Positions 1 to 64,000 of a stretch of DNA of 64,000 nt are shown here, in pieces (the first letter of the stretch is position 1; the number at the start of each line of letters is the position of its first letter). The notes under the pieces were generated by a model. The model was not told the origin of the DNA. It was given only the letters and a program-made list of their open reading frames with translations, and did not search any database. The stretch is from Tabrizicola sp. TH137 (GTDB taxonomy: Bacteria > Pseudomonadota > Alphaproteobacteria > Rhodobacterales > Rhodobacteraceae), in NCBI RefSeq assembly GCF_002855575.1, contig NZ_PKRQ01000008.1:62001-126000 (forward strand), given 5' to 3'. A program made the position numbers and the translations under genes.

Positions 1-197
1 CGGACGATGGTCGTGTACATCGACAGCAGATCACGGGTGATGGGGCCGCCATGCAGCTTGCCCCATGCCCCCAAGGTGCCGAGGATCAGGCCGAGGCCGA
101 AGGCCCCGACCGCGATCAGCAAGGAGTTCCAGAGCCCGGCCAGAAGGGTTGCCCCCCAGCCGGGTGGAGAGAAGGAGAGAAGGCCGAGGGTTTCCAC
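1..197 (-). CDS. Polar amino acid ABC transporter permease, 3' end cut by window edge
   Basis: This is the N-terminal 65 residues of an inner-membrane permease of the HisM/HisQ type, which would form the channel for the binding protein encoded 26 bp upstream. The visible part has a short N-terminal segment, then LLAGLWNSLLIAVGAFGLGLILG, a typical first transmembrane helix, followed by a loop rich in Gly and Lys. I chose the GTG at 197 because translation in this frame gives a permease-like start directly after the binding protein gene. The gene runs off the left edge, so the EAA loop cannot be seen. The family call rests on the helix pattern and on the gene order ATPase, binding protein, permease. 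Confidence 0.7.
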   Translation of the reverse strand, partial: METLGLLSFSPPGWGATLLAGLWNSLLIAVGAFGLGLILGTLGAWGKLHGGPITRDLLSMYTTIV

Positions 198-223
198 GCC
201 CCTCTGTCCGCCGGGCCTGCGCC

Positions 224-1000
224 TCAGTTCCCGTAGATCGAGGAGGCGAAGTAGCCTGCCGTGATCTTGTCATAGGTGCCATCGGCCAAAACCCCGGCGA
301 TGCCCTTGTTGAAGGCGGCCTTCAGCTCTTCCTCGCCCTTGCGCAGGCCTACGCCCACGCCAAGGCCCAGAACCGAAGGATCATCGGCCACGGTTCCCTT
401 CACTTCGCAGCAGGCCTGGCCTTCGGGCGTGGCGAGGAAGGCATCCAGAGCGATGCTGTCTGCCTGAATCGCGTCGATCCGGCCTGCGACAAGGTCCTGG
501 TTCGCCTCATCCTGCGTCTGATAGGTCTTCACCTCGGCGGCGACGGGGGCGAAATACTTCTCGACATAGGCCTGATGAACGGTGGAGACCTGAACCCCGA
601 TGATCTTGCCGGTCAGGCCTTCGGGCGTGGCGTCCATCTCCATCCCCTTGGTGCCGACGACGACGGTGGGGGTGTTGTAATACTTGTCCGAGAAGTCGAT
701 GGTCTTCATCCGCTCTTCGGTGATCGACATCGACGCCATGATCGCGTCGATCTGGCCAGCCGTCAGCGCCGGGATGATGCCGTCCCAGGCCACCGGCACG
801 ATTTCGCAGGTCAGGCCGCCGGCCGCGCAGATCGCGCCGATCATCTCCACCTCCCAGCCGACCCAGGCGCCGCTGGCATCCTGGCTGGCGAAGGGAGGAT
901 AGGCTTCGGCGGCGATGCCCACCTTGACGTTCTGCGCGCTGGCGGCGCCGGCCATCAGGCCGAGGGTCAGCGCAAGGGCGGCGGTCATGTTCTTTTTCAT
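224..1000 (-). CDS. Periplasmic polar amino acid binding protein of ABC transporter
   Basis: This 258-residue protein is a family 3 extracellular solute-binding protein (ArgT/HisJ/GlnH type) that captures an amino acid in the periplasm. A Sec signal peptide covers about residues 1-22, with Lys near the start, a hydrophobic core and cleavage after ASA. The mature part has the usual family blocks: YPPFASQDA, GWEVEMIGAI, PALTAGQIDAIMASMSIT and VGTKG, and a DAIQAD block in the second lobe. Length is normal. It lies between the ATPase gene (35 bp upstream) and the permease, all transcribed leftwards. The ligand cannot be read from sequence; lysine, arginine, ornithine and octopine-type compounds are all possible. 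Confidence 0.88.
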   Translation of the reverse strand: MKKNMTAALALTLGLMAGAASAQNVKVGIAAEAYPPFASQDASGAWVGWEVEMIGAICAAGGLTCEIVPVAWDGIIPALTAGQIDAIMASMSITEERMKTIDFSDKYYNTPTVVVGTKGMEMDATPEGLTGKIIGVQVSTVHQAYVEKYFAPVAAEVKTYQTQDEANQDLVAGRIDAIQADSIALDAFLATPEGQACCEVKGTVADDPSVLGLGVGVGLRKGEEELKAAFNKGIAGVLADGTYDKITAGYFASSIYGN

Positions 1001-1034
1001 CGGTCAGACTCCCTGATTTGGTTTTTTCCCCCTC

Positions 1035-1847
1035 TCAGCCCACGGACCGGAGGAATTGCTGAAGGCGCGGCGATTGCGGTGCGCCGAAGACCTGATCGGG
1101 CGGGCCCTGTTCTTCGACCTGCCCATTGGCGAGGAAGATGACATGGCTTGCCACTTCCCGCGCGAATTTCATCTCATGCGTGACGAGGATCATGGTGCGG
1201 CCCTCTGCGGCGAGGCCGCGGATGACTGCGAGCACCTCGCCGACCAGTTCGGGGTCGAGCGCGGAGGTGGGTTCGTCAAAGAGCATCGCCCGGGGTTCGA
1301 TGCAGAGGGCGCGGGCAATGGCGGCGCGTTGCTGCTGGCCACCGGAAAGGAAAGCGGGGTAGCTGTCGGCCTTTTCGGCCAGGCCGACGCGGGCGAGCAG
1401 GCTGCGGGCGCGGTCGGTCGCCTCGGCCCTGGAGACGCCGAGGACGTGGACGGGCACTTCGATCAGGTTGTCGAGCACTGTCTTATGGGTCCAGAGATTG
1501 AAGCTCTGGAACACCATGCCCAGACTGCGGCGGATGCGTTCGATCTGGCGACGATCGGCCGGCCCGCCACCATCGGGACGCTGGCGGACCTCTTCCCCGG
1601 CGATGACGATGCGGCCCGCGCTGGGGGTTTCAAGGAAGTTGATGCAGCGCAGCATGGTGGATTTGCCGGACCCGGAGCCCCCGATGACGGCGATGACATC
1701 GCCTTCATGGGCGGTCAGATCGACGCCTTTCAGAACCTCATGCGGGCCGAAGGACTTGCGCAGGCCTTCCACCCGGATCGCCTCGGTGGCGCTCTTGTCC
1801 GTCAGGGGAACCGTAACGCCCAAACCCGCGCCCACCTTGTTGTTCAT
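1035..1847 (-). CDS. Polar amino acid ABC transporter ATP-binding protein
   Basis: This 270-residue cytoplasmic ATPase drives the amino acid importer encoded downstream. The Walker A motif GGSGSGKST lies at residues 56-64, the signature is LSGGQQQR, Walker B is AMLFDEPTSALDPE, and the switch His is in LVTHEM. The insert around residues 85-100 and the spacing match the HisP/GlnQ group. A 20-residue N-terminal extension precedes the first beta strand, so a later start is possible, but none has a better ribosome site. It is the first gene of a leftward operon ATPase, binding protein, permease. This order is common for opine and basic amino acid importers. Confidence 0.9.
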   Translation of the reverse strand: MNNKVGAGLGVTVPLTDKSATEAIRVEGLRKSFGPHEVLKGVDLTAHEGDVIAVIGGSGSGKSTMLRCINFLETPSAGRIVIAGEEVRQRPDGGGPADRRQIERIRRSLGMVFQSFNLWTHKTVLDNLIEVPVHVLGVSRAEATDRARSLLARVGLAEKADSYPAFLSGGQQQRAAIARALCIEPRAMLFDEPTSALDPELVGEVLAVIRGLAAEGRTMILVTHEMKFAREVASHVIFLANGQVEEQGPPDQVFGAPQSPRLQQFLRSVG

Positions 1848-2093
1848 CCGGAGAACAGGTTAGCCGCGCCAAGCCCCGGTCTGGCAAGAGAAATCGTTTT
1901 GTGCCCGAAAGGCCCGCCCGGAACGGCCTCACCCCGGATGACGTCTGGGTGAGAAAGCGGCCCTCAGAGGCCTTCGCGCCGCCCTGGAGCGGCAATAATC
2001 GCACCTGCGTCATGCTGCCGCACTTCCGTGGACCGACCGCATGGCCACCTCGGGTTGAACCGACCCGGGGCGAGAAGAAGGAGGAACAACAGG

Positions 2094-2510
2094 ATGTCTG
2101 GACTTTTTCGTGGAACCTGGATCGTCGTCGCATGTCCGGATGGGGCGATGATCCTTGAAAATGCCGGATGCATGCGCAATCCCGACTTGCGCCTGATCGA
2201 CCGTATGGATGCGCCGGATACCCCGCGCCCGGAGGGCTGGGCCACCCTTCCCGAGGTGACAGATCGCAGCCGTCTGGCCACCACCGCGCTGGCGGCGCAG
2301 CTTGTGGGGCGGCTGGCGCGCGAGGCGGCGCGTGGGCGGGCGGAGCGGCTTGTCCTGGCGGCGCCGACGCCGCTTCTGGATGCGATACGGGCCCGCCTTG
2401 ACGAGGAGTTGCGGGCGCGGGTCGTGTTGGCGCTGCCGAAGACTCTGACGCGGCAACCGCTGGGAAAGATCGTGACCGAAGTGAATGCCGCCCTGGGGCA
2501 GGCGGCCTGA
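2094..2510 (+). CDS. Host attachment family protein (AtsE-like)
   Basis: The product is a 138-residue protein of the 'host attachment' family (Pfam Host_attach), named after a gene needed for bacterial attachment to plant cells; the biochemical role is unknown. Family traits seen are the start WIVVACPDGAMILEN, a central RLVLAAPTPLLDAIRARL strand-helix, and the C-terminal KTLTRQPLGKIV block. I chose the ATG at 2094 because GAAGGAGGA lies about ten bases upstream. The upstream extension in the same frame has no ribosome site and is rich in Arg. It is monocistronic, and no signal peptide or membrane segment is present. Confidence 0.8.
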   Translation: MSGLFRGTWIVVACPDGAMILENAGCMRNPDLRLIDRMDAPDTPRPEGWATLPEVTDRSRLATTALAAQLVGRLAREAARGRAERLVLAAPTPLLDAIRARLDEELRARVVLALPKTLTRQPLGKIVTEVNAALGQAA

Positions 2511-2716
2511 GCGGGATCAGCGAACCCCGGCACCTGGCCGGTGAGGGAGACTGGCGTCCTGACCCGGCAAGGCGGCAGGGATGGGGTTTGCGGCGCCCCG
2601 GCGGAATGCCGCCCAAACCCCTGAAATGATATACTTTCAGGTAGCAGGATGGCTTTCGTCGGTCTTGCACCCCATGCTGGAATGCATAGACTCCGGGTGA
2701 CGCGGAGAAGTGGGTC

Positions 2717-3058
2717 ATGATGATTGACGTGGATGTCATCACGGAAGTGCGCGAAACGCTGGGAGACGACACCTTCCGCGCCTTCGTGAAACGCATGCTG
2801 GCAGAGGTGGAGGAGACCACCGCCAGACTGACGCAATTGCTGGCTGAGGGTGATTTCGAAACACTGGCGCGGACGGCACATCGGACATCGGGTTCGGCGG
2901 CCAGCATTGGGGCGAAGGCGCTGCATGCGGCGCTGAAGGAAATCGAGAACGTCGCCCGAACCGAGGATGCGGTGCGGCGCTTGCCCCAGCTCATCGCGGC
3001 CATACCCGGCCGCGCGCAAGAGACAGGGGATGCCCTTATCTCGGCGGTTGCGGGTTAG
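2717..3058 (+). CDS. Stand-alone Hpt phosphotransfer domain protein
   Basis: This 113-residue protein consists of a single histidine phosphotransfer domain. The likely phosphorylated residue is His55 in ARTAHRTSGSAASIGA, which matches the Hpt consensus AHxLKGSSxxxGA except that Leu-Lys is replaced by Thr-Ser. Such proteins carry phosphate between a hybrid histidine kinase and a response regulator. No kinase or regulator is encoded nearby, so its partners are elsewhere in the genome. The ATG at 2717 follows a weak GGAG. It is convergent with the LysR gene at 3163. Function beyond phosphorelay is not predictable. Confidence 0.8.
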   Translation: MMIDVDVITEVRETLGDDTFRAFVKRMLAEVEETTARLTQLLAEGDFETLARTAHRTSGSAASIGAKALHAALKEIENVARTEDAVRRLPQLIAAIPGRAQETGDALISAVAG

Positions 3059-3162
3059 GGCGCCGCGGAGGCATCGGGGCGGCCGTCGCGGCAGGGTCTT
3101 TCAGGCGTCTGCTGGACATAGCCTGATGTTATCAAAACGATGAATGCAGGTTTGTCTGAGGT

Positions 3163-4113
3163 CTAGCGCCGCCAGACGACGGCGTTTTCGTGACGCAGGA
3201 TAAGCTGCTGCATGGAGTTGAAGGACTCCACCACGAAATCCGCGAAGCTGGCGGCGGCCGGGTTGCCTCTCGGGCCTGCGAGGCGCAGGACACCGAGGTT
3301 GCGCTGCGGCTGCGGGATATCGACCGGCAGGACGGCGATGCGGTTCTGCTTGCGTTCGGCGAAATAGACCGAAAAGGGCAGGACAGCGAGGGCATCGGTT
3401 TCCGCCATGTAGTTGATGACGGAAAGGAGCGATCCGCCGGAATAGCGGATATCGAGATCGGAGGAACCGAGCGAGGAGCGGATGGCGAAGAGATCGGCCA
3501 GAAGCGGTGAGCCGGGGAGGGGAGCGACCCAGGGGTAACGGCCCAGATCGGCGGTTGTCAGCCGCTTTGCACGTTGCAGGGGATGGCCCTGCCGACAGCA
3601 GGCCACATTGCGCGCCGCAAGAATGGGAATGAATTCAAGCCCCTCTGGCTCGCCAGAGGTTCCCAGAGGCACGATGCCAAGATCAAGCTGGTCGGATTGC
3701 AGGCCGAGGGCCACTTCGGAGAGGTTCCCGTAGCTTTGCTGGAACATCACGTCAGGGTGGTGGTTCTGGAAGTTGGCAATGATCCGGCTGACCATCGCAT
3801 CCATGAAGAAGGGCACGCCACCGACGCGCACCAGCCCGCGGGTGCCGCGCAGGAGGCTTTGCACGGCCTCGGTCGCGCGGCGGCTTTCGGCGAGGATGCG
3901 CCGCCCATGTGCCGCCAGCTGCATCCCCAGCGGTGTTGCCTGAAGGGGGCGACGGTCCCGGATGAAAAGGGGCTTGCCGACGCGCGCCTCCAGCTGGGCC
4001 AAGGCGCGCGACATGGCGGGTTGCGACAGTCCCAACGCCGCCGCGCCCTTGCTGACGCTGCCGGCATCGACGACGGCAGAGAGCTGAATGAGGTGGGATT
4101 CGCTGAGCTTCAT
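3163..4113 (-). CDS. LysR-type regulator, divergent from the aromatic catabolic operon
   Basis: This 316-residue protein has an N-terminal LysR helix-turn-helix at about residues 5-63 (GSVSKGAAALGLSQPAMSRALAQLE) and a C-terminal effector-binding domain. It is transcribed away from the hydroxyquinol dioxygenase gene, with 87 bp between the two starts. This is the standard arrangement for a LysR activator that responds to a pathway substrate or intermediate and represses itself. The 87-bp spacer contains an AT-rich stretch near 4114-4140 that may hold the promoter. The effector is unknown; GbpR or Cbl-like and PcaQ-like members share this HTH. Confidence 0.85.
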   Translation of the reverse strand: MKLSESHLIQLSAVVDAGSVSKGAAALGLSQPAMSRALAQLEARVGKPLFIRDRRPLQATPLGMQLAAHGRRILAESRRATEAVQSLLRGTRGLVRVGGVPFFMDAMVSRIIANFQNHHPDVMFQQSYGNLSEVALGLQSDQLDLGIVPLGTSGEPEGLEFIPILAARNVACCRQGHPLQRAKRLTTADLGRYPWVAPLPGSPLLADLFAIRSSLGSSDLDIRYSGGSLLSVINYMAETDALAVLPFSVYFAERKQNRIAVLPVDIPQPQRNLGVLRLAGPRGNPAAASFADFVVESFNSMQQLILRHENAVVWRR

Positions 4114-4200
4114 AACAAAATGGTATATTGATCTTCCGAAAAGTCATCAGCCGACCGGATCGCGCCACCTAACCTTTGTGCTGGAAGAGGGGGAGCGGGC

Positions 4201-5085
4201 ATGGACGGGCATCACGCCAGTTCGGAAGGCCACAGGATCGCGGCGGCGTTGCGCCAGCGGCTGGATGCCGCTGCACCGGGGCGTCTGGCGGATGCTGTCC
4301 GCCTGATCACGGCGCATGCCTTCCAGATCATCGCGACCTTGCGGCCAAGCCCGGAGGAACTGGATGCCGTGGTGCAGTTCCTGACCGAAGTCGGCTATGC
4401 GACCGATGCGCGGCGGCAGGAATGGGTATTGCTTGCCGATGTCTTCGGGCTGTCCGACGGCGTGATGAACGGCGACGAGGGAACGCCCGAGGGGGTGACA
4501 CCCTCGGCCCTTGCCGGGCCCTTCTATCGGGCCGATGCGCCACTTCTGCCATTGGGCGCGGACCTCTGCCGGAACGGGGAAGGTGATCCCCTTTCGGTGC
4601 GGGGGCGGGTGCTGTCTCAGGCGGGCGAGGGGCTGGCCGGGGCTGTCGTGGAGGTCTGGCACGCCAATGCCTTGGGTCGCTATGAGAATCAGGACCCGGA
4701 TAACCAGCCCGAGCATAACCTGCGCGGCAGGTTCATCACCGATGCCGATGGCCAGTTCCGGTTCCGCACGATCCGCCCGGCGGGCTATGCCTTGCCGGAT
4801 GACGGGCCGGTGGGCCAATTGGCGCGCCGGATCGGCCTTTCGCTGGACCGGCCCGCGCATATTCACTTTGCGGTCACGGCGCCCGGCCACCACCGACTTG
4901 TGACCGCGATCTTCGATGGCAGTGACGCGGCCATCGACAGGGACGCCCTGTTTGCCGTCAAGCCCGGGCTGATCGGGGATTTCCGGCCCGATGGCCCCGG
5001 ATGGGCGCTGGATGTGGTGCTGGTGCTTGCCGGTGCCGATGGCGGCAGCCCGCAGAAACCCAAGACCCATGACATGGAAGGATGA
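4201..5085 (+). CDS. Hydroxyquinol-type intradiol ring-cleavage dioxygenase (copy 1)
   Basis: This 294-residue enzyme of the catechol/hydroxyquinol 1,2-dioxygenase family opens an ortho-dihydroxylated ring using non-heme Fe(III). The iron ligands are visible: a Tyr in GRYENQD, a Tyr in AGYALPDD, and two His in RPAHIHF. The N-terminal dioxygenase helical domain spans about residues 20-95. Hydroxyquinol (1,2,4-trihydroxybenzene) is the likely substrate because maleylacetate reductase follows in the same operon; chlorocatechol is an alternative. GGGGGAG precedes the ATG by six bases. The end overlaps the next start by four bases (ATGA). A second, different copy lies at 14234-15115. Confidence 0.87.
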   Translation: MDGHHASSEGHRIAAALRQRLDAAAPGRLADAVRLITAHAFQIIATLRPSPEELDAVVQFLTEVGYATDARRQEWVLLADVFGLSDGVMNGDEGTPEGVTPSALAGPFYRADAPLLPLGADLCRNGEGDPLSVRGRVLSQAGEGLAGAVVEVWHANALGRYENQDPDNQPEHNLRGRFITDADGQFRFRTIRPAGYALPDDGPVGQLARRIGLSLDRPAHIHFAVTAPGHHRLVTAIFDGSDAAIDRDALFAVKPGLIGDFRPDGPGWALDVVLVLAGADGGSPQKPKTHDMEG

Positions 5086-6047
5086 CGAAAATGGCCCTCG
5101 TCACTGGTTACCATCATCTGACGATGAGCACGCATGGCGTGCAGGAAGATTACGATTTCTACACGAAGATCCTCGGTCTCTATTCGGTCAAGCGGACTGT
5201 CCTTTTTGACGGCACGCTGCCGGTCTATCACCTTTACTACGGGTCGCGCTCGGGGGATGCCTCGACCATCATCACGACCTTTCCCTTCAAGAAGCCGGGA
5301 ATCTATGGCCGTCGCGGCACGAACCAGACGCGGACGATCATGCAGTCGATCCCCGTCGGTTCTTCGGCCTTCTGGATCGAACGGTTGAACCGGATGGGGG
5401 TTCCGGCGACGGCGACGGAACGTTTCGGACTGAGCCGGGTCGCCTTTGCCCATCCGTGCGGCATTCCGCATGAGCTGGTGGAAAATCCCGCGGACAGCCG
5501 CCCTTCCATCGTGAACGAGGCGCAGGGGATCGGGGCGCAGCAGGGCATCCGGGGCATCTATGGCGGGGCTGTCGCGGTGATGGACACCTCGGCAATGGAA
5601 GAATTCCTGGATATCGGGATGCAATTCGCCCGCGAGGGCAGCGATGACCGGGGCAGTCTGTGGATGGTGCCAGCGGCCAAAGGGCGGACGGCGGCGCTGG
5701 AACTGATCCTTGACCGGGACAGCGCACAGGGGACCTGGACGCTGGCGGGTGGGACGGTCCATCACCTCGCATTCGATACCGGGAACGAGGAGAACCAGAT
5801 CGCCCTGAAGGCCCGGCTGGAGGGCATGGGCTATACGGATGTGAGCGAGCAGAAGGATCGCAACTACTTTAAGTCGATGTACATGCGCAGCCCGGGCGGC
5901 GCGCTGTTCGAACTGGCCTGGACGGTTCCGGAAGGCTGGGCCAAGGACGAACCCGCCGATGCCATCGGCCAGTCGCTGGTCTTCCCGCCGTGGTTCGAGG
6001 ATCGGCGGGCCGAGATGGAGGCCGGGCTGGAACCGGCGGCCTTCTGA
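5082..6047 (+). CDS. PcpA/LinE-type extradiol (hydroquinone) ring-cleavage dioxygenase
   Basis: This 321-residue protein belongs to the vicinal oxygen chelate superfamily, in the group of PcpA, LinE and MhqO, which cleave hydroquinones with Fe(II). The expected metal ligands are a His in GYHHLTM near the start, a His in GGTVHHLAF about residue 228, and a Glu in ALFELAW about residue 277. Length matches PcpA (about 320). Most relatives act on hydroquinone or chlorohydroquinone and give a gamma-hydroxymuconic semialdehyde or acyl halide that feeds maleylacetate. It overlaps its upstream neighbour by four bases and the esterase by one base, so the genes are translationally coupled. Confidence 0.82.
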   Translation: MTKMALVTGYHHLTMSTHGVQEDYDFYTKILGLYSVKRTVLFDGTLPVYHLYYGSRSGDASTIITTFPFKKPGIYGRRGTNQTRTIMQSIPVGSSAFWIERLNRMGVPATATERFGLSRVAFAHPCGIPHELVENPADSRPSIVNEAQGIGAQQGIRGIYGGAVAVMDTSAMEEFLDIGMQFAREGSDDRGSLWMVPAAKGRTAALELILDRDSAQGTWTLAGGTVHHLAFDTGNEENQIALKARLEGMGYTDVSEQKDRNYFKSMYMRSPGGALFELAWTVPEGWAKDEPADAIGQSLVFPPWFEDRRAEMEAGLEPAAF

Positions 6048-6706
6048 TGCCGGGCATAGCGGATCATCTTCTGCTGGGGTTGCCGCCCGCGGCCGCGAAG
6101 GTGGTCTGCGTGTTCCTGCACGGGCGGAACCAATCGCCCGAGGAGATGAACGCAGCGGTGATCCGGCGTCTGTCGGATTTGCCGGTCTGTTTCGTGCTGC
6201 CAAGGGCAGGCGAGGCCAACTGGTACAGTGCACGTGCCATTGATGCGCTGACCAGCGCGACACGGGAGGAACTGGGTCAGTCACTGGCGGATCTGGAGCG
6301 GCTGATTGCGGCCTTCCGCAGCGCGGCGGGAGATGTTCCTTTGCTGCTTGCCGGCTTCAGCCAGGGGGCGTGCCTTTCGCTGGAACATGCCTTTTCGGGG
6401 CGCGCCGCGCCGGATGCCGTGGTGGCCTTCACGGGTTGCCGTGTCGGCCTTTCGGGCTGTGAACGCGCGGCGGATCTGACGGCCGGGCTGCCGGTGTATC
6501 TTTCCGGTGGCAGTGACGATCCGTGGATTCCGGTGGCGGCCTTTGCAGAGGCCGCCATGGAACTGGGTCGGTGTGGTGCCGCCTTGCGCGCGGACCTGTT
6601 TCACGACCGGGCCCATGAGGTTTCGGAGCCCGAAATCGCGATGCTGGACGGGATACTGATGGACCTTTCCGCAGGGCAGCGGCCGAGGATGGAGGCTGCG
6701 CGATGA
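6047..6706 (+). CDS. Phospholipase/carboxylesterase-type alpha/beta hydrolase
   Basis: This 219-residue serine hydrolase is of the Abhydrolase_2 (YpfH/EstB) family. The nucleophile is the Ser in GFSQGA, the acid is an Asp in GGSDDPWIP and the base is the His in DRAHEVSEPE; an oxyanion HGRNQSPEE block lies at about residues 24-32. The ATG at 6047 overlaps the stop of the dioxygenase gene (TGATG), which fixes the start. Such hydrolases are often linked to PcpA-type dioxygenases (MhqD-like) and may open a lactone or ester formed from the cleavage product. The actual substrate is not established. Confidence 0.82.
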   Translation: MPGIADHLLLGLPPAAAKVVCVFLHGRNQSPEEMNAAVIRRLSDLPVCFVLPRAGEANWYSARAIDALTSATREELGQSLADLERLIAAFRSAAGDVPLLLAGFSQGACLSLEHAFSGRAAPDAVVAFTGCRVGLSGCERAADLTAGLPVYLSGGSDDPWIPVAAFAEAAMELGRCGAALRADLFHDRAHEVSEPEIAMLDGILMDLSAGQRPRMEAAR

Positions 6707-7764
6707 TCCATCCCTTTGTTTTCCCCGGTCTATCGACACGCGTCGTCTTTGGCCATGGAACGCTGGCCGCGGTGCCGGAAGAGGTGGCGCGTCTTGGCCA
6801 TTCGCGTGCATTGGTGCTGTCCACGCCGCAGCAGGAAGAGCAGGCGAAGGCCCTTGCCGCCACACTTGGGGAGCGGGCGGCGGGGGTCTTTGCGGGGGCG
6901 GTGATGCATACGCCGGTGGACGTGACGGAGGCCGCGATTGCTGCCTTCCGCGCCCATGGGGCGGATTGCGTCGTGAGCCTTGGGGGTGGATCGACGACCG
7001 GACTGGGCAAGGCCATCGCGCTGCGAACCGGGGCGGATCAGGTGGTGGTGCCCACGACCTATGCCGGGTCCGAAATGACGGATATCCTGGGCGAGACGGC
7101 CGCCGGGGAGAAGACCACACGCCGGGACCCGGCGATCCGGCCCGAGGTGGTGGTCTATGACGTTGACCTGACGCTGACCCTGCCGGTTGGCCTGACGGTC
7201 ACCTCGGCACTGAACGCCATCGCCCATGCGATGGAAGGGTTCTATGCCCCGGACCGGAACCCGGTGACGGAGGCCCTGAGCCGCGAAGCCATGGTGGCCT
7301 TTCGGGACGCGCTGCCTGTTCTGATGCAGCATCCGCAGGATGCAGGGGCACGGGCCCAGGCGCTTTTTGCTGCCTGGGGCTGTTCCCTGACGCTGGGGCA
7401 GGTTTCGATGGCGCTGCATCACAAGCTGGCGCATGTGCTGGGCGGCAGTTTCGGGCTGCCCCATGCAGAGACCCATGCGGTGCTGCTGCCGCATACGACG
7501 GCCTTCAACGAGGATAGCGTGGGAGGCTTGCTGGACCCTATCGTACGGACCTTCGGGGAGGGGCGGGCGGGCGCAGGACTGTGGCATTTCGCAAGTTCCG
7601 TCGGTGCGCCGATGCGACTGGCCGATCTGGGGCTGTCATCATCCGATCTGGACCGCGCGGCCGAGATCGCGACCCGCAACCCCTATGCCAATCCCCGGAC
7701 AATTGACCGGGATGGCATCCGTCGCCTGCTGCAAGACGCCTTCGACGGGCGCTGCCCGGACTGA
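6703..7764 (+). CDS. Maleylacetate reductase
   Basis: This 353-residue enzyme of the iron-containing alcohol dehydrogenase fold reduces maleylacetate to 3-oxoadipate with NAD(P)H. It has the glycine-rich VSLGGGSTTGLGKA motif at about residues 91-104 and the VPTTYAGSEMT block. Like other MacA/TfdF enzymes it lacks some of the metal-binding His residues of true iron dehydrogenases, although HHKLAHVLGG is present. It overlaps the esterase by four bases. Maleylacetate reductase is the shared next step for both the hydroxyquinol and hydroquinone branches, so it ties the two dioxygenases into one pathway. Confidence 0.87.
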   Translation: MIHPFVFPGLSTRVVFGHGTLAAVPEEVARLGHSRALVLSTPQQEEQAKALAATLGERAAGVFAGAVMHTPVDVTEAAIAAFRAHGADCVVSLGGGSTTGLGKAIALRTGADQVVVPTTYAGSEMTDILGETAAGEKTTRRDPAIRPEVVVYDVDLTLTLPVGLTVTSALNAIAHAMEGFYAPDRNPVTEALSREAMVAFRDALPVLMQHPQDAGARAQALFAAWGCSLTLGQVSMALHHKLAHVLGGSFGLPHAETHAVLLPHTTAFNEDSVGGLLDPIVRTFGEGRAGAGLWHFASSVGAPMRLADLGLSSSDLDRAAEIATRNPYANPRTIDRDGIRRLLQDAFDGRCPD

Positions 7765-7808
7765 CTGATCGCCATCACGGCGAAACGAAACAAAGGGAGG
7801 AGAGAGAG

Positions 7809-9083
7809 ATGATCACCAGACGGAAACTTCTGAAGACCGGAGCGGCAACGGGTCTTGCCATGGCCACACCGGGCCTGTTCGCCCCCGCCATCGCGCAAGG
7901 TGCGAAGATCCGTATCGGCTATGTCAGCCCGCAATCCGGGCCTCTGGCAGGGTTTGCGGAGAGCGACGCCTATAACATCGAGAGCTTTCTGGCGACGTCG
8001 GTCGGCCAGAACTTCGAAGTGATCGTGAAGGACAGCCAGTCCGATCCGAACCGCGCCGCCGCGGTGGCAAAGGAACTGATCGTGGATGACGAGATCAATC
8101 TGATGATCGTCGCCTCCACCCCGGAGACGACCAACCCCGTCGCCACCACCTGCGAGGCGGAGGGGATGCCCTGCATTTCGACCAAGGCGCCGTGGCAGCC
8201 CTGGTTCATCGGGCAGCAGGGCAACCCGGGCGACCCAGCAAGCTGGCAGCCGTTCGACTTTGCCTTCCACTACTTCTGGGGGCTGGAGGACGTGATCGCG
8301 GTCTTCCTGAACATGTGGAACCAGATCGAGACGAACAAGCAGGTTGGCGGGCTGTTCCCGAATGACGGCGACGGCAATGCCTGGGGCGACCCGAATGTCG
8401 GCGTTGGCCCCGGCTTTGCGGCACAGGGCTATACCCTGAACGATCCGGGGCGGTATCAGAACCTGAACGACGATTTCAGCGCCCAGATCAACGCCTTCAA
8501 AGCGGCGAATTGCGACATCGTGACGGGTGTGGTGATCCCGCCGGATTTCACCACCTTCCGCAATCAGGCGTTGCAGCAGGGCTATAACCCCAAGATCATC
8601 ACGGTTGCGAAGGCCATCCTGTTTCCGCAATCGGTGGAGGCACTGGGTGAGGCGGGACACAACCTTTCCTCGGAAGTGTGGTGGAGCGCGCAGCATCCCT
8701 TCAAATCCTCGGTCACCGGACAATCGGCAGGCGACCTGGCTGCGGATTTCACGGCCAAGACCGGGCGGCCCTGGACGCAGCCCATCGGTTTTGTCCATTC
8801 GCTGTTCGAAGTGGCATCGAATGTGATGGGCCGCGTGGATGACCCGACCGATGGCGAGGCCGTCGCCGCCGCCATCGCGGCGACGGATGTGGACACGATC
8901 GTCGGCAAGGTGGCCTGGAACGGGGCGGGCGTGCCGGATTTCGCCAAGACCAACGTCACCAAGACGCCGCTGGTCGGGGGCCAATGGCGGCGCAAGGAGG
9001 ATGGCACCTTCGATCTGGTCATCGTGGACAACAAGACCGCGCCGGAAATCCCCGCTGCCTCGGCCATGGAGGCGTTGGCCTGA
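7809..9083 (+). CDS. Tat-exported Liv-type ABC transporter substrate-binding protein
   Basis: This 424-residue periplasmic binding protein belongs to the branched-chain amino acid type (Peripla_BP_6). A twin-arginine signal is seen at the N-terminus (TRRKLLKTG, then a hydrophobic segment and AIAQG), so export is by Tat at about residue 30. The mature part starts IRIGYVSPQSGPLAGF, typical of this family. It is the first of five transporter genes inserted between maleylacetate reductase and the flavin monooxygenase, which suggests import of the aromatic growth substrate or a hydroxybenzoate rather than leucine. GGGAGG precedes the start. Confidence 0.88.
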   Translation: MITRRKLLKTGAATGLAMATPGLFAPAIAQGAKIRIGYVSPQSGPLAGFAESDAYNIESFLATSVGQNFEVIVKDSQSDPNRAAAVAKELIVDDEINLMIVASTPETTNPVATTCEAEGMPCISTKAPWQPWFIGQQGNPGDPASWQPFDFAFHYFWGLEDVIAVFLNMWNQIETNKQVGGLFPNDGDGNAWGDPNVGVGPGFAAQGYTLNDPGRYQNLNDDFSAQINAFKAANCDIVTGVVIPPDFTTFRNQALQQGYNPKIITVAKAILFPQSVEALGEAGHNLSSEVWWSAQHPFKSSVTGQSAGDLAADFTAKTGRPWTQPIGFVHSLFEVASNVMGRVDDPTDGEAVAAAIAATDVDTIVGKVAWNGAGVPDFAKTNVTKTPLVGGQWRRKEDGTFDLVIVDNKTAPEIPAASAMEALA

Positions 9084-9090
9084 CTGCATT

Positions 9091-9121
9091 CCCGCATCCC
9101 CGGCCTTTCCGGGGGTGCGGG
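9091..9121 (+). terminator. Stem-loop between binding protein and livG-type gene
   Basis: A 13-bp inverted repeat (CCCGCATCCCCGG and CCGGGGGTGCGGG, one G-U pair) with a 5-base loop lies just after the binding-protein stop codon. There is no T-run, so it is unlikely to be a full terminator. Hairpins at this place usually protect the upstream message or cut readthrough, which gives more binding protein than membrane components. Confidence 0.6.
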
Positions 9122-9142
9122 CCTTCCCTTCCGGTGGTGGTG

Positions 9143-9862
9143 ATGACCGTTCTCGAACTTACGTCCGTTTCCAAGAGTTTCGGCGCCTTGAAGGTGACCG
9201 ATGACGTGAGCCTGTCGGTGCCGAAGGGGCAGGCGCTGGGGGTCATCGGGCCGAACGGGGCGGGGAAATCGACGCTGTTCAACCTGATCACCGGCAACAT
9301 CCTTGCCGATCAAGGGCGCATCACCCTGCTGGGACATGATGTGACGCGGCGCCCGGCGATGGATCGGGTGCGGATGGGTGTCGGGCGCAGTTTCCAGATC
9401 CCGCAGCCTTTTGAAGGGTTGACGGTGTTCGAGAACCTGCTGACCGCCGCCGCCTATGGCCGGGGACTGCCCGAAAGTGCAGTGGCCGGGGATTGTGCCG
9501 ACGTACTGCGCGATACGGGCCTTCTGGGGAAGGCCAATGCACTGGCGGGAAGTCTGACGCTGCTGGATCGCAAGCGGCTGGAACTGGCGCGCGCGATGGC
9601 GACGGGGCCGGAACTTCTGCTGCTGGACGAGATCGCGGGCGGTCTGACCGAGGCGGAATGCCGGACATTGGTGGAAACCATCCGGGGACTGCACGGAAAG
9701 GGCATCACGATCATCTGGATCGAGCATGTGCTGCACGCCCTGAATTCGGTGGTGGAGCGGCTTCTTGTGCTGGATTTCGGCAAGGTGATCGGGATCGGAG
9801 AGCCTGCCGAGATCATGGCCTCGAAGGAGGTGCGCGAAATCTATCTGGGGATGGAGGTCTAG
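9143..9862 (+). CDS. Liv-type ABC transporter ATP-binding protein (LivG family)
   Basis: This 239-residue ATPase has Walker A GPNGAGKST at about residues 38-46, the LivG-specific GRSFQIPQPFEGLTVFENLL block and Walker B LLLLDEIAGGLTEAE. The signature is diverged: SLTLLDRKRLELARAMA replaces LSGGQQR, as is common in this subfamily. The ATG at 9143 follows a run of GTG triplets; the reading frame is open further upstream but that part overlaps the stem-loop and has no similarity. The protein pairs with the LivF-type ATPase that follows two bases later. Confidence 0.87.
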   Translation: MTVLELTSVSKSFGALKVTDDVSLSVPKGQALGVIGPNGAGKSTLFNLITGNILADQGRITLLGHDVTRRPAMDRVRMGVGRSFQIPQPFEGLTVFENLLTAAAYGRGLPESAVAGDCADVLRDTGLLGKANALAGSLTLLDRKRLELARAMATGPELLLLDEIAGGLTEAECRTLVETIRGLHGKGITIIWIEHVLHALNSVVERLLVLDFGKVIGIGEPAEIMASKEVREIYLGMEV

Positions 9863-9863
9863 G

Positions 9864-10565
9864 GTGCTGGAAACACGCGGTCTGACGGCATCCTATGGGC
9901 AGTTCAAGGCGCTGTTCGGCATCGACATGACCGTCGCGGCAGGCGAATGCGTGGCGATCATCGGCGCGAACGGGGCCGGCAAGACCACGCTTCTGCGGTC
10001 GATCACCGGGGTCCTGCGCAACGGTCCCGAAATGATCCTGCACCGGGGCGACCCCATCGGCGCGTTGTCGGCAGACAGGGTGATGCAGCGCGGCATCGCC
10101 ATGGTGCCGGAAGGGCGGCGGCTGTTTCCATCCTTGTCGGTGGAAGAGAACCTGCTGATCGGCGGACAGGTGCGGCGCGGATCGGGCCATTGGTCGCTGG
10201 ACGAGATTTACCGGCTGTTCCCCATCCTGAGGGAGCGGCGGCACAGCCCTGGCACGGCGCTTTCGGGCGGGCAGCAGCAGATGGTGGCCATCGGACGGGC
10301 GCTGATGTCGAACCCGGAATTGCTGCTCTGCGACGAGATCAGCCTTGGCCTTGCGCCGGTGGTGATCCGCGACATCTATGCCGCGCTGCCGACGATCCGG
10401 GCCTCGGGCGCGGCGGTGGTGCTGGTGGAACAGGACATCAGCCGCGCTTTGTCGGTCGCCGATCGGGTCTATTGCCTGATGGAGGGGCGCGTGACCCTGA
10501 GCGCGCGTGCATCCGAGATCACGCGCGAGGCGATCCACGCGGCCTATTTCGGAGAAGCGGCATGA
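9864..10565 (+). CDS. Liv-type ABC transporter ATP-binding protein (LivF family)
   Basis: This 233-residue ATPase has Walker A GANGAGKTT, the LivF hallmark GIAMVPEGRRLFPSLSVEENL, signature LSGGQQQM and Walker B LLLCDEISLGLAP. It starts at a GTG one base after the previous stop codon, so expression depends on translation of the LivG-type gene. It ends with an ATGA overlap with the permease. Together with LivG it forms the cytoplasmic ATPase dimer of the importer. Confidence 0.87.
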   Translation: MLETRGLTASYGQFKALFGIDMTVAAGECVAIIGANGAGKTTLLRSITGVLRNGPEMILHRGDPIGALSADRVMQRGIAMVPEGRRLFPSLSVEENLLIGGQVRRGSGHWSLDEIYRLFPILRERRHSPGTALSGGQQQMVAIGRALMSNPELLLCDEISLGLAPVVIRDIYAALPTIRASGAAVVLVEQDISRALSVADRVYCLMEGRVTLSARASEITREAIHAAYFGEAA

Positions 10566-11425
10566 TCTGGCTGGATACCGTGGTGCAGGGGGTGCTGCTG
10601 GGCGGGCTTTATGCGCTGTTTGCAGCGGGTTTGTCGCTGGTGTTCGGGATCATGCGGCTGGTCAATCTGGCGCATGGCGACCTGATCGTGGCTTCGGCCT
10701 TCCTGATCCTGATCGTGGTGGAGACGCTGGGGCTGAATCCTTTCCTTGCCGCTTTGGTGGCGGCGCCCGCGCTTTTTGCCCTTGGCTGGGCGTTGCAGCG
10801 GTTCGTCCTGAACCGCGTATTGGGAAAGGATATTCTGCCGCCGCTTCTGGTGACCTTCGGTCTGTCTGTCGCCTTGCAGAACGGGATGCTGGAACTGTTC
10901 TCGGCGGATAGCCAGCGCATCGCGGCGGGGCCTCTCGAGAGCGCCTCCATCGACCTTGGGATCGTGACGGTGGGGACGATGCCGCTGCTGACCTTCGCGT
11001 CGGCGGTGCTGGTGATCTTTCTGCTGAACCGGCTGTTCTATTCGACGGCACTGGGGCGGGCCTTCCGTGCCACATCGGACGATGCCGTGACGGCCAGCCT
11101 TATGGGGATAAACCCGAAATCCGTCTTTGCCATCGCGACGGGGCTGGCCATGGTGATCGTGACCATTGCGGCCCTCTATCTGGGGATGCGGGCGAATTTC
11201 GATCCCTCGGTCGGACCGGCGCGGCTGATCTATGCCTTCGAAGCGGTCATCATCGGCGGCCTGGGAAGCCTTTGGGGGACGCTGATCGGCGGGGCGATCA
11301 TCGGTGTCGCGCAGACGGTCGGGGCGCAGTTGAACCCCGAATGGCAGATATTGGCCGGGCATCTGGCCTTTCTCGTGGTGTTGATCCTGCGGCCACGGGG
11401 CCTGTTCCCGCGGGCGGTGGATTGA
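10562..11425 (+). CDS. Liv-type ABC transporter permease (LivH family)
   Basis: This 287-residue membrane protein has eight or so hydrophobic segments. The LivH signature is seen near the start (GGLYALFAAGLSLVFGIMRLVNLAHGD) and again near the end (EAVIIGGLGSLWGTLIGG). The start is fixed by the four-base ATGA overlap with the upstream ATPase gene. It makes one half of the transmembrane channel with the LivM-type protein encoded six bases downstream. Confidence 0.88.
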   Translation: MIWLDTVVQGVLLGGLYALFAAGLSLVFGIMRLVNLAHGDLIVASAFLILIVVETLGLNPFLAALVAAPALFALGWALQRFVLNRVLGKDILPPLLVTFGLSVALQNGMLELFSADSQRIAAGPLESASIDLGIVTVGTMPLLTFASAVLVIFLLNRLFYSTALGRAFRATSDDAVTASLMGINPKSVFAIATGLAMVIVTIAALYLGMRANFDPSVGPARLIYAFEAVIIGGLGSLWGTLIGGAIIGVAQTVGAQLNPEWQILAGHLAFLVVLILRPRGLFPRAVD

Positions 11426-11431
11426 GGGGGC

Positions 11432-12484
11432 ATGATGCAGGTCACCGTCACCACCCGCACCCGCAGCAGCAGCATTGCCGGCTATGCCGCCATCGCCCTG
11501 ATCGTGATCGGGCTGGCCTTGCCTGCCTTCGCCTCGCGCAGCCTGATACAGGACCTGTTCTTCATTCTGACCATGCTCACGCTGGCGCAGTTGTGGAACC
11601 TGATCGCGGGATATGGCGGGATGGTCAGCGTCGGGCAGCAGGCCTTTGTCGGGATCGGGGCCTATGCGATGTTCGCGGGCGTGATCCTGTGGGGGATGGA
11701 CCCCGTTCCCGCCATACTTCTGGGAGGTGTGGCAGGGTTCCTGCTGGCCATACCGATGGCCTTTTTCGCCTTCCGTCTGCAAGGCGCGTATTTCGCCATC
11801 GGGACATGGGTGATCGCCGAGGTGACGCGCCTGATCATCGCGCAGTGGAAGACGCTGGGCGGCGGGACGGGCACCAGCCTGCCGCGCGAGGCGACGTCGG
11901 ACATCATGGGTGTGGAGGCCATCGCCCAGCTTTTCGGCCTGCGCGATGCGGCGGCGCGGGACGTGCTGGCCTATTGGCTGGCACTCCTGCTGGCTGTCGG
12001 GACGATGGCCGCGATCTATGCGTTGCTGCGATCGCGCACGGGGTTGGCGCTGGCAGCGGTGCGCGACAATGACAACGCGGCGCAGTCGGTGGGGGTGGAT
12101 GCGCGGCGGGTGAAATGGATGGTCTTTCTGGCCGCCGCCACGATGACCGGCCTTGTCGGCGCACTGATCTATGTGCAGACGGCGCGGATCAGCCCGGATG
12201 CCGCCTTCAGCGTGACCACATGGACGGCCTATGTCATCTTCATCGCGGTGATCGGCGGCATAGGCCGGCTTGAGGGACCGATCCTCGGCGTCCTTGTCTT
12301 CTGGGGGTTGCAGACGGCCTTTTCCGACTATGGATCGTGGTATCTGCTTGCCCTCGGGCTGATCGCCATCGCTGTCATGCTGCTTGCCCCGCGTGGCCTT
12401 TGGGGCCTGATCGCGGACCGATGGGGCATCGCCCTTTTCCCTGTTCAACGACGCCTGATCCTTGAAGGAACCCGCCATGGCTGA
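11432..12484 (+). CDS. Liv-type ABC transporter permease (LivM family)
   Basis: This 350-residue permease has multiple membrane segments and the LivM core GYGGMVSVGQQAFVGIGAYA, plus the cytoplasmic coupling loop SRTGLALAAVRDNDNAAQSVGVD. It ends with LAPRGLWGLIADR, typical for the family. The last eight bases overlap the start of the flavin monooxygenase gene, so transporter and catabolic enzyme are in the same transcript. The transporter is therefore likely dedicated to this aromatic pathway. Confidence 0.88.
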   Translation: MMQVTVTTRTRSSSIAGYAAIALIVIGLALPAFASRSLIQDLFFILTMLTLAQLWNLIAGYGGMVSVGQQAFVGIGAYAMFAGVILWGMDPVPAILLGGVAGFLLAIPMAFFAFRLQGAYFAIGTWVIAEVTRLIIAQWKTLGGGTGTSLPREATSDIMGVEAIAQLFGLRDAAARDVLAYWLALLLAVGTMAAIYALLRSRTGLALAAVRDNDNAAQSVGVDARRVKWMVFLAAATMTGLVGALIYVQTARISPDAAFSVTTWTAYVIFIAVIGGIGRLEGPILGVLVFWGLQTAFSDYGSWYLLALGLIAIAVMLLAPRGLWGLIADRWGIALFPVQRRLILEGTRHG

Positions 12485-14231
12485 CATCACGACCGACGTC
12501 CTTATCATCGGCACCGGCCCCGCCGGAAGCGCGACCGCCGCGCTCCTTTCGTCCTACGGGGTGGCCAATGTGGTGGTGAACCGCTACCGCTGGCTGGCCA
12601 ATACGCCCCGCGCCCATATCACCAACCAGCGCACGATGGAGGTGCTGCGCGACCTCGGCCACGAGGTGGAAGAGGAGGCGATGAAGCACGCCACCCATCA
12701 GGAATTGATGGGCAACAACGTGTTCTGCGTGTCGCTGGCGGGCGAGGAGCTGGGGCGGATGCAGAGCTGGGGGACGAGCCCGGAAAGCAAGGCGCGGCAC
12801 CTGCGCGCCTCGCCTTGCGAGATGAACGACCTGCCGCAGACCTATATGGAGCCGATCCTCTTCACCACCGCTTGCAAGCGGGGCACGCAGGCGCGGATGA
12901 GCACCGAATACCTGTCGCATGTGCAGGATGCCGAAGGGGTGACGACCACATGCCGCGACCGGCTGACAGGCAAGGACATCACGATCAAGTCGAAGTATCT
13001 TGTGGGGGCGGATGGCGGCAATTCGCTGGTCGCGGAACATGCCGGGCTGCCCTTCGAAGGCAAGATGGGCGTGGGCGGCAGCATGAACATCCTGTTTCGG
13101 GCCGACCTGTCGCGCTATGTCGCGCATCGGCCATCGGTTCTGTACTGGGTGATGCAGCCGGGGGCGAATGTCGGCGGGATCGGCATGGGCCTTGTCCGCA
13201 TGGTGCGGCCGTGGAACGAATGGCTGATCGTCTGGGGCTATGACATCAGCCAGCCCGCGCCGGAGGTGACGCCGGAATTCGCCACCTCGGTCGCGCGGCA
13301 ACTGGTGGGCGTGCCCGATCTGGAGATCGAGCTTCTGGGAGCCAACACCTGGACGGTGAACAACTGCTTTGCCACGCATATGCAGAAGGACCGCGTCTTC
13401 ATCATGGGCGACGCGGCGCATCGGCATCCACCGTCGAACGGGTTGGGGTCCAACACCTCGATCCAGGACGGGTTCAATCTGGCCTGGAAGCTGGCCGCGG
13501 TGATCAAGGGTAAGGCCGGGCCGAAACTGCTGGACAGTTACAGCGCCGAGCGCGCGCCTGTGGCGCGGCAGATCGTGACGCGGGCGAACCAGTCCATCGC
13601 GGAATTCGGGCCTATCTTCGAGGCCCTGGGGATGGATGGCGGCGTGGATCATGACCGGATCGAACGCAGCATGGCCGCCCGATGCGACGCAACGGGGGCG
13701 GGCGAGAAGCAGCGGGCCGCGTTGCGGAAGGCGATCGACTTCAAGGTCTATGAATTCGATTGCCACGGGGTGGAGATGAATCAGCGCTATGCCTCGGGTG
13801 CCGTTGTCGCGGAGGGACAGACGCCCCCCGCGGCGAATGCCGACATGGAGCTATACTACCAGCCCACCACCTTTCCCGGTGCGCGGATGCCGCATGCCTG
13901 GGTCTATGACCGCAAGGGGGGCAAGCATTCCACGCTGGACCTGTGCGGGAAAGGGCAGTTCACGCTGATCACCGGGATCGGGGGCAGGGCCTGGCGCGCG
14001 GCAGCAGAGGCTGCCGCGTGGGATCTGGCACTGCCCATTCGCATCGTGACCATCGGGCCGCGCGCCGATTTCGAGGATCATGTGGGCGATTGGGACAGGG
14101 TCCGCGAGATCGGGGATGGCGGCTGCGTCCTTGTCCGTCCGGATCAGCACGTCGCCTTTCGCAGTCTTGGGTCGTCGACCACGGCCGAGGCCACGCTTGC
14201 CGGCGCCTTGCGCGCCATTCTGGGACATTGA
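12477..14231 (+). CDS. FAD-dependent aromatic hydroxylase (TfdB/phenol monooxygenase family)
   Basis: This 584-residue flavoprotein hydroxylates an aromatic ring using NAD(P)H and oxygen. The FAD dinucleotide motif GTGPAGS is at residues 12-18; the second FAD/NADPH-site block GDAAHRHPPSNGLGSNTSIQDG is near residue 312. A C-terminal thioredoxin-like domain follows, as in phenol hydroxylase and 2,4-dichlorophenol 6-monooxygenase. The length is close to TfdB. In this operon the likely role is to make hydroxyquinol or hydroquinone from resorcinol, a hydroxybenzoate or a (halo)phenol; the exact substrate is unknown. GAAGGA lies upstream of the ATG at 12477. Confidence 0.85.
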   Translation: MADITTDVLIIGTGPAGSATAALLSSYGVANVVVNRYRWLANTPRAHITNQRTMEVLRDLGHEVEEEAMKHATHQELMGNNVFCVSLAGEELGRMQSWGTSPESKARHLRASPCEMNDLPQTYMEPILFTTACKRGTQARMSTEYLSHVQDAEGVTTTCRDRLTGKDITIKSKYLVGADGGNSLVAEHAGLPFEGKMGVGGSMNILFRADLSRYVAHRPSVLYWVMQPGANVGGIGMGLVRMVRPWNEWLIVWGYDISQPAPEVTPEFATSVARQLVGVPDLEIELLGANTWTVNNCFATHMQKDRVFIMGDAAHRHPPSNGLGSNTSIQDGFNLAWKLAAVIKGKAGPKLLDSYSAERAPVARQIVTRANQSIAEFGPIFEALGMDGGVDHDRIERSMAARCDATGAGEKQRAALRKAIDFKVYEFDCHGVEMNQRYASGAVVAEGQTPPAANADMELYYQPTTFPGARMPHAWVYDRKGGKHSTLDLCGKGQFTLITGIGGRAWRAAAEAAAWDLALPIRIVTIGPRADFEDHVGDWDRVREIGDGGCVLVRPDQHVAFRSLGSSTTAEATLAGALRAILGH

Positions 14232-14233
14232 CC

Positions 14234-15115
14234 ATGAGCAACACCGAAAACGGGTTCTTCACCGAGGCGACCTCGGCCGAGGTCGTCATCTCGCGCAATT
14301 CCAAGGCGAGGGATGCGCGGCTTGCCGAGGTGATGGCCGTGATCATCCGCCACCTGCACGCAGCGGTGAAAGAGATCGAGCCGACCGAAGCGGAATGGTT
14401 CGAGGCGATACGGTTCCTTACGGCGACAGGCCATATGTGCAACGATTGGCGGCAGGAGTTCATCCTGTTGTCGGATGTCCTGGGCGTGTCGATGCTGGTC
14501 GATGCGATCAACAACCGCAAACCTTCTGGCGCGTCGGAAAGCACTGTGCTGGGCCCGTTCCATGTGGCCGATGCGCCGGAACTGCCGATGGGGGCGGATA
14601 TCTGTCTGGATCAGAAAGGCGATCCGATGCTGGTGCGGGGAACGATCCGATCCACCGACGGCAGGCCGCTGGCAGGGGCGAAGATCGACGTCTGGCAAGC
14701 CAATGACGAAGGATTCTACGATGTGCAGCAGAAGGGCATCCAGCCCGATTTCAACCTGCGCGGCGTGTTCCGGACAGGGGTGGACGGGCGCTACTGGTTC
14801 AAAGGGGTGAAGCCGAAGTTCTATCCGATTCCCGATGACGGGCCGGTGGGCAAGCTTCTGGCGGCGCTGGGGCGGCATCCCTATCGGCCGGCGCATCTGC
14901 ATTATATCCTGGAGGCGGCGGGGCATGACCGGTTGGTCACGCATATCTTTGATCCGGACGATCCCTATATCGCGTCGGATGCGGTGTTCGGGGTCAAGGA
15001 AAGCCTTCTGGCGAAGTTCGACCTGATCGAGGATGAGGCGGCGATCCGGGCGGCGGGGTTCGACCGGCCCTTCTATCTGGTGGAACACGATTTCATTCTG
15101 GCGCAGAGCGCCTGA
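14234..15115 (+). CDS. Hydroxyquinol 1,2-dioxygenase (copy 2)
   Basis: This 293-residue intradiol dioxygenase would convert hydroxyquinol to maleylacetate. The Fe(III) ligands are a Tyr in GFYDVQQ, a Tyr in KFYPIPDDG and two His in RPAHLHY. The N-terminal domain contains ATGHMCNDWRQEFILLSDVLG, and the sequence looks closer to characterised hydroxyquinol dioxygenases than copy 1 at 4201. It begins two bases after the monooxygenase stop codon, which suggests that the two enzymes act in sequence. It is the last gene of the rightward operon and faces the TetR gene. Confidence 0.88.
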   Translation: MSNTENGFFTEATSAEVVISRNSKARDARLAEVMAVIIRHLHAAVKEIEPTEAEWFEAIRFLTATGHMCNDWRQEFILLSDVLGVSMLVDAINNRKPSGASESTVLGPFHVADAPELPMGADICLDQKGDPMLVRGTIRSTDGRPLAGAKIDVWQANDEGFYDVQQKGIQPDFNLRGVFRTGVDGRYWFKGVKPKFYPIPDDGPVGKLLAALGRHPYRPAHLHYILEAAGHDRLVTHIFDPDDPYIASDAVFGVKESLLAKFDLIEDEAAIRAAGFDRPFYLVEHDFILAQSA

Positions 15116-15121
15116 TCAAGG

Positions 15122-15706
15122 TCAGGCCAGGGCGCGGGCGAAGAGGGCGGCAAGCCTTGCCTGACCGGCGCGGTAGTCGTCCATCCCCCGGACCGAGGTC
15201 TTCAGGCCCTTTATCGCGGTCATGATCGTGGCGGCAACGTCATGGGCCGTGCCAAGGCCCGGCGGGATCGGGCGACGGGCGAGCCAGTCACCCAGAAGCT
15301 GCACCATTCTGGCTTCGCCGGCGCTGGCAAGATCGCCGGTGACGGAGAAACCGGCATCCATGAGTTCTTCGCCATGGGCCGTGGTGAGCACCGCTTCCAT
15401 GAATTTGCCATCCTTGGCGATGAAGGCGGCGAGCAGCGCCTGTTCAAGGCTCTGGCCCGGCCGTTCGAGAGCAGCGCCCATGTCGCGCAGCGCCTCGTCG
15501 AAGTAGCGGATGGCAAGGGAGCGGAAGATGTCTTCCTTGTTGCGGAAATGCAGGTAGAGGGTGCTGCGTGAAATCCCGGCGCCCTTGGCGATGTCGTCCA
15601 TCGCGGTGCGGCGGTAGCCATAGGTTGCGAATGCGCGAAAGGCGGCGTCGAGGATCACGTCCAGACGTTCCGTCACCGTCACGGGGGGAGGCGCTGCTTC
15701 GGCCAT
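15122..15706 (-). CDS. TetR-family repressor, divergent from iorAB-type genes
   Basis: This 194-residue repressor has an N-terminal TetR HTH (TAMDDIAKGAGISRSTLYLHF at about residues 33-53) and a variable ligand-binding C-terminus. I prefer the ATG at 15706. An upstream in-frame ATG at 15748 would add 14 residues, but it falls inside the operator-like repeats and has poor ribosome-site spacing. It is divergent from the molybdenum hydroxylase genes, whose operator-like repeats lie in between. It probably represses those genes and itself; the inducer is unknown. Confidence 0.85.
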   Translation of the reverse strand: MAEAAPPPVTVTERLDVILDAAFRAFATYGYRRTAMDDIAKGAGISRSTLYLHFRNKEDIFRSLAIRYFDEALRDMGAALERPGQSLEQALLAAFIAKDGKFMEAVLTTAHGEELMDAGFSVTGDLASAGEARMVQLLGDWLARRPIPPGLGTAHDVAATIMTAIKGLKTSVRGMDDYRAGQARLAALFARALA

Positions 15707-15716
15707 AGGGACACCC

Positions 15717-15774
15717 TGACAAACATCCTCCAGATTGTCAATTGACATCCTGACATTTCAAGATCATTTTGTCA
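15717..15774. promoter_or_regulatory. Two tandem TetR operator candidates
   Basis: Two copies of TGACA-N14-TGTCA lie at 15717-15740 and 15751-15774, with identical spacing and 34 bp from start to start. Between them, TGTCAATTGACA at 15736-15747 is a perfect 12-bp palindrome that shares a half-site with the first copy. The right copy ends seven bases before the ribosome site of the iorA-like gene. These fit binding by a dimeric TetR protein controlling both divergent promoters. Confidence 0.65.
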
Positions 15775-15793
15775 GAAAGCAGAGGAGAGTCGG

Positions 15794-16261
15794 ATGCCCA
15801 TTACCCTCACCGTGAACGGTCGCCCCGAAACGCTTGACCTGCCACCCGAGATGCCGCTGCTTTGGGCGCTGCGGGACGGGCTGAACCTGACCGGGACGAA
15901 GTTCGGCTGCGGGGTGGCCGCTTGCGGGGCCTGCACCGTGCATGTGGACGGGCAGGCGGTGCGGTCCTGCCAGACGCCGCTTGGCGATGTGGCAGGGGCG
16001 AGCGTGACGACGATCGAGGGTCTGGGGAGCCCGGCAGCGCTGCACGCCGTGCAGGCCGCCTGGCTGGAGGGGCAAGTGGCGCAATGCGGCTATTGCCAGT
16101 CCGGGCAGATCATGCAGGCGGCGGCCTTGCTTTCGGCCAATCCCGCGCCGACGGACGCCGAAATTGACGAGGCGATGTCGGGCAACCTGTGCCGCTGCGG
16201 CACCTATCCCCGCATCCGCGCCGCCGTGCAGGATGCCGCCCGCCGTTTGCAGGAGGTGTGA
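15794..16261 (+). CDS. iorA: Isoquinoline 1-oxidoreductase-type [2Fe-2S] subunit
   Basis: This 155-residue subunit carries two [2Fe-2S] clusters of the xanthine oxidase family. The plant-type cluster uses Cys39, Cys44, Cys47 and Cys59; the second uses Cys98, Cys101, Cys133 and Cys135 (QCGYC and CRCGTY). It hands electrons from the molybdenum site in the large subunit to an outside acceptor. AGAGGAGAG precedes the ATG. The two-subunit layout without a separate FAD subunit, and the Tat signal on the partner, match isoquinoline 1-oxidoreductase and membrane aldehyde dehydrogenases of this group. The true substrate may be another N-heterocycle or an aldehyde. Confidence 0.82.
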
Positions 16262-16263
16262 TC

Positions 16264-18498
16264 ATGGCCCGCCTGATGAAGATCGCCCGTCGCGGGTTCC
16301 TTTTCGGATCGGTGGCCCTGATGGGCGGCGTGGCCTTCGGCTGGTGGCGCTATGCCACGCCGCATGGCAACCCGTTGGAAACAGGGCTGGCGGCGGGCGA
16401 GGTGACGCTCAATCCCTATGTGTTGATTGATCAGAACGGGGTCACCGTGATCGCGCCACGGGCCGAGATGGGACAGGGGATTCACACCACCCTCGCCGCT
16501 CTGGTTGCCGAGGAGATGGATCTGGACTGGTCAGACATCCGCGTGCTGCATGGCCCCGCCTCGGCCGCCTATTACAACGCTGCCGTCCTGCAGGAGGGCG
16601 TCCCCTTCGCCCCGACGGATACGGGCTGGCTGGCGGAAACGGTGCGCGCCGGGATGGACATTCCGGCGAAGTTCCTTGGCTTTCAGATCACGGGCGGCTC
16701 TTCCTCCATCCCGGATGCGTTCGACAAGATGCGCCTGGCCGGGGCGGGTGCCCGGGCCGCGCTGGTGGCTGCGGCGGCGGCACGGCTGGGGGTGCCGGGT
16801 GACCAGCTTTCCACCGAGGCGGGCCATGTGATTGCCCCCGATGGCACCCGCATCCCTTATGCCGATCTTGCCGCCGATGCTGCCGGGGTGGAGCTTGAGC
16901 AGGAGCCGATGCTCCGCCCAAAATCCGAGTGGAAGCTTCTGGGCCGAACGCTGCCGCGCATCGACATGCCGGGAAAGGTCACCGGGACGACGACATTCGC
17001 GATCGACCTGCGCCTGCCGGGAATGCGCTTTGCCACCGTGCGCAGCAATCCGCGTCAGGGGGCACCGCTGCTGTCCTTCGATGCCAGTGCCGCGGAGGCG
17101 ATGCCGGGGGTGGAACGCATCATCCCGGTCGAGAACGGCATCGCCGTGGTTGCCACCAACACCTGGGTTGCGATGCAGGCGGCGGAGGCGATCACCTTTG
17201 ACTGGGCGCCAGCCCCCTACCCTGCCACCAGCGCCGAGATCGACGCCGTTCTTGCTGCAAGTTTCACCGAAGAGCGGCGTGACAGCATCAACCGCAACGA
17301 TGGCGATGTGGATGCCGTGCTGACGGAAGATGACTGGCAGGCGGAGTATTCCGTCCCATACCTTGCCCATGCCACGATGGAGCCGATGTCGAGCGCCGCA
17401 CTGTTGAAGGATGGGCGCCTGACGATCTGGACCGGGCATCAGCTTCCTTCGCAGATCCTGCCCGAGGCGGCTGGCCTGACCGGGTTGCCGCAAGAGGCGA
17501 TCAGCGTCGAGGTGTTGCCGATGGGTGGCGGCTTCGGGCGGCGGGCCGAGATGGACGTGATCCGCCAGGTCGTCACTATCGCAAAGGCGATGGAGGGGAC
17601 GCCTGTCCTTCTGACCTGGAGCCGGGAAGAGGACATGACCCATGACGGCTATCGCCCTGCCGCCCGCGCCAAGGTGCGCGCAAGGCTGGAGGGGGACCGT
17701 CTGACGGCCTTCGATTTCGCAACCTGTTCCTCTTCGGTCGTGGAAAGTCAGGTCGGGCGGTTGGGCTATAGCGTGCCGGGGCCGGATGGGGCCATCGTAC
17801 AGGGTGCCTGGGAGCAGCCCTATCGGATCACCAACCACCGTGTCACGGGATACCGTGCCCCGGCGATGGTGCCGGTGGGAAGCTGGCGGTCGGTCGGGGC
17901 CTCGCAGAACGCGTTCTTTCACGAAACGGCGATGGATGAGCTGGCCGTGAAGGCGGGGGTTGATCCTGTGGCCTTCCGCCTGTCGATGATCGACCACGCC
18001 CCTTCGCGCGCGGTGATCGAGGCGGTGGCCGAAATGTCCGGCTGGGGCAGCAATGCACCCGGCCGCGCCAAGGGTTTTGCCTTCTGCCTGTCCTTCGGCG
18101 TGCCTTGTGCAGAGGTGATCGAGGTGGAAGAAACCTCCGCAGGCCTGCGCATGACGGGCGCCTGGGCAGCGGCGGATGTCGGGACGGCCCTTGATCCGGG
18201 AAATCTGGAAGCGCAGGTGCAGGGGGCAATGATCTATGGCCTTTCTGCCGCGATCCGGGGCGAGATCACGATTGCAGATGGGCAGGCAGAACAGCGGAAC
18301 TTCTGGGATTACGAACCGCTGCGCCTGTCGCAATGCCCGCCCATCGCGGTCCGCGTGCTGGAAAATCTGGGGCATATCCGGGGGATCGGAGAGCCCGGCA
18401 CGCCGCCCGCCGCGCCGGCCCTTGGCAATGCGATCTTCGCGCTGACGGGGCAACGGCTGCGGGACCTGCCCTTCGCGCGCAGCGTGACCTTCGCCTGA
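16264..18498 (+). CDS. iorB: Isoquinoline 1-oxidoreductase-type molybdopterin subunit
   Basis: This 744-residue catalytic subunit binds molybdopterin cytosine dinucleotide. A twin-arginine signal is at the N-terminus (IARRGFLFGSVALMGGVAFG), so the complex is exported folded with the small subunit. The Mo-cofactor contact MGGGFGRRAEMD is near residue 420; GQG in PRAEMGQGIHTT and a C-terminal GIGEPGTPPAAPALGNAI block, with the usual catalytic Glu, are also present. It begins two bases after the small-subunit stop. Cofactor insertion factors (XdhC-like) are not in the window, so they must be supplied elsewhere. Confidence 0.84.
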   Translation: MARLMKIARRGFLFGSVALMGGVAFGWWRYATPHGNPLETGLAAGEVTLNPYVLIDQNGVTVIAPRAEMGQGIHTTLAALVAEEMDLDWSDIRVLHGPASAAYYNAAVLQEGVPFAPTDTGWLAETVRAGMDIPAKFLGFQITGGSSSIPDAFDKMRLAGAGARAALVAAAAARLGVPGDQLSTEAGHVIAPDGTRIPYADLAADAAGVELEQEPMLRPKSEWKLLGRTLPRIDMPGKVTGTTTFAIDLRLPGMRFATVRSNPRQGAPLLSFDASAAEAMPGVERIIPVENGIAVVATNTWVAMQAAEAITFDWAPAPYPATSAEIDAVLAASFTEERRDSINRNDGDVDAVLTEDDWQAEYSVPYLAHATMEPMSSAALLKDGRLTIWTGHQLPSQILPEAAGLTGLPQEAISVEVLPMGGGFGRRAEMDVIRQVVTIAKAMEGTPVLLTWSREEDMTHDGYRPAARAKVRARLEGDRLTAFDFATCSSSVVESQVGRLGYSVPGPDGAIVQGAWEQPYRITNHRVTGYRAPAMVPVGSWRSVGASQNAFFHETAMDELAVKAGVDPVAFRLSMIDHAPSRAVIEAVAEMSGWGSNAPGRAKGFAFCLSFGVPCAEVIEVEETSAGLRMTGAWAAADVGTALDPGNLEAQVQGAMIYGLSAAIRGEITIADGQAEQRNFWDYEPLRLSQCPPIAVRVLENLGHIRGIGEPGTPPAAPALGNAIFALTGQRLRDLPFARSVTFA

Positions 18499-18509
18499 GG
18501 CCGGGCCTG

Positions 18510-18543
18510 CCGGGGCGGGGCATGATCCCCTGCCCCGCCCCGG
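18510..18543. terminator. Bidirectional terminator hairpin between convergent genes
   Basis: A perfect 13-bp inverted repeat (CCGGGGCGGGGCA and TGCCCCGCCCCGG) with an 8-base loop sits between the iorB-like stop at 18498 and the stop of the leftward dehydrogenase at 18545. Position and stability suggest a terminator for both strands, though neither side has a clear T-run. Confidence 0.65.
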
Positions 18544-18544
18544 T

Positions 18545-19375
18545 TCAGGTGATGCGCCTGATGCTTTCGGTGATCTCGTCCCAGTCGAAGACGCGCTTCC
18601 AATCGTCCTTCATCAGGACCGGGATTCCGAACTGGATCGCCTTGTTGCAGGCATCGGAGAAGACGCCGACCCGTTCTTCGAAGATCACGGCACCGAGGAT
18701 GTTCATGTGCCCAAGAAGGAAATCGCGGGCACAGTCATGGCTGACGCCGGAGCGGCGGACGCATTCGTCCATCGCCTCTCGCATGATCGTCATGAGGGAA
18801 GCGGCGACCGTTTCCGAAAGCCCAGGTTCAAGCATCGCCATCTGCGCCACCGTCACCTCATGGCTGCGCATCACCGGGGCGTAGATCGCCCGCGCGATCG
18901 CCTCGCCCATCGCATAATGTTCCCTCGGGCCTTGCATGAGGGCGCAGACGATGGCCTGTTTTGCAGCAATGCCGCCGAAATGATCGGCCTTCGCTTCGGG
19001 CGTGACCTCGTCGTTGTAGATGGGAGGATGGCAGGGATGGGTGATGAAATAAGTGATGTCGGCGCGTTCCGGCAGATGCCCTGCATAGGGCGCGGCCGCA
19101 TCAAGGATGACGACAATCGTCCCGGGCCTGAGCTTTGGCACAATTTCCGCAGCGACACGCCCGATATGGGTATCCGGCACGGCAAGGATTACGGCATCCG
19201 CGTCTGCGATGGCCATTTCCGGCGCGACGCAGTCCACACCATAGGCTTCCTTCACCCGTTGCTGGCCTGCGGCGCTGACCTCGACATGCGATACGACGAA
19301 ATCCGTCTTCGCAAGGTTTGTGGAAAGCCGCATCCCCATCTTTCCACCCGCTCCGAACAGGGCGATCCTTGTCAT
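18545..19375 (-). CDS. NAD-dependent dehydrogenase, PGDH_C family (D-apionate oxidoisomerase-like)
   Basis: This 276-residue protein has an N-terminal Rossmann fold (IALFGAGGKMGMRLS) and a C-terminal domain of the phosphogluconate-dehydrogenase C-like family. Conserved blocks include VILAVPDTHIG, ITHPCHPP and MNILGAVIFEE. Relatives include ApnO, which acts on D-apionate. It is divergent from a four-carbon acid sugar kinase family gene, the partner expected for ApnO (OiaK). The ATG at 19375 is preceded by AAGGAG with good spacing; a longer reading frame to 19423 lacks one. The specific substrate is inferred from the pairing only. Confidence 0.6.
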   Translation of the reverse strand: MTRIALFGAGGKMGMRLSTNLAKTDFVVSHVEVSAAGQQRVKEAYGVDCVAPEMAIADADAVILAVPDTHIGRVAAEIVPKLRPGTIVVILDAAAPYAGHLPERADITYFITHPCHPPIYNDEVTPEAKADHFGGIAAKQAIVCALMQGPREHYAMGEAIARAIYAPVMRSHEVTVAQMAMLEPGLSETVAASLMTIMREAMDECVRRSGVSHDCARDFLLGHMNILGAVIFEERVGVFSDACNKAIQFGIPVLMKDDWKRVFDWDEITESIRRIT

Positions 19376-19472
19376 TTGGGCTTTCTCCTTCGACGGGTTG
19401 CAGGCCAACTGGTATGATCTCATAATAACCCCCGGTCAAGGCGAGCCGCGGGAATGGCCGGAAGGGAACGGC

Positions 19473-20843
19473 ATGACGCAATCGGACGGGTCCGAACCCT
19501 GGGTCGGCTGGCTGGGCGATGACTTCACCGGGGCGGCGGCCGTCATGGAAGTGCTGGCCTTTGCCGGGGTATCGGCCGTTCTTTTCACCGAAATCCCGTC
19601 TCGCGGATTGGCAGAGCGATTTGCAGGCGCGCGGGGCATCGGCCTTGCCACCACGGCACGAAGCCAACCCCCGGACGTCATGCAAGAGACGCTTGCCCCG
19701 GCCTTTGCATGGCTTGCGGCGCTGTCGCCGACGATCCTGCATTACAAGCTTTGTTCAACTTTCGATTCAGCGCCGCATCTTGGCAGCATCGGCCGCGCTA
19801 TCGAGATCGGACTGAACCACCGTCAGGCCCGCGCCGTGCCTCTGGTGACTGCGGCACCGCAGATGCGGCGCTACCAGGCCTTCGGCCATCTCTTTGCGGG
19901 CACAACTGACGGGGTCTTCCGGCTGGATCGTCACCCTGTGATGGCCCGCCATCCGGCCACGCCGATGCGGGAGTCTGATCTGCTGCACCATCTGGCGGAG
20001 CAGACCGACCTGCCCTCTGCATTGATCGACCTGCCGACGCTTTTGGCAGGGTGTGAGCCGACCCTTGCCGCGCGGCTGGCTGAAGGTGCGCGGATTCTTT
20101 CGCTCGACATGCTGGATGACAGATCCGAGGCGGCGGTGGGCCGCCTGCTCTGGCAAAATCGCGGCGACTTTGGTCTCGTCGCGGGGAGTCAGGGCGTGGA
20201 ATATGCGCTGGTTCGTCACTGGCAGGAGACCGGCCTGATCCCGCCCGCGCCGCCGCCGCCCTCTGCCGGTGCGGTGGAGCGGATCGCGGCGGTTTCAGGC
20301 TCTGTCTCGCTGATCACGGCGTCTCAGATCGCCTGGGCAGGGGCGCATGGGTTCGCTCTCATTCCTTTCGAGGCCTGTGCTGCCTGTGCAGCGCCCGATG
20401 CGCTGGCCGATGCGGAGGTGCAGGCGATTACCGCCGCCCTGACGGCCGCGGCGGCCGGGCAAAGCCCGCTTATCTACACCGCACTCGGCCCGGACGACCC
20501 TGCCGTTGCCCGGTTCGGGGCTGCGCTTACGGCGACCTGCCTTGCGCCGGATCGGGTTCATGCGCGGCTTGGCGCGGCGCTTGGGCGTGTGCTGGCGGCA
20601 ACGCTCGCGCAGGGGCGGCTGCGACGCGCCGTCATCTCGGGTGGCGACACGTCCAGCCATGCCTTGCGCGAACTGGGATTGCAGGCCCTGACGGCGCTGG
20701 CTCCAACCATACCCGGTGCCGCGCTTTGCAAGGGCCATGGCCAAGGCCCGCACGACGGGTTGGAGATCGCGCTGAAAGGCGGGCAGATGGGAACGGAGGA
20801 TTACTTCGGCTGGGTCCGTGCCGGGGGTGGACCCAGAACCTGA
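19473..20843 (+). CDS. Four-carbon acid sugar kinase family protein (DUF1537; OiaK-like)
   Basis: This 456-residue kinase belongs to the family formerly called DUF1537, which phosphorylates threonate, erythronate, 3-oxo-isoapionate and similar acids with ATP. The N-terminal domain begins WLGDDFTGAAAVMEVL; a KLCSTFDSAPHLGSIG block contacts substrate; the C-terminal nucleotide domain ends SGGDTSSHALRELG and KGGQMGTEDYF. GAAGGGAA precedes the ATG at 19473. It is divergent from the ApnO-like dehydrogenase, which suggests a branched or four-carbon acid sugar. No RuBisCO-like decarboxylase, aldolase or transcarboxylase of the known apionate routes is in the window. Confidence 0.78.
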   Translation: MTQSDGSEPWVGWLGDDFTGAAAVMEVLAFAGVSAVLFTEIPSRGLAERFAGARGIGLATTARSQPPDVMQETLAPAFAWLAALSPTILHYKLCSTFDSAPHLGSIGRAIEIGLNHRQARAVPLVTAAPQMRRYQAFGHLFAGTTDGVFRLDRHPVMARHPATPMRESDLLHHLAEQTDLPSALIDLPTLLAGCEPTLAARLAEGARILSLDMLDDRSEAAVGRLLWQNRGDFGLVAGSQGVEYALVRHWQETGLIPPAPPPPSAGAVERIAAVSGSVSLITASQIAWAGAHGFALIPFEACAACAAPDALADAEVQAITAALTAAAAGQSPLIYTALGPDDPAVARFGAALTATCLAPDRVHARLGAALGRVLAATLAQGRLRRAVISGGDTSSHALRELGLQALTALAPTIPGAALCKGHGQGPHDGLEIALKGGQMGTEDYFGWVRAGGGPRT

Positions 20844-20936
20844 CGCGAGATCGGAACTGGAGGCGGCCTTGGCATCTGCCCCCTTGGCGCGGCGGGCCAG
20901 ACCTGCTTCACATGCGGGTCAGGAAGGCCTGCAAGG

Positions 20937-21974
20937 ATGCCCGCGATGACATGGACGATGCCCCCCGAGACTGCCGAGCAGGATCGCATCTGGATGGCCT
21001 TTCCCCGAGAGGGCCAGACACTTGGCGCCGAAATGGCGGCGCGCGAGGCTGGCTATGCCGCCTGGACGGCCGTCGCCCATGCAATTGCCGAATTTCAGCC
21101 CGTGTCGATGATCGTCGATCCGACGGAAATGGCCCGTGCGCGCCGCATGGTCGGTGCCGGGGTGGAGTTGATCGAGCGGGAGATTGACGACTTCTGGCTA
21201 CGCGATTCCGGCCCCACCTTCGTGCATGCGGCGGACGGGTCACTGGCGGCGGTGGACTGGATCTTCAACGGATGGGGCGGCGGCGATTGGACGAGCGCCA
21301 CGCATGACCGTGGCCTTGCGGCCTTCATCGCCGGGCTGGTCGGTTGTCCGGTGATTACCTCGCTGCTGGTGAATGAAGGGGGAGGCATTCATGTGGATGG
21401 GCGGGGAACGGTGCTTCTGACGGAAACCGTGCAGCTTGATCCGAACCGCAACCCCCATGCCGACAAGGCGCGGGTCGAGGCCGAAATGGCACGGACCCTT
21501 GGCATCGGCAAGGCGATCTGGCTGCCTTGCGGCCTTGCGCGCGACTACGAGCCCTTCGGAACGCGCGGGCATGTCGATATCGTCGCCACCTTTCCAAGCC
21601 CCGGAAGGGTGCTGGTGCATCAGCAGCGGGATGCCGGCCATCCTGACCATGCCACCATGTCGGATATCCGGGCCCTGCTGGCGGAGGCCACGGATGCCAG
21701 CGGGTCGCGGCTGGAGATCATCGACTTGCCCGCGCCCGCAACCCTGACCGATGCGGAGGGCTTTGTTGACTGGTCCTATGTGAACCACCTTGTCCTCAAT
21801 GACGCAGTCATCGCCTGTGCCTTCGGCGAGGCGATGGCCGACGCCCGGGCGGCGGAAATCCTTGCCGAGGCCTATCCCGGCCGCCGCATCGTGCCGATGG
21901 ATGCGCGCGAGCTTTTCGCGCGGGGCGGAGGCGTGCATTGCATCACGCAGCAGCAGCCGAAGCCACGCCAATGA
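20937..21974 (+). CDS. Agmatine deiminase / peptidylarginine deiminase family enzyme
   Basis: This 345-residue protein is of the PAD_porph family of guanidino-modifying enzymes. The catalytic set is visible: WLRDSGPTF (Asp), RGHVDIVATF (His-Asp) and the nucleophile Cys335 in GGGVHCITQQ near the C-terminus. Agmatine deiminase converts agmatine to N-carbamoylputrescine and ammonia. It overlaps the amidase gene by four bases, an unusual partner because N-carbamoylputrescine is normally opened by a nitrilase-type enzyme. Start at 20937 is preceded by AGGAAGG; a second ATG lies three codons later. Confidence 0.82.
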   Translation: MPAMTWTMPPETAEQDRIWMAFPREGQTLGAEMAAREAGYAAWTAVAHAIAEFQPVSMIVDPTEMARARRMVGAGVELIEREIDDFWLRDSGPTFVHAADGSLAAVDWIFNGWGGGDWTSATHDRGLAAFIAGLVGCPVITSLLVNEGGGIHVDGRGTVLLTETVQLDPNRNPHADKARVEAEMARTLGIGKAIWLPCGLARDYEPFGTRGHVDIVATFPSPGRVLVHQQRDAGHPDHATMSDIRALLAEATDASGSRLEIIDLPAPATLTDAEGFVDWSYVNHLVLNDAVIACAFGEAMADARAAEILAEAYPGRRIVPMDARELFARGGGVHCITQQQPKPRQ

Positions 21975-23950
21975 ACATCGTCGAAGCCAGCCTGAACGAT
22001 CTGCGTGCCGCACTGGAGGCGGGCGATGTCACTTCGGTTTCGCTGACCGCGGCATATCTTTCGCGCATCGCGGCGCTGGACAGGCATGGGCCGAGGCTGA
22101 ATGCCGTTCCGGTCCTGAATCCGGATATGTTCGACGAGGCCCGCGCTTCGGATTTGCGACGGGCCGAGGGCAGGCCCATCGGCCCGCTGGATGGCATCCC
22201 CTACACGGCGAAGGACAGCTACAAGGTGAGGGGGTTGACCGTGGCCTCCGGCTCGCCTGCCTTTGCAGATCTTGTGGCCGGGGAGGACGCCTTTGCCATT
22301 GCCCGGCTGAGGGCGGCGGGGGCCGTGCTGATCGGGCTGACGAACATGCCGCCGATGGCGAATGGCGGGATGCAGCGAGGGGTCTATGGGCGGGCGGAAA
22401 GTCCCTACAACGCGGATTTCCTGACGGCGGCCTATGCCTCGGGCTCTTCGAACGGATCGGGTTCGGCGACGGGGGCTAGCTTTGCCGCCTTCGGGCTGGG
22501 CGAGGAAACGTGGTCATCGGGGCGCGCGCCGGCGGCGAATAACGGGCTGTGCGCCTATACGCCGTCGCGCGGTGTGATCTCGGTCCGGGGAAACTGGCCG
22601 TTGGTGCCGACGATGGATGTGGTCGTGCCGCATACGCGGCGGATGGCGGACATGCTGGCGCTTCTGGATGTCATCGTGGCGGATGACCCTGAAACGAGGG
22701 GCGACCTGTGGCGACGCCAGACCTGGGTTGCGATCCCCAAGGCTTCGGATATCCGCCCGCGGTCCTATCCTGCGCTGGCTGATGGGGCGACGCTGAAGGG
22801 AAAGCGGATCGCGGTGCCTGCCATGTATATCAACGCCGATCCCCTTGCGGGGACAGGCGATACCCCGGGGATCGGGGGGCCGACGGGAGCGCGGATCCGG
22901 ACGCGGGCCTCGATCCTAGCGCTGTGGGAACAGGCCCGGGCGGCGATGGAGGCGGCCGGTGCGACCGTGGTCGTCACCGATTTCCCGGTGATTACCAATT
23001 ACGAAGGTGACCGACCGGGTGCCCCGACGATCCGAACGCGCGGGCTTGTCCCCCCGGCATATTTCAAGCGTGAGATCATGGATCTTTCCGTCTGGTCCTG
23101 GGACGATTTCCTGGCGGCCAACGGTGACAGCGCGCTGAGCCGACTTGCGCAGGTGGATGGCAGGCTGATCTTTCCGCGGCCGAAGGGCGCGCTTCCTGAC
23201 CGGTATGACGGTTTTGACGACGACATAGCCACCTATCCCGACCATGCGAGGGCGAACCCGGTGGAGGATTTTCGCAGCATCCCGCATCTTGCCGAAGGTC
23301 TGCGCGGGCTGGAGGAAACCCGGCGTGTCGATCTGGAGAACTGGATGGATGCCCATGCGCTGGACGCGGTGGTGTTTCCTGCCGTGGCAGATATCGGCCC
23401 TGCGGATGCGGATGTGAACCCGGAGTCCTTCGAAAAGGCCTGGGCGAATGGAGTCTGGGTGGCCAATGGCAATCTGGCCATCCGTCACCTGGGCATTCCG
23501 ACGGTGACGGTTCCCATGGGGATCATGGCCGATACCGGGATGCCTGCGGGTCTGACCTTCGCCGGGCGGGGATGGGACGACACTGCGCTGCTGCAACTCG
23601 CCTGCGCTTTCGAGGCGACGGGCGATTACCGCCGCGCCCCGCCGCGAACCCCGGAACTGACGGGCCTGCCCGTTGCGCGGCCAGTGCCGTCGGGGGCCAG
23701 TCGGCCGACCCTGACCATCAGCCGCACGGTGTTGGATGACGGGCGCGAGCGGCTGGTTCTCCGCTGGCACTCGGACGCGGCGCTGATCCATCTGTCGGTG
23801 AATGGCGTGGCGGTGGCTTTTGCGGATGGCGAAACCACCACGCTGACCCTGGCGCGCAACAAACATGTCCACAGCGAGTGGCAACCGCCTTACGGCCCGC
23901 TTGCGATTGCCCTCTTCGACGATGGAACGGCTGCCTTCGCGGAAGGATGA
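21971..23950 (+). CDS. Amidase-signature hydrolase with C-terminal extension
   Basis: This 659-residue amidase has the family triad region: Lys81 in YTAKDSYK, Ser159 or Ser160 in ASGSSNGSGSA, and the nucleophile Ser in the block EETWSSGR around residues 179-185. The usual TDxGGS is changed to ETWSSG, seen in a subgroup. It is about 150 residues longer than a typical amidase; the extra part after about residue 560 ends in a beta-rich stretch that may be a separate domain. It is translationally coupled to the agmatine deiminase-like gene. No signal peptide. The amide substrate is unknown. Confidence 0.78.
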   Translation: MNIVEASLNDLRAALEAGDVTSVSLTAAYLSRIAALDRHGPRLNAVPVLNPDMFDEARASDLRRAEGRPIGPLDGIPYTAKDSYKVRGLTVASGSPAFADLVAGEDAFAIARLRAAGAVLIGLTNMPPMANGGMQRGVYGRAESPYNADFLTAAYASGSSNGSGSATGASFAAFGLGEETWSSGRAPAANNGLCAYTPSRGVISVRGNWPLVPTMDVVVPHTRRMADMLALLDVIVADDPETRGDLWRRQTWVAIPKASDIRPRSYPALADGATLKGKRIAVPAMYINADPLAGTGDTPGIGGPTGARIRTRASILALWEQARAAMEAAGATVVVTDFPVITNYEGDRPGAPTIRTRGLVPPAYFKREIMDLSVWSWDDFLAANGDSALSRLAQVDGRLIFPRPKGALPDRYDGFDDDIATYPDHARANPVEDFRSIPHLAEGLRGLEETRRVDLENWMDAHALDAVVFPAVADIGPADADVNPESFEKAWANGVWVANGNLAIRHLGIPTVTVPMGIMADTGMPAGLTFAGRGWDDTALLQLACAFEATGDYRRAPPRTPELTGLPVARPVPSGASRPTLTISRTVLDDGRERLVLRWHSDAALIHLSVNGVAVAFADGETTTLTLARNKHVHSEWQPPYGPLAIALFDDGTAAFAEG

Positions 23951-24047
23951 GGAGGGTTGCAGGAGTAATCCCTGATCCCCGCCCTCCCTCGAACAGGCCG
24001 GGCGGCAATGGATTCAGATGAAGGGCCCGAGGTGAGAGTGGCGCGGC

Positions 24048-24284
24048 CTAGCGGCGGCGAACCGAATTGCCACCTGCGATGATGCGGTTGATAAGGTTTG
24101 CGGCCGCGATATGCATGTCTTCCAGCCCGTCGCCGGGTGGCGCCAGTTCATGCGCGGCAGCAGCATCCTGTAGAATGCCCATGATCTCACGCTCGGGCAG
24201 GATGTTTCGATCGTTCAGCGCCAGAAGAAGCGATTCGCAAATTGCGAGGGCGGCATGGCCAGCAGCGTCCGGTATGGCGGTCAT
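24048..24284 (-). CDS. Small protein of unknown function
   Basis: This 78-residue, mostly helical protein has no signal peptide or membrane segment. It contains ICESLLLALNDRNILPEREIMGILQDAAAAHE and ends in a basic tail (NSVRRR). I do not recognise a characterised family, but the composition and codon pattern look coding. The ATG at 24284 is chosen because the conserved-looking part starts there; no clear ribosome site is present, and a longer frame to 24362 exists. It is divergent from the Crp/Fnr gene. Confidence 0.5.
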   Translation of the reverse strand: MTAIPDAAGHAALAICESLLLALNDRNILPEREIMGILQDAAAAHELAPPGDGLEDMHIAAANLINRIIAGGNSVRRR

Positions 24285-24440
24285 GGGGTTTCGACTTTCA
24301 CGGGTTTTTCTTTTATCCTGAGGCATCGTCGCATGAAAATCGGCTTTCGGGCTGATCTGCATCAGCCTTGGACCCGGTCATTTGCTGAACATGGGCGGGT
24401 AGCTCGATACGTCCGGCGTCACAATGCGGAAAGCTTGGCC

Positions 24441-25193
24441 ATGAAGGAACTGACCACCGTTCTATCAGTTCAGGATAGCCCCTTTGCGCGCAAGCTTTCG
24501 GCCTTTGTGAGCCTTACGCATGAAGACCTGGTCGTGATGTCCGACCTGTATCGGCGGCGGCGGCATTTCGCAGTCGGCAGTGACATGATCCATCAAGGCC
24601 AGACGGGCCAGTGCGCCTATGTGCTCGCCTCGGGGTGGGCCTCGTCCTACAAGATTCTGGTCGATGGCACGCGCCAGATCGTCGATTTCCAGATTCCCGG
24701 AGATTTCATCGGACTCAGATCCATCCTTTTCCGGACATCGGACCACAATGTGGAACCGATCACGCCGGTCCAAGCCTCGGAAGTGCAGCAGCGTGACCTG
24801 CTGGACGCCTTCACCCGAACGCCGCGCCTGGCGACGGCCGTCCTCTGGGCTGCTTCGCGGGATGAGGCGATGGTCGTGGAACATCTGGTCGATCTGGGCA
24901 GACGGTCTGCTTCGGTCCGGATGGCGCATTTCCTGCTGGAACTGGGGTCGCGGCTGCGGCTGGTCGGACTTGCGAACCGCGACGGATATGACTGCCCGCT
25001 TTCGCAGTATCTTCTTGCAGACGCGCTTGGCTTGAGCGCCGTGCATGTCAACCGCGTGCTGCGTGAATTGCGCGAGACCGGACTCGTTACGTTTCAGCGC
25101 GGCCGGGTGGTCTTTGACGATTATGACGCTCTGGTCGAGTTCGCGGGCTTTGACCGGGATTATCTGGATCAGGAAGGCCCGCTGCTGACCTGA
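24441..25193 (+). CDS. Crp/Fnr family transcription regulator
   Basis: This 250-residue regulator has a cyclic-nucleotide-binding-type beta barrel (about residues 25-130; IHQGQTGQCAYVLASGWASSYK and the PGDFIGL turn) and a C-terminal winged helix (QYLLADALGLSAVHVNRVLRELRETGLV). It has no N-terminal Cys cluster, so it is not an Fnr-type oxygen sensor. The signal is unknown. GCGGAAAG lies 11 bases before the ATG. The gene downstream encodes a B12/heme-type sensor, which may be coincidence. Confidence 0.83.
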   Translation: MKELTTVLSVQDSPFARKLSAFVSLTHEDLVVMSDLYRRRRHFAVGSDMIHQGQTGQCAYVLASGWASSYKILVDGTRQIVDFQIPGDFIGLRSILFRTSDHNVEPITPVQASEVQQRDLLDAFTRTPRLATAVLWAASRDEAMVVEHLVDLGRRSASVRMAHFLLELGSRLRLVGLANRDGYDCPLSQYLLADALGLSAVHVNRVLRELRETGLVTFQRGRVVFDDYDALVEFAGFDRDYLDQEGPLLT

Positions 25194-25405
25194 GGATCGC
25201 TCCGCCCGCTGCCACAGAGGGCTGTACGCACCCATTCGCATCGGAGAGAGTCCCCTCGCCCGATGCGGGACGGCCCCGCCCTTGCTGCCCTTGGCAGGGG
25301 GGCGGTGCGCTGTCGCGCCGCGCCTGCGGATCGCGCTTCCTGCGCCATTTCTTCTTGCCAACCTGCCTGAGGTGTTTACGCTTTGCCAAGGCAGGGGGAA
25401 ACGCC

Positions 25406-26227
25406 ATGACAGATCAGCGCGACCCTCTGGATGCAGAGGCATTTCACCGGACATCGACGCTTTTCCTTGAAAAGAGCAAGGTTCTGGCCCCTGAGGCGGT
25501 CGAGGAACTTGCACAGGACATTGTCCGCCGCCTGTCTGGCATGAAGCGCACCCCGAATGTTGCACCCGACGATCTTGCGCCGGCATCCCGAATCGCCGCG
25601 TTCTGCGATGCGCTGGTTCAACCGACGCCTTCTGCCGCGCTGTCCTTCATCCTGGACCGGCAGGCGGAGGGGGCGGATCGTCACGTTCTTCTTTACGGCT
25701 ACCTTGCCGGGGCCGCCCGGATGCTGGGCGCCCGCTGGGATGCGGACGAGAACAGCTTCTATGACGTGATCCACGGGACAGGCCATCTTTACGCCCTGAT
25801 GCGCGCCCTCTGGCCTGACAGGGAGCGGGAGGGCGGGTCCGCCTTCAACCGCCGCAACGCCCTTTTTGCCCTGGTGCCGGGCGAAACCCACAGCTTTGGC
25901 GTGACAGTGGCAGCAGAGACCTTCCGCGAGGCGGGATGGAGGATCGACCTCCAGATCGGGCTAGACCAGGAAGCCTTGGTCCAGCATGTCCGCCTAACGG
26001 AACCTGCGATCATCGGCTTGTCCCTCAGCACGCAGGACCGGCTGGCGGCGCTGATCCGGCTGGTGGTCGCACTGCGTCTGGTCCGACCGCAGGCCATCAT
26101 CGGCGTGGCCCCGGCAATCGACATGTCGGGTGATGTGCTGCACCGGGTTGTCGATATCGACGCCGTGTTTCGCGATGCGCGTGCGGCGGTGCGGGATCTG
26201 GACTGGATGCTTCAGCTTAGGGTCTGA
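25406..26227 (+). CDS. AerR/PpaA-like cobalamin or heme binding sensor protein
   Basis: This 273-residue protein has a helical cap (about residues 60-145, LLYGYLAGAARMLGARWDADENSFYDVIHGT) and a B12-binding-type Rossmann domain (about 150-265) with GETHSFGVTVAAETFREAGW. That block matches the DxHxxG cobalamin site except that Asp is Glu. The layout resembles AerR/PpaA and SCHIC-domain proteins, which sense light or redox and act as anti-repressors of photosynthesis genes. No photosynthesis genes are in this window. GGGGGA precedes the ATG at 25406. Confidence 0.68.
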   Translation: MTDQRDPLDAEAFHRTSTLFLEKSKVLAPEAVEELAQDIVRRLSGMKRTPNVAPDDLAPASRIAAFCDALVQPTPSAALSFILDRQAEGADRHVLLYGYLAGAARMLGARWDADENSFYDVIHGTGHLYALMRALWPDREREGGSAFNRRNALFALVPGETHSFGVTVAAETFREAGWRIDLQIGLDQEALVQHVRLTEPAIIGLSLSTQDRLAALIRLVVALRLVRPQAIIGVAPAIDMSGDVLHRVVDIDAVFRDARAAVRDLDWMLQLRV

Positions 26228-26301
26228 CCGTTCATCGGCTGGACGACGCAGCGGACCGGGGCCCTTGATTGGGCCGCGATTCTGATCGGGCAGAAGACGG
26301 G

Positions 26302-27327
26302 TCAGCCCTTCCCGGACAAGAGGAGGCGGACTTCCGGCGGCAAGGATGGTTGCGGACGATAGGCGCGCAGCTTGTCGCGCAGCACCCCGGAAAAGATGGG
26401 GGGGAAATTTGCGGGCGGATTGAGCGCAAAGGCCAGGGCGGCGGAGAGTCCATTCTGCGCCTTCTCATCCAGGAACCTGCGCAAAAGCCATCGCACCCGA
26501 ATTTCGGCAAGATGCTGTTGCAGGGCCGTCCGGGCGCCAGCGTCCATGTCCGGATTGCGGAGATTTTCTTCGCAGGCGGCCATCAGGGCGGCAAGGTCGC
26601 CTGTCCGGTGGCGACCGGAAAGAGACCCCTCGCGCACCAGCGCGACATAGCCGCAGCGATGCGACACCAGAAAACGCGCACCCGCAGCAAGCATGCGGAC
26701 GTAGAGATCGAAATCCTCGCCCAACCAGAGGTCCTCGTTGAAGCGCAGGCCGTGGCGGGTAAGGAAATCCCGCGAAAGCACGGGCTTCAGAAAGCCCAGT
26801 TCGCCACGATCGCCCCGTCCGGACCGCTGAAGATTGCCGACGGCGAAGGTGGCAAGATCGAGTTTCCGGATATGGGTATCGGCTGTCGGCACCCCTGAAA
26901 GAGGCTGAGAGGCGAGGCGTTCCGGCACGAAAGCGATGTTGTCGGCGATCATCTCCCAGTCGGAGATGGCGAAAAGAGACTGAAACCGGCCCGGCAGCAG
27001 GTAATCATCCGCGTCGAGAATGGCGATATAGGGCGACTGGCTTGCCGCGATCGCCCTGTTTCGCCCGGCGGATGGCCCGAGATTGGTATCGTTCCGCAGG
27101 ACTGTCAGCCGGGCGTCGCCCTTGGCGGCCTCGCGTGCCGCAGGGCCAGTGGCATCGGTAGAGGCGTCATCGACGACGACGACTTCTGCAACTTCCGGCT
27201 GATCCAATGCCGAGCTGACCGCTTGCGCGATGGTCGCCGATGCATTCCTGGCGGTGATGACGACGCAAACCGACGCTGTCACTTCTGCTGCCTTCCATCC
27301 GGGCGGGACCGGGATTTGCACCGGCAC
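26302..27327 (-). CDS. Family 2 glycosyltransferase
   Basis: This 341-residue GT-A glycosyltransferase begins with SVCVVITARNASATI and has the nucleotide-sugar motifs VVVDDASTDAT and YIAILDADDY, the latter holding the metal-binding DxD. The C-terminal 120 residues are helical and Arg-rich. It probably adds a sugar to a surface polysaccharide or glycolipid in the cytoplasm. It stands alone between unrelated genes, so its pathway is not shown by context. Confidence 0.82.
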   Translation of the reverse strand: MPVQIPVPPGWKAAEVTASVCVVITARNASATIAQAVSSALDQPEVAEVVVVDDASTDATGPAAREAAKGDARLTVLRNDTNLGPSAGRNRAIAASQSPYIAILDADDYLLPGRFQSLFAISDWEMIADNIAFVPERLASQPLSGVPTADTHIRKLDLATFAVGNLQRSGRGDRGELGFLKPVLSRDFLTRHGLRFNEDLWLGEDFDLYVRMLAAGARFLVSHRCGYVALVREGSLSGRHRTGDLAALMAACEENLRNPDMDAGARTALQQHLAEIRVRWLLRRFLDEKAQNGLSAALAFALNPPANFPPIFSGVLRDKLRAYRPQPSLPPEVRLLLSGKG

Positions 27328-27419
27328 ATGCGATTTGCGGGTTAATGGCTTCTGCGCATGGCCGGGTCAAGACATGGTTTGGGGCCAGTCCCGGCGGTTC
27401 CGATCCGGCGACCCGTCTG

Positions 27420-28379
27420 TCAGGCCAAGAGGCTTAGCGCCGTCTGTTCATCCGTGATCAGGGTGGTCGGGGAAACCGTCTTCATTGCAGCCATCAAGGC
27501 GATGCGCTTTTCCTTGCCGCCCGAGATGAGAACCCGTTCCGGGCAGCGGCGAAGGTCGTTCAGATCGGCAGAGATCACCCTCTCGTTCACCTCGTGGCTG
27601 ACCGGCGTCCCATCTTCGGAAATGAAATTGTAGAGGACATCGCCAACCGCCCCAGCCTCGATCAGCGAGCGGCGGTCCGCCTCGGTGATATAGCCGGTGC
27701 GATAGCTGGTGGTGAGCGTCGAGATGCCACCGACGGAGAGCAAGGCGACATCCAGGTTGCTTGCCATTTCGAAGATCGCGGAGAGACCGCAGCGTTCGAG
27801 CAGCGCATGTTTGGTTTCGGGACTGTCTACCACAGCCGGGGCGGGGATCAGGAACCCTTCGCCCTGGAAGAGTTCGGCGAATTGCCAGGCGAATTCCGCA
27901 GGGTTGAAGCGGCGGGCGGCCGCAATCCCGCCGAGCAGAGAGACCACACGAAAGTTTTCGAGCGTTTCGCCACTGATGAAGGGTAGTGAATTGTAGAGGG
28001 TACGACCCCAACCCACCCCGACTGTCATGCCGGATTTCATCAGCCCCGAAACGAAGCTTCCGGCCGCAGCGGCGATGACGCGGACCGGATCTTCCTCGGG
28101 ATCGGCGAAGGGGGCGACGATCACGCGGTTGATGCCATAGGCCGTTTCGATGCGCCGCTCCAGATCAGTGAGTTCCGCGAGCGGCGCAGAGACGGTGACG
28201 CGCACCTCATTTCGGCGGCGGGCGTCGGCGAGGAGGCGCACCACCATGACCCGGTTTATCCCGAGCTGCTGGGCGATGTCGTTCTGGGTGATCCCCTCGA
28301 CATGATACAGCCAGACCGCGCGGGCGCGCAGCCTGTCTGCCTCACTTTGCGCAGCGGTGGCCTGCCGTCCAGCCTGCAT
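27420..28379 (-). CDS. SorC-family sugar-phosphate responsive regulator
   Basis: This 319-residue regulator has an N-terminal HTH (GITQNDIAQQLGINRVMVVRLLADARR) and a C-terminal SorC sugar-binding domain (VGVGWGRTLY, VSLLGGIAAARRF, DVALLSVGGI). Family members sense phosphorylated sugars or sugar lactones and control the neighbouring catabolic operon. It lies 39 bp downstream of the E2 gene, the last gene of the leftward unit, and would bind the repeats at 33122-33241. Its ligand could be a phosphorylated pathway intermediate. Confidence 0.85.
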   Translation of the reverse strand: MQAGRQATAAQSEADRLRARAVWLYHVEGITQNDIAQQLGINRVMVVRLLADARRRNEVRVTVSAPLAELTDLERRIETAYGINRVIVAPFADPEEDPVRVIAAAAGSFVSGLMKSGMTVGVGWGRTLYNSLPFISGETLENFRVVSLLGGIAAARRFNPAEFAWQFAELFQGEGFLIPAPAVVDSPETKHALLERCGLSAIFEMASNLDVALLSVGGISTLTTSYRTGYITEADRRSLIEAGAVGDVLYNFISEDGTPVSHEVNERVISADLNDLRRCPERVLISGGKEKRIALMAAMKTVSPTTLITDEQTALSLLA

Positions 28380-28418
28380 GAGCCTTCCTCGGTCTTGGCC
28401 CTGTCATCCGCTTACCGC

Positions 28419-29738
28419 CTACATCAAGAGATGGCGCACAAGGATACGAGCGACACGGTCAGGGCATTCCAGCTGCGGAACATGACCCGCATCCGCCAAA
28501 AGGTGAAGAGCGAAATCGCCGGTGATCGACAGGGCCTGTCGCCAAGGGAGGATATGGTCGCTGCGCCCCCAGAGGATCGCGGTCGGGATTTCCAGCCGGG
28601 ACAGGGCCGGACGCAGATCGAAGGGCTGGACACCGTCGGGGAAGAGGATTTCGGCCAGCTCGGCCTGGAAGGCGCGCAGGGCCGGATCAGCCCGCAGACG
28701 CATTGCCGCGCGGGCATAGTCGTCGCTGATCCCGTCGGGCGTTGCGGTCAGACGGCGAAGCCAGGGTGCCAGGCTTTCGGCGCGGGTCGCACGGGTGATG
28801 CCGGTCAGCGCCTGCGCGTCGATTTCGGGGCCAAGTCCTGCGGGCGCGATGAGCGCGAGCGACCGGATGCGCCGGGCGCGGATGTCGGCAGCGGCAAGAG
28901 CCAGAGCACCGCCGAGCGAATGACCCAGAAGATCGACCTTGTCATGGCCGCGCGTTACGTCGTCCAAAGCCTCGACCACCATGCGGGCCAGTTCGGCGAA
29001 ACTGCCGAGCCTGCGGCGCGGGGAACGGCCGTGGCCAGGCAGGTCGATACGGATCAGCGGCCGATCGGCCCCAAGTGCCTTTTCGAGCGGGGCCCAGCTT
29101 TGGCTGTCGGCCGTGAAGCCATGGATCAGGACCAGCGGAACACCGGTCCCCTTGCGGCTGGAGACATGGAGGGGGCCGGGCTGTGCCGACCAGGCCCCTG
29201 CCCCGGGCGATGCAAGGGCCGGAGCCTCGACGCGGTGGGCCAGAAAGGCAGCGACATCGTCGCGCTGGATACGCCCGCGCGGGCCGGTGCCGGGAACCTC
29301 TTCAAGGGTGATGCCGGAGGCACGGGCCGCAGCGCGGGCGGCAGGGGTGGCGCGCAGGCCCGGTGCGACGGCGGGATCGGCCTGAGGAATGGCAGCCGGA
29401 TGCGCCGTTGCTGTGGGCACCGGTTCCACTGTCTTTGCGACCGGCGCTTCGGGTTCGGGTGCTGCGGTCGTCTGGATCGGCGTTTCTGCGACGGTTTCGC
29501 CTTCGGCATAGATCAGGGCAACGACGGTGCCGACCGCGACCATGTCACCCGGCTGGGCCGTGACGGACAGGAGGCGACCGGAGGCGGGGGATTCCACCTC
29601 CATCGCAGCCTTGTCCGTTTCGATGTCGAACAGCGGCGCGCCCTTTGCGACAGTCTCGCCCTCGGCGACATGCCACGTGGCAAGCTTGCCATGGGACATG
29701 TCCATGTCCACCTTGGGCAGGATCACTTCGACCGGCAT
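28419..29738 (-). CDS. Acetoin-dehydrogenase-type E2: lipoyl domain plus alpha/beta hydrolase
   Basis: This 439-residue protein has three parts. The lipoyl domain covers residues 1-80 with the lipoylated Lys43 in TDKAAMEVES. A linker and E3-binding domain (about 127-165, TPAARAAARASGITLEEVPGTG) follow. Residues 195-439 form an alpha/beta hydrolase with nucleophile Ser274 in LGHSLGG, an Asp in WGRSDHILP and a His in DAGHVPQLE. This fold replaces the usual acyltransferase domain and is the hallmark of AcoC of the acetoin dehydrogenase complex. It accepts the acetyl group cut from an alpha-ketol and passes it to CoA. No E3 gene is in the window. Confidence 0.85.
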   Translation of the reverse strand: MPVEVILPKVDMDMSHGKLATWHVAEGETVAKGAPLFDIETDKAAMEVESPASGRLLSVTAQPGDMVAVGTVVALIYAEGETVAETPIQTTAAPEPEAPVAKTVEPVPTATAHPAAIPQADPAVAPGLRATPAARAAARASGITLEEVPGTGPRGRIQRDDVAAFLAHRVEAPALASPGAGAWSAQPGPLHVSSRKGTGVPLVLIHGFTADSQSWAPLEKALGADRPLIRIDLPGHGRSPRRRLGSFAELARMVVEALDDVTRGHDKVDLLGHSLGGALALAAADIRARRIRSLALIAPAGLGPEIDAQALTGITRATRAESLAPWLRRLTATPDGISDDYARAAMRLRADPALRAFQAELAEILFPDGVQPFDLRPALSRLEIPTAILWGRSDHILPWRQALSITGDFALHLLADAGHVPQLECPDRVARILVRHLLM

Positions 29739-29741
29739 GGA

Positions 29742-30752
29742 TCAGACCTCGCGCCGGGCGAGACGGCGGGCGGCGGCTTCTATGGTTTCGACCTGCGGCA
29801 CGGCGGCGCGTTCCAGATCGGGGTTGTAAGGCACAGGTGCATCGGCTGCACCAAGACGGAGGATCGGCGCATCGAGATGGTCGAAGGCATCACTTTCGGC
29901 AACCATCGCGCTGATCTCGGCCCCAACGCCGAAGGCCTTTACCCCTTCATAGACCACCATCAGCCGCCCGGTCTTGCGCACCGAGGCAAGGATCGTCTCT
30001 GCGTCGATCGGACGGATGGAGCGCAGGTCGATCACCTCGGCGCTGATCCCTTCGGCGGCGAGCCGTTCGGCGGCTTCGAGCGCACGGTGCACCATGATGG
30101 AACCGGCAACGATGGTCAGATCCGTACCCGACCGGCGCACCAGGGCCTTTCCGATGGGGGTAAGGTAGCTGCCTTCGGGAACGTGACCCTTCATCTTGTA
30201 GAGCAGCTTGTGCTCGAAGATCATCACAGGGTCGGGATCGGCCAGCGCGGAGAGAAGCATGCCCTTGGCATCTTCCGGCGTCGCCGGCTGGAGGACCTTG
30301 AGCCCCGGAACATGGCCGAACCAGGCCTCGATGGATTGGGAATGCTGCGCGGCCGCCCCGGTGCCGGACCCGGCAGGAAGGCGGAAGACGACGGGGACCG
30401 AAGCCTCGCCCCCGAGCATGTAGCGCAGCTTGGCGGCCTGATTGACGATCTGCTCCATCGCCAACATCGCGAAATCCGAGAACTGGAATTCGTAGATCGG
30501 CTTGAGCCCGGTCAGCGCCGCCCCGACCGCCACGCCGGCCCCCCCCAGTTCCGAGATCGGCGTATCCATCACGCGATCCGGACCGAAGCGATCCACAAGG
30601 TCCAGCGTGACCTGGAAGGCGCCGCCATAGACACCGATATCTTCGCCCATGAGGATGACGGTGGGATCGTTTTCCATGGCGATGGCCATCGCCTCGCGGA
30701 TGGCTTCGGAATAGGACAGGACCCGGAGGCCGGTCTCGGTCATGGCGTTCAT
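29742..30752 (-). CDS. Acetoin/2-oxoacid dehydrogenase E1 component, beta subunit
   Basis: This 336-residue thiamine-diphosphate enzyme subunit has the transketolase pyrimidine-binding domain ([30 protein letters not shown]) with the catalytic Glu, and the C-terminal transketolase domain ([16 protein letters not shown]). It forms the alpha2beta2 E1 that breaks the C-C bond and loads the acetyl unit on lipoate. The ATG at 30752 lies one base after the alpha stop codon; a longer frame would overlap alpha. Sequence alone does not separate acetoin from pyruvate specificity; the AcoC-type E2 favours acetoin-like ketols. Confidence 0.86.
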
Positions 30753-30753
30753 G

Positions 30754-31764
30754 TCAGTTCTCCGCGTAGACATAGCGGGTCACGTCGCCAATCGCGGGGG
30801 CGGGACTGGATTTCGCGAAGGCGATGCCTGCCTCGACCTCGGCCATTGCCTCGGCGGCGACGGCATCGGCTGCCGCTTCGTCGAGGATGCCATGGGCGAT
30901 CAGTTCGGAACGGAAACGCGCGATGGGATCGCGGGTCATCCATTCCTCGATCTCTTCCTTTGTCCGATACCGGTTGCGATCAGACTTGGAATGGCCCCGC
31001 CAGCGGTAGGTGACGTTTTCCACGAGGCTGGGCCCGTCACCGGCGCGGGCACGGACGATGGCAGCATGAACCGCCTCGGCCACGGCAGAGAAGTCGTTTC
31101 CATCCACAGTGATGCCGGGCATTGAATAGGCGCTGGCCCGGTCGGCGATGTGGCGCACCGCAGTCGAGCGCGTCACGGCGGTGGACATGCCGTAGCCGTT
31201 GTTTTCACAAACGAAGATGACCGGGAGTTTCCAGACGGAGGCCATGTTCAGCGCTTCGTGGAAGGCACCTTCATTATTGGCGCCATCGCCAAAGAAGCAG
31301 ACCGTGACATCGTCGCGGCCAAGCCGTTTCGCAGTCAGGGCCGCGCCCACGGCGATGGGCAGGCCCCCACCCACAATGCCATTGGCACCCAGATTGCCGG
31401 TGCGGACATCAGCGATATGCATGGAGCCGCCGCGCCCGTGGCAGTACCCCGTCTCCTTGCCGAAGAATTCGGCGAACATCCGGCCCACATCGGCCCCCTT
31501 CGCGATGCAATGGCCATGCCCGCGATGGGTTGAGGTGATCTTGTCCGCATCCGTCAATTCCATGCAGGTGGCCATCGCGCTGGCCTCCTGTCCGATGGAG
31601 AGGTGCATCGTCCCGTGGATCAGGCCGCGCATATAGCTGTCTTCGGCCCCTTCCTCGAAGCGGCGGATCAGATACATGCGGCGCAGCGCTTCGCGCAGTT
31701 GAGCGGGAGCATAGGTCCGGATGGCGAAAGGCCGGTTGTCGGTGGCGGGGGCGTCCGATGTCAT
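30754..31764 (-). CDS. Acetoin/2-oxoacid dehydrogenase E1 component, alpha subunit
   Basis: This 336-residue subunit carries the ThDP-binding motif [15 protein letters not shown] beginning at residue 159 and ending near ENN. It also has [10 protein letters not shown], the activation-loop region [19 protein letters not shown], and [11 protein letters not shown], typical of AcoA and PdhA. The start overlaps the stop of the DRL gene by one base, so the dehydrogenase complex and the DRL enzyme are expressed together. This coupling is the main reason to place both in one pathway. Confidence 0.86.
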
Positions 31765-33086
31765 CAGGCCAGCCCCAGCATCTTGTCCTGCCGCGCCCGG
31801 AGCGCGGCGATCCGGCTGTCGGCGGGCAGGGCCGTGTTGGCCGTCGTGATCAACTCACCCTTGCGGATCGGCGCTGTGACCCGCCCTCCGGCCAGCAGGC
31901 CACAGGGGATGGCTGCGGCCTGGCGGGCCTCTTCCACCGTCATGATCCAGGCTCGGTAGCAGTATTCACCGATCTGGTCGAGCGTATCGCCCACCGCGAT
32001 GTCTTTCTTGGCAACGGCGCAGACCTCGGCCACGGGGCGATCCAGCGGCACCATGTCGGCCTTGCCGTAAAGGACGGCGCGCGCGCAGGTGAGCGGCACT
32101 TCCAGCGAGGTCAGGTGATAGGGGCGGAAGAAGGTGAAGTAGGGCCCCTTGCCCATCTTCAGATCCTCCATCCGCTCCCAGATGCGGGGATGATCCATCT
32201 CGGCCACGACAAAGACGCCGGGCGCGACCCCTTTGCCGATGGTGTAGTCAACCCGACCTTCACCGGAAGACAGCACGCCCCCAGCAGATTCCGGGATCAG
32301 CACGCGGTTCAGCTCGTCGCGCGCGGCGGCCGGTCCATGCATCCCCGGCTTGTCGGGGATGAGACCGGTGGCGTTGGCGATGGCTGCCATCTCGACCATG
32401 GTCTTCGAACCGTCCACGAATTCCACCAGCATCCGGGGGTTCATGTGGCGGCGGATCGCTTCTTCGGTATAGGCGTCCGGCGTGGCATCTATGTTGAGAG
32501 GGTTGTTCTTGCCCTTTCCGGCCGAGACGATTCGATGGCCCATGGCCGAGACAAACTCGATCAGTTCCATACAGGAGGACGGTTCGTCGCCCGCACCCAG
32601 GGAATAGACGACGCCAAGCCGTTCGGCCTCGGACCGAAGATAGGCGCCGATGGTGACATCGGCCTCGACATTCATCATCACAAGATGCTTGCCGCGTTCC
32701 ATCGCGCGCAGGCCGATCTCGGCACCCACGGCAGGGACGCCGGTCGCATCGACAACCACGTCGATCAGCCCCGCGTCGAGGAGGGCATCGACATTGTCGG
32801 TAACGGCCACCTTGCCCTTCTCCATCGCGGCGGATGCCGCATCGGCGGTGGAGACCTCCTGCACGCGGTCCCTGTTCCCATAGGCGATTTCCACGGACTT
32901 TGCCGCTGCGCCCGGCTTCAACTCGCTGATGGCGCCGATCTCGATTCCCGTCATATGGGCGACCCGGCTGACGATATCGGTGCCCATTTCACCCGCGCCG
33001 ACCAGCCCGATCCGAATCGGTTTCCCGGTTGCTGCCCTGGCGGCGAGGTCTCGGGCCAGTCCCGTAAGGGCGACATTGGTGGGCAT
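31764..33086 (-). CDS. DRL-type (DXR-like) reductoisomerase, homoserine dehydrogenase-like with SAF domain
   Basis: This 440-residue protein has an N-terminal NAD(P)-binding domain (GAGEMG at residues 30-35), a central domain with SLGAGDEPSSCMELIEFV and AGKGKNNPLN, and a C-terminal SAF domain (about 350-420, AVAKKDIAVGDTLDQIG). This architecture is that of DRL from Brucella abortus, which interconverts 1-deoxy-D-xylulose 5-phosphate and 2-C-methyl-D-erythritol 4-phosphate and is unrelated in sequence to DXR. Many bacteria with DRL-like genes also have DXR, so a catabolic use is possible. It is the first gene of the leftward operon. Family placement is from memory of the conserved blocks. Confidence 0.72.
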   Translation of the reverse strand: MPTNVALTGLARDLAARAATGKPIRIGLVGAGEMGTDIVSRVAHMTGIEIGAISELKPGAAAKSVEIAYGNRDRVQEVSTADAASAAMEKGKVAVTDNVDALLDAGLIDVVVDATGVPAVGAEIGLRAMERGKHLVMMNVEADVTIGAYLRSEAERLGVVYSLGAGDEPSSCMELIEFVSAMGHRIVSAGKGKNNPLNIDATPDAYTEEAIRRHMNPRMLVEFVDGSKTMVEMAAIANATGLIPDKPGMHGPAAARDELNRVLIPESAGGVLSSGEGRVDYTIGKGVAPGVFVVAEMDHPRIWERMEDLKMGKGPYFTFFRPYHLTSLEVPLTCARAVLYGKADMVPLDRPVAEVCAVAKKDIAVGDTLDQIGEYCYRAWIMTVEEARQAAAIPCGLLAGGRVTAPIRKGELITTANTALPADSRIAALRARQDKMLGLA

Positions 33087-33121
33087 GGGCGATCTCCTGC
33101 GAGCGTTTCAGAGACCGTAGA

Positions 33122-33154
33122 TGAACTATTGTTTTTCTGTCAATCAAGAGTTCA
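33122..33154. promoter_or_regulatory. Operator-like inverted repeat, leftward promoter region
   Basis: TGAACT at 33122-33127 and AGTTCA at 33149-33154 form an inverted repeat with a 21-base AT-rich spacer. TTGACA on the minus strand (33143-33138) lies between the arms and could be the -35 box for the DRL/acetoin-type operon. A related repeat lies at 33208-33241, so one regulator could control both directions. Confidence 0.5.
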
Positions 33155-33189
33155 CGCCGCACCGCAGCAAATCCACGACGAAATTGTCG

Positions 33190-33241
33190 TTGACAGGTCG
33201 CCGGACCTGAACACACTATGGGTTTGCGAAACGAAAGTTCA
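33190..33241 (+). promoter_or_regulatory. Promoter and second operator-like repeat for the ABC transporter operon
   Basis: TTGACA at 33190-33195 and CACTAT at 33214-33219 are spaced 18 bases and fit a sigma-70 promoter reading to the right. TGAACA at 33208-33213 and AGTTCA at 33236-33241 flank the -10 box with a 22-base spacer. AGTTCACGC occurs here and at 33149-33157 as a 9-bp direct repeat. Binding at this place would block the promoter. Confidence 0.5.
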
Positions 33242-33349
33242 CGCAACGCTGTGAGCGCTGTCAATGCGTCCTGAGGAGACCGCAGAGACGATCTGTTTGC
33301 ACCGCGCGCGGCGGCACGTTCAAGTATCGCCAAAGGGAGGACGATAAGA

Positions 33350-34903
33350 ATGACCATACGTTTGGGGGGAATGTCCCGCCGCTCGTTCCTGCGTACGGGG
33401 GCCGCCTTTGGCGTCGCCACCGGCGCAAGCGGGCTTACGCTGCCGGCGCTGGCGCAAGAGGGCCTGCCCGATATCCAGGCCACGCTCGACACGATCACCG
33501 TGGAGAAATACGTCCGCGAGGATTACCGCAAGCTTTACAACATGTCGAACGAGCCGCTTTGGGACCCGGCGAAGGACTGGATCCGTACCGTCGACTGGGA
33601 GGCCGTGCGCAGCCAGCTTGCCGGAACCACAGTGCGCTTTGCCATCGGTGCGGCTGACCAGGAATCGGCCGCCGAAGGCCTGAAGCCGTTCGAGGCCCTG
33701 TCGGGCATCAAGGTCGAGCTTGTTCCGATCCCGGATGACAGCATCTATGACAAGGCGATCTCGGAGTTCATCTCGGGCAACGCTTCCTTCGACGCGTTGC
33801 AGTTCTTCTCGGCCTGGCTGGGCGATTTCGCCGCTCCGGGCTTCCTTGCGCCGCTGGACGAATATGCGGCCAAGTGGAACCTGCCGCTGGACGACTTCTA
33901 CGATACCTACCGGCTGAACTATGGCTATTTCAACGGCCAGCTCGTCGGTATCCCCTTCGACTGCGACATCCAGATGGTCCATCTGCGCAAGTCGATCATG
34001 GAGCCGATCCTTGGCGGGCCGATCGACCTTGCCACCTCTGTGCCGACCTATGACGACCTGATCCGCATCACCGCCGAAGCGAACAAGCTGGGCGGTGGCG
34101 TGGCGGGCATCGGCCTGCTGGGTGCGCGCGGTTTCTGGTCCACTTACACCTGGGAGCACATCGCCGCGCAGGCGGGCATGCAGCTCTTCGATGACAAGTG
34201 GAACCCGACGCTGAACACCGATGCCGGCATGAAGGGCATGGAGATCCTTCTGGCGCTGGCCCAGAACGCGATCGAAGGCATCGCGGGTGCTGGCTGGGGC
34301 GAGAACCGCGCCGCCTGGCTGGGCGGTCAGGTCGCCGCGAACATCAGCTGGCAGGACAGCGGCACGCAGGCGATGCGTCCCGACCAGAGCCAGATCGTGG
34401 ACGACTTCGTCACGATCTATGAACCGCGCATCACCGGCGGCGTCTTTGCCCCGCCGAATATCGCGGGTTCGACCTCGGTGGTGACGGCGACCAGCCAGAA
34501 CCCCGAAGGCGCCTTCCTGATGCTGGCCTTCCTGACCACCTCGTCGATCATGGCGATGAACGAGGCGAATGCGAACGGCGTGGCACCGGGCTATCGGTCT
34601 GTTCTTTCGAATGAACGACTGCGCGCCGTGTCGCAGCCCATGAAGGTCTGGGCGGACAGCCTTGAGCATGCATGGTGCTCGCCGCGTCTGCCGGGGATGT
34701 TCGAGATGGAACAGGCCCTTGGCAACGAGATCAACCGGGCCATCACCGGGCAGATCACGGCGAAGGAAGCGCTGGACAACGGTCAGGCCGCCTGGAAGGC
34801 CATCATGGAGAAGAACGGGTTCAAGGACGGCGCGGGACCGGTCGACTATGCGGCGGTGGCCCCCGGGCTTTACGTCGGTGGCGGCAAGCCCCTGCCCTTC
34901 TGA
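33350..34903 (+). CDS. Tat-exported sugar-type ABC transporter substrate-binding protein
   Basis: This 517-residue protein belongs to the family 1 extracellular solute-binding proteins used for sugars and polyols. The twin-arginine signal MSRRSFLRTGAAFG with cleavage after ALA is clear. The mature protein has WQDSGTQAMRP and a C-terminal helical region usual for the family, though it is longer than MalE types (about 400). GGGAGG lies ten bases before the ATG. It heads the operon binding protein, two permeases, ATPase, kinase. Confidence 0.85.
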   Translation: MTIRLGGMSRRSFLRTGAAFGVATGASGLTLPALAQEGLPDIQATLDTITVEKYVREDYRKLYNMSNEPLWDPAKDWIRTVDWEAVRSQLAGTTVRFAIGAADQESAAEGLKPFEALSGIKVELVPIPDDSIYDKAISEFISGNASFDALQFFSAWLGDFAAPGFLAPLDEYAAKWNLPLDDFYDTYRLNYGYFNGQLVGIPFDCDIQMVHLRKSIMEPILGGPIDLATSVPTYDDLIRITAEANKLGGGVAGIGLLGARGFWSTYTWEHIAAQAGMQLFDDKWNPTLNTDAGMKGMEILLALAQNAIEGIAGAGWGENRAAWLGGQVAANISWQDSGTQAMRPDQSQIVDDFVTIYEPRITGGVFAPPNIAGSTSVVTATSQNPEGAFLMLAFLTTSSIMAMNEANANGVAPGYRSVLSNERLRAVSQPMKVWADSLEHAWCSPRLPGMFEMEQALGNEINRAITGQITAKEALDNGQAAWKAIMEKNGFKDGAGPVDYAAVAPGLYVGGGKPLPF

Positions 34904-34908
34904 TCCTG

Positions 34909-35856
34909 ATGAGAACCGATGCTCCCTCGGTTCCGGCAGAGGGGGTGGCGCAAGCCACCCCCAACCGCCGGAAGGCACCACCACGGCGCCGCAGTCCGGC
35001 CTTGCGCAAGGCCTTTCCCTACCTGCTGGTCGCACCCGCGGTGATCTACCTTCTGGCGATCACCCTCTACCCCGGCATATTCGCAATCTACCAAAGCCTT
35101 TTCGTCGTCCGCTTCGTCAACTGGACCTGGACGGGACTTGGCAACTATCAGGCAATCCTTCAGGACCGCGAGTTCTGGGCCGCCCTGGGCAATACGGCGA
35201 TCATCGGGGGCATCTCGCTGACGCTTCAGACCTGCATCGCCCTCGCACTGGCATATTTCGCCTATCGCGACCCGTTCATCCGCGGCTGGCGCATTCTTTA
35301 TCTGATGCCGATGCTCTTCATGCCTTCGGCGGTGGCCTTTCTCTGGAAACTGGCCTTCAACGATGGCCGCGTGATTTCGGACATGCTGATCGGGCTCGGT
35401 CTCGTCGAAGCGAATGTGGACTGGCTTGGCAATGTCTGGCTTGCCCGGCTGACCCTGATCGTGGCCGATGTCTGGCAATGGACGCCCTTCCTTTTCATCA
35501 TCTTCGTCGCCGCCTTGCAGGGGCAGGATCAGGAGATCGAAGAGGCCGCACGCCTTGATGGTGCAAGCTGGCCGTCGATTTTCTGGAATATTTCGCTGCC
35601 GATGATGCGGCCGGTGATCGTGGTGGCCGTCACACTGCGCGGCATCGACATCACCACCATGTTCACCAACGTCTTCGTGATGACCCAGGGCTCGCCCGGC
35701 GGAGCGACGGAGACGATGAGCTATTTCATCTACCGTCAGGGCTTTCGCATGTTCAACTTCGGCTATGCCTCGGCGGCGTCGGTGCTGATGCTGATCATGA
35801 CGATCATCATTGCACAGACCGTGGTGAAACGCGCCTTCCATTCGGGAAAGAAATAG
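34909..35856 (+). CDS. Sugar ABC transporter permease 1 (MalF/UgpA type)
   Basis: This 315-residue permease has a basic N-terminal tail of about 35 residues, then six membrane segments beginning FPYLLVAPAVIYLLAITLYPG. The EAA coupling loop is EIEEAARLDGASWPSIFWNISLPMMRP, near residue 215. It starts five bases after the binding protein stop. It forms the channel with the permease encoded directly downstream without any spacer. Confidence 0.87.
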   Translation: MRTDAPSVPAEGVAQATPNRRKAPPRRRSPALRKAFPYLLVAPAVIYLLAITLYPGIFAIYQSLFVVRFVNWTWTGLGNYQAILQDREFWAALGNTAIIGGISLTLQTCIALALAYFAYRDPFIRGWRILYLMPMLFMPSAVAFLWKLAFNDGRVISDMLIGLGLVEANVDWLGNVWLARLTLIVADVWQWTPFLFIIFVAALQGQDQEIEEAARLDGASWPSIFWNISLPMMRPVIVVAVTLRGIDITTMFTNVFVMTQGSPGGATETMSYFIYRQGFRMFNFGYASAASVLMLIMTIIIAQTVVKRAFHSGKK

Positions 35857-36699
35857 ATGGCCAAGCCTCGCAAGACCCGCGGTGAAAGCCTCGTGCTGCG
35901 CTATGCCGTGCTGGGCACCTGGGCGCTGATCTGCCTGTTGCCGATCCTGTGGTTCCTTTCCATCGGGTTCCGGCCGCGGACAGAGGTCATCACCCCGGAG
36001 CCGATCTATTTCCCCACCTTCTCGCTGGACGCCTGGCATCTGCTGGTCAGCGACTGGCCCATCGCGCAATACCTGCGCAACTCCATCATCGCGGTGGCGG
36101 GATCGGTGGTGATCGACCTCATCCTGGCCATTCCTGCGGCCTATGCCCTGTCGCGCTATGAGTTCAAGGGGCGCGAGGATATCGGGTTCTATATCCTGTC
36201 CACCCGGATGATGGCGCCCGCCATCGTGGCCGTGCCGATCTTCTTCCTGTTCAAGACGGTGGGGCTGCTGGATTCCGTCTGGGCGCTGATGCTGATCTAT
36301 GCCGCCATCAACCTTAGCCTCGTGACCTGGATCATCCGCAGCTACATGCTGGATATCCCGAAGGAACTTGAGGATGCGGCGCGCACCGATGGGGCGAGCG
36401 ACCTGCGCATCCTGTGGGAGATCATCATTCCCGCCTGCCTTCCCGGCATCATCACGGCGGCGGTGATCGCGGCCATCTTCGCGATCAACGAGTTCCTGTT
36501 CACGCTGCTCATCGCCTCCACGGCGAATGCCTACACCATGTCTGTCGCGCTGGCGAATTTCACCGGCGGTTCCGACGGCATCATCTACAACGCCATCGCC
36601 CTCGTCTCCTTCATCGCCTTCGTGCCGATCCTGATCCTCGTGATCCTGATCCAGAAGCACCTGTCGCGCGGTCTGACGATGGGCGCAGTCAAAGGTTGA
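35857..36699 (+). CDS. Sugar ABC transporter permease 2 (MalG/UgpE type)
   Basis: This 280-residue permease has six membrane segments and the EAA loop KELEDAARTDGASDLRILWEIIIPACLPG at about residues 168-196. The first base of the start codon follows directly after the stop codon of permease 1, which suggests strict coupling. The C-terminal end HLSRGLTMGAVKG is typical of the MalG group. Confidence 0.88.
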   Translation: MAKPRKTRGESLVLRYAVLGTWALICLLPILWFLSIGFRPRTEVITPEPIYFPTFSLDAWHLLVSDWPIAQYLRNSIIAVAGSVVIDLILAIPAAYALSRYEFKGREDIGFYILSTRMMAPAIVAVPIFFLFKTVGLLDSVWALMLIYAAINLSLVTWIIRSYMLDIPKELEDAARTDGASDLRILWEIIIPACLPGIITAAVIAAIFAINEFLFTLLIASTANAYTMSVALANFTGGSDGIIYNAIALVSFIAFVPILILVILIQKHLSRGLTMGAVKG

Positions 36700-36702
36700 T
36701 CC

Positions 36703-37749
36703 ATGGCCTCGATCCAACTCAAGAACATCGTCAAACGCTATGGCGCCTTCGTCGGCGTGCAGAACATGACGCTGGACATCGCGGATGAGGAATTCCTTGT
36801 CCTGCTTGGTCCTTCGGGCTGTGGCAAGACCACGACCATGCGGATGATCGCCGGTCTGGAAGAGCCGACGGATGGCGAGATCATCATCGGCGGCGAGGTG
36901 GTGAACGAGATCGACGCCCGCGACCGGGACGTGGCGATGGTGTTTCAGGGCTATGCCCTTTATCCCAACATGTCGATCTACGAGAATATCCGCTTTCCGC
37001 TTCGGATGCGCGGCATACCGGCCTCGGAACATGATGCCCGGATCCGCAAGGCGGCCGAGATGGTGGAACTGGGCAGTTTTCTTGACCGCAAGCCGGGGGC
37101 ACTGTCGGGTGGGCAGCGGCAGCGCGCGGCGCTGGCACGGGCAGTTGTGCGCCAGCCGCAGGTTTTCCTGATGGATGAACCCCTGTCCAACCTGGATGCA
37201 AAGCTTCGGCAGTCGATGCGGGTGCAGATCAAGCACATGCAGCGGCAACTGAAGGTGACGACCGTCTATGTGACCCATGACCAGATCGAAGCGATGACGC
37301 TGGCCGACCGGATCGTGATCATGAACAAAGGGGCGATCCAGCAGGTCGGCACGCCGGACGAGATCTATTCCGACCCGGCAAACACCTTCGTTGCGGGTTT
37401 CATCGGCAGCCCGCCCATGAATCTGATTGAAGGCAACGCGCAGAACGGGCGGTTCACCGCGCCGGGGGTATCGGTGCCCTGCCCCGCGCATGTCAGGGGG
37501 AGTGTGACGCTTGGCATCCGCCCGGAAGACTGCCGCGTCGGCGGTGACCATGTCCAGGGGCAGGTCTATGGCGTGGAACCCACGGGGGACGTGACCTATC
37601 TGACCGTTCTGGCGGGAACGAAGAAGATCGAGGTGAAGGCTGCGCGCGACTATCGTTCGGAGATCGACGTTCCCATTGGCATCGCCTTCGATCCGGCCCA
37701 CCTCTATTTCTTCGATGAGTCGGGCCAGCGCATCCGGGGGGCTGAATGA
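36703..37749 (+). CDS. Sugar ABC transporter ATP-binding protein (UgpC/MalK type)
   Basis: This 348-residue ATPase has Walker A GPSGCGKTT at about residues 38-46, signature LSGGQRQR, Walker B VFLMDEPLSNLDAKLR and VYVTHDQIEAMTLAD. Residues 235-348 form the TOBE/OB regulatory domain, with LGIRPEDCRV. Length is close to UgpC. It ends with a four-base overlap with the kinase gene. A shared-ATPase role for other importers is possible but the gene order points to a dedicated subunit. Confidence 0.88.
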   Translation: MASIQLKNIVKRYGAFVGVQNMTLDIADEEFLVLLGPSGCGKTTTMRMIAGLEEPTDGEIIIGGEVVNEIDARDRDVAMVFQGYALYPNMSIYENIRFPLRMRGIPASEHDARIRKAAEMVELGSFLDRKPGALSGGQRQRAALARAVVRQPQVFLMDEPLSNLDAKLRQSMRVQIKHMQRQLKVTTVYVTHDQIEAMTLADRIVIMNKGAIQQVGTPDEIYSDPANTFVAGFIGSPPMNLIEGNAQNGRFTAPGVSVPCPAHVRGSVTLGIRPEDCRVGGDHVQGQVYGVEPTGDVTYLTVLAGTKKIEVKAARDYRSEIDVPIGIAFDPAHLYFFDESGQRIRGAE

Positions 37750-38726
37750 GCGCACGTTTCGATTACACCTCGATGGGCTTCATCACCTTTGACGCCCTCT
37801 GCCGTCCGGTGACCCAGATCCCGCCGGGGGGAGATACCTATTTCGTCGAAGACTTCACGCTGGCCGTTTCAGGTGCCGCAGGCAGCGCGGTGATCGTGGC
37901 GGCAAAGCACGGCCTCAAGTCCCGCGCCGTGGGCGGGGTCGGGCATGACGACATGGGCGATTGGGTGCTGATGAAGCTTGCCAGCTTTGGCATCGATACC
38001 ACGATGATGGCCCGTTGCGACGGCTTTGCCACCTCTTCTTCCATCGTCACCACCCGCCCCGACGGGGCCCGACCGGCCCTGCACAAGCGCGGCGCAACGG
38101 ACGGGTTCTATATCTCCGACGACCAGATTGATGATCTTCTGGATACCCGCATCCTGCATGTGGGGGGCGTGGGCCTGATGAACCGAATGGATCAGGGCCG
38201 CACCGAAGAGATCATGGCCGAGGCGCGGCGCAGGGGCGTGATCACCACGCTGGATGTCTTTGCCTCGACCCCGGATGACCTGCCGAAGGTTGCGCGACTG
38301 CTGCCGCATACCGACTATTTCCTGCCGTCCGAAGAAGAGGCGCGTGCGCTTTCGGGCCTGACAGAGAACCGAGATCTGGCGCAGTTCCTGATCGACCGCG
38401 GGGCGGGATGCGTGATCCTCACGCTCGGCGCGGATGGCGCTTATTGTCGGCGCAGCGACGGCTTGGAATTCGCCACCCCCGCCTTTGCGGTGGACGTGAA
38501 ATGCACCTGCGGCTGCGGTGACTGTTTCAACGGCGGCTTTGCGACCGGGCTGATCAAGGGCATGTCGCTGGAAGAGTCGGTGCAGTTGGCACAGGCCTCT
38601 TCGGCGCAGAACGCGACGGGACTGGGCAGCCAGGCCGGCGTAAGGGACTTTGCCGGGACGCTGGATTTCATCAGGACGACGGCGCTGCGCGCACCGAAGG
38701 ACGGCTTGGTAACGGGGGCGCGCTAG
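37746..38726 (+). CDS. PfkB-family sugar kinase
   Basis: This 326-residue kinase has the ribokinase fold. The N-terminal substrate region includes DFTLAVSGAAGSAVIVAAKHG, and the C-terminal PfkB motif is VDVKCTCGCGDCFNGGF, with the catalytic Asp259 and anion hole GCGD. The usual DTxGAGD is changed to DVKCTCGCGD, with three Cys, which is unusual. The substrate is likely what the upstream importer brings in; phosphorylation traps it in the cell. The start overlaps the ATPase gene by four bases. Confidence 0.82.
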   Translation: MSARFDYTSMGFITFDALCRPVTQIPPGGDTYFVEDFTLAVSGAAGSAVIVAAKHGLKSRAVGGVGHDDMGDWVLMKLASFGIDTTMMARCDGFATSSSIVTTRPDGARPALHKRGATDGFYISDDQIDDLLDTRILHVGGVGLMNRMDQGRTEEIMAEARRRGVITTLDVFASTPDDLPKVARLLPHTDYFLPSEEEARALSGLTENRDLAQFLIDRGAGCVILTLGADGAYCRRSDGLEFATPAFAVDVKCTCGCGDCFNGGFATGLIKGMSLEESVQLAQASSAQNATGLGSQAGVRDFAGTLDFIRTTALRAPKDGLVTGAR

Positions 38727-38756
38727 GCTATGCTCCGACCGTGAGAGGAGCCGGAC

Positions 38757-39467
38757 GTGCCATTGCCTTCCTTCATCCAGCCCGATTCGATGCCGCTGCG
38801 CGAAGCCTTGCGCGGCCTTCGCTTCCTGCTGCGTCGGGGCGGCGAGACGCTGGCCGATACGATTTCGGTCGACGCGCTTCCGAAACCGGCCTCGGAGATC
38901 GCTTCGGTCGTGATGACGGAGGTCGGCGGGATCGTGCGGTCCGTGGATACCGTTGCGTCGAGCGCGGCGAAGAAGATTCTGGGTGGGCAGGAAAATCCGA
39001 CAGCAGCGCTGGATGACCTGATCCATCACGATGCTGCCGAAGCCGAGTTTGCGCAGGCGATCTATGTCGCGCTGAGTGCCGTGCTGCGCCGGTTCGGCAC
39101 GACCAGTTTCTTCGTGAGCGAGATGTCGGCCCGGGCAACTTTCGCCGCCTGGCGGCGGGAAACCGGTGAAGCAGATCCGGAACAGCGGGCAGCGGAACTC
39201 ACGCTGCGCTTGCTGGACGCGCGGGTGGTGCGCGGGGTTTCCGTGGACAAGGCCCAGCTTGCGCCGACGGGCGCTTTGGACGGGGCTGCGGTCTTTGCGG
39301 TGCTGCTGTGGCTGCAATCCTCGCGGTCGGATGCCGAGAACGAGGCGGCGCTGGATGCGGCGGCCGACATCGCCCTTGCCAAGGCGGATGAAATCGCCAG
39401 GGCCTTGGCGGCGCGTCGGCTGGACAGCCTTGCCGCGCTTTACCGGAAGTACGTCGATCATGTCTAA
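38757..39467 (+). CDS. Unknown protein 1 of a coupled pair
   Basis: This 236-residue protein is not recognised. It has no signal peptide. Two low-hydrophobicity helical regions are seen, with IASVVMTEVGGIVRSVDTVASSAAKKILG around residues 48-76 and an Ala-rich C-terminal helix. It starts at a GTG with AGGAG eight bases upstream. It overlaps the next gene by eight bases, so the two products likely act together. Codon use is like its neighbours. Confidence 0.6.
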   Translation: MPLPSFIQPDSMPLREALRGLRFLLRRGGETLADTISVDALPKPASEIASVVMTEVGGIVRSVDTVASSAAKKILGGQENPTAALDDLIHHDAAEAEFAQAIYVALSAVLRRFGTTSFFVSEMSARATFAAWRRETGEADPEQRAAELTLRLLDARVVRGVSVDKAQLAPTGALDGAAVFAVLLWLQSSRSDAENEAALDAAADIALAKADEIARALAARRLDSLAALYRKYVDHV

Positions 39468-40050
39468 GGTTCGGCTGCATCAGGATGCCCTGCCCCCCAC
39501 GAACGAACCGCTGCGGATCGCGGTGCGGCGTCTTCGCTGGTTCAAGGCGGCCTTCCTGCGGCATGCCGAGACGGTAAGTCAGGAGCTGGGCTGCAAGCTG
39601 GAGGTGGACGAGGCCAAGCTTGCCGGCTGCTTCATGCGCTGGCTCGACGCGATCGAGGTGCAGCGCCCTGCGGACAAGTCGCAGCGGCGTGCCTTCTTTG
39701 AATTCGCGGCCGCATTGATGATGCGCGAGCTGACAACGGACATGCCGTTGAAGGCCGAGGGCGTGCCGGTTCTGGCGCAGCCGGGATCGGCGGCGGCATT
39801 CTGGCCCGAAGGCTATTGCTGCACGATCTTCTGCCTGTCGGTCCATGCCGCCGCAACGGCGCAGGAGTTCCATACAGAGACGACGATTGACCCGGCAATC
39901 GACGATCTGCGGCACTGGTGGAGTTTCCGGGAAAACACGATGCAGGACGCGCGTTTCTCGGCGGGGTTCCTTCAGATGCTGATGGGAAGTCAGCCGAACT
40001 GGGTGATGCCGGATGTGTTTTCCGCGCAAACGAAGGACGACAGGGCCTGA
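39460..40050 (+). CDS. Unknown protein 2 of a coupled pair
   Basis: This 196-residue protein is not recognised. It is rich in Trp and has a Cys/His block, EGYCCTIFCLSVHAAATAQEFH at about residues 114-135, that could bind a metal or cofactor. The C-terminal part contains RHWWSFRENTMQDARFSAGFLQMLMG. It starts inside the end of the upstream unknown gene. It is followed by 130 bases with no gene that I can support, then the convergent flippase gene. Confidence 0.6.
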   Translation: MSKVRLHQDALPPTNEPLRIAVRRLRWFKAAFLRHAETVSQELGCKLEVDEAKLAGCFMRWLDAIEVQRPADKSQRRAFFEFAAALMMRELTTDMPLKAEGVPVLAQPGSAAAFWPEGYCCTIFCLSVHAAATAQEFHTETTIDPAIDDLRHWWSFRENTMQDARFSAGFLQMLMGSQPNWVMPDVFSAQTKDDRA

Positions 40051-40180
40051 TCTGCGCCAGAGCGCAGCAGCGTGGTTCCCAGGGTCGGGACTCGTTCTTG
40101 CATCAAGGCCAGAACGTTAGGGCCACGACCCTACGCCACTTGCCGAACAAGAGCTTATCGGCGGACATCAGGTTGCAGGA

Positions 40181-41602
40181 CTACCCTGCCGGCAAGACGG
40201 CCTTGTAATCACCAAGTATTCTTTTCCACTGGACCAGGAAGGATCCAAGAACGCAAAGGCCAGCTAGAGACATCGCGACGAAGATCGATTCCACGTCGGT
40301 CATGGGCCAAGTGAGCGCTATCGCAGCGTAGATTGCAACGGCAACCGCGCCGACAAATATCTGGCCACCTACCGCCTTGCCATAGTCCCGGAAGCTGCAC
40401 CCCACCAATGGGAGCATTACGCGCAGGCTCCAAAGAGAAAAGACAAGCGTGGAAACCGTGAAAGCGATGGCAACGGCGGTCAGGCTGAACCAAACGGATG
40501 AAAGAAGGCAGGCCATCCACAGCACTGTGGAATGTACGGTCAGCTTGAACTGAATGTCAGGTCTGCCAATCGCAAGGACGAAGGTCCCCAATATCCCGAT
40601 CACCGGTTGAACCGCAGCCGCTGGGATAATCATGGCGAAGACATATGCTGCCTCCCTCCACTTTTCGGAAAGGAGGAGATCGAAGATCGGCACGCTGGCC
40701 GCACCGATGAGCAACATGGGGGCGAAGAGCAGGATCGCAAGCACCTTGCTCGCCAGCAGGGCCTGTGCACGCAGTTTCGCCAGATCCTTATCTGCGCCGG
40801 CAACAAGTGGATAGAGGACGTACTGGAGTGGACCCGTCACGATCATCCAAGGAAGCCGCGCAAACTGGAATGCCATCCCATAATATCCGAGTTCCGCAGC
40901 GCCCCTGAACCTTCCGATGATGATGTTTTCCGCGGAGCGGCTTCCGAAGCCGACAACGCTGGAGGCGAAGACGTTCCATCCAAACACGACATGCCCCTTT
41001 GCCGACCCCCAACTGAACACAAGGCGGGGTCGGTATGGGCTGAGCACGGCGTTGAAAAACAGTCTAACCGCATAAAGCGCAATCTGCTGCCCGACGAGGG
41101 CCCAGACACCCAGCCCGTTCAGCGCGGCCCAGATTGCGACGCCCAGGCTGACGATTATTCCAGCGATCTCTGCCAGAGCTATTCGCCCGAACATGCCTTC
41201 CTGTTGCAGAGCGGCGCCGGGGATGAGGGTTAGCGATTGAAGCAGGATGACAGTCGCCAAGGCGGCCATCACGGGAGAGAGAGTTGGCTCGTCCATCCAG
41301 TAGGAAACGACCGGGGAAAGGGCTGCCAGAAGCAGACAGAAAGAAGCGCCGAGACCGGTGGTAAGCCAAAAGCAAGAATGCCAGGGGGTCATGTCTTCTG
41401 ACTTCTCTCTGACCAGAGAGGAAGCGAGGCCACTATCGGCAAACAGCATCACAAAAAGAACGATGGGCATGGCCATTGCCACGATCCCGTAGTCCTCTGG
41501 AGTCAGCAGGCGGGCAAGCAGCGGCAGCGACACAAACTGCACAATCAGGCGCAGAATGTTGACCGAGGAAATGAGTGCTGTTCCCGTGACCAGCTTTTTC
41601 AA
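40181..41602 (-). CDS. Polysaccharide flippase (Wzx/WzxC-like, MOP superfamily)
   Basis: This 473-residue inner-membrane protein has about 12-14 hydrophobic segments. The N-terminal region LARLLTPEDYGIVAMAMPIV and the SLVREK segment are characteristic of WzxC-type oligosaccharide transporters, which flip lipid-linked repeat units to the periplasm. The coding sequence is visibly lower in GC than the flanks, which suggests recent transfer. No polymerase or capsule operon is adjacent; the glycosyltransferase at 44160 has a similar composition and may belong to the same acquired set. Confidence 0.83.
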   Translation of the reverse strand: MKKLVTGTALISSVNILRLIVQFVSLPLLARLLTPEDYGIVAMAMPIVLFVMLFADSGLASSLVREKSEDMTPWHSCFWLTTGLGASFCLLLAALSPVVSYWMDEPTLSPVMAALATVILLQSLTLIPGAALQQEGMFGRIALAEIAGIIVSLGVAIWAALNGLGVWALVGQQIALYAVRLFFNAVLSPYRPRLVFSWGSAKGHVVFGWNVFASSVVGFGSRSAENIIIGRFRGAAELGYYGMAFQFARLPWMIVTGPLQYVLYPLVAGADKDLAKLRAQALLASKVLAILLFAPMLLIGAASVPIFDLLLSEKWREAAYVFAMIIPAAAVQPVIGILGTFVLAIGRPDIQFKLTVHSTVLWMACLLSSVWFSLTAVAIAFTVSTLVFSLWSLRVMLPLVGCSFRDYGKAVGGQIFVGAVAVAIYAAIALTWPMTDVESIFVAMSLAGLCVLGSFLVQWKRILGDYKAVLPAG

Positions 41603-41952
41603 TGGCGTTCACCAGTCATGCAGTTTCCCATCGAGCGACGTGCTCCACTGGTTCTCGCCCGATCGCCCACGGTGGACCCAAGAAAACCTCAATTACAACT
41701 CGCGCGCGTCGTCCGTGGTTTTCTGCACGAACTGTGCTTCCAGATTGCCCAGATCCCGAACAAAATCGCCCGGATCTCTTTGAAATACAGCGGCCAAGAC
41801 CGCGATTTTCCTTTCGCGCACCTGCCCTTTTCGCCCGCCGATTAGCAGCTTTGTCTCCGTCGGAGCAAGATGCTTTTGTGGGTTCAGTCTTGGCACCTGC
41901 CGGTTCCTATCGAATGCGCGCCGCCTTTGGCAGCGCGCAAGGACCGTGTCCT
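41603..41952. other. 350-bp intergenic stretch without a supported gene
   Basis: This stretch lies between the start of the flippase gene and the stop of the SbtA-like gene, both on the minus strand. It is less GC-rich than the window average. A 67-codon minus-strand frame at 41693-41896 has a somewhat protein-like sequence but no ribosome site or recognised family. The leftward flippase promoter must lie here. I see no hairpin or repeat that stands out. Confidence 0.4.
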
Positions 41953-42927
41953 CTACAGCCCCTGCCAGAAGGCCGTCATTTGCCAGACGATTGGCACACC
42001 TGCGAGCAGCATGAAGGGGAAGGTGATGCCCAGCGATGCCGTCAGATAGACGGACGGGTTCGCCTCCGGGAAGGTGGCCCGCACCGCCGCCGGTGCGTCT
42101 ATGTAGCTGGCCGAAGCGGCAACTGCGCCAAGAACGAAGGCCGAGCCCATGGGGAGCCCTGCAAGCGTTGCAAGACCGCTCACCACGAAGCCGTTGACCA
42201 TGGGCATGGCAAGACCAAAAGCCAGCATCCGACCACCGACGCGCGCAAAATCCTTCAACTGCCGACCGGCGGTCATCCCCATTTCCAGCAGGAAGAGGAC
42301 AAGCACCCCGCGGAAAAGGTCGACAAAGAACGGCTCGATCCGGGTGAAGTTCGCCTCACCCGAGACAGCACCGATCAACAGGCCGCCGCCGAGCAGCAGA
42401 AGGCCGCGCCCCCGCAACGTTTCCATCAGGATGGTGCTGAGAGGGACACCGCCAGTCCCTTCTGCCCGCGAAAGGGCCACGCGGCCGTAGAAGAGCGCGA
42501 CGAGAATGCCAAGTTCCATCAGCGCGACAAGGCCGGTGACATAGCCCTCCATCGGGGTGCCTGCACCCTCGGCATAAGCACGCGCCACGACGAAAGTGAC
42601 CGACGACACCGAGCCATAGAGCGCCGCCACACCGGCGGAATCGACGATGGAAAGCCGAATGACATGGCGCGCGACGAGGAATGCCAGAAGCGGGATCACG
42701 AGGACGACGATGGCTGTCACCGTGATGGCACCCATGACGTTGGAGAGGTCTGCGGTGGCCAGTTCGCGCCCGCCCTGGAGGCCGATGGAGAAGAGCAGGA
42801 AGATCGCGAAGATCCGGATGACCGGTTCCGGGATTTCAAGGTCGGACCGTATCAGCGTTGCAACGATCCCGAGAAGAAAGGCCAAGGTTATGGGGGAAAC
42901 GAGGTTCTCGATCAGAATACTGTCCAT
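41953..42927 (-). CDS. SbtA-like sodium-dependent bicarbonate transport family permease
   Basis: This 324-residue membrane protein has about ten hydrophobic segments. It matches the family of SbtA bicarbonate/Na+ symporters: LVSPITLAFLLGIVATLIRSDL near the start, FSIGLQGGREL, YGSVSSVTFVVA, and GASASYIDAPAA-like GAVAASASYIDAPAAVR in the second half. Non-cyanobacterial members have not been well characterised and may carry other anions. The ATG at 42927 starts the conserved region; the open frame upstream is Arg/Ser-rich and not membrane-like. A LysR gene is divergent. Confidence 0.82.
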   Translation of the reverse strand: MDSILIENLVSPITLAFLLGIVATLIRSDLEIPEPVIRIFAIFLLFSIGLQGGRELATADLSNVMGAITVTAIVVLVIPLLAFLVARHVIRLSIVDSAGVAALYGSVSSVTFVVARAYAEGAGTPMEGYVTGLVALMELGILVALFYGRVALSRAEGTGGVPLSTILMETLRGRGLLLLGGGLLIGAVSGEANFTRIEPFFVDLFRGVLVLFLLEMGMTAGRQLKDFARVGGRMLAFGLAMPMVNGFVVSGLATLAGLPMGSAFVLGAVAASASYIDAPAAVRATFPEANPSVYLTASLGITFPFMLLAGVPIVWQMTAFWQGL

Positions 42928-43033
42928 GGCACTCGCCTGATTTTGGATTGCGCACCCCTTCTGCGGCAGCCGGTTTGAAAATAGAAACGGGAAATTTACA
43001 TTTGCTTCATTCGTTTTTCCGATAGGTGAAGGG

Positions 43034-43909
43034 ATGCATGACGTCGATACCGCGGTGCTGCGGACCTTTCTTGCGGTGGCGGAAAGCGGCAGTTTCTCGC
43101 GCGCGGGGATGATGGTCGGACGGTCGCAATCGGCCGTGTCCGAACAGATCCGAAAGCTGGAAGAGTTGTTCGGCCGCCGCCTGCTGGACCGCACGACCCG
43201 CCGTGTGCGCCTGACAACGGACGGAGAGCAGTTTCTGAGCCATGCCCGCGCGATGGTGGCGCAGGCCGATGCCATGCTGGCACGGTTCCATGCACCCGAT
43301 CTGGCGGGCGAGGTGCGCTTTGGCAGCCCGGAGGACTTCGCATCGGCCTATCTGCCAGATATCCTTGGCTTGTTCGCAGCCGCCCATCCGGCGGTGGAGT
43401 TGCATGTGACATGCCAGTTGACCCTGCCCTTGGTGGAGGAATTCGAGGCGGGCGGGCAGGACCTGATCATCGTCAAGCAGGACCCAGCGCAACGCTATCC
43501 CGGCTCGCGGCCGCTTTGGCGTGAGCAATTGGTCTGGGTCAGCGCACCGGGACTGACGGCGGATTTCGGGGAGGCGGCGCGCGGGCGGTTGCTGCCTCTC
43601 GTTCTTTCGCCGTCGCCTTGCGTCTATCGCGGACGTGCCACCCGCGCCCTGGACAAGGCGGGCGCCACCTGGAGCGGGGTCTTCACCTCGCCCTCCTTCG
43701 CGGGTCAGGCCGCGGCGGTGCGCGCCGGTCTGGGCTATGCGGTGATGCCGCGCGCGATGGTGCCGCCGGAACTGGCGATCCTGACAGGCTGGCCCGACCT
43801 TGCAGAAGTGGAGATCGCGCTTCTGGGGCAGGCGCGGCTTACCCCTGCTGCCGCTGCGCTGGCGGGTTTCGTCGCGGAACGGGTCGCGCGGCGGCAGATG
43901 CAGGTTTGA
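43034..43909 (+). CDS. LysR-type regulator of the SbtA-like gene
   Basis: This 291-residue regulator has the LysR HTH at residues 6-65 (GSFSRAGMMVGRSQSAVSEQIRKLE) and an effector domain containing GEVRFGSPEDFASAYLPDIL. It is divergent from the permease gene with 106 bp between the starts; the spacer is AT-rich (42985-43025) and suitable for two promoters. The effector is not known; if the permease carries bicarbonate or a small anion, that solute is a candidate. Confidence 0.84.
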   Translation: MHDVDTAVLRTFLAVAESGSFSRAGMMVGRSQSAVSEQIRKLEELFGRRLLDRTTRRVRLTTDGEQFLSHARAMVAQADAMLARFHAPDLAGEVRFGSPEDFASAYLPDILGLFAAAHPAVELHVTCQLTLPLVEEFEAGGQDLIIVKQDPAQRYPGSRPLWREQLVWVSAPGLTADFGEAARGRLLPLVLSPSPCVYRGRATRALDKAGATWSGVFTSPSFAGQAAAVRAGLGYAVMPRAMVPPELAILTGWPDLAEVEIALLGQARLTPAAAALAGFVAERVARRQMQV

Positions 43910-44159
43910 CGGTGCATCCTGTTGGCACCATGACTGGCGCGCGATGGCCGTTTCACTGCACGCCCTGCCCCGCGTCTGACGCCAGTCCGGAGGTTAGCGC
44001 CTGGCTCTCTGCGGCCTTGGGCGACACTATCCGAAAGTGACTCGGGGTAGAACGCCTGTTTATCATATGTTAACAGGCCCAAGATTTTCCGAGCGGCTCC
44101 TTCCCCCAGGTCTTAGCGCCTGAAGGTTCTTTTTCGCTCGCAAGAAGAGAGGTTTGTTC

Positions 44160-45113
44160 ATGGGGAAGACCGTTTCCGTCATCATTTGCACGCACAATCG
44201 CTCTGCCGCGCTGGTCAATTGTCTTACATCGATCCGGGAAGCGATCCTTGCGGCACCGCAGGCCGAAACGGAAATTCTGATCGTGGACAATAACTCGACC
44301 GACAACACACAGGCTGTTGTTGCGGTGTGGCAGGCAAAACATCCGGACTGCAAAGTCAGACTCGTGTTTGAACAGCAGAAGGGCCTGTCACATGCGCGGA
44401 ATTGCGGCCTTTCCAATGCCCGTGGTGAATTGCTTGTCATGATCGACGACGATTGCGTCATGGATGAGAGATACATCGTGAACGCGCTGGCCTATGACGC
44501 GCAAGACACCGTTCCCGTGTTGCGTGGCGGGTCGGTTTTCCTGGGCGATCCCACCGACCAGCCTGTGACAATCAAAACGGCGACGGCGCGCCAGTCCTGG
44601 AGCAAAGGACGGAACTCTACCCGCAATGAGAATCTGGGGAATAGCCTGCTTGGCTGCAACATGATGATGCGCAAGACCTTGGTCGAGCAGATCGGGCCGT
44701 TTGACACAGCACTTGGCGCCGGGTCGAGCATCCCCGGAGGCGAGGATATGGATTACATCTTTCGGGCCTATATCCACGGTTTCGAGATTGAATATGCGCC
44801 GGACCTGAAGATCCACCACTTTCATGGCCGCAAGACGACAGAGGATGGATACAAGCTGTTCCGAAACTATTCGATCGGGGGTGGGGCGCTGTATGCAAAA
44901 TACTTCTTCTCTCAACCGGATTTCTGCCGGCAACTGTATTGGGACGTGAAGAAGCTTCCCGGAGAGTGGCTCCGAAAGGAGAACCGTTTCATGCCGGAAC
45001 TCAAGTTCACGATGACAGACAAGGTCCGATACAGCCTGAAGGGGATGTATATGTATTGGCGGTCCCGTTTGCTCAGCCGCGGCCAGGCGCCGCGGAAGGC
45101 GGCGGTGCGGTAA
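44160..45113 (+). CDS. Family 2 glycosyltransferase
   Basis: This 317-residue GT-A enzyme has VSVIICTHNRSAALVNCL at the start, ILIVDNNSTDNT, and the metal-binding VMIDDDCVMDE. A GGEDMDYIFRAY block near residue 195 probably holds the catalytic base. The ATG at 44160 has AAGAGAGG seven bases upstream; a TTG two codons earlier is in frame but closer to the site. GC content is lower than the surrounding genes, like the flippase at 40181. The C-terminal 60 residues are basic and may touch the membrane. Confidence 0.82.
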   Translation: MGKTVSVIICTHNRSAALVNCLTSIREAILAAPQAETEILIVDNNSTDNTQAVVAVWQAKHPDCKVRLVFEQQKGLSHARNCGLSNARGELLVMIDDDCVMDERYIVNALAYDAQDTVPVLRGGSVFLGDPTDQPVTIKTATARQSWSKGRNSTRNENLGNSLLGCNMMMRKTLVEQIGPFDTALGAGSSIPGGEDMDYIFRAYIHGFEIEYAPDLKIHHFHGRKTTEDGYKLFRNYSIGGGALYAKYFFSQPDFCRQLYWDVKKLPGEWLRKENRFMPELKFTMTDKVRYSLKGMYMYWRSRLLSRGQAPRKAAVR

Positions 45114-45143
45114 AGGGTGAAGGGCGGCCTGGCCTGATCGCCG

Positions 45144-45734
45144 TCACGGCGCGGCGAGGCCGGCGTCGTCCAACTGCTCGGGGTCTGGAAGATCGCGCAG
45201 GGATTGCATCCCGAAGGCCGCAAGGAATGTGTCAGTGGTTACAAAGGTGTAGGGGGCACCCCGGCGCGGTTCGCGGGGACCGGTGCCGATGAGATGGCGG
45301 TCGGCCAGCCGACCGATCAGGTCGCGGCTGATCTCTTTCCCGAAGATGTCTTTCAGCCCGTCACGGCTGATCGGTTGGTGAAAAGCGATTGCCGCAAGGA
45401 CGGCGAGATCGAATTCCGACAGGGTCAGGGCCAGCCCGCCGACATCTGCGGCGGCGCGGATGGACGCGGCATAGGCGGGCCGGGTGCGCAGCATCCAGCC
45501 ATTGCCCACCTGCGCCACCTCATAGGGCCGGCCGTCAAGATCGACTTTCAGGTCTTCGATCAGAAGATCAATCGAGACCCCCTGCCCCACCACCCGGGCG
45601 AGATCTGCGCGTGCGACCGGGCTTGAACTGGCGAAGAGAACCGCCTCGATCCGGCGCATCCATTCCCGCCAGCGCAATTCGGGCGCGAGGTCGGCCAGTT
45701 CACGGTCGAGTGTCGGGTTCTCGCGCCGCGCCAT
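45144..45734 (-). CDS. ScpB-family winged-helix protein
   Basis: This 196-residue protein matches ScpB of the SMC-ScpA-ScpB condensin: IEAVLFASSSPVARADLARVVG at the start of the first winged helix, then YEVAQVGNGWMLRTRPAYA and LSEFDLAVLAAIAFHQPISRDGLKDIFG in the second. The chromosomal ScpB normally pairs with ScpA; here the partner gene is a DUF1403 protein two bases upstream. No SMC or ScpA is in the window. This plasmid-borne version probably serves the replicon rather than the chromosome. Confidence 0.78.
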   Translation of the reverse strand: MARRENPTLDRELADLAPELRWREWMRRIEAVLFASSSPVARADLARVVGQGVSIDLLIEDLKVDLDGRPYEVAQVGNGWMLRTRPAYAASIRAAADVGGLALTLSEFDLAVLAAIAFHQPISRDGLKDIFGKEISRDLIGRLADRHLIGTGPREPRRGAPYTFVTTDTFLAAFGMQSLRDLPDPEQLDDAGLAAP

Positions 45735-45736
45735 GG

Positions 45737-46639
45737 TCAGACCCCGTAAAGCCGGAAGGTTTCGCGCCCGGTGAGTTCTCGCAGCGCGCCGAGTTCCACC
45801 AGCCGGTCGCAGAGCCGCCGTGCGGCGCGGTCGGAGAGGCTGTCATTCATCTCTCTCGCCAGGGCTGTGGGGGCGAGTGCATCGCGTGACAGGAACAGAT
45901 CAACCGCCCGGATGGCCCCCTTGGCCCGCAGCCGTGGCGCCACTTCCCGCAGGCGCGTCGCCGCCCGTGCCAGATCGCCCGCCATCGGCAGCGCCCGCCC
46001 GGCCCCGGCCGCCACCGCCCGATGACAGGCAAGCCGCAGATCGTCACCGCGCAGGCGCAGGTCGCGGGGTTTCAGCGCAAGGGACAGAAGCGGCAGCACA
46101 TGCGTCCAGGCCAGCGATTTTGCCAAGGTGGCATCGGCCATGACCAGCGCGACCAGTTCGTCGCGCGGGTTGTCGGTCAGGATGGCCTCGATCACCTGGG
46201 CCGCCCGATCCACCGGCGTCGGCCCCTGCGCATCGAGGCAAAGCGCGATCCGGTCCGGAGCGATGCCTGCCAGCGCCCGCGCCAGGTGGCCGACAGAGAT
46301 CGGCCGGACCACCACATGGGACCATTGCCGCAGAAGCTGCCCCGCCGGGCCGGGATCATCGCCGGGCTTCGTCAGGTGCAGGGCATCGCGCAAGGCGGGC
46401 GCGCCTTCGCGGCGCCCGGCGATGGCTGCACAGACCTCGGCCGCAGCGAGGGCAAGGCGGTCGCGCCACAGGGCCAGCGGCACCTCGCCGATTGCGGCCA
46501 CGAGGGACAGATGCGCCAGCATCGCCCCGGAGCGGAAGGCCGCCGCGTCGAGCGTATCGGCAGGGGCCGTGGCGATCCAACCCGGAAGCGGGGGCAGCAT
46601 CGGCAGGGGCGCGGCGGAGGGGGGGCGGGGTTCTCGCAT
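45737..46639 (-). CDS. DUF1403 family protein
   Basis: This 300-residue protein is Ala/Arg/Leu-rich, with no signal peptide. The C-terminal 70 residues look like a winged helix (ALAREMNDSLSDRAARRLCDRLVELGALRELTG), and the middle is helical. It matches my memory of DUF1403, found on plasmids and islands of Rhizobiales and Rhodobacterales next to ScpB-like genes. It is co-transcribed with the ScpB gene and divergent from the tyrosine recombinase. Function is not established; an ScpA-like or DNA-binding partner role is possible. Confidence 0.6.
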   Translation of the reverse strand: MREPRPPSAAPLPMLPPLPGWIATAPADTLDAAAFRSGAMLAHLSLVAAIGEVPLALWRDRLALAAAEVCAAIAGRREGAPALRDALHLTKPGDDPGPAGQLLRQWSHVVVRPISVGHLARALAGIAPDRIALCLDAQGPTPVDRAAQVIEAILTDNPRDELVALVMADATLAKSLAWTHVLPLLSLALKPRDLRLRGDDLRLACHRAVAAGAGRALPMAGDLARAATRLREVAPRLRAKGAIRAVDLFLSRDALAPTALAREMNDSLSDRAARRLCDRLVELGALRELTGRETFRLYGV

Positions 46640-46716
46640 GCCCGGAAGCCTAAATCCTCGCGGCGCTTTTGGCCAGAGAAAGCCGCCTTTAGCGCCGCAT
46701 CCTGCGCGAATCCTGT

Positions 46717-46745
46717 ATGTCCGTTAATCTTGCATTATCGGACAT
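46717..46745. promoter_or_regulatory. Near-perfect inverted repeat between DUF1403 and recombinase genes
   Basis: The arms ATGTCCGTTAAT (46717-46728) and ATTATCGGACAT (46734-46745) match at 11 of 12 positions and are separated by five bases, CTTGC. The arm and spacer sizes resemble a tyrosine-recombinase core site (two binding arms around a short crossover). It lies only nine bases before the recombinase ATG, so it may instead or also be an operator for both divergent units. Confidence 0.6.
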
Positions 46746-46754
46746 GAAGAGGTT

Positions 46755-47864
46755 ATGCTTGGCGCCATGGCCGAAGCACATCAGAAATCATCTCCGGATC
46801 TGCCAGAGCAGGCTGGCGAGGACGTAAAGAACGAGAGCGGCGCGGTGGTGGATGGCGCCCTTGTGCTGCCGTTCCAGATGGCGGGGTCCGGCACGCTTGA
46901 CCGGCTTGTCGAGACGGCGCGGGATTATGCGCGGCAGGCCGCATCAGAAAATACGCTGCGGGCCTATGCGAAGGACTGGGCCCATTTTGCGCGCTGGTGC
47001 CGGATGCGGGGGGCGGAGCCGCTGCCGCCGTCGCCCCCCCTGATCGGTCTTTATATCTCTGACCTCGCCGCACCGGGAGGCAAGACGCCGCCGCTTTCGG
47101 TTGCCTCGATCGAAAGACGCCTTTCTGGCCTTGTCTGGGGCTATGCGCAGCGCGGCCAGCGCCTCGACCGCAGGGATCGCCATATTGCCAGCGTCCTTGC
47201 CGGTATCCGGCGCAAACATGCGCGGCCGCCGGCACAGAAGGCGGCGATCCTTCCGGAAGACCTGCGCGACATGCTGGCCACCCTGCCCCATGATCTGCGC
47301 GGCCTGCGTGACCGGGCGATCCTGTTGATCGGCTTTGCCGGAGGGTTGCGCCGGTCGGAGATCGTGAGTCTGGATCACGGCAAGGATGATACGCCGGACA
47401 GCGGCGGCTGGGTCGAGGTTCTGGATGGCGGTGCCCTGATCACGCTGCGCGGCAAGACCGGGTGGCGCGAGGTGGAAATCGCCCGCGGATCATCCGACCA
47501 GACCTGCCCTGTCCATGCCCTGACGCAATGGCTGCATTATGCGAAGATCGACTTCGGGCCCCTGTTCGTCGCGGTTTCCCGTGATGGGCGCAAGGCCACA
47601 GGCGAGAGGCTTTCGGACAAGCATGTCGCGCGGCTTGTGAAGCAGACGGTGGAGGCGGCAGGTTTGCGGCCGGAGCTTTCACGGGCGGAACGACTGCGGC
47701 TTTTCTCCGGCCATTCCCTGCGCGCGGGTCTGGCCAGCAGCGCCGAGGTGGATGAGCGCTTTATCCAGAAGCAGCTTGGCCATGCCAGCGCCGAGATGAC
47801 CCGCCGCTATCAGCGCCGCCGCGACAGGTTCCGGGTGAACCTGACCAAGGCGGCAGGGCTGTAA
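46755..47864 (+). CDS. Tyrosine-type site-specific recombinase/integrase
   Basis: This 369-residue recombinase has an N-terminal SAM-like core-binding domain (about 45-150, SENTLRAYAKDWAHFARWC) and a C-terminal catalytic domain with Arg in GGLRRSE, the SGHSLRAG box, His in LGHASAEM and the nucleophile Tyr352 in TRRYQRR. It is of XerC/D or phage integrase type. Two close ATG starts exist (46755 and 46767); neither has ideal spacing to AAGAGG. Its place next to ScpB/DUF1403 and 200 bp from parAB suggests replicon dimer resolution rather than mobile-element integration. Confidence 0.85.
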   Translation: MLGAMAEAHQKSSPDLPEQAGEDVKNESGAVVDGALVLPFQMAGSGTLDRLVETARDYARQAASENTLRAYAKDWAHFARWCRMRGAEPLPPSPPLIGLYISDLAAPGGKTPPLSVASIERRLSGLVWGYAQRGQRLDRRDRHIASVLAGIRRKHARPPAQKAAILPEDLRDMLATLPHDLRGLRDRAILLIGFAGGLRRSEIVSLDHGKDDTPDSGGWVEVLDGGALITLRGKTGWREVEIARGSSDQTCPVHALTQWLHYAKIDFGPLFVAVSRDGRKATGERLSDKHVARLVKQTVEAAGLRPELSRAERLRLFSGHSLRAGLASSAEVDERFIQKQLGHASAEMTRRYQRRRDRFRVNLTKAAGL

Positions 47865-47909
47865 TCCTGTTGCGCGGGAGGTGGGAGACGGGGGCGCGGC
47901 TTGTGGAGA

Positions 47910-47925
47910 CTTCCCCGCGGGGAAA
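47910..47925. repeat. Candidate parS palindrome, copy 1
   Basis: CTTCCCCGCGGGGAAA matches the palindrome TTTCCCCGCGGGGAAA at 15 of 16 positions. It lies in the 220-bp spacer after the recombinase gene. Copies are restricted to the region around parAB in what I could scan, as expected for ParB centromere sites. Confidence 0.65.
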
Positions 47926-48048
47926 GGCGGGGATTCAAGGGGTTGGGCGAAAACGGCTGTACCGTATTCTGTGCCGCCTTTTGTGCCGCAAACTGTGGCC
48001 ACGCAGCGAACGGTCGCAACGGGGGAAAAATGGCACGGGCAGGGGCGA

Positions 48049-48064
48049 TTTCCCCGCGGGGAAA
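48049..48064. repeat. Candidate parS palindrome, copy 2
   Basis: TTTCCCCGCGGGGAAA is a perfect 16-bp palindrome located 20 bases after the parB stop codon, in non-coding DNA. This is the reference copy and the best candidate for the ParB binding site. Confidence 0.7.
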
Positions 48065-48084
48065 GCCCCCTGCCCTGCGCCGCG

Positions 48085-49161
48085 TCAGTCCAGCGCGGAG
48101 AAGAAGGCCTTGACCGCCGCCTCCAACTGCCGCCGGTCCAGCGTCGAGAAATCACGGTCGAGCCGCAGTTCCACCTTGCCAGCGGCGGCGGTGCATTTCA
48201 CCTCACCCGCCGGGGTGGGCATCCGCAGCACGGTCTTGCCGCGCGGATCGGCCGCCCGGGCCACCGCGCCCGCAGCCGGTGGCGCGGCCTCGCCTTCGGC
48301 GAAGCGGCGCAGGATGGCGAGTTCCTCTTCCGCCGTGCGCCTGCCCTGCCCCAGCATCCGGGCCAGCGCGGTAACGGCGGCGGGTTCGCCCTCGATGCGG
48401 TTTGCCAGCGTCAGGCCAAGGGCGCGCGGGATCGACTCGGGATGTTCCAGGACCTTTTCCAGCGCCCGCATCAGGAAAGCGAAGCGGCGGACATAGCTGC
48501 GCTTTTGCGGGTTGGCCGTGGCGAAGAGGATATTCACCGCCTCGTCCAGATCGCGGCAGCCGGTTGCGTCATCCTCGGCATAGGCGCGGGCGAGGTTCGC
48601 CATTTCGGCGAAGCTGATGTCCTTGCGGACCATGTTCTCATCCACCATGCGGCGATAGAGGCTGTCGAGCGTTTCGCCCCGCGCCATCAGGCCGGCCGGA
48701 ATGCGGGCATAGGCCTGATCCCCGGTTTCGGCGAGAAGTTCGCGATAGGCCGACAGACGCCGCCAGCCCTGCACGAGTTCGTATTGCCCCTCGCCCACCT
48801 GCTCTACCCGGATCGGGTTGGAGAGGCCGACGGCGCGGATGGAGGCCTTGAGTTCGTCAAGTTCGGGGTCCACGCGTCGGGACCGGTCACGGATCAGCTT
48901 GCCCGCATGGACCTGATCGACGGGGATCATGTCCACGACGAGACCCAGCTTCTTGAGCCGGACGAATTCATGCGCGAGGGCGTCATTCTCGGCGCGGATC
49001 TCGGCCTCGGCGGCCTGGCGCTGGCGCAGGGATTCGGCATTCTCGCCGATCGCGGTGGCCATGGGGCCGCGGCGCAGCCCATCGCCCATCGACTTCACTT
49101 CCAGTTCGGGACCATCCTCTTCGGGAAGGTCGATGTCGAACATGCGGCGTTTCTTGGTCAT
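48085..49161 (-). CDS. parB: Partition protein ParB
   Basis: This 358-residue protein has the ParB N-terminal nuclease-like/CTPase domain (about 75-180): IPVDQVHAGKLIRDRSRR, a GLSNPIRVEQ block, ELVQGWRRLSAYREL and ENMVRKDISFAEMANL. A helix-turn-helix region follows and a C-terminal dimerisation part ends with LDRDFSTLDRRQLEAAVKAFF. It would load on parS and link the plasmid to ParA. The start overlaps the parA stop by four bases (ATGA). No repC lies next to it, so it is not a RepABC system. Confidence 0.87.
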   Translation of the reverse strand: MTKKRRMFDIDLPEEDGPELEVKSMGDGLRRGPMATAIGENAESLRQRQAAEAEIRAENDALAHEFVRLKKLGLVVDMIPVDQVHAGKLIRDRSRRVDPELDELKASIRAVGLSNPIRVEQVGEGQYELVQGWRRLSAYRELLAETGDQAYARIPAGLMARGETLDSLYRRMVDENMVRKDISFAEMANLARAYAEDDATGCRDLDEAVNILFATANPQKRSYVRRFAFLMRALEKVLEHPESIPRALGLTLANRIEGEPAAVTALARMLGQGRRTAEEELAILRRFAEGEAAPPAAGAVARAADPRGKTVLRMPTPAGEVKCTAAAGKVELRLDRDFSTLDRRQLEAAVKAFFSALD

Positions 49162-50465
49162 GCGCGTTCCTCCAGCCGATCCCAGGCGGCGCAGACATGG
49201 CCGCGGAATTCCTCATATGCCTTGTCGAAGGTTGTCCGCGCCCGGCGCCAGGTTTCGCGCGTCATGTCGCGGTAGTCTATTTCATAGATCGAGGCGAGGA
49301 AGCGCCCCGACTGTTCCACCGCCCGCGTGTGTTCGATGGGGTTCGCGGTGACGCGGTCGCCGAAGACCTTTTTGAAGGCGTCATACATGGCGCGATGCAG
49401 GTCGTTTCCGGGTTCATAGCGGGTGAGGAGGAAGCGGATGTCGAGGAAGGCTTTCGGCAGGGGCATTTTCCCCGCGGGGAAATGACCTTCGAATCCGGCG
49501 GAGAGATCTTCCAGCGCCTCGGCCAACTGGCCGATGAAGGAGGTGGTGGAGTCATATTCCCAGTAGCCCGGCCCGGAGGGGATGTAGAGGACATCCGCCG
49601 CGAAGACCGCGTTCATCGACTGATAGCCGATGGCGGGCGGGCAGTCGAAGATGATCATGTCATAGGCATCGTCGGGCAACTGGTCGAGCCAGCGCGAGAC
49701 GGCGGCGAAGAAGGACCAGTCGGGGTTCATGTGGCGATACTGGGCGGAGGCGAATTCCACGAAGGCCGCATTGGCGCAGGAGGGGACGAGGTCGATGGTG
49801 GGCCAGCAGGTCGGCTTGATGAAATCGGTGGCGCGCAGATCGCCGAGGCCCATGTCGGTGATGGAGGCGGGGAGCTTGCGGCGGGGCAGGGCGGTGCCGC
49901 TTTCGGCGCCCTGGGCGGCGCGGTTCATCCGCTCCGTCTCGCGCACGAGATCGCGGGCCATGATGCCCCAGACGGTATGTTCCTCGTTCACGTCCGACAG
50001 GCCCATGGAATGGCTGAGCGTGGCTTGCGGGTCGAAATCCACGCAGAGGACGCGGTATCCGTCGAGCGCGGCGGCATGGGCGAAGTGGAGCGCGACGGTG
50101 GACTTGCCCGCGCCGCCCTTGAAATTGGCGACGGCGACGCGGATGGCGCGTTTCCCCGCGGGGCGGTGCGGGGTCATCGGCTTGCGGTTGACCTTCATCC
50201 TGCGGCGCATCTCGTTGATCTCGTCGAGGGAGAACCAGCGCTGGCGGCCATCCTCCTCCACCTCGCCATCGGGGAGGGAGGGATCGGTCGCGAGGCGGCC
50301 GCGGAAGGTGGACTGGTTGACCTTGAGGATGAGTTCCGAAACTTCCCAGGAGGAGAAGCGGCGGAGCGTCTTTTCCATCTGCGGGGAGAAGGTCTGCTTG
50401 CGGATCCAGCCCTGCATCTTGAGCGAGGTGTCGCGCAGCTCCTGAAGGTCGCGATGGGTGAACAT
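49158..50465 (-). CDS. parA: Partition ATPase ParA
   Basis: This 435-residue ATPase has the deviant Walker A KGGAGKST at residues 116-123, VLCVDFDPQATLS, and IIFDCPPAIGYQSMNA as Walker B region. The N-terminal 100 residues form a DNA-binding domain (QRWFSLDEINEMRRRMKV), typical of type Ia ParA proteins that repress their own promoter. The ATG at 50465 has GAGG upstream. Two copies of the 16-bp palindrome lie inside this gene (one perfect, one decayed); both are read as a Pro-Ala-Gly-Lys stretch. It is divergent from the rep gene. Confidence 0.88.
   Translation of the reverse strand: MFTHRDLQELRDTSLKMQGWIRKQTFSPQMEKTLRRFSSWEVSELILKVNQSTFRGRLATDPSLPDGEVEEDGRQRWFSLDEINEMRRRMKVNRKPMTPHRPAGKRAIRVAVANFKGGAGKSTVALHFAHAAALDGYRVLCVDFDPQATLSHSMGLSDVNEEHTVWGIMARDLVRETERMNRAAQGAESGTALPRRKLPASITDMGLGDLRATDFIKPTCWPTIDLVPSCANAAFVEFASAQYRHMNPDWSFFAAVSRWLDQLPDDAYDMIIFDCPPAIGYQSMNAVFAADVLYIPSGPGYWEYDSTTSFIGQLAEALEDLSAGFEGHFPAGKMPLPKAFLDIRFLLTRYEPGNDLHRAMYDAFKKVFGDRVTANPIEHTRAVEQSGRFLASIYEIDYRDMTRETWRRARTTFDKAYEEFRGHVCAAWDRLEERA
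49467..49482. repeat. Candidate parS palindrome, copy 3, inside parA
   Basis: A perfect copy of TTTCCCCGCGGGGAAA lies within the parA coding sequence and is translated as part of HFPAGKMP. A 16-bp perfect palindrome kept inside a coding region points to selection for DNA binding as well as protein sequence. Confidence 0.65.
50151..50166. repeat. Decayed parS-like palindrome, copy 4, inside parA
   Basis: TTTCCCCGCGGGGCGG keeps 13 of 16 positions of the palindrome; one outer arm is lost. It is read as RPAGK just before the Walker A motif. It may be a weak ParB site or only a remnant. Confidence 0.45.
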
Positions 50466-50938
50466 GATCGCCTCATTGTTAATTCCTGCCGTTCGCGAAA
50501 TTACGTTGAATTTGCGTTCCGCGCAAACGTGATTATCCTGATTTGGTGGATTTGCGTCCGAAGGGGTGGGCAGCGGGGAAAACCCAGGCAGGACAGGCCG
50601 GAGCGGGGGGTGACCGATTCGGGAAAGGATGCGGGGGCGTGCTGTGTTTCCTACCCCATCTTGGGGGGACAGGTTGGACGCCCCACTGCCGATTGGGGGG
50701 ACATTGTTGCCGGATAGGGTGACATTCAGCCCGTCCCCCATTACCATTTGAACCGGATTCTCAGAGTCGGTGGATCGGGGCAGATGGCGGGTGGCGCGCT
50801 TTTGCTTGACAGAATCGGGAAACAGGACGCAAATCAGCCCACAGTCCGAAAGAACACCGGAAAACGGGTTGCGGACCGGGCAGGAATGGCAAGACGGCAA
50901 CCGGGGCGGATGATCCCGGCGATACAGGAGCAACGGGG
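50466..50938. other. Putative replication origin/incompatibility region
   Basis: This 473-bp gap between the divergent parA and rep genes has no coding potential that I trust. It contains the octamer ATTTGCGT three times (50510-50517, 50550-50557, and reversed at 50827-50834; a fourth copy lies at 50977-50984 in rep), TTGGGGGGACA twice as a direct repeat 32 bp apart (50661 and 50693), a reversed TGGGGGAC at 50733-50740, the palindrome TTCGCGAA at 50492-50499, and TTTGCG-N5-CGCAAA at 50511-50527. Such dense repeats next to a rep gene suggest the origin and the autoregulatory sites. Confidence 0.6.
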
Positions 50939-51631
50939 ATGCAGATCGTCCGGCCTGTCGGCAGACAGGCGGCCTCACGCAAATACGATCTGATCACGGC
51001 GCTTGGCGTTCATGCCTGCCGGGGAGACAAGCATTTCCAGCGGCTGGTCCTGCGGTTCATCACGATGGTTGTGGCGCGCTACAACTGGCAGAATGACGAG
51101 CTTTCCATAGGGCAGAAGGACCTGGCGGCGCTGTGGTCGGTGGATGAGCGGACGGTGAAGCGCGAGATGGCCAAGCTGCGGGCGCTGGGATGGCTGGTGC
51201 AGAAGCGGGCGGCGGTGCGGGGGCGGGTGGCGATCCACGGGATTGATATCACTGCTATCCTGCTGAGCACACGCGAGGCCTGGGAGGCGGTGGGGCCGGA
51301 TTTCGTGGAGCGGATGGCAGGGCCGCGGCCCGCGGCGGAGATGCCGGCGCCGAATGTGGTGGCCTTTCCGGGGACGGCGGCGACGGTGCTGCCGGAGGGG
51401 GATGCGCTTTGGGACCGGGTGCAGGCGCGGCTGGCGGGGGAGGACCCTGCGGCCTTCAACATGTGGTTCCGGCAATTGGCGCAGGTGGGGCTGGCGGGCG
51501 GGTGCCTGGACCTGGTGGCGCCGTCGCGGTTCCATGCGGCCTATGTGACGACGCATCACCTGATCCGTCTTCTGGCCGCCGTGCGGCGCGAGGATGGCGG
51601 GGTGCGGATGGTGAAGGTGGGGGCGGAGTAG
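50939..51631 (+). CDS. DnaA-like plasmid replication initiator
   Basis: This 230-residue protein begins with a helix-turn-helix region (about 56-90, SIGQKDLAALWSVDERTVKREMAKLRALGWLV). After a linker, residues 153-230 resemble the DnaA N-terminal domain: LWDRVQARLAGEDPAAFNMWFRQLAQ, then LDLVAPSRFHAAYVTTHHLIRLLAAV. In DnaA this domain contacts DnaB helicase and DiaA. There is no AAA+ ATPase or DnaA domain IV, so origin recognition must use the N-terminal HTH. This matches the DnaA-like replicon type of Rhodobacterales plasmids. AGGAG lies eight bases before the ATG. Confidence 0.82.
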   Translation: MQIVRPVGRQAASRKYDLITALGVHACRGDKHFQRLVLRFITMVVARYNWQNDELSIGQKDLAALWSVDERTVKREMAKLRALGWLVQKRAAVRGRVAIHGIDITAILLSTREAWEAVGPDFVERMAGPRPAAEMPAPNVVAFPGTAATVLPEGDALWDRVQARLAGEDPAAFNMWFRQLAQVGLAGGCLDLVAPSRFHAAYVTTHHLIRLLAAVRREDGGVRMVKVGAE

Positions 51632-51703
51632 GATTCTGTTGCCAGATGGCGCCCGGCTGATACTATACAGTTGTTCAGCAAGGAATCGGCATCGGAGGCC
51701 CCC

Positions 51704-53779
51704 ATGCCCCGCGACCCCCGTTTCGACCTTCTTTTCCAGCCGGTGAAGATCGGGCCGAAGGTGGCCCGCAACCGGTTCTTTCAGGTTCCCCATGCCTCGG
51801 GCATGACCAATGCCGCGCCGCATGTGCGGGCGGCCTTCCGCGAGATGAAGGCGGAAGGGGGATGGGCGGTGGTATCGACCGGGGCCTGTTCCATCCATCC
51901 GAGTTCGGATGACAGCCCCTTTCCCTGCGCGACGCTGTGGGATGAGGCGGATCTGCGGTCGCATATGCTGATGACCGAGGCGGCGCATCGGCAGGGGGCG
52001 CTGGCGGCGATCGAGCTTTGGCATGGCGGGGCGGCGGCGGTGAACCGGACGACGCGGCACGCGGCCCTGTCGCCTTCGGGCGTGCCGTGGATGGCGACGC
52101 ATGTGGGGTTCATGTCTTCGGCCCGGCCGAAGGTGATGGATGCGCAGGATATCCGCGACCTGATCCGCTGGCATGCCGAGGCGGCGGTGATGGCCGAGCG
52201 GGCGGGGTTCGACATCCTCTATGTCTATGCGGGGATGGGCTATCTGCCCTATCAGTTCCTGCTGTCGGATTACAACCGGCGGACGGATGACTATGGCGGG
52301 TCGGTCCGCAATCGCGTGCGGCTGGTGGAGCAGTTGATTGACGCGGTGCGCGAGGCGACGGGCGGGCGCTGTGCGGTGGCGCTGCGCATGTCGATGCAGG
52401 AATTGCGGGGGCGGCCGTCGGAGGTGGCACCCAGCGAGGCGCATGAGGTGATCGGCCATCTGAAGGATGCGCCCGACCTGTTCGATGTGAAGATGGACTA
52501 TTCCGCCACCGATTGCGCAGCGAGCCGCTACACGGCGGAGGGCAGCCATGAGCCTGTCGTCGATTTCCTGAAGACGATCACCGACAAGCCGGTGGTGGGG
52601 GTGGGGCGGTTCACCAGCCCCGATACGATGGTGTCGATGGTGAAGCGGGGTGTGCTGGACCTGATCGGGGGCGCGCGGCCGTCGATTGCCGATCCGTTCC
52701 TGCCGAAGAAGATCGAAGAGGGGCGGGTGGAGGACATCCGCGAATGCATCGGCTGCAATCTGTGCATTTCAAGCTGGCATGACGGGGTCTGGGTGCGCTG
52801 CACGCAGAACCCGACGGCGGGCGAGGAATGGCGGCGCGGCTGGCATCCCGAGATCGTGCGGAAGGATGGCAAGGGCCAGGTTCTGGTGGTGGGCGGGGGG
52901 CCTGCGGGGCTTGAGGCGGCGCTGACGCTGGCGCGGCGGGGGCATGACGTGGCGCTGGCCGATGCGGCGCGGGAGTTCGGCGGGCGGCTGCGCTGGGAAA
53001 GCCGGTTGCCGGGGCTGAACCAGTGGCACCGCGTGGTGGATTACCGGATGGGGCAGTTGCAGAAGCTGCCGAATGTGTCGCTTTACCCGGAAAGCACACT
53101 GTCAGCGGCGGATGTGCGGGAATTCGGGGCGGATCATGTGGTGATCGCCACCGGCGCGCGCTGGTTGCCGCATCTGTGCGGGGCGAATGAGCTGCCTTCG
53201 GTGCCGCTGGAGGCGCCGCGCGTTTACACGCCCGACGATATCGCCGCAGGTGTGGTGCCGGAGGGGCCGGTCGCGGTGTTCGACTATGACAATTACTACC
53301 TTGGGTCCGCGATTGCCGAGCAACTGGCGGGGCAGGGGAGGGCGGTGACTTACATCACCACGGCGGGCGCGGCGGCGGCCTGGGGATTCATGACGAATGA
53401 ACAGCCTTTGGTGCATCAGTCCTTTGCGAAGAAGGGCATCGCTTTGCGGACGCTGGAGGTGGTGACGGGGTTTGATGGCGAGACCCTGCGGCTGGCGCAG
53501 ATCTTCAGCGGCGAGGCACGGGACATCGCGGTGCGGTCTCTGGTGATCGTGGGCTATCGGCAGGCGGGCAGCGCGCTGCATGAGGCGCTGGCCGGGACGA
53601 TGCCGCGCGAGAGGCTGCATCTGACGGGGGATGCGCTGGCGCCGGGGGCCATCGTCCATGCCGTCTATCAGGGGCACAAGACGGCGCGGGAATTGGGGCT
53701 TTCGGCGGCGCAGGTGATGCCGCGCCGGGATGCGCCCTTTGCGCCGAGGGATTTCCAGATGCCGGAGGCGGCGGAATGA
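51704..53779 (+). CDS. Trimethylamine dehydrogenase-like FMN/FAD/4Fe-4S oxidoreductase
   Basis: This 691-residue flavoprotein has an N-terminal old-yellow-enzyme TIM barrel (about 1-340), then the cluster motif CIGCNLC with a fourth Cys about 12 residues on (near 347-366), and a C-terminal dinucleotide-binding domain with VVGGGPAGLEAALTLARRG. This is the order of trimethylamine, dimethylamine and N-methylproline dehydrogenases. GGAGG precedes the ATG at 51704. It overlaps the MttB-family gene by four bases, so both probably act on one methylated amine or betaine. Confidence 0.82.
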   Translation: MPRDPRFDLLFQPVKIGPKVARNRFFQVPHASGMTNAAPHVRAAFREMKAEGGWAVVSTGACSIHPSSDDSPFPCATLWDEADLRSHMLMTEAAHRQGALAAIELWHGGAAAVNRTTRHAALSPSGVPWMATHVGFMSSARPKVMDAQDIRDLIRWHAEAAVMAERAGFDILYVYAGMGYLPYQFLLSDYNRRTDDYGGSVRNRVRLVEQLIDAVREATGGRCAVALRMSMQELRGRPSEVAPSEAHEVIGHLKDAPDLFDVKMDYSATDCAASRYTAEGSHEPVVDFLKTITDKPVVGVGRFTSPDTMVSMVKRGVLDLIGGARPSIADPFLPKKIEEGRVEDIRECIGCNLCISSWHDGVWVRCTQNPTAGEEWRRGWHPEIVRKDGKGQVLVVGGGPAGLEAALTLARRGHDVALADAAREFGGRLRWESRLPGLNQWHRVVDYRMGQLQKLPNVSLYPESTLSAADVREFGADHVVIATGARWLPHLCGANELPSVPLEAPRVYTPDDIAAGVVPEGPVAVFDYDNYYLGSAIAEQLAGQGRAVTYITTAGAAAAWGFMTNEQPLVHQSFAKKGIALRTLEVVTGFDGETLRLAQIFSGEARDIAVRSLVIVGYRQAGSALHEALAGTMPRERLHLTGDALAPGAIVHAVYQGHKTARELGLSAAQVMPRRDAPFAPRDFQMPEAAE

Positions 53780-55299
53780 CACGGGTCGAGGGGCGCAGAC
53801 GGCAGGCCGGCCGCCCCTCGGGCGGGGTGCCGCAGCGGCCCTTCGGGCAGGTGGAGCGGTGTATCGACTGGGTCCGAGTGATTTCCGACGATCAGGTGGC
53901 TGCGATCCATGCGGCGGCGCTGGATGTTCTGGCGCGGCAAGGGATGCGCGTGCTGCATCCGGCGGCGCGGGATCTTTATGCGCAGGCCGGGGCAAGGGTG
54001 GAGGGGGAGACGGTCCGCCTTGATCCGGCACTGGTGGCGGAAGGCTTGGCGACCGTGCCATCGGCCTTTGTGCTGGAGGCACGAAACCCGTTGAAATCCC
54101 TGAAGATCGGGGGGGCGCATTGCGTTTACGCCTCGGTCGGGGGGCCAGCCTATGTGATGTGCAACGACAAGGGGCGGCGGGACGGGACCTATGCCGAGAT
54201 GTGCGATTTCCTGCGGCTGGTGCAGGGGTTGAATGTCCTCCATCAGGAGGGCGGCTGTCCGTTCGAGCCTTTGGACCTGCCCGCGAACACGCGGCATCTG
54301 GACATCTATCACGCGCAGATCCGGCATCTGGACAAAAGCTGGCAGACCCAGACGCTGGGCCATGCGCGGACGATGGACGGGATCGAGATGGCGGCGATCA
54401 TGCTGGGGACCACGGCGGAGGGGCTGCGCGAGCGGCCGGTTCTGCTGGGGATCATCAACACCAATTCGCCGCTGCAACTGGATGTGCCGATGGCCGAGGG
54501 CCTGATCGCGATGGCGGCGCATGGGCAGGTGAATGTGATCACGCCCTTCACGCTGGCCGGTGCCATGGCGCCGGTGACGCTGGCCGGCGCGCTGGTGTTG
54601 CAGCATGCCGAGGCGATGGCGGGGATCGTGCTGACGCAGATCGTGCGGCCGGGCGTGCCGGTGATGTATGGCGGGTTCACGTCGAATGTGGACATGCGGT
54701 CTGGCGCGCCCGCCTTTGGCACGCCGGAATATGCCAAGGCGGCGCAGGCGAGCGGGCAATTGGCGCGGCATATCGGGGTGCCGTTCCGGTCTTCCAACGT
54801 GACGGCGGCGAATGCGGTGGATGCGCAGGCGGCCTATGAATCGCAGATGGCGCTGTGGGGGGCGTTGACCGGGGGGGCGCATCTTCTGGAGCACGCGGCG
54901 GGCTGGCTGCATGGCGGGCTGACGGCGAGTTTCGAGAAGCTGATCCTTGATGCCGAGATGTTGCAGATGATGGATGCCTGGTTCGAGCCGCTGGCGACGA
55001 CCGAGGCCGATCTGGCGCTGGAGGCCATTCTGGAGGCGGGCGCTGGCGGGCATTTCTTTGGCACGGCGCATACGATGGAGCGCTATGAGCGGGCGTTTCA
55101 CGCGCCGATGGTATCGAACTGGGACAATTACCCGACATGGATGCAGCGCGGCGGGATCGACGCGGCGCAGCGGGCGAATACGGTCTGGAAAGAGCTTTTG
55201 GCGCAGGCCGAGGATCCACCCCTTGATGCCGCAGTGGACGAGGCGCTGAGCGCCTATGTCGCGCGGCGCAAGGCCGAAGGCGGGGCACCGATGAACTGA
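53776..55299 (+). CDS. MttB-superfamily (trimethylamine:corrinoid-like) methyltransferase
   Basis: This 507-residue protein belongs to the MttB family: VLARQGMRVLHPAARDLYAQAG near residue 53 and the barrel strands NVITPFTLAGAMAPVTLAGALVLQHAEAMAG. No in-frame amber codon is present, so it is a non-pyrrolysine member like MtgB, which demethylates glycine betaine. No corrinoid protein is encoded nearby; a THF-linked or elsewhere-encoded acceptor is needed. It is coupled to the flavoprotein upstream (ATGA) and the hydrolase downstream (one-base overlap). Confidence 0.8.
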   Translation: MTRVEGRRRQAGRPSGGVPQRPFGQVERCIDWVRVISDDQVAAIHAAALDVLARQGMRVLHPAARDLYAQAGARVEGETVRLDPALVAEGLATVPSAFVLEARNPLKSLKIGGAHCVYASVGGPAYVMCNDKGRRDGTYAEMCDFLRLVQGLNVLHQEGGCPFEPLDLPANTRHLDIYHAQIRHLDKSWQTQTLGHARTMDGIEMAAIMLGTTAEGLRERPVLLGIINTNSPLQLDVPMAEGLIAMAAHGQVNVITPFTLAGAMAPVTLAGALVLQHAEAMAGIVLTQIVRPGVPVMYGGFTSNVDMRSGAPAFGTPEYAKAAQASGQLARHIGVPFRSSNVTAANAVDAQAAYESQMALWGALTGGAHLLEHAAGWLHGGLTASFEKLILDAEMLQMMDAWFEPLATTEADLALEAILEAGAGGHFFGTAHTMERYERAFHAPMVSNWDNYPTWMQRGGIDAAQRANTVWKELLAQAEDPPLDAAVDEALSAYVARRKAEGGAPMN

Positions 55300-57335
55300 T
55301 GGCGAAGGGCAGAGGGGCGACGGTTCGGACGGATTTTCCCTATGGGTTGAGGGAGATCGAGAATATCTGGGTGCCGATGCCGGATGGCGTGCGGCTGGCG
55401 GGGCGGCTGTGGCTGCCCGAGGGGGCGGGAAAGGTTCCGCTGATCCTGGAATACCTGCCCTATCGCAAGCGCGACGGGACGCGGGCGCGGGACGAGAAGA
55501 TGCACCGCTATCTGGCGCGGCACGGCTATGCCTGCCTGCGGCTGGACATCCGGGGGACCGGCGACAGCGAGGGGATCATCACCGACGAATATTCGGTGCA
55601 GGAGCAGGAGGATGGCGTGGCGGCCATCGACTGGCTGTCGCGTCAGGACTGGTGCGACGGGCAGGTGGCGATGATCGGCATTAGCTGGGGCGGGTTCAAC
55701 GGGTTGCAGATCGCGGCGCGGCAGCCTGCGGCGTTGAAGACGATCATCACCGTGGGATCGACGGATGACCGGTATGCGACGGATATCCACTGGGTCGGCG
55801 GCTGCCTGTCGAAGGACAATTTCGACTGGTCCTCCACCATGTTCGCCAGTCAGGACCTGCCGCCCGATCCGGCCATCGTGGGGGATCGGTGGCGCGACAT
55901 GTGGCGGGCGCGGATGGAGGCGAACAGCCCATGGATCCTGACCTGGCTGCGGCATCAGTCGCGGGATGACTATTGGAAGCAGGGGTCGGTTTGCGAGGAT
56001 TTCTCGCGCATCACGATCCCGGTCTATGCGGTGTCGGGCTGGGCGGACAATTATTCCGAAGCCGTGCCGCGGTTGCTGGCGGGATTGTCGGGGCCGAGGC
56101 GGGGGTTGATCGGGCCCTGGGCGCATTCTTTTCCGCATGACGTGACGGTGGAGCCGGCCATCGGCTGGTTGCAGGAGGTGCTGCGCTGGTGCGACCAGTG
56201 GCTGAAGGGGCGCGAGACGGGGATCATGGAGGAACCGCTGCTGCGCGCTTGGGTGCAGGAGAGCGTGCCGCCGCAGACCTGCTATCGCGAAAGGCCGGGC
56301 TATTGGGTGGGGGAGGATCAGTGGCCATCGCCCCGGATCGAGGCGCGGCGGATGGCGCTGGGGGATCATGGGCGGCTGGGGGCGGCGGGAACGGGGGAGG
56401 TGTCCATCTGTTCGCCCCTCTGGGTCGGGGCGGCGGCGGGCGAAGTGGGCCGCTATGGCGACGATGCGGAATGGGCGACCGATCAGCGCGAGGATGATGG
56501 CGGATCGCTGGTCTTCGTGACCGAGCCGCTGGCCGAGGATGTGGAGATTCTGGGTGCGCCGCAGCTGCATCTGACCTTCGCCAGCGACAAGCCCTGGGCG
56601 CTGGTATCGGTGCGGGTGAATGATGTTGCGCCGAGTGGCGCATCGACGCGGGTGGCCATCGGGCATCTGAACCTGTGCCACAGGTTCGGGCATGGCGCCC
56701 CGCAGGACCTGATCCCCGGAGAGATGACGGTGGCCACGGTGGACCTTGACGATATCGGGCATCGCTTTCCGGCGGGGCATCGGATCGCGGTGTCGATTTC
56801 GACCGTCTATTGGCCGATTGCCTGGCCTTCGCCGGAACTGGCGACGCTGAGGCTGCGGCTGGGGGAGAGCGCGCTGGTGCTGCCGGTGCGGCCCGTTCGG
56901 GCGGAGGATGCAGGCCTGCGGGTGTTCGATGCGCCGGAATGCGCGGAGGCGGATGCGCAGCATGATCTGCCCATCCCGGCGGATGCGCCGACCGCACAGC
57001 GGCGGGTGACGCGCGACCTGCTGAGCGGGGAAAGCCTGGTGGAGTTTCCGCGCTGGACCTATGCGATGGAGATGCCCGCCATCGGGCAGACCCATCGCGG
57101 AACGGGCTATGCGCGGTATCGCATCACCGAGGGTGACCCGCTGAGCGCGCGTTGCGAGACGGGATATACCGTGCGGATCGAGCGGGCGGACACGACCATC
57201 CTGCATGAGAGCGAGGGTTCGCTGACCTGCGATGCCACGCATTTCATCGTGAGCATGTGCCTGCGGATCAGCGAGAACGGGGTGCCGGTGTTCAGCCGCG
57301 ACTGGAACGAAAGGATAGCGCGTGACCACATGTAG
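55299..57335 (+). CDS. CocE/NonD family hydrolase (S15 peptidase/esterase)
   Basis: This 678-residue hydrolase has an alpha/beta hydrolase domain at the N-terminus with RLDIRGTGDSEG, the nucleophile Ser in IGISWGGFNG near residue 127, and a C-terminal jelly-roll domain (about 400-570). Family members split acyl esters such as cocaine or X-Pro dipeptides. No signal peptide is seen, so it acts in the cytoplasm. Together with the peptide importer downstream it may release the methylated amine from an imported conjugate. Confidence 0.83.
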   Translation: MAKGRGATVRTDFPYGLREIENIWVPMPDGVRLAGRLWLPEGAGKVPLILEYLPYRKRDGTRARDEKMHRYLARHGYACLRLDIRGTGDSEGIITDEYSVQEQEDGVAAIDWLSRQDWCDGQVAMIGISWGGFNGLQIAARQPAALKTIITVGSTDDRYATDIHWVGGCLSKDNFDWSSTMFASQDLPPDPAIVGDRWRDMWRARMEANSPWILTWLRHQSRDDYWKQGSVCEDFSRITIPVYAVSGWADNYSEAVPRLLAGLSGPRRGLIGPWAHSFPHDVTVEPAIGWLQEVLRWCDQWLKGRETGIMEEPLLRAWVQESVPPQTCYRERPGYWVGEDQWPSPRIEARRMALGDHGRLGAAGTGEVSICSPLWVGAAAGEVGRYGDDAEWATDQREDDGGSLVFVTEPLAEDVEILGAPQLHLTFASDKPWALVSVRVNDVAPSGASTRVAIGHLNLCHRFGHGAPQDLIPGEMTVATVDLDDIGHRFPAGHRIAVSISTVYWPIAWPSPELATLRLRLGESALVLPVRPVRAEDAGLRVFDAPECAEADAQHDLPIPADAPTAQRRVTRDLLSGESLVEFPRWTYAMEMPAIGQTHRGTGYARYRITEGDPLSARCETGYTVRIERADTTILHESEGSLTCDATHFIVSMCLRISENGVPVFSRDWNERIARDHM

Positions 57336-57353
57336 CGAGAGGGGTGCGGGCTG

Positions 57354-58304
57354 ATGCTGGCCTATGCGATCCGGCGACTGGGGCTTTCGGTCCTGATCCT
57401 GATCGTGGTCATGACGGCCATGTATGGCATGGTGTTTCTGGTGCCGGGTGACCCGGCATCGCTGGCGCTGGGGCCGCGGGCCACGCCGGAACTGAAGGAG
57501 GCGCTGCGCGAGCGGATGGGGCTGGACCAGCCGATATTGACGCAGATTTTGTATTTCTTCGGCAATGTGCTGCGCGGCGATCTGGGGATCGACGTCTGGT
57601 CGAAGCGGCCGGTGCTGGAGCAGATCCTGGAGGTGTTTCCCAATACGCTGATCCTGGGGGTCGTGGCGCTGGGTTGGGCGCTGGTGATGGGCATCGTTCT
57701 GGGCTGTGCGGCGGTGGTCTGGCGGGACACATGGGCGGACCGGTTGCTGGGCGTGCTGTCGGTGAGCGTGATTTCCGTGCCGTCCTTCGTGGTGGCGATC
57801 TATGCGCTGATCGTCTTTGCGGTCTGGCTGAACTGGCTGCCTGCCATCGGGGCGGGGGAGGCGGGGGATTTCTGGAGCCAGGTGCGGGCCTTGATCCTGC
57901 CGGCCCTTGCGGTGGGGATCGGCTGGGTGGGCTATCTGGCGCGGTTGATCCGGGCGTCGATGCTGGAGGTGATGGAGGCGCCGCATATCCGCACGGCGCG
58001 GGCCTTCGGGATGCGCGAGCGGGATATCGTGTTCCGCCATGCGCTGCGCGTGGCCATCGTGCCGACGATTTCCATTCTGGCCGTGGGATTCGGGTCGATC
58101 CTGTCGAGCGCGGTCTTTGTGGAGAGCGTGTTTTCACGGCCTGGCATCGGCACGCTGATCACCGGGGCGGTGGAGAAGCGGAATTATCCCGTGGTGATGG
58201 GAACCGTGCTGTTCATGACCGGCTTTTACCTGCTGGTCGTCACCGCTGCCGATCTGTTGATCGCGCGGCTTGATCCGAGGGTGCGCGATGTCCTCCGCGG
58301 TTGA
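57354..58304 (+). CDS. Peptide/nickel-type ABC transporter permease (DppB family)
   Basis: This 316-residue permease starts with a membrane anchor (LAYAIRRLGLSVLILIVVMTAMYGMVFLVPGDPA), as in DppB, and has the EAA loop RTARAFGMRERDIVFRHALRVAIVP near residue 215. It ends with PRVRDVLRG. It is followed by DppC with a 17-base overlap. No solute can be assigned from the permease. Confidence 0.88.
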   Translation: MLAYAIRRLGLSVLILIVVMTAMYGMVFLVPGDPASLALGPRATPELKEALRERMGLDQPILTQILYFFGNVLRGDLGIDVWSKRPVLEQILEVFPNTLILGVVALGWALVMGIVLGCAAVVWRDTWADRLLGVLSVSVISVPSFVVAIYALIVFAVWLNWLPAIGAGEAGDFWSQVRALILPALAVGIGWVGYLARLIRASMLEVMEAPHIRTARAFGMRERDIVFRHALRVAIVPTISILAVGFGSILSSAVFVESVFSRPGIGTLITGAVEKRNYPVVMGTVLFMTGFYLLVVTAADLLIARLDPRVRDVLRG

Positions 58305-59163
58305 GGGAACGGTGCCGGGACGGCGGGGGATCGGGCGGGCGCTGCTGGCCGATCCGATGGGGCTGGCGGGGCTGGTGCTGGTGGTGGTGTTCCTGCTGAT
58401 GGCGCTGCTGGCGCCCTGGGTCGCGCCCTATGATCCCATCGCGCTGGATGTGAAGGCGAAGTTCCAGCCGCCTTCCGCCGCGCATTGGGCGGGGACGGAT
58501 CATCTGGGGCGGGATCTGCTGTCGCGGATCATCTGGGGGGCAAGGCTGGCGCTGGGGATCGCCATCACCTCTGTCCTGATCGCGGGGGCCATCGGGTTGG
58601 TGCTGGGGTTGATCGCGGGCTATGGGCCGCGCTGGCTGGATTCGGTGCTGGTGCTGATCTTTGACAGCATGTCGTCGCTGCCGATGATCTTTTTCGCGCT
58701 GGCGGTGATCACGGTGCTGGGGCCGGGGACGACGACGCTGATCATCGTGATCGTGCTGGTGTCATTCCCCGCCTATGCGCGGCTGATCCGGACGCAGACG
58801 CTGGCCCTTTCGGGGGCGGATTTCATCCTGGCGGAGCGGGCGATGGGGGCGGGGGCGGGGCGGATCATCTTTCGCCATCTGCTGCCGAATGTGGTGGGGC
58901 CGCTGGTCATCCTGATCTGCATGGATATTCCGGTGGTCATCATGCTGGAGGCGGGGCTGAGTTACCTGAACCTGGGCGTGAAGCCGCCGTCGCCTTCCTG
59001 GGGGAACATCCTGTCGGAAGGCTATAACGCCCTGCGGCAGGCGCCGCATGTGGTGATCGTGGCGGGGGTGCCGCTGGTGCTGGCGACGCTGGGTTTCACC
59101 TTTCTGGGCGAGGGGCTGCGCGATGTGCTGGACCCGCGCGGGGCCGGGAGGCGCTGGGGATGA
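58288..59163 (+). CDS. Peptide/nickel-type ABC transporter permease (DppC family)
   Basis: This 291-residue permease has the DppC features ALLAPWVAPYDPI, HWAGTDHLGRDLLSRIIWGARLAL and the coupling loop LAERAMGAGAGRIIFRHLLPNVVGP. The ATG at 58288 has CGAGG upstream; a frame starting 18 bases earlier exists. It ends with an ATGA overlap with the first ATPase gene. Confidence 0.88.
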   Translation: MSSAVEGTVPGRRGIGRALLADPMGLAGLVLVVVFLLMALLAPWVAPYDPIALDVKAKFQPPSAAHWAGTDHLGRDLLSRIIWGARLALGIAITSVLIAGAIGLVLGLIAGYGPRWLDSVLVLIFDSMSSLPMIFFALAVITVLGPGTTTLIIVIVLVSFPAYARLIRTQTLALSGADFILAERAMGAGAGRIIFRHLLPNVVGPLVILICMDIPVVIMLEAGLSYLNLGVKPPSPSWGNILSEGYNALRQAPHVVIVAGVPLVLATLGFTFLGEGLRDVLDPRGAGRRWG

Positions 59164-60110
59164 GCGTGCTGTCGGTGGAGGGGCTGTCGGTCAGTTACCG
59201 CGTGCCGGGGGGGCGGTTGCAGGCGGTGCGGGACGTGTCGCTTTCGGTGGGCCGGGGCGAGGTGCTGGGGATCATGGGGGAGAGCGGCTGCGGCAAGTCC
59301 ACGCTGGCGGCGGCGATGATCGGGCTTTTGCCGCAGGGGGCGGAGGTGGCGGCGGGGGCGATCCGGCTGAACGGGACGGACATGCTGCGCCTGCCGGGGG
59401 AAGAGCAGCGGCGGCTGCGGGGGCAGCGGATCGCGATGGTGTTCCAGGACCCGATGACGGCCTTCAACCCGGTGCTGACCATCGGGCGGCAACTGGCGGA
59501 TTTCGTGGGCGCGCATGGCGGGGGGAAGGGGGCGGCGGAGATTGCCGGGATGCTGGAGCGGGTGGGGATTCCCGATCCGGGGCGGTGTCTTGGGCGCTAT
59601 CCGCATGAGCTTTCAGGCGGGATGCGGCAGCGGGTGGCGATTGCGGCGGCGCTGCTGATGCAGCCCGATGTCCTGATCGCGGATGAGCCGACGACGGCGC
59701 TGGACGTGACGATGGAGGCGCAGATCATCCATCTGCTGCGCGACCTGCGGACGAGTTTCGACGGGGCGATTGTCGTGGTGACGCATCATCTGGGGGTGAT
59801 CGCGGAACTCTGCGACCGGGTGGCGGTGATGTATGCGGGCGAGGTGGTGGAGGAGGCGGGGGTGGATGCGCTGTTCCACGATCCGCGCCATCCCTATACG
59901 CGGGCGCTTCTGTCCTGCGATCCGGCGGTGGTGATGCCGGGGAGCGGGCATCTGCCGACCATCGGGGGGCGCATTCCCGACCTGACGGCGCTGCCCGCAG
60001 GATGCGCCTTCGCGGCGCGCTGCGGGATGGCGGAGGCGGGGTGCGGGGCGCCGGTGCCGCGGCATCGGGGGGCGGGGCGGTCGGTGCTGTGCCACAGGAG
60101 CGCGGCATGA
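59160..60110 (+). CDS. Peptide-type ABC transporter ATP-binding protein (DppD family)
   Basis: This 316-residue ATPase has Walker [28 protein letters not shown], signature LSGGMRQR, Walker [15 protein letters not shown], and the oligopeptide C-terminal region with Cys residues ([14 protein letters not shown]) that may hold an iron-sulfur site. It starts and ends with four-base overlaps with its neighbours. Confidence 0.88.
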
Positions 60111-61099
60111 GCGCGGTGCTGGAGCTTTCGCGGATGTCGGTGGCCTTGCCCCTGGGCGGGTTCCTGTCGCGGGCGCGGCTGCCGATCCTGATGGATGTGA
60201 GCCTGTCGGTGGGGCGCGGGGAGAGCGTGGCGCTGGTGGGGGAGAGCGGGTCGGGCAAGACGACGCTGGCGCGGGCGGTGATGGGGTTGCAGGCCGTGTC
60301 GGGCGGGAGCATCGCGCTGGACGGGCAGGCGGTGGAGGGGGCGGCGGGACATGCGCGGCTGCGCCGTGATGCGGCGATGATGTTCCAGGATGCGACGGCG
60401 TCGCTGTCGCCGCGGCTGACGGTGGGGTATCTGGTGACGGAGCCGTTCCGCATCCATGGCGTGGCCTTGCCCGACCCCGAGGGGATGGCGCGGGAGTTGC
60501 TGGCCAAGGTCGGGCTGCCGCCGGCCATGGCGCGGCGCTATCCGCATGAATTGTCGGGCGGGCAGGCGCGGCGGGTGGGGGTGGCGCGGGCGCTGGCCCT
60601 GAAACCCCGGCTGGTGATCGCGGATGAACCGACGGCGGGGCTGGATGTTTCGGTGCAGGCCGAGGTGTTGAACCTGATGGCGGACCTGCGGGCCGAGATG
60701 GGGTTGGCCTATCTGATCATCACCCACAACCTGGCGCTGGTGCGGCATGTGGCCGACCGGGTGGTCGTCCTTTATCTGGGGCGGGTGGTGGAGGAGGGGC
60801 CGACGGCGCAGGTCTTTGCCGCGCCGGCCCATCCCTATACCGCGAGCCTGATTGCCGCCGAGCCGAGGCCGGACCCGCGGCAGCGCCGGATGGACCTGGC
60901 CATAAGGGGCGAGGTGCCGTCGGTGCTGCGGCGGCCGTCGGGATGCGAGTTCCATACGCGCTGCCCCATGGCGCGCGAGATGTGCCGGACCACTGCCCCG
61001 ACGCTTGCCCCCATCGGGGCGGGGCGGCAGGCGAGGTGCCATTTTGCCGATCAAAACAAAGACCAACAGGGAGAACAACATGCAGTGGAACACCGATAG
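60107..61099 (+). CDS. Peptide-type ABC transporter ATP-binding protein (DppF family)
   Basis: This 330-residue ATPase has Walker A GESGSGKTT, MMFQDATASLSPRLTVG, signature LSGGQARR, Walker B LVIADEPTAGLDVSVQ, and the Dpp/Opp C-terminal Cys block CEFHTRCPMAREMC. Its last 20 bases overlap the start of the binding protein gene. It forms the nucleotide-binding heterodimer with the DppD-type protein. Confidence 0.88.
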   Translation: MSAVLELSRMSVALPLGGFLSRARLPILMDVSLSVGRGESVALVGESGSGKTTLARAVMGLQAVSGGSIALDGQAVEGAAGHARLRRDAAMMFQDATASLSPRLTVGYLVTEPFRIHGVALPDPEGMARELLAKVGLPPAMARRYPHELSGGQARRVGVARALALKPRLVIADEPTAGLDVSVQAEVLNLMADLRAEMGLAYLIITHNLALVRHVADRVVVLYLGRVVEEGPTAQVFAAPAHPYTASLIAAEPRPDPRQRRMDLAIRGEVPSVLRRPSGCEFHTRCPMAREMCRTTAPTLAPIGAGRQARCHFADQNKDQQGEQHAVEHR

Positions 61100-62630
61100 G
61101 CGCGGCTTCCTGAAGGCCGCAGGGATGGGTCTGGCGGCGGCGGCGGCGATGCCGCGCTTTGCCTGGGCGGCGGAGGGCGACACGTTGCGCCTGCGGGTGG
61201 GCGCGGATTTCCAGGTGCTGGACCCGTTCGGGATCATCGGCGAGTTGGACGACATCATCCCGCGCTGCACCAATGTGACGCTGGTGCGTCTGGGCGACAT
61301 GCGCGAGGGGAACCCGGTGCGGCCCTGGGCGGCGGAGAAGATCGAATGGCTGGACGGCACGCGGCTGGCCTTCACGCTGCGCGAGGGGCTGGCATGGACG
61401 GGGGATTTCGGCCCGGTGACGGCGGCGGATGTGAAATTCTCCTTCGAGCGGATCGCAGGGTCGGAGAGCGCCTGGGCCTATCAGTTCGAGAAGCTGAAGG
61501 AGGTGGAGGTCATTGATGACCGCAACGGCATCATCCACCTGACCGAGGCCTTCGCGCCCTTCATGGTGATCGCGCTGCCCTATTACGGCGGGCATATCGT
61601 CTGTCAGAAGGCGGTGGAGGCGGCGGGGGGCAGCTATACGACCGAAATCCCGGCGCAATGCGGGCCTTACCTGATGGAGTCCTGGGAGCAGAACCAGAAG
61701 GTGACGCTGGTCGCCAACCCGGATTGGACGGGGGAGAAGCCCGCCTTTGGCCGGGTGGAGTTCTACATCGTCACCGACGACCAGGCGGCGCAACTGGCCT
61801 ATGAGGCGGATGCCTTCGACTTTACCCGCGTGGCGGTGGGGGCGGCGGCGCAACTGAAGGGGGCGATGCCGGAGGGGGCGACGCTGATCGAGGCGGCCTC
61901 GACCCGCTATGCCTGGCTGACCATCAACATGAATGCAGAGCCGTTGAAAGATATCCGCGTGCGGCAGGCGATCCAATACGCCTATGACGGGGAGGCGGTG
62001 CTGGCTGGGGCCTATGACGGGCTGGTGGCGCGGTCCACGGGTGTGGTGCCGCCGACATCGGGCTATGCGCGGGCGTCGAACCTGATCGCCACGCGGGATG
62101 TGGCCAAGGCGCAGGAATTGCTGGCCGAGGCGGGGGCGGAGGGGTTGGAGCTGAACCTCTATGCCCTGACCGACGGCACGAGCCAGACCATCGCCCAGAT
62201 CATCCAGGCGAATCTGGCGGAAGCCGGGATCACGGTGAACATCCAGCCGACGGAAGAGGCGGCCTATTGGGCGCTTGGCGACAAGACGGCGGGGGAGGGA
62301 TACAAATCCGTCGAACTGGTGCTGATGAACTTTGCCGGTGGGATCGACCCGACGGAGAACCTTGTCTGGTTCCGCCCCGATCAGATCGGGGTTTACAACT
62401 GGTCCTTCTTCGACAGCGCGGAATATGAGGAGCTGTATCAGGCGTCGATGACCGAGCAGGACACAGAGAAGCGGCGGGCGATGTTCAACCGGATGGAGGA
62501 CCTGATGGAGGAGTCGGGCGGGTTCATCTTCATCTGTTTCGAGCCCTATCTGGCGATCCATGACGCGAACCTTGTGCCGGTGATCCTTGCCGACGGCCAC
62601 CCGGACCCGGTAGCCTTCCGCAAGGTCTGA
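61080..62630 (+). CDS. Peptide-type ABC transporter substrate-binding protein, Tat-exported
   Basis: This 516-residue family 5 solute-binding protein has a twin-arginine signal (TDRRGFLKAAGMG, cleavage after AWAA) and the family blocks VTAADVKFSFERIAG and IRVRQAIQYAYDGEAV. Length is typical of DppA/OppA. Unusually the binding protein gene is last in the operon. It is followed by a TetR gene that may control the operon. Ligand could be a peptide-like or betaine ester compound. Confidence 0.87.
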   Translation: MQWNTDRRGFLKAAGMGLAAAAAMPRFAWAAEGDTLRLRVGADFQVLDPFGIIGELDDIIPRCTNVTLVRLGDMREGNPVRPWAAEKIEWLDGTRLAFTLREGLAWTGDFGPVTAADVKFSFERIAGSESAWAYQFEKLKEVEVIDDRNGIIHLTEAFAPFMVIALPYYGGHIVCQKAVEAAGGSYTTEIPAQCGPYLMESWEQNQKVTLVANPDWTGEKPAFGRVEFYIVTDDQAAQLAYEADAFDFTRVAVGAAAQLKGAMPEGATLIEAASTRYAWLTINMNAEPLKDIRVRQAIQYAYDGEAVLAGAYDGLVARSTGVVPPTSGYARASNLIATRDVAKAQELLAEAGAEGLELNLYALTDGTSQTIAQIIQANLAEAGITVNIQPTEEAAYWALGDKTAGEGYKSVELVLMNFAGGIDPTENLVWFRPDQIGVYNWSFFDSAEYEELYQASMTEQDTEKRRAMFNRMEDLMEESGGFIFICFEPYLAIHDANLVPVILADGHPDPVAFRKV

Positions 62631-62673
62631 CCGGGGCATCACCGGGGCAGGCCCGGCAAAGGGAGGGCCGCGC

Positions 62674-63288
62674 TTGGCCGAGACGATGCGACGGAAGGCC
62701 CGCCTCTCGGCCGAGGAGCGGCGGGCGCTTCTGGAGGATGCCGCCTGCGCCTGCATCGCGCGGGGTGGCATCCGCGATTTCACGGTGGACAAGGTGGTGG
62801 CCGAGGCCGGGGTGTCGCGCGGCCTGATTACCCATCATTTCGGGTCGATGGATGGGTTGCTGGTGGCGGTTTACACGCGGATGTATCGCGACTGGCTGGC
62901 GGTGATGGAGGAACCGCGCCCCGGCCTGTCACGGATCGAGGCGATGGTGGAGGCGCTGGTGTCGCCCGCGCTGTTCGACCGCGAGGTGGTGAATATCTGG
63001 CTGACGCTGTGGGGGGAGATTGCCAACAATCCGGTGCTGCGCGACACGCATCGCGCGCTTTATGGCGATTACCGCGCGGCGATCATGACGGCGCTGGAGG
63101 AGGCGGCGCAGGCGAATGGGCGCGAGATCGACGCCGAGACGGTGGCGACGGCCTTCATCTGCCTGGTGGACGGGTTCGGGGTGCAGCGCTGCGTGGAGCC
63201 GGCGCTTTTGTCGGAGGAAAAGGCGCGGGCGGCCTGCTGGGCCTTTCTGCGCCCGCATATCGGGGATCAGGTCGGCGCGGCGAGGTGA
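62674..63288 (+). CDS. TetR-family regulator (BetI-like)
   Basis: This 204-residue regulator has the HTH FTVDKVVAEAGVSRGLITHHFGS at about residues 33-55, and the C-terminal domain resembles BetI (LWGEIANNPVLRDTH). It starts at a TTG preceded by GGGAGG seven bases upstream; an in-frame ATG is four codons later. BetI responds to choline, which fits an operon for methylated amines. The 3' end overlaps that of the deacetylase gene by 22 bases on the opposite strand. Confidence 0.82.
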   Translation: MAETMRRKARLSAEERRALLEDAACACIARGGIRDFTVDKVVAEAGVSRGLITHHFGSMDGLLVAVYTRMYRDWLAVMEEPRPGLSRIEAMVEALVSPALFDREVVNIWLTLWGEIANNPVLRDTHRALYGDYRAAIMTALEEAAQANGREIDAETVATAFICLVDGFGVQRCVEPALLSEEKARAACWAFLRPHIGDQVGAAR

Positions 63289-64000
63289 TCCATCACCTCG
63301 GCCACCGGGAGGATGGTCAGGCCGGCATCGAGCGCGTGGCGGATGGCGCCATCGAGCCGGGCGGGCGGGCAACTGAAGGGGTGATCGGCGCCGTCGATGC
63401 CATGGGCGAGGATGATGGCCCAGAGGTTTTCGCGCGCGACAGTGCGGAAGACGGTGGTCCAGTCGGTATCGGCGGCGAAGAGGTTGTCGATGGCAAGGAT
63501 GCGAAGCTGGTCGCGATCGGCCCCGGCGCCGTTCAGGCCGCCCTGCACGCTGCGCGAGGTGGCGAAGTGGCGGCGGCAGAGGTTCTTGGCGGTGAGGGAA
63601 ACTTCGCCATAGGGGTAGGCGAAGCTGCGCGGGCGGAAGGACGGGCCGAGAAGCCGGGCGAGGAAGGCGTCGTTGGCGGTGATTTCCTCCTGCATCCGGC
63701 TGCGGCTGAGGGTGAGGGTGCTGAGGTGGTGGAATAGGTGGGAGCCGATCTCGTGCCCGGCGGCGGCGATGTCGGCCACATCCTCCAGGTGATACTGTTC
63801 GCGGCCTTCGAAGGTTTTCCCGCAGAGGTCGCCGCTGAGGTAATAGGTGCCGCGCAGGCCGTGGCGGGCGAGGATGGCGCCGCCTTCGAGCCAGGCGGAG
63901 CGCGGGACGTCATCGAAGGTTATGCTGAGGAAGCCGCGGGGCGGCTGTGCGGCGAGGGGGCGGGGCGTCCAGCGCGTGGCGGCAGCGAAGGAGACCCGCC
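63267..64000 (-). CDS. Polysaccharide deacetylase, 5' end outside the window
   Basis: The visible 243 residues are the body of a NodB-type carbohydrate esterase 4 domain. The motif LSITFDDVPRSAW gives the catalytic and metal Asp pair, GHEIGSHLFHHLSTL gives the His residues for zinc, and SFAYPYGEVS and ILAHGID are the later motifs. Such enzymes remove acetyl groups from chitooligosaccharides, peptidoglycan or exopolysaccharide. The frame stays open to base 64000, so the start is beyond the edge. An internal GTG at 63779 is not the start, because the catalytic FDD lies upstream of it. Confidence 0.84.
   Translation of the reverse strand, partial: RVSFAAATRWTPRPLAAQPPRGFLSITFDDVPRSAWLEGGAILARHGLRGTYYLSGDLCGKTFEGREQYHLEDVADIAAAGHEIGSHLFHHLSTLTLSRSRMQEEITANDAFLARLLGPSFRPRSFAYPYGEVSLTAKNLCRRHFATSRSVQGGLNGAGADRDQLRILAIDNLFAADTDWTTVFRTVARENLWAIILAHGIDGADHPFSCPPARLDGAIRHALDAGLTILPVAEVMDHLAAPT

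Follow-up and report, generated by a model that had tools for sequence, protein, structure and literature searches.

Why does the genome of Tabrizicola sp. TH137, which contains the reductoisomerase DXR-I, also carry a DXR-II (DRL) gene, placed between genes for an acetoin-dehydrogenase-type E1/E2 complex and a sugar importer? The window (the whole 64,000-nucleotide stretch of DNA that was analysed) holds these genes at 27420-38726, and an earlier note read them as a catabolic set in which DXR-II turns methylerythritol 4-phosphate (MEP) into 1-deoxy-D-xylulose 5-phosphate (DXP) and E1/E2 cleaves DXP. Sequence comparison makes it probable that the operon pair serves the catabolism of 2-C-methyl-D-erythritol (ME) or a close relative, an interpretation that is well supported but not proven.

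Two divergent operons and their palindromic sites

Open reading frames and Pfam/NCBIfam comparison resolve 27420-38726 into two divergent operons, bearing out the earlier note on both gene sets. On the minus strand, DXR-II (31764..33086), a predicted NAD(P)-dependent DXP/MEP reductoisomerase for which we propose the MEP-to-DXP direction, is followed by a putatively DXP-cleaving E1α of the acetoin-dehydrogenase-type ThDP complex (30754..31764; E1_dh, 1.7e-91) and by E1β (29742..30773; NCBIfam PRK09212, 401.6 bits, cut-off 321; 311 bits to the PDH E1β 1ni4). Then come an AcoC-type E2 with lipoyl, E3-binding and α/β-hydrolase domains (28419..29738; NCBIfam PRK14875, 342 bits, cut-off 307) and, as the final gene of the run, a SorC-family regulator (27420..28379). 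The SorC sugar-binding domain exceeds its cut-off (PF04198, 9.9e-55), whereas the helix-turn-helix match (HTH_23, 2e-4) falls under its own. No PF00198 acyltransferase domain is detected by Pfam in E2, and no E3 gene is seen within the cluster.

The plus-strand operon (33350-38726) encodes an extracellular solute-binding protein (SBP; 33350..34903; SBP_bac_1, 4.9e-27), a MalF/UgpA-like permease (34930..35856, start position approximate), a MalG-like permease (35857..36699), a MalK/UgpC-like ATPase (36703..37749; NCBIfam PRK11650, 436 bits, cut-off 432) and a PfkB-family kinase, the putative methylerythritol 4-kinase (37746..38726; PfkB, 4.5e-40, 138 bits, cut-off 25.8). The kinase reaches the cut-off of no NCBIfam model and so falls into no known specificity class there, and NCBIfam assigns no family to the SBP. 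Two orphan proteins without a family match follow on the same strand, one adjoining the kinase (38757..39467) and one (39460..40050) belonging to a family, c5, conserved beside the pathway genes.

The operator-like repeats reported between the operons proved to be two palindromes, TGAAC-N23-GTTCA at 33122..33154, conserved upstream of DXR-II, and TGAAC-N24-GTTCA at 33208..33241. No other exact TGAAC-N21-25-GTTCA site occurs in the window, with 0.18 expected, and two such sites were reached in 4 of 100 shuffles. Additionally, the 4.66 Mb genome contains seven TGAAC-N22-24-GTTCA sites, two of them at this locus. No sigma-70 promoter or terminator was detected when 33050-33400 was scanned. Across related loci, a 33-34 bp palindrome lies upstream of DXR-II in 61 of 74 E1-linked loci and 0 of 12 unlinked ones, against base-shuffle expectations of 3.2 and 0.7 (400 bp windows, single-base shuffles, loci with <250 bp left out). 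It also lies upstream of the SBP (13/16), PfkB (8/27) and GutM (5/18) genes, against a background of 48/625 (350 bp windows, single-base shuffles, loci with <200 bp left out).

Conservation of the DXR-II/E1 linkage and of its enzymes

The earlier note had asked whether this DXR-II clade is linked to the dehydrogenase genes elsewhere, and it is. Among the best 80 of 591 relatives, a sample that covers the closest DXR-II only and consists of mutually related loci whose counts are not independent, E1α lies beside DXR-II in 68 loci, directly downstream and within 400 bp in 67, and E1 is missing from 12. These counts include locus L081, titled Bacillus subtilis and probably mislabelled, whose DXR-II falls among Brucellaceae. 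In contrast, E1α was found at 0 of 20 loci of distant DRL relatives within flanks of up to about 6 kb; these controls were called DLO by roughly 32-36% identity and, in four rows only, by residues. A chance neighbourhood is thus rejected. In a phylum-wide sample (12 of 24 matches), 4 of 12 DXR-II regions are E1-linked and 8 are not; in Listeria, Enterococcus and Ligilactobacillus, DXR-II stands beside a PTS, with no E1 found nearby.

The core is found with three dissimilar modules for uptake and phosphorylation. Carriers of the cluster include Sinorhizobium meliloti Rm41, on pRM41A, and Rhodobacter/Gemmobacter. Among the same 80 loci, ABC plus PfkB occurs in 11 and a glucitol-type PTS in 20, while 22 have E1 but none of the defined transporter classes, of which the RbsA class is loose (matches as low as 24% identity). 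The third module, an MFS transporter with an FGGY kinase, is seen at one Priestia locus, where E1 lies some 6 kb upstream. The c5 orphan family is present at 29 of the 68 E1-linked and 0 of the 12 unlinked GTDB loci.

The window DXR-II matches PF21135, the DRL catalytic domain, with 222 bits (DRL_cat, 5.5e-66; cut-off 27), and PDB 3UPY with 668 bits across residues 1-439, its full length; 3UPL is likewise similar. We take both entries to be Brucella DRL. NCBIfam assigns the protein no family. A Brucella-type DRL structure is mentioned in PMC3847144 and PMC3424233, and the former names T229, H250 and R320 as distinguishing DXR-II from DLO1/DLO2. These three residues (R320 being R321 here) are present in all 32 linked rows, all 26 unlinked rows and all three Bacillota rows without E1, and in none of four rows of distant relatives. 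K191, K193, E174 and F178 are likewise conserved in 32/32 linked rows, and of ten positions checked nine are kept in all 32 and V352 in 30; G121, E174, Y323 and V352 vary in some rows of the alignment.

Linked and unlinked DXR-II are intermingled in the tree, and one linked/unlinked pair, from a single genome without DXR-I, is 99.1% identical, so both kinds probably act on DXP/MEP. The genomes of 50 of the 80 loci (12 unlinked, 38 linked, isolates preferred; 49 genomes, L067 left out) were searched for further reductoisomerases. Among the 38 E1-linked genomes other than that of the window, DXR-I is present in 16 and a second, unlinked DXR-II in 18, together 34; in G407, G408, G420 and G429 no other reductoisomerase was found. 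None of the 19 extra DXR-II copies has E1 within 6 kb (copy G387:C25, with one internal TAG, was left out), and DXR-I is found in 0 of 11 genomes of unlinked loci, where the unlinked DXR-II very likely serves isoprenoids. DXS exceeds its cut-off in 50/50 genomes; E1 therefore does not replace DXS.

The E1α motif STHRGHGH is the same as in the AcoA references, and R263-N264-R265 is invariant in 69/69 rows; R263 and R265, together with K260, have a putative role in phosphate binding. PDH, too, bears a lysine at the R265 position. In the E1α tree, all 25 DXR-II-linked sequences, including Priestia (Bacillota), form one group (94/86; in 94% of bootstrap trees) separate from acetoin (AcoA) and pyruvate dehydrogenases, and three AcoA references cluster elsewhere with one unlabelled row (100/99). 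This tree counts L178 as AcoA from gene order rather than annotation, includes three sister-operon rows, leaves out the long-branch rows L182 and L183, and has two long-branch joins flagged.

A proposed reverse DXS/DXR route and its alternatives

The reading as a catabolic set is supported by the linkage, the alternative modules, the shared site, the second reductoisomerase, the near-identity of linked and unlinked copies, the presence of DXS in every genome searched and the distinct E1α group. Weighing the other way are the loci without E1, the four linked genomes in which no other reductoisomerase was found, the unlinked regions of the phylum-wide sample, the loci with a PTS but no E1 found nearby, the E1 loci outside the transporter classes, the PDH lysine at the R265 position, and an E2 without PF00198 in a cluster without an E3 gene. 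In the proposed pathway, the ABC importer would take up ME, which we infer to be the imported substrate, and the PfkB kinase would phosphorylate it to MEP. DXR-II would, in the cell, oxidise and back-rearrange MEP to DXP with NAD(P)+; since DXR favours MEP, this direction would need a pull from E1/E2. The methyl-ketol DXP, the presumed substrate of E1, would be cut between C2 and C3 in a reversal of the DXS ligation, and the lipoyl arm of E2 would pass the two-carbon unit to CoA, with acetyl-CoA and glyceraldehyde 3-phosphate (G3P) entering central metabolism. SorC may bind the predicted TGAAC-N-GTTCA sites, thereby controlling both operons, and probably senses a phosphorylated intermediate. 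If the pathway is true, E1/E2 would have a new specificity, for 1-deoxyketose phosphates.

An unlikely alternative route would begin with 1-deoxy-D-xylulose (DX): the kinase would make DXP, E1/E2 would cleave it, and DXR-II would be a side branch to isoprenoids or a DXP/MEP buffer. A sister operon with SorC, an Rbs-type ABC importer, E1/E2 and an FGGY kinase does exist without DXR-II, and the kinase XylB phosphorylates DX according to PMC3424233. However, DXR-II directly precedes E1 at most of the loci sampled, yet would be superfluous. Moreover, the glucitol-type PTS, of a family that transports polyols, points to a polyol and not a ketose.

Alternatively, the substrate of the enzyme could be a different branched polyol phosphate or a sugar acid, with E1/E2 cleaving a different ketol or 1-deoxyketose phosphate, which we consider improbable. 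D-apionate, a branched sugar acid, is reportedly used through an oxidoisomerase-type reaction. In addition, four DLO relatives tested in PMC3847144 all failed to complement a DXR mutant, so substrates must differ within the wider family. Against this stand the near-complete conservation of the ten DXR-II positions and the near-identical copies whose apparent role, in genomes lacking DXR-I, is isoprenoid supply.

Still less probable is a supply of isoprenoids, with E1 making DXP and DXR-II making MEP, which would replace or reinforce the first steps of the MEP pathway. The very likely isoprenoid duty of unlinked DXR-II in DXR-I-less genomes would suit such a role, as would a mutant AceE that supports DXP formation (PMC3424233). 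AceE has an E1 architecture unlike that of the window E1, which weakens it as a precedent for the proposed pathway. On the other hand, DXS is missing from none of the 50 genomes searched, and an importer or PTS, a kinase, a lipoyl E2 and shared SorC-type sites are needless when starting from pyruvate and G3P.

Plain use of acetoin or 2,3-butanediol, in which DXR-II would be present by accident, is rejected as scarcely credible: despite the shared E1α pocket motif and an E2 above the NCBIfam acetoin E2 cut-off, E1α groups apart from AcoA, the DXR-II gene order is kept, a sugar importer and kinase would be pointless, and no acoR, acoX or acetoin reductase is found among the window cluster families or annotated in the linked loci inspected, unlike the acetoin-type loci L175 (a sigma-54 regulator and an NAD-kinase-like gene, which we interpret from their annotations as acoR/acoX) and L177 (an acetoin reductase).

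Taken together, we lean, less firmly than for the locus itself, towards a broader view of methylerythritol catabolism. DXR-II would be largely catabolic and would have switched repeatedly between use in catabolic operons and a role in isoprenoid synthesis. Formation of acetyl-CoA and G3P by the DXS and DXR steps in reverse would be common in several Alphaproteobacteria orders, supplied by no fewer than three exchangeable modules for uptake and phosphorylation that share one SorC-type site, and Bacillota would have a PTS-only or an aldolase/transketolase form. Methylerythritol occurs in plants, free and as glycosides, and methyltetrols form in air from isoprene. If true, this would be a new bacterial food pathway in which the first isoprenoid steps run backwards on a plant-type sugar alcohol, closing the MEP route's carbon cycle. 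Engineers would gain a DXS reaction that runs in reverse, and DXR-type enzymes could be tested through growth. A catabolic DXR-II would also explain its coexistence with DXR-I, a redundancy left open in the available part of PMC3847144. Among the matches listed, a literature search returned no paper on such a pathway or on methylerythritol or methyltetrol consumption.

Comparison with known systems

One close relation is to the Brucella abortus DXR-II/DRL family, with full-length similarity to 3UPY/3UPL and the diagnostic residues kept; the known role of that family is isoprenoid biosynthesis, whereas here the gene stands beside those for uptake, a kinase and E1/E2, and the genome has DXR-I besides. 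The AcoABC acetoin dehydrogenase shares the E1α/E1β/E2 architecture, STHRGHGH and the α/β-hydrolase E2. It differs in that the complex described here has its own E1α group, a KSDRNR loop in place of FEGD, a SorC-type regulator, DXR-II and sugar uptake, without annotated acoR, acoX or acetoin reductase neighbours in the window cluster or the linked loci inspected. D-apionate oxidoisomerase pathways likewise oxidoisomerise a branched-chain sugar derivative for carbon, with another enzyme and substrate and, to our knowledge, no acetyl-CoA-forming ThDP complex. Finally, glucitol-PTS and erythritol-type catabolic operons combine an importer or PTS with a kinase and a SorC-type regulator, and oxidise the phosphorylated polyol inside the cell; here, DXR-II would carry out that oxidation while rearranging the carbon skeleton, and the product would then be cleaved with ThDP and lipoate instead of by an aldolase or a simple dehydrogenase.

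Gene content and conservation of the DXR-II/E1 core

All ten genes that the earlier note had placed between 27420 and 38726 were found there by ORF and family searches. A leftward run (33086 to 27420, minus strand) encodes, in this order, the reductoisomerase DXR-II (DRL), E1alpha, E1beta and E2 of an acetoin-dehydrogenase-type complex, and a SorC regulator. The divergent rightward run (33350 to 38726, plus strand) encodes a solute-binding protein (SBP), two permeases, an ATPase and a PfkB kinase, followed by two orphan genes (38757–40050, plus strand). DXR-II matches PDB entry 3UPY over its full length with 668 bits. E2 scores over the cut-off of the acetoin-dehydrogenase E2 model. Family search detects an alpha/beta-hydrolase domain in this protein but does not find PF00198, the typical acyltransferase domain, and no E3 gene is seen within the window cluster. 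Approximately 6.6 kb from the cluster, an OiaK-like kinase (3-oxo-isoapionate kinase family; 19320–20843, plus strand) reaches 445 bits, with the cut-off at 700.

The anticipated co-occurrence of DRL and dehydrogenase genes elsewhere is borne out. When GTDB genomes were scanned with a DXR-II alignment and the best 80 of 591 relatives were analysed, E1alpha was detectable in 68 of the 80 loci, and its start lies no more than 400 bp downstream of DXR-II in 67, many loci coming from related genera and not representing 80 independent events. The 12 E1-less loci are L061, L062, L067, L079, L081, L096, L105, L110, L111, L114, L116 and L119; the DXR-II of L081, titled Bacillus subtilis SK6B4, falls among Brucellaceae, and this genome is probably mislabelled. 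Near distant DRL relatives (approximately 32–36% identical, taken as DLO), E1 was found in 0 of 20 loci with flanks of up to approximately 6 kb on each side, two being shortened by contig ends, and in 0 of 26 loci with flanks of approximately 1.5 kb. In a wider phylum sample, DXR-II at E 1e-80 or better occurs in 16 of 398 genomes (24 matches) and in none of the 20 further genomes listed from the family to which the window genome belongs. Four of the 12 DXR-II regions read in this sample are E1-linked and eight are not, with genomes G478 and G492 each carrying one linked and one unlinked copy. DXR-II is an accessory gene.

Uptake modules, a shared site and orphan family c5

On S. meliloti pRM41A and on a plasmid of Agrobacterium, the DXR-II/E1 core is joined to an ABC importer and PfkB, and lpdA (E3) and lipA are present there too. 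Terrirubrum and Pseudoroseomonas pair the core with a PTS of the glucitol type, together with GutM and enzyme I. In Priestia its partners are an MFS transporter and an FGGY kinase, and E1/E2/E3 are located approximately 6 kb upstream of DXR-II, past two SorC genes and the transporter. Among the best 80 of 591 GTDB loci, 11 fall in the ABC importer plus PfkB class, PfkB and an RbsA-like ATPase match together in eight, and 20 have PTS genes; 22 E1-bearing loci lie outside every module class, several at contig ends or with other ABC genes. The core is the constant partner of dissimilar import and phosphorylation modules, the pattern predicted for a polyol that has to be phosphorylated before DXR-II. 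At L047, L048, L050, L053, L056, L059 and L068, a GlpD-like FAD dehydrogenase and a zinc alcohol dehydrogenase, possibly a companion polyol pathway, adjoin the DXR-II cluster, together with a second SorC and RbsA-like ABC genes.

In the Bacillota genera Listeria, Enterococcus and Ligilactobacillus, DXR-II accompanies a glucitol PTS and SorC, and no E1 was found nearby; DXR-II with a polyol PTS therefore extends beyond Alphaproteobacteria and does not always include E1. A Ligilactobacillus salivarius plasmid (L205, 8004–15575) carries DXR-II, glucitol PTS, a sugar-binding (SorC-like) regulator, fructose-6-phosphate aldolase and transketolase, and the latter two might, speculatively, cleave DXP by another route.

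Also present are the operator-like repeats described between the divergent operons, two palindromes TGAAC-N23/24-GTTCA that account for two of the seven exact TGAAC-N22-24-GTTCA sites genome-wide. With one mismatch allowed, the 400 bp upstream of DXR-II contain the site in 61/74 E1-linked loci versus 3.2 expected, and in 0/12 unlinked loci versus 0.7 expected; exact sites number 17/74 and 0/12, respectively. It also precedes SBP (13/16), PfkB (8/27), GutM (5/18) and SorC (7/57) genes, some of these counts using the intergenic region common to DXR-II, compared with 48/625 unannotated ORFs of the same loci. DXR-II, uptake and regulator genes appear to form one regulon via this putative common site, with SorC as its proposed binder.

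Of the two orphans, 38757–39467 (plus strand) lies directly 3′ of the PfkB gene, and 39460–40050 (plus strand) belongs to c5, a conserved family beside ABC- and PTS-type DXR-II clusters. c5 occurs in 29/68 E1-linked and 0/12 unlinked GTDB loci (best 80 of 591) and adjoins a HAD phosphatase in some. Its 29-row alignment has invariant W27, F28, W61, W115-P116-E117-G118, C125, W153-W154 and E158-N159, with no NCBIfam match and no Pfam match above cut-off.

Redundancy and probable substrate of the E1-linked DXR-II

The window genome encodes an ordinary DXR-I on another contig and has two DXS matches over cut-off. Across the 49 genomes behind the loci (38 E1-linked, 11 unlinked; drawn from the best 80 of 591), DXR-I occurs in 16, all E1-linked, and in 0/11 genomes of unlinked loci. 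The 38 E1-linked genomes comprise 16 with DXR-I, 18 with a second DXR-II and four with neither, and none of 19 extra DXR-II copies in the 18 genomes has E1 within 6 kb (one stretch being short). Because most E1-linked genomes carry DXR-I or a second, unlinked DXR-II, the E1-linked copy is as a rule supernumerary. The window-type DXR-II is probably not there for isoprenoid supply. Passages of PMC3847144 treat DXR-II redundancy as gene dosage and gene loss.

A 65-row tree of chosen rows mixes E1-linked with unlinked DXR-II, and its well-supported branches force at least nine (linked) or eight (unlinked) label changes. The two copies in G390, one linked and one unlinked in a genome without DXR-I, share 99.1% identity (432/436). 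Since unlinked DXR-II in DXR-I-less genomes very probably makes MEP for isoprenoids, this intermingling and near-identity suggest that the E1-linked DXR-II (NEVERTHELESS) should act on the same DXP/MEP pair. Among residues setting DXR-II apart, taken from passages of PMC3847144, T229, H250 and R321 are kept in 32/32 linked, 26/26 unlinked and 3/3 E1-less Bacillota rows, and in 0/4 distant-relative rows. Conservation is less strict elsewhere: G121 is replaced by A in 4/26 unlinked rows, E174 differs in 2/3 E1-less Bacillota rows, and V352 in 2/32 linked rows.

E1alpha group and predicted DXP cleavage

Among the open-access papers listed, with subscription journals and preprints mostly outside, titles and abstract openings yielded no description of catabolism of methylerythritol, MEP or DXP, and a term search of the PMC3847144 main text returned no word beginning "catabol". 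A sister operon without DXR-II (L176, L246, L247, L248; Rhizobium, Tritonibacter, S. meliloti, Nitratireductor) combines SorC, Rbs-type ABC, E1/E2, an AhpD-like protein and FGGY kinase, followed by SDR genes in three of four (L246–L248), and would fit as a candidate route for breaking down a 1-deoxyketose in its free form or a deoxypolyol. Methylerythritol is proposed as the compound imported by the DXR-II clusters, on the grounds of their requirement for DXR-II and of the glucitol-type PTS. The MEP to DXP direction is uphill, and this step would depend on the acetyl-CoA step.

All 25 DXR-II-linked E1alpha, including a partial Priestia row, form one group across uptake modules (94/86, slightly short of the tool's starred level, with long branches flagged; 94% of bootstrap trees), apart from AcoA (three references and one unlabelled row, 100/99), PdhA (100/100) and sister-operon E1alpha (100/100). 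AcoA and the DXR-II-linked E1alpha have the motif STHRGHGH in common, where PDH has SYRDHG or YRAHG. In the loop directly after the conserved GHS, K/R260 and invariant R263-N264-R265 occur in 69/69 E1alpha rows (window, 63 GTDB and five plasmid loci), whereas this loop reads GHFEGD in the three AcoA references and GHSMSDPAK in PDH; in Priestia it reads GHSKSDAKK. PDH also has a lysine at position 265, so this position alone is not diagnostic. We infer that basic loop residues at the E1 active-site entrance may bind the DXP phosphate. As described in parts of PMC3424233, purified PDH converts pyruvate and glyceraldehyde into 1-deoxyxylulose, and E. coli lacking DXS regains its DXP supply through point mutations in AceE. 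A 1986 paper cited there deals with PDH and acetoin dehydrogenase as catalysts of 1-deoxyketose formation. By this analogy, E1/E2 should cleave DXP, in what would be the reverse of PDH/acetoin-dehydrogenase-type carboligation.
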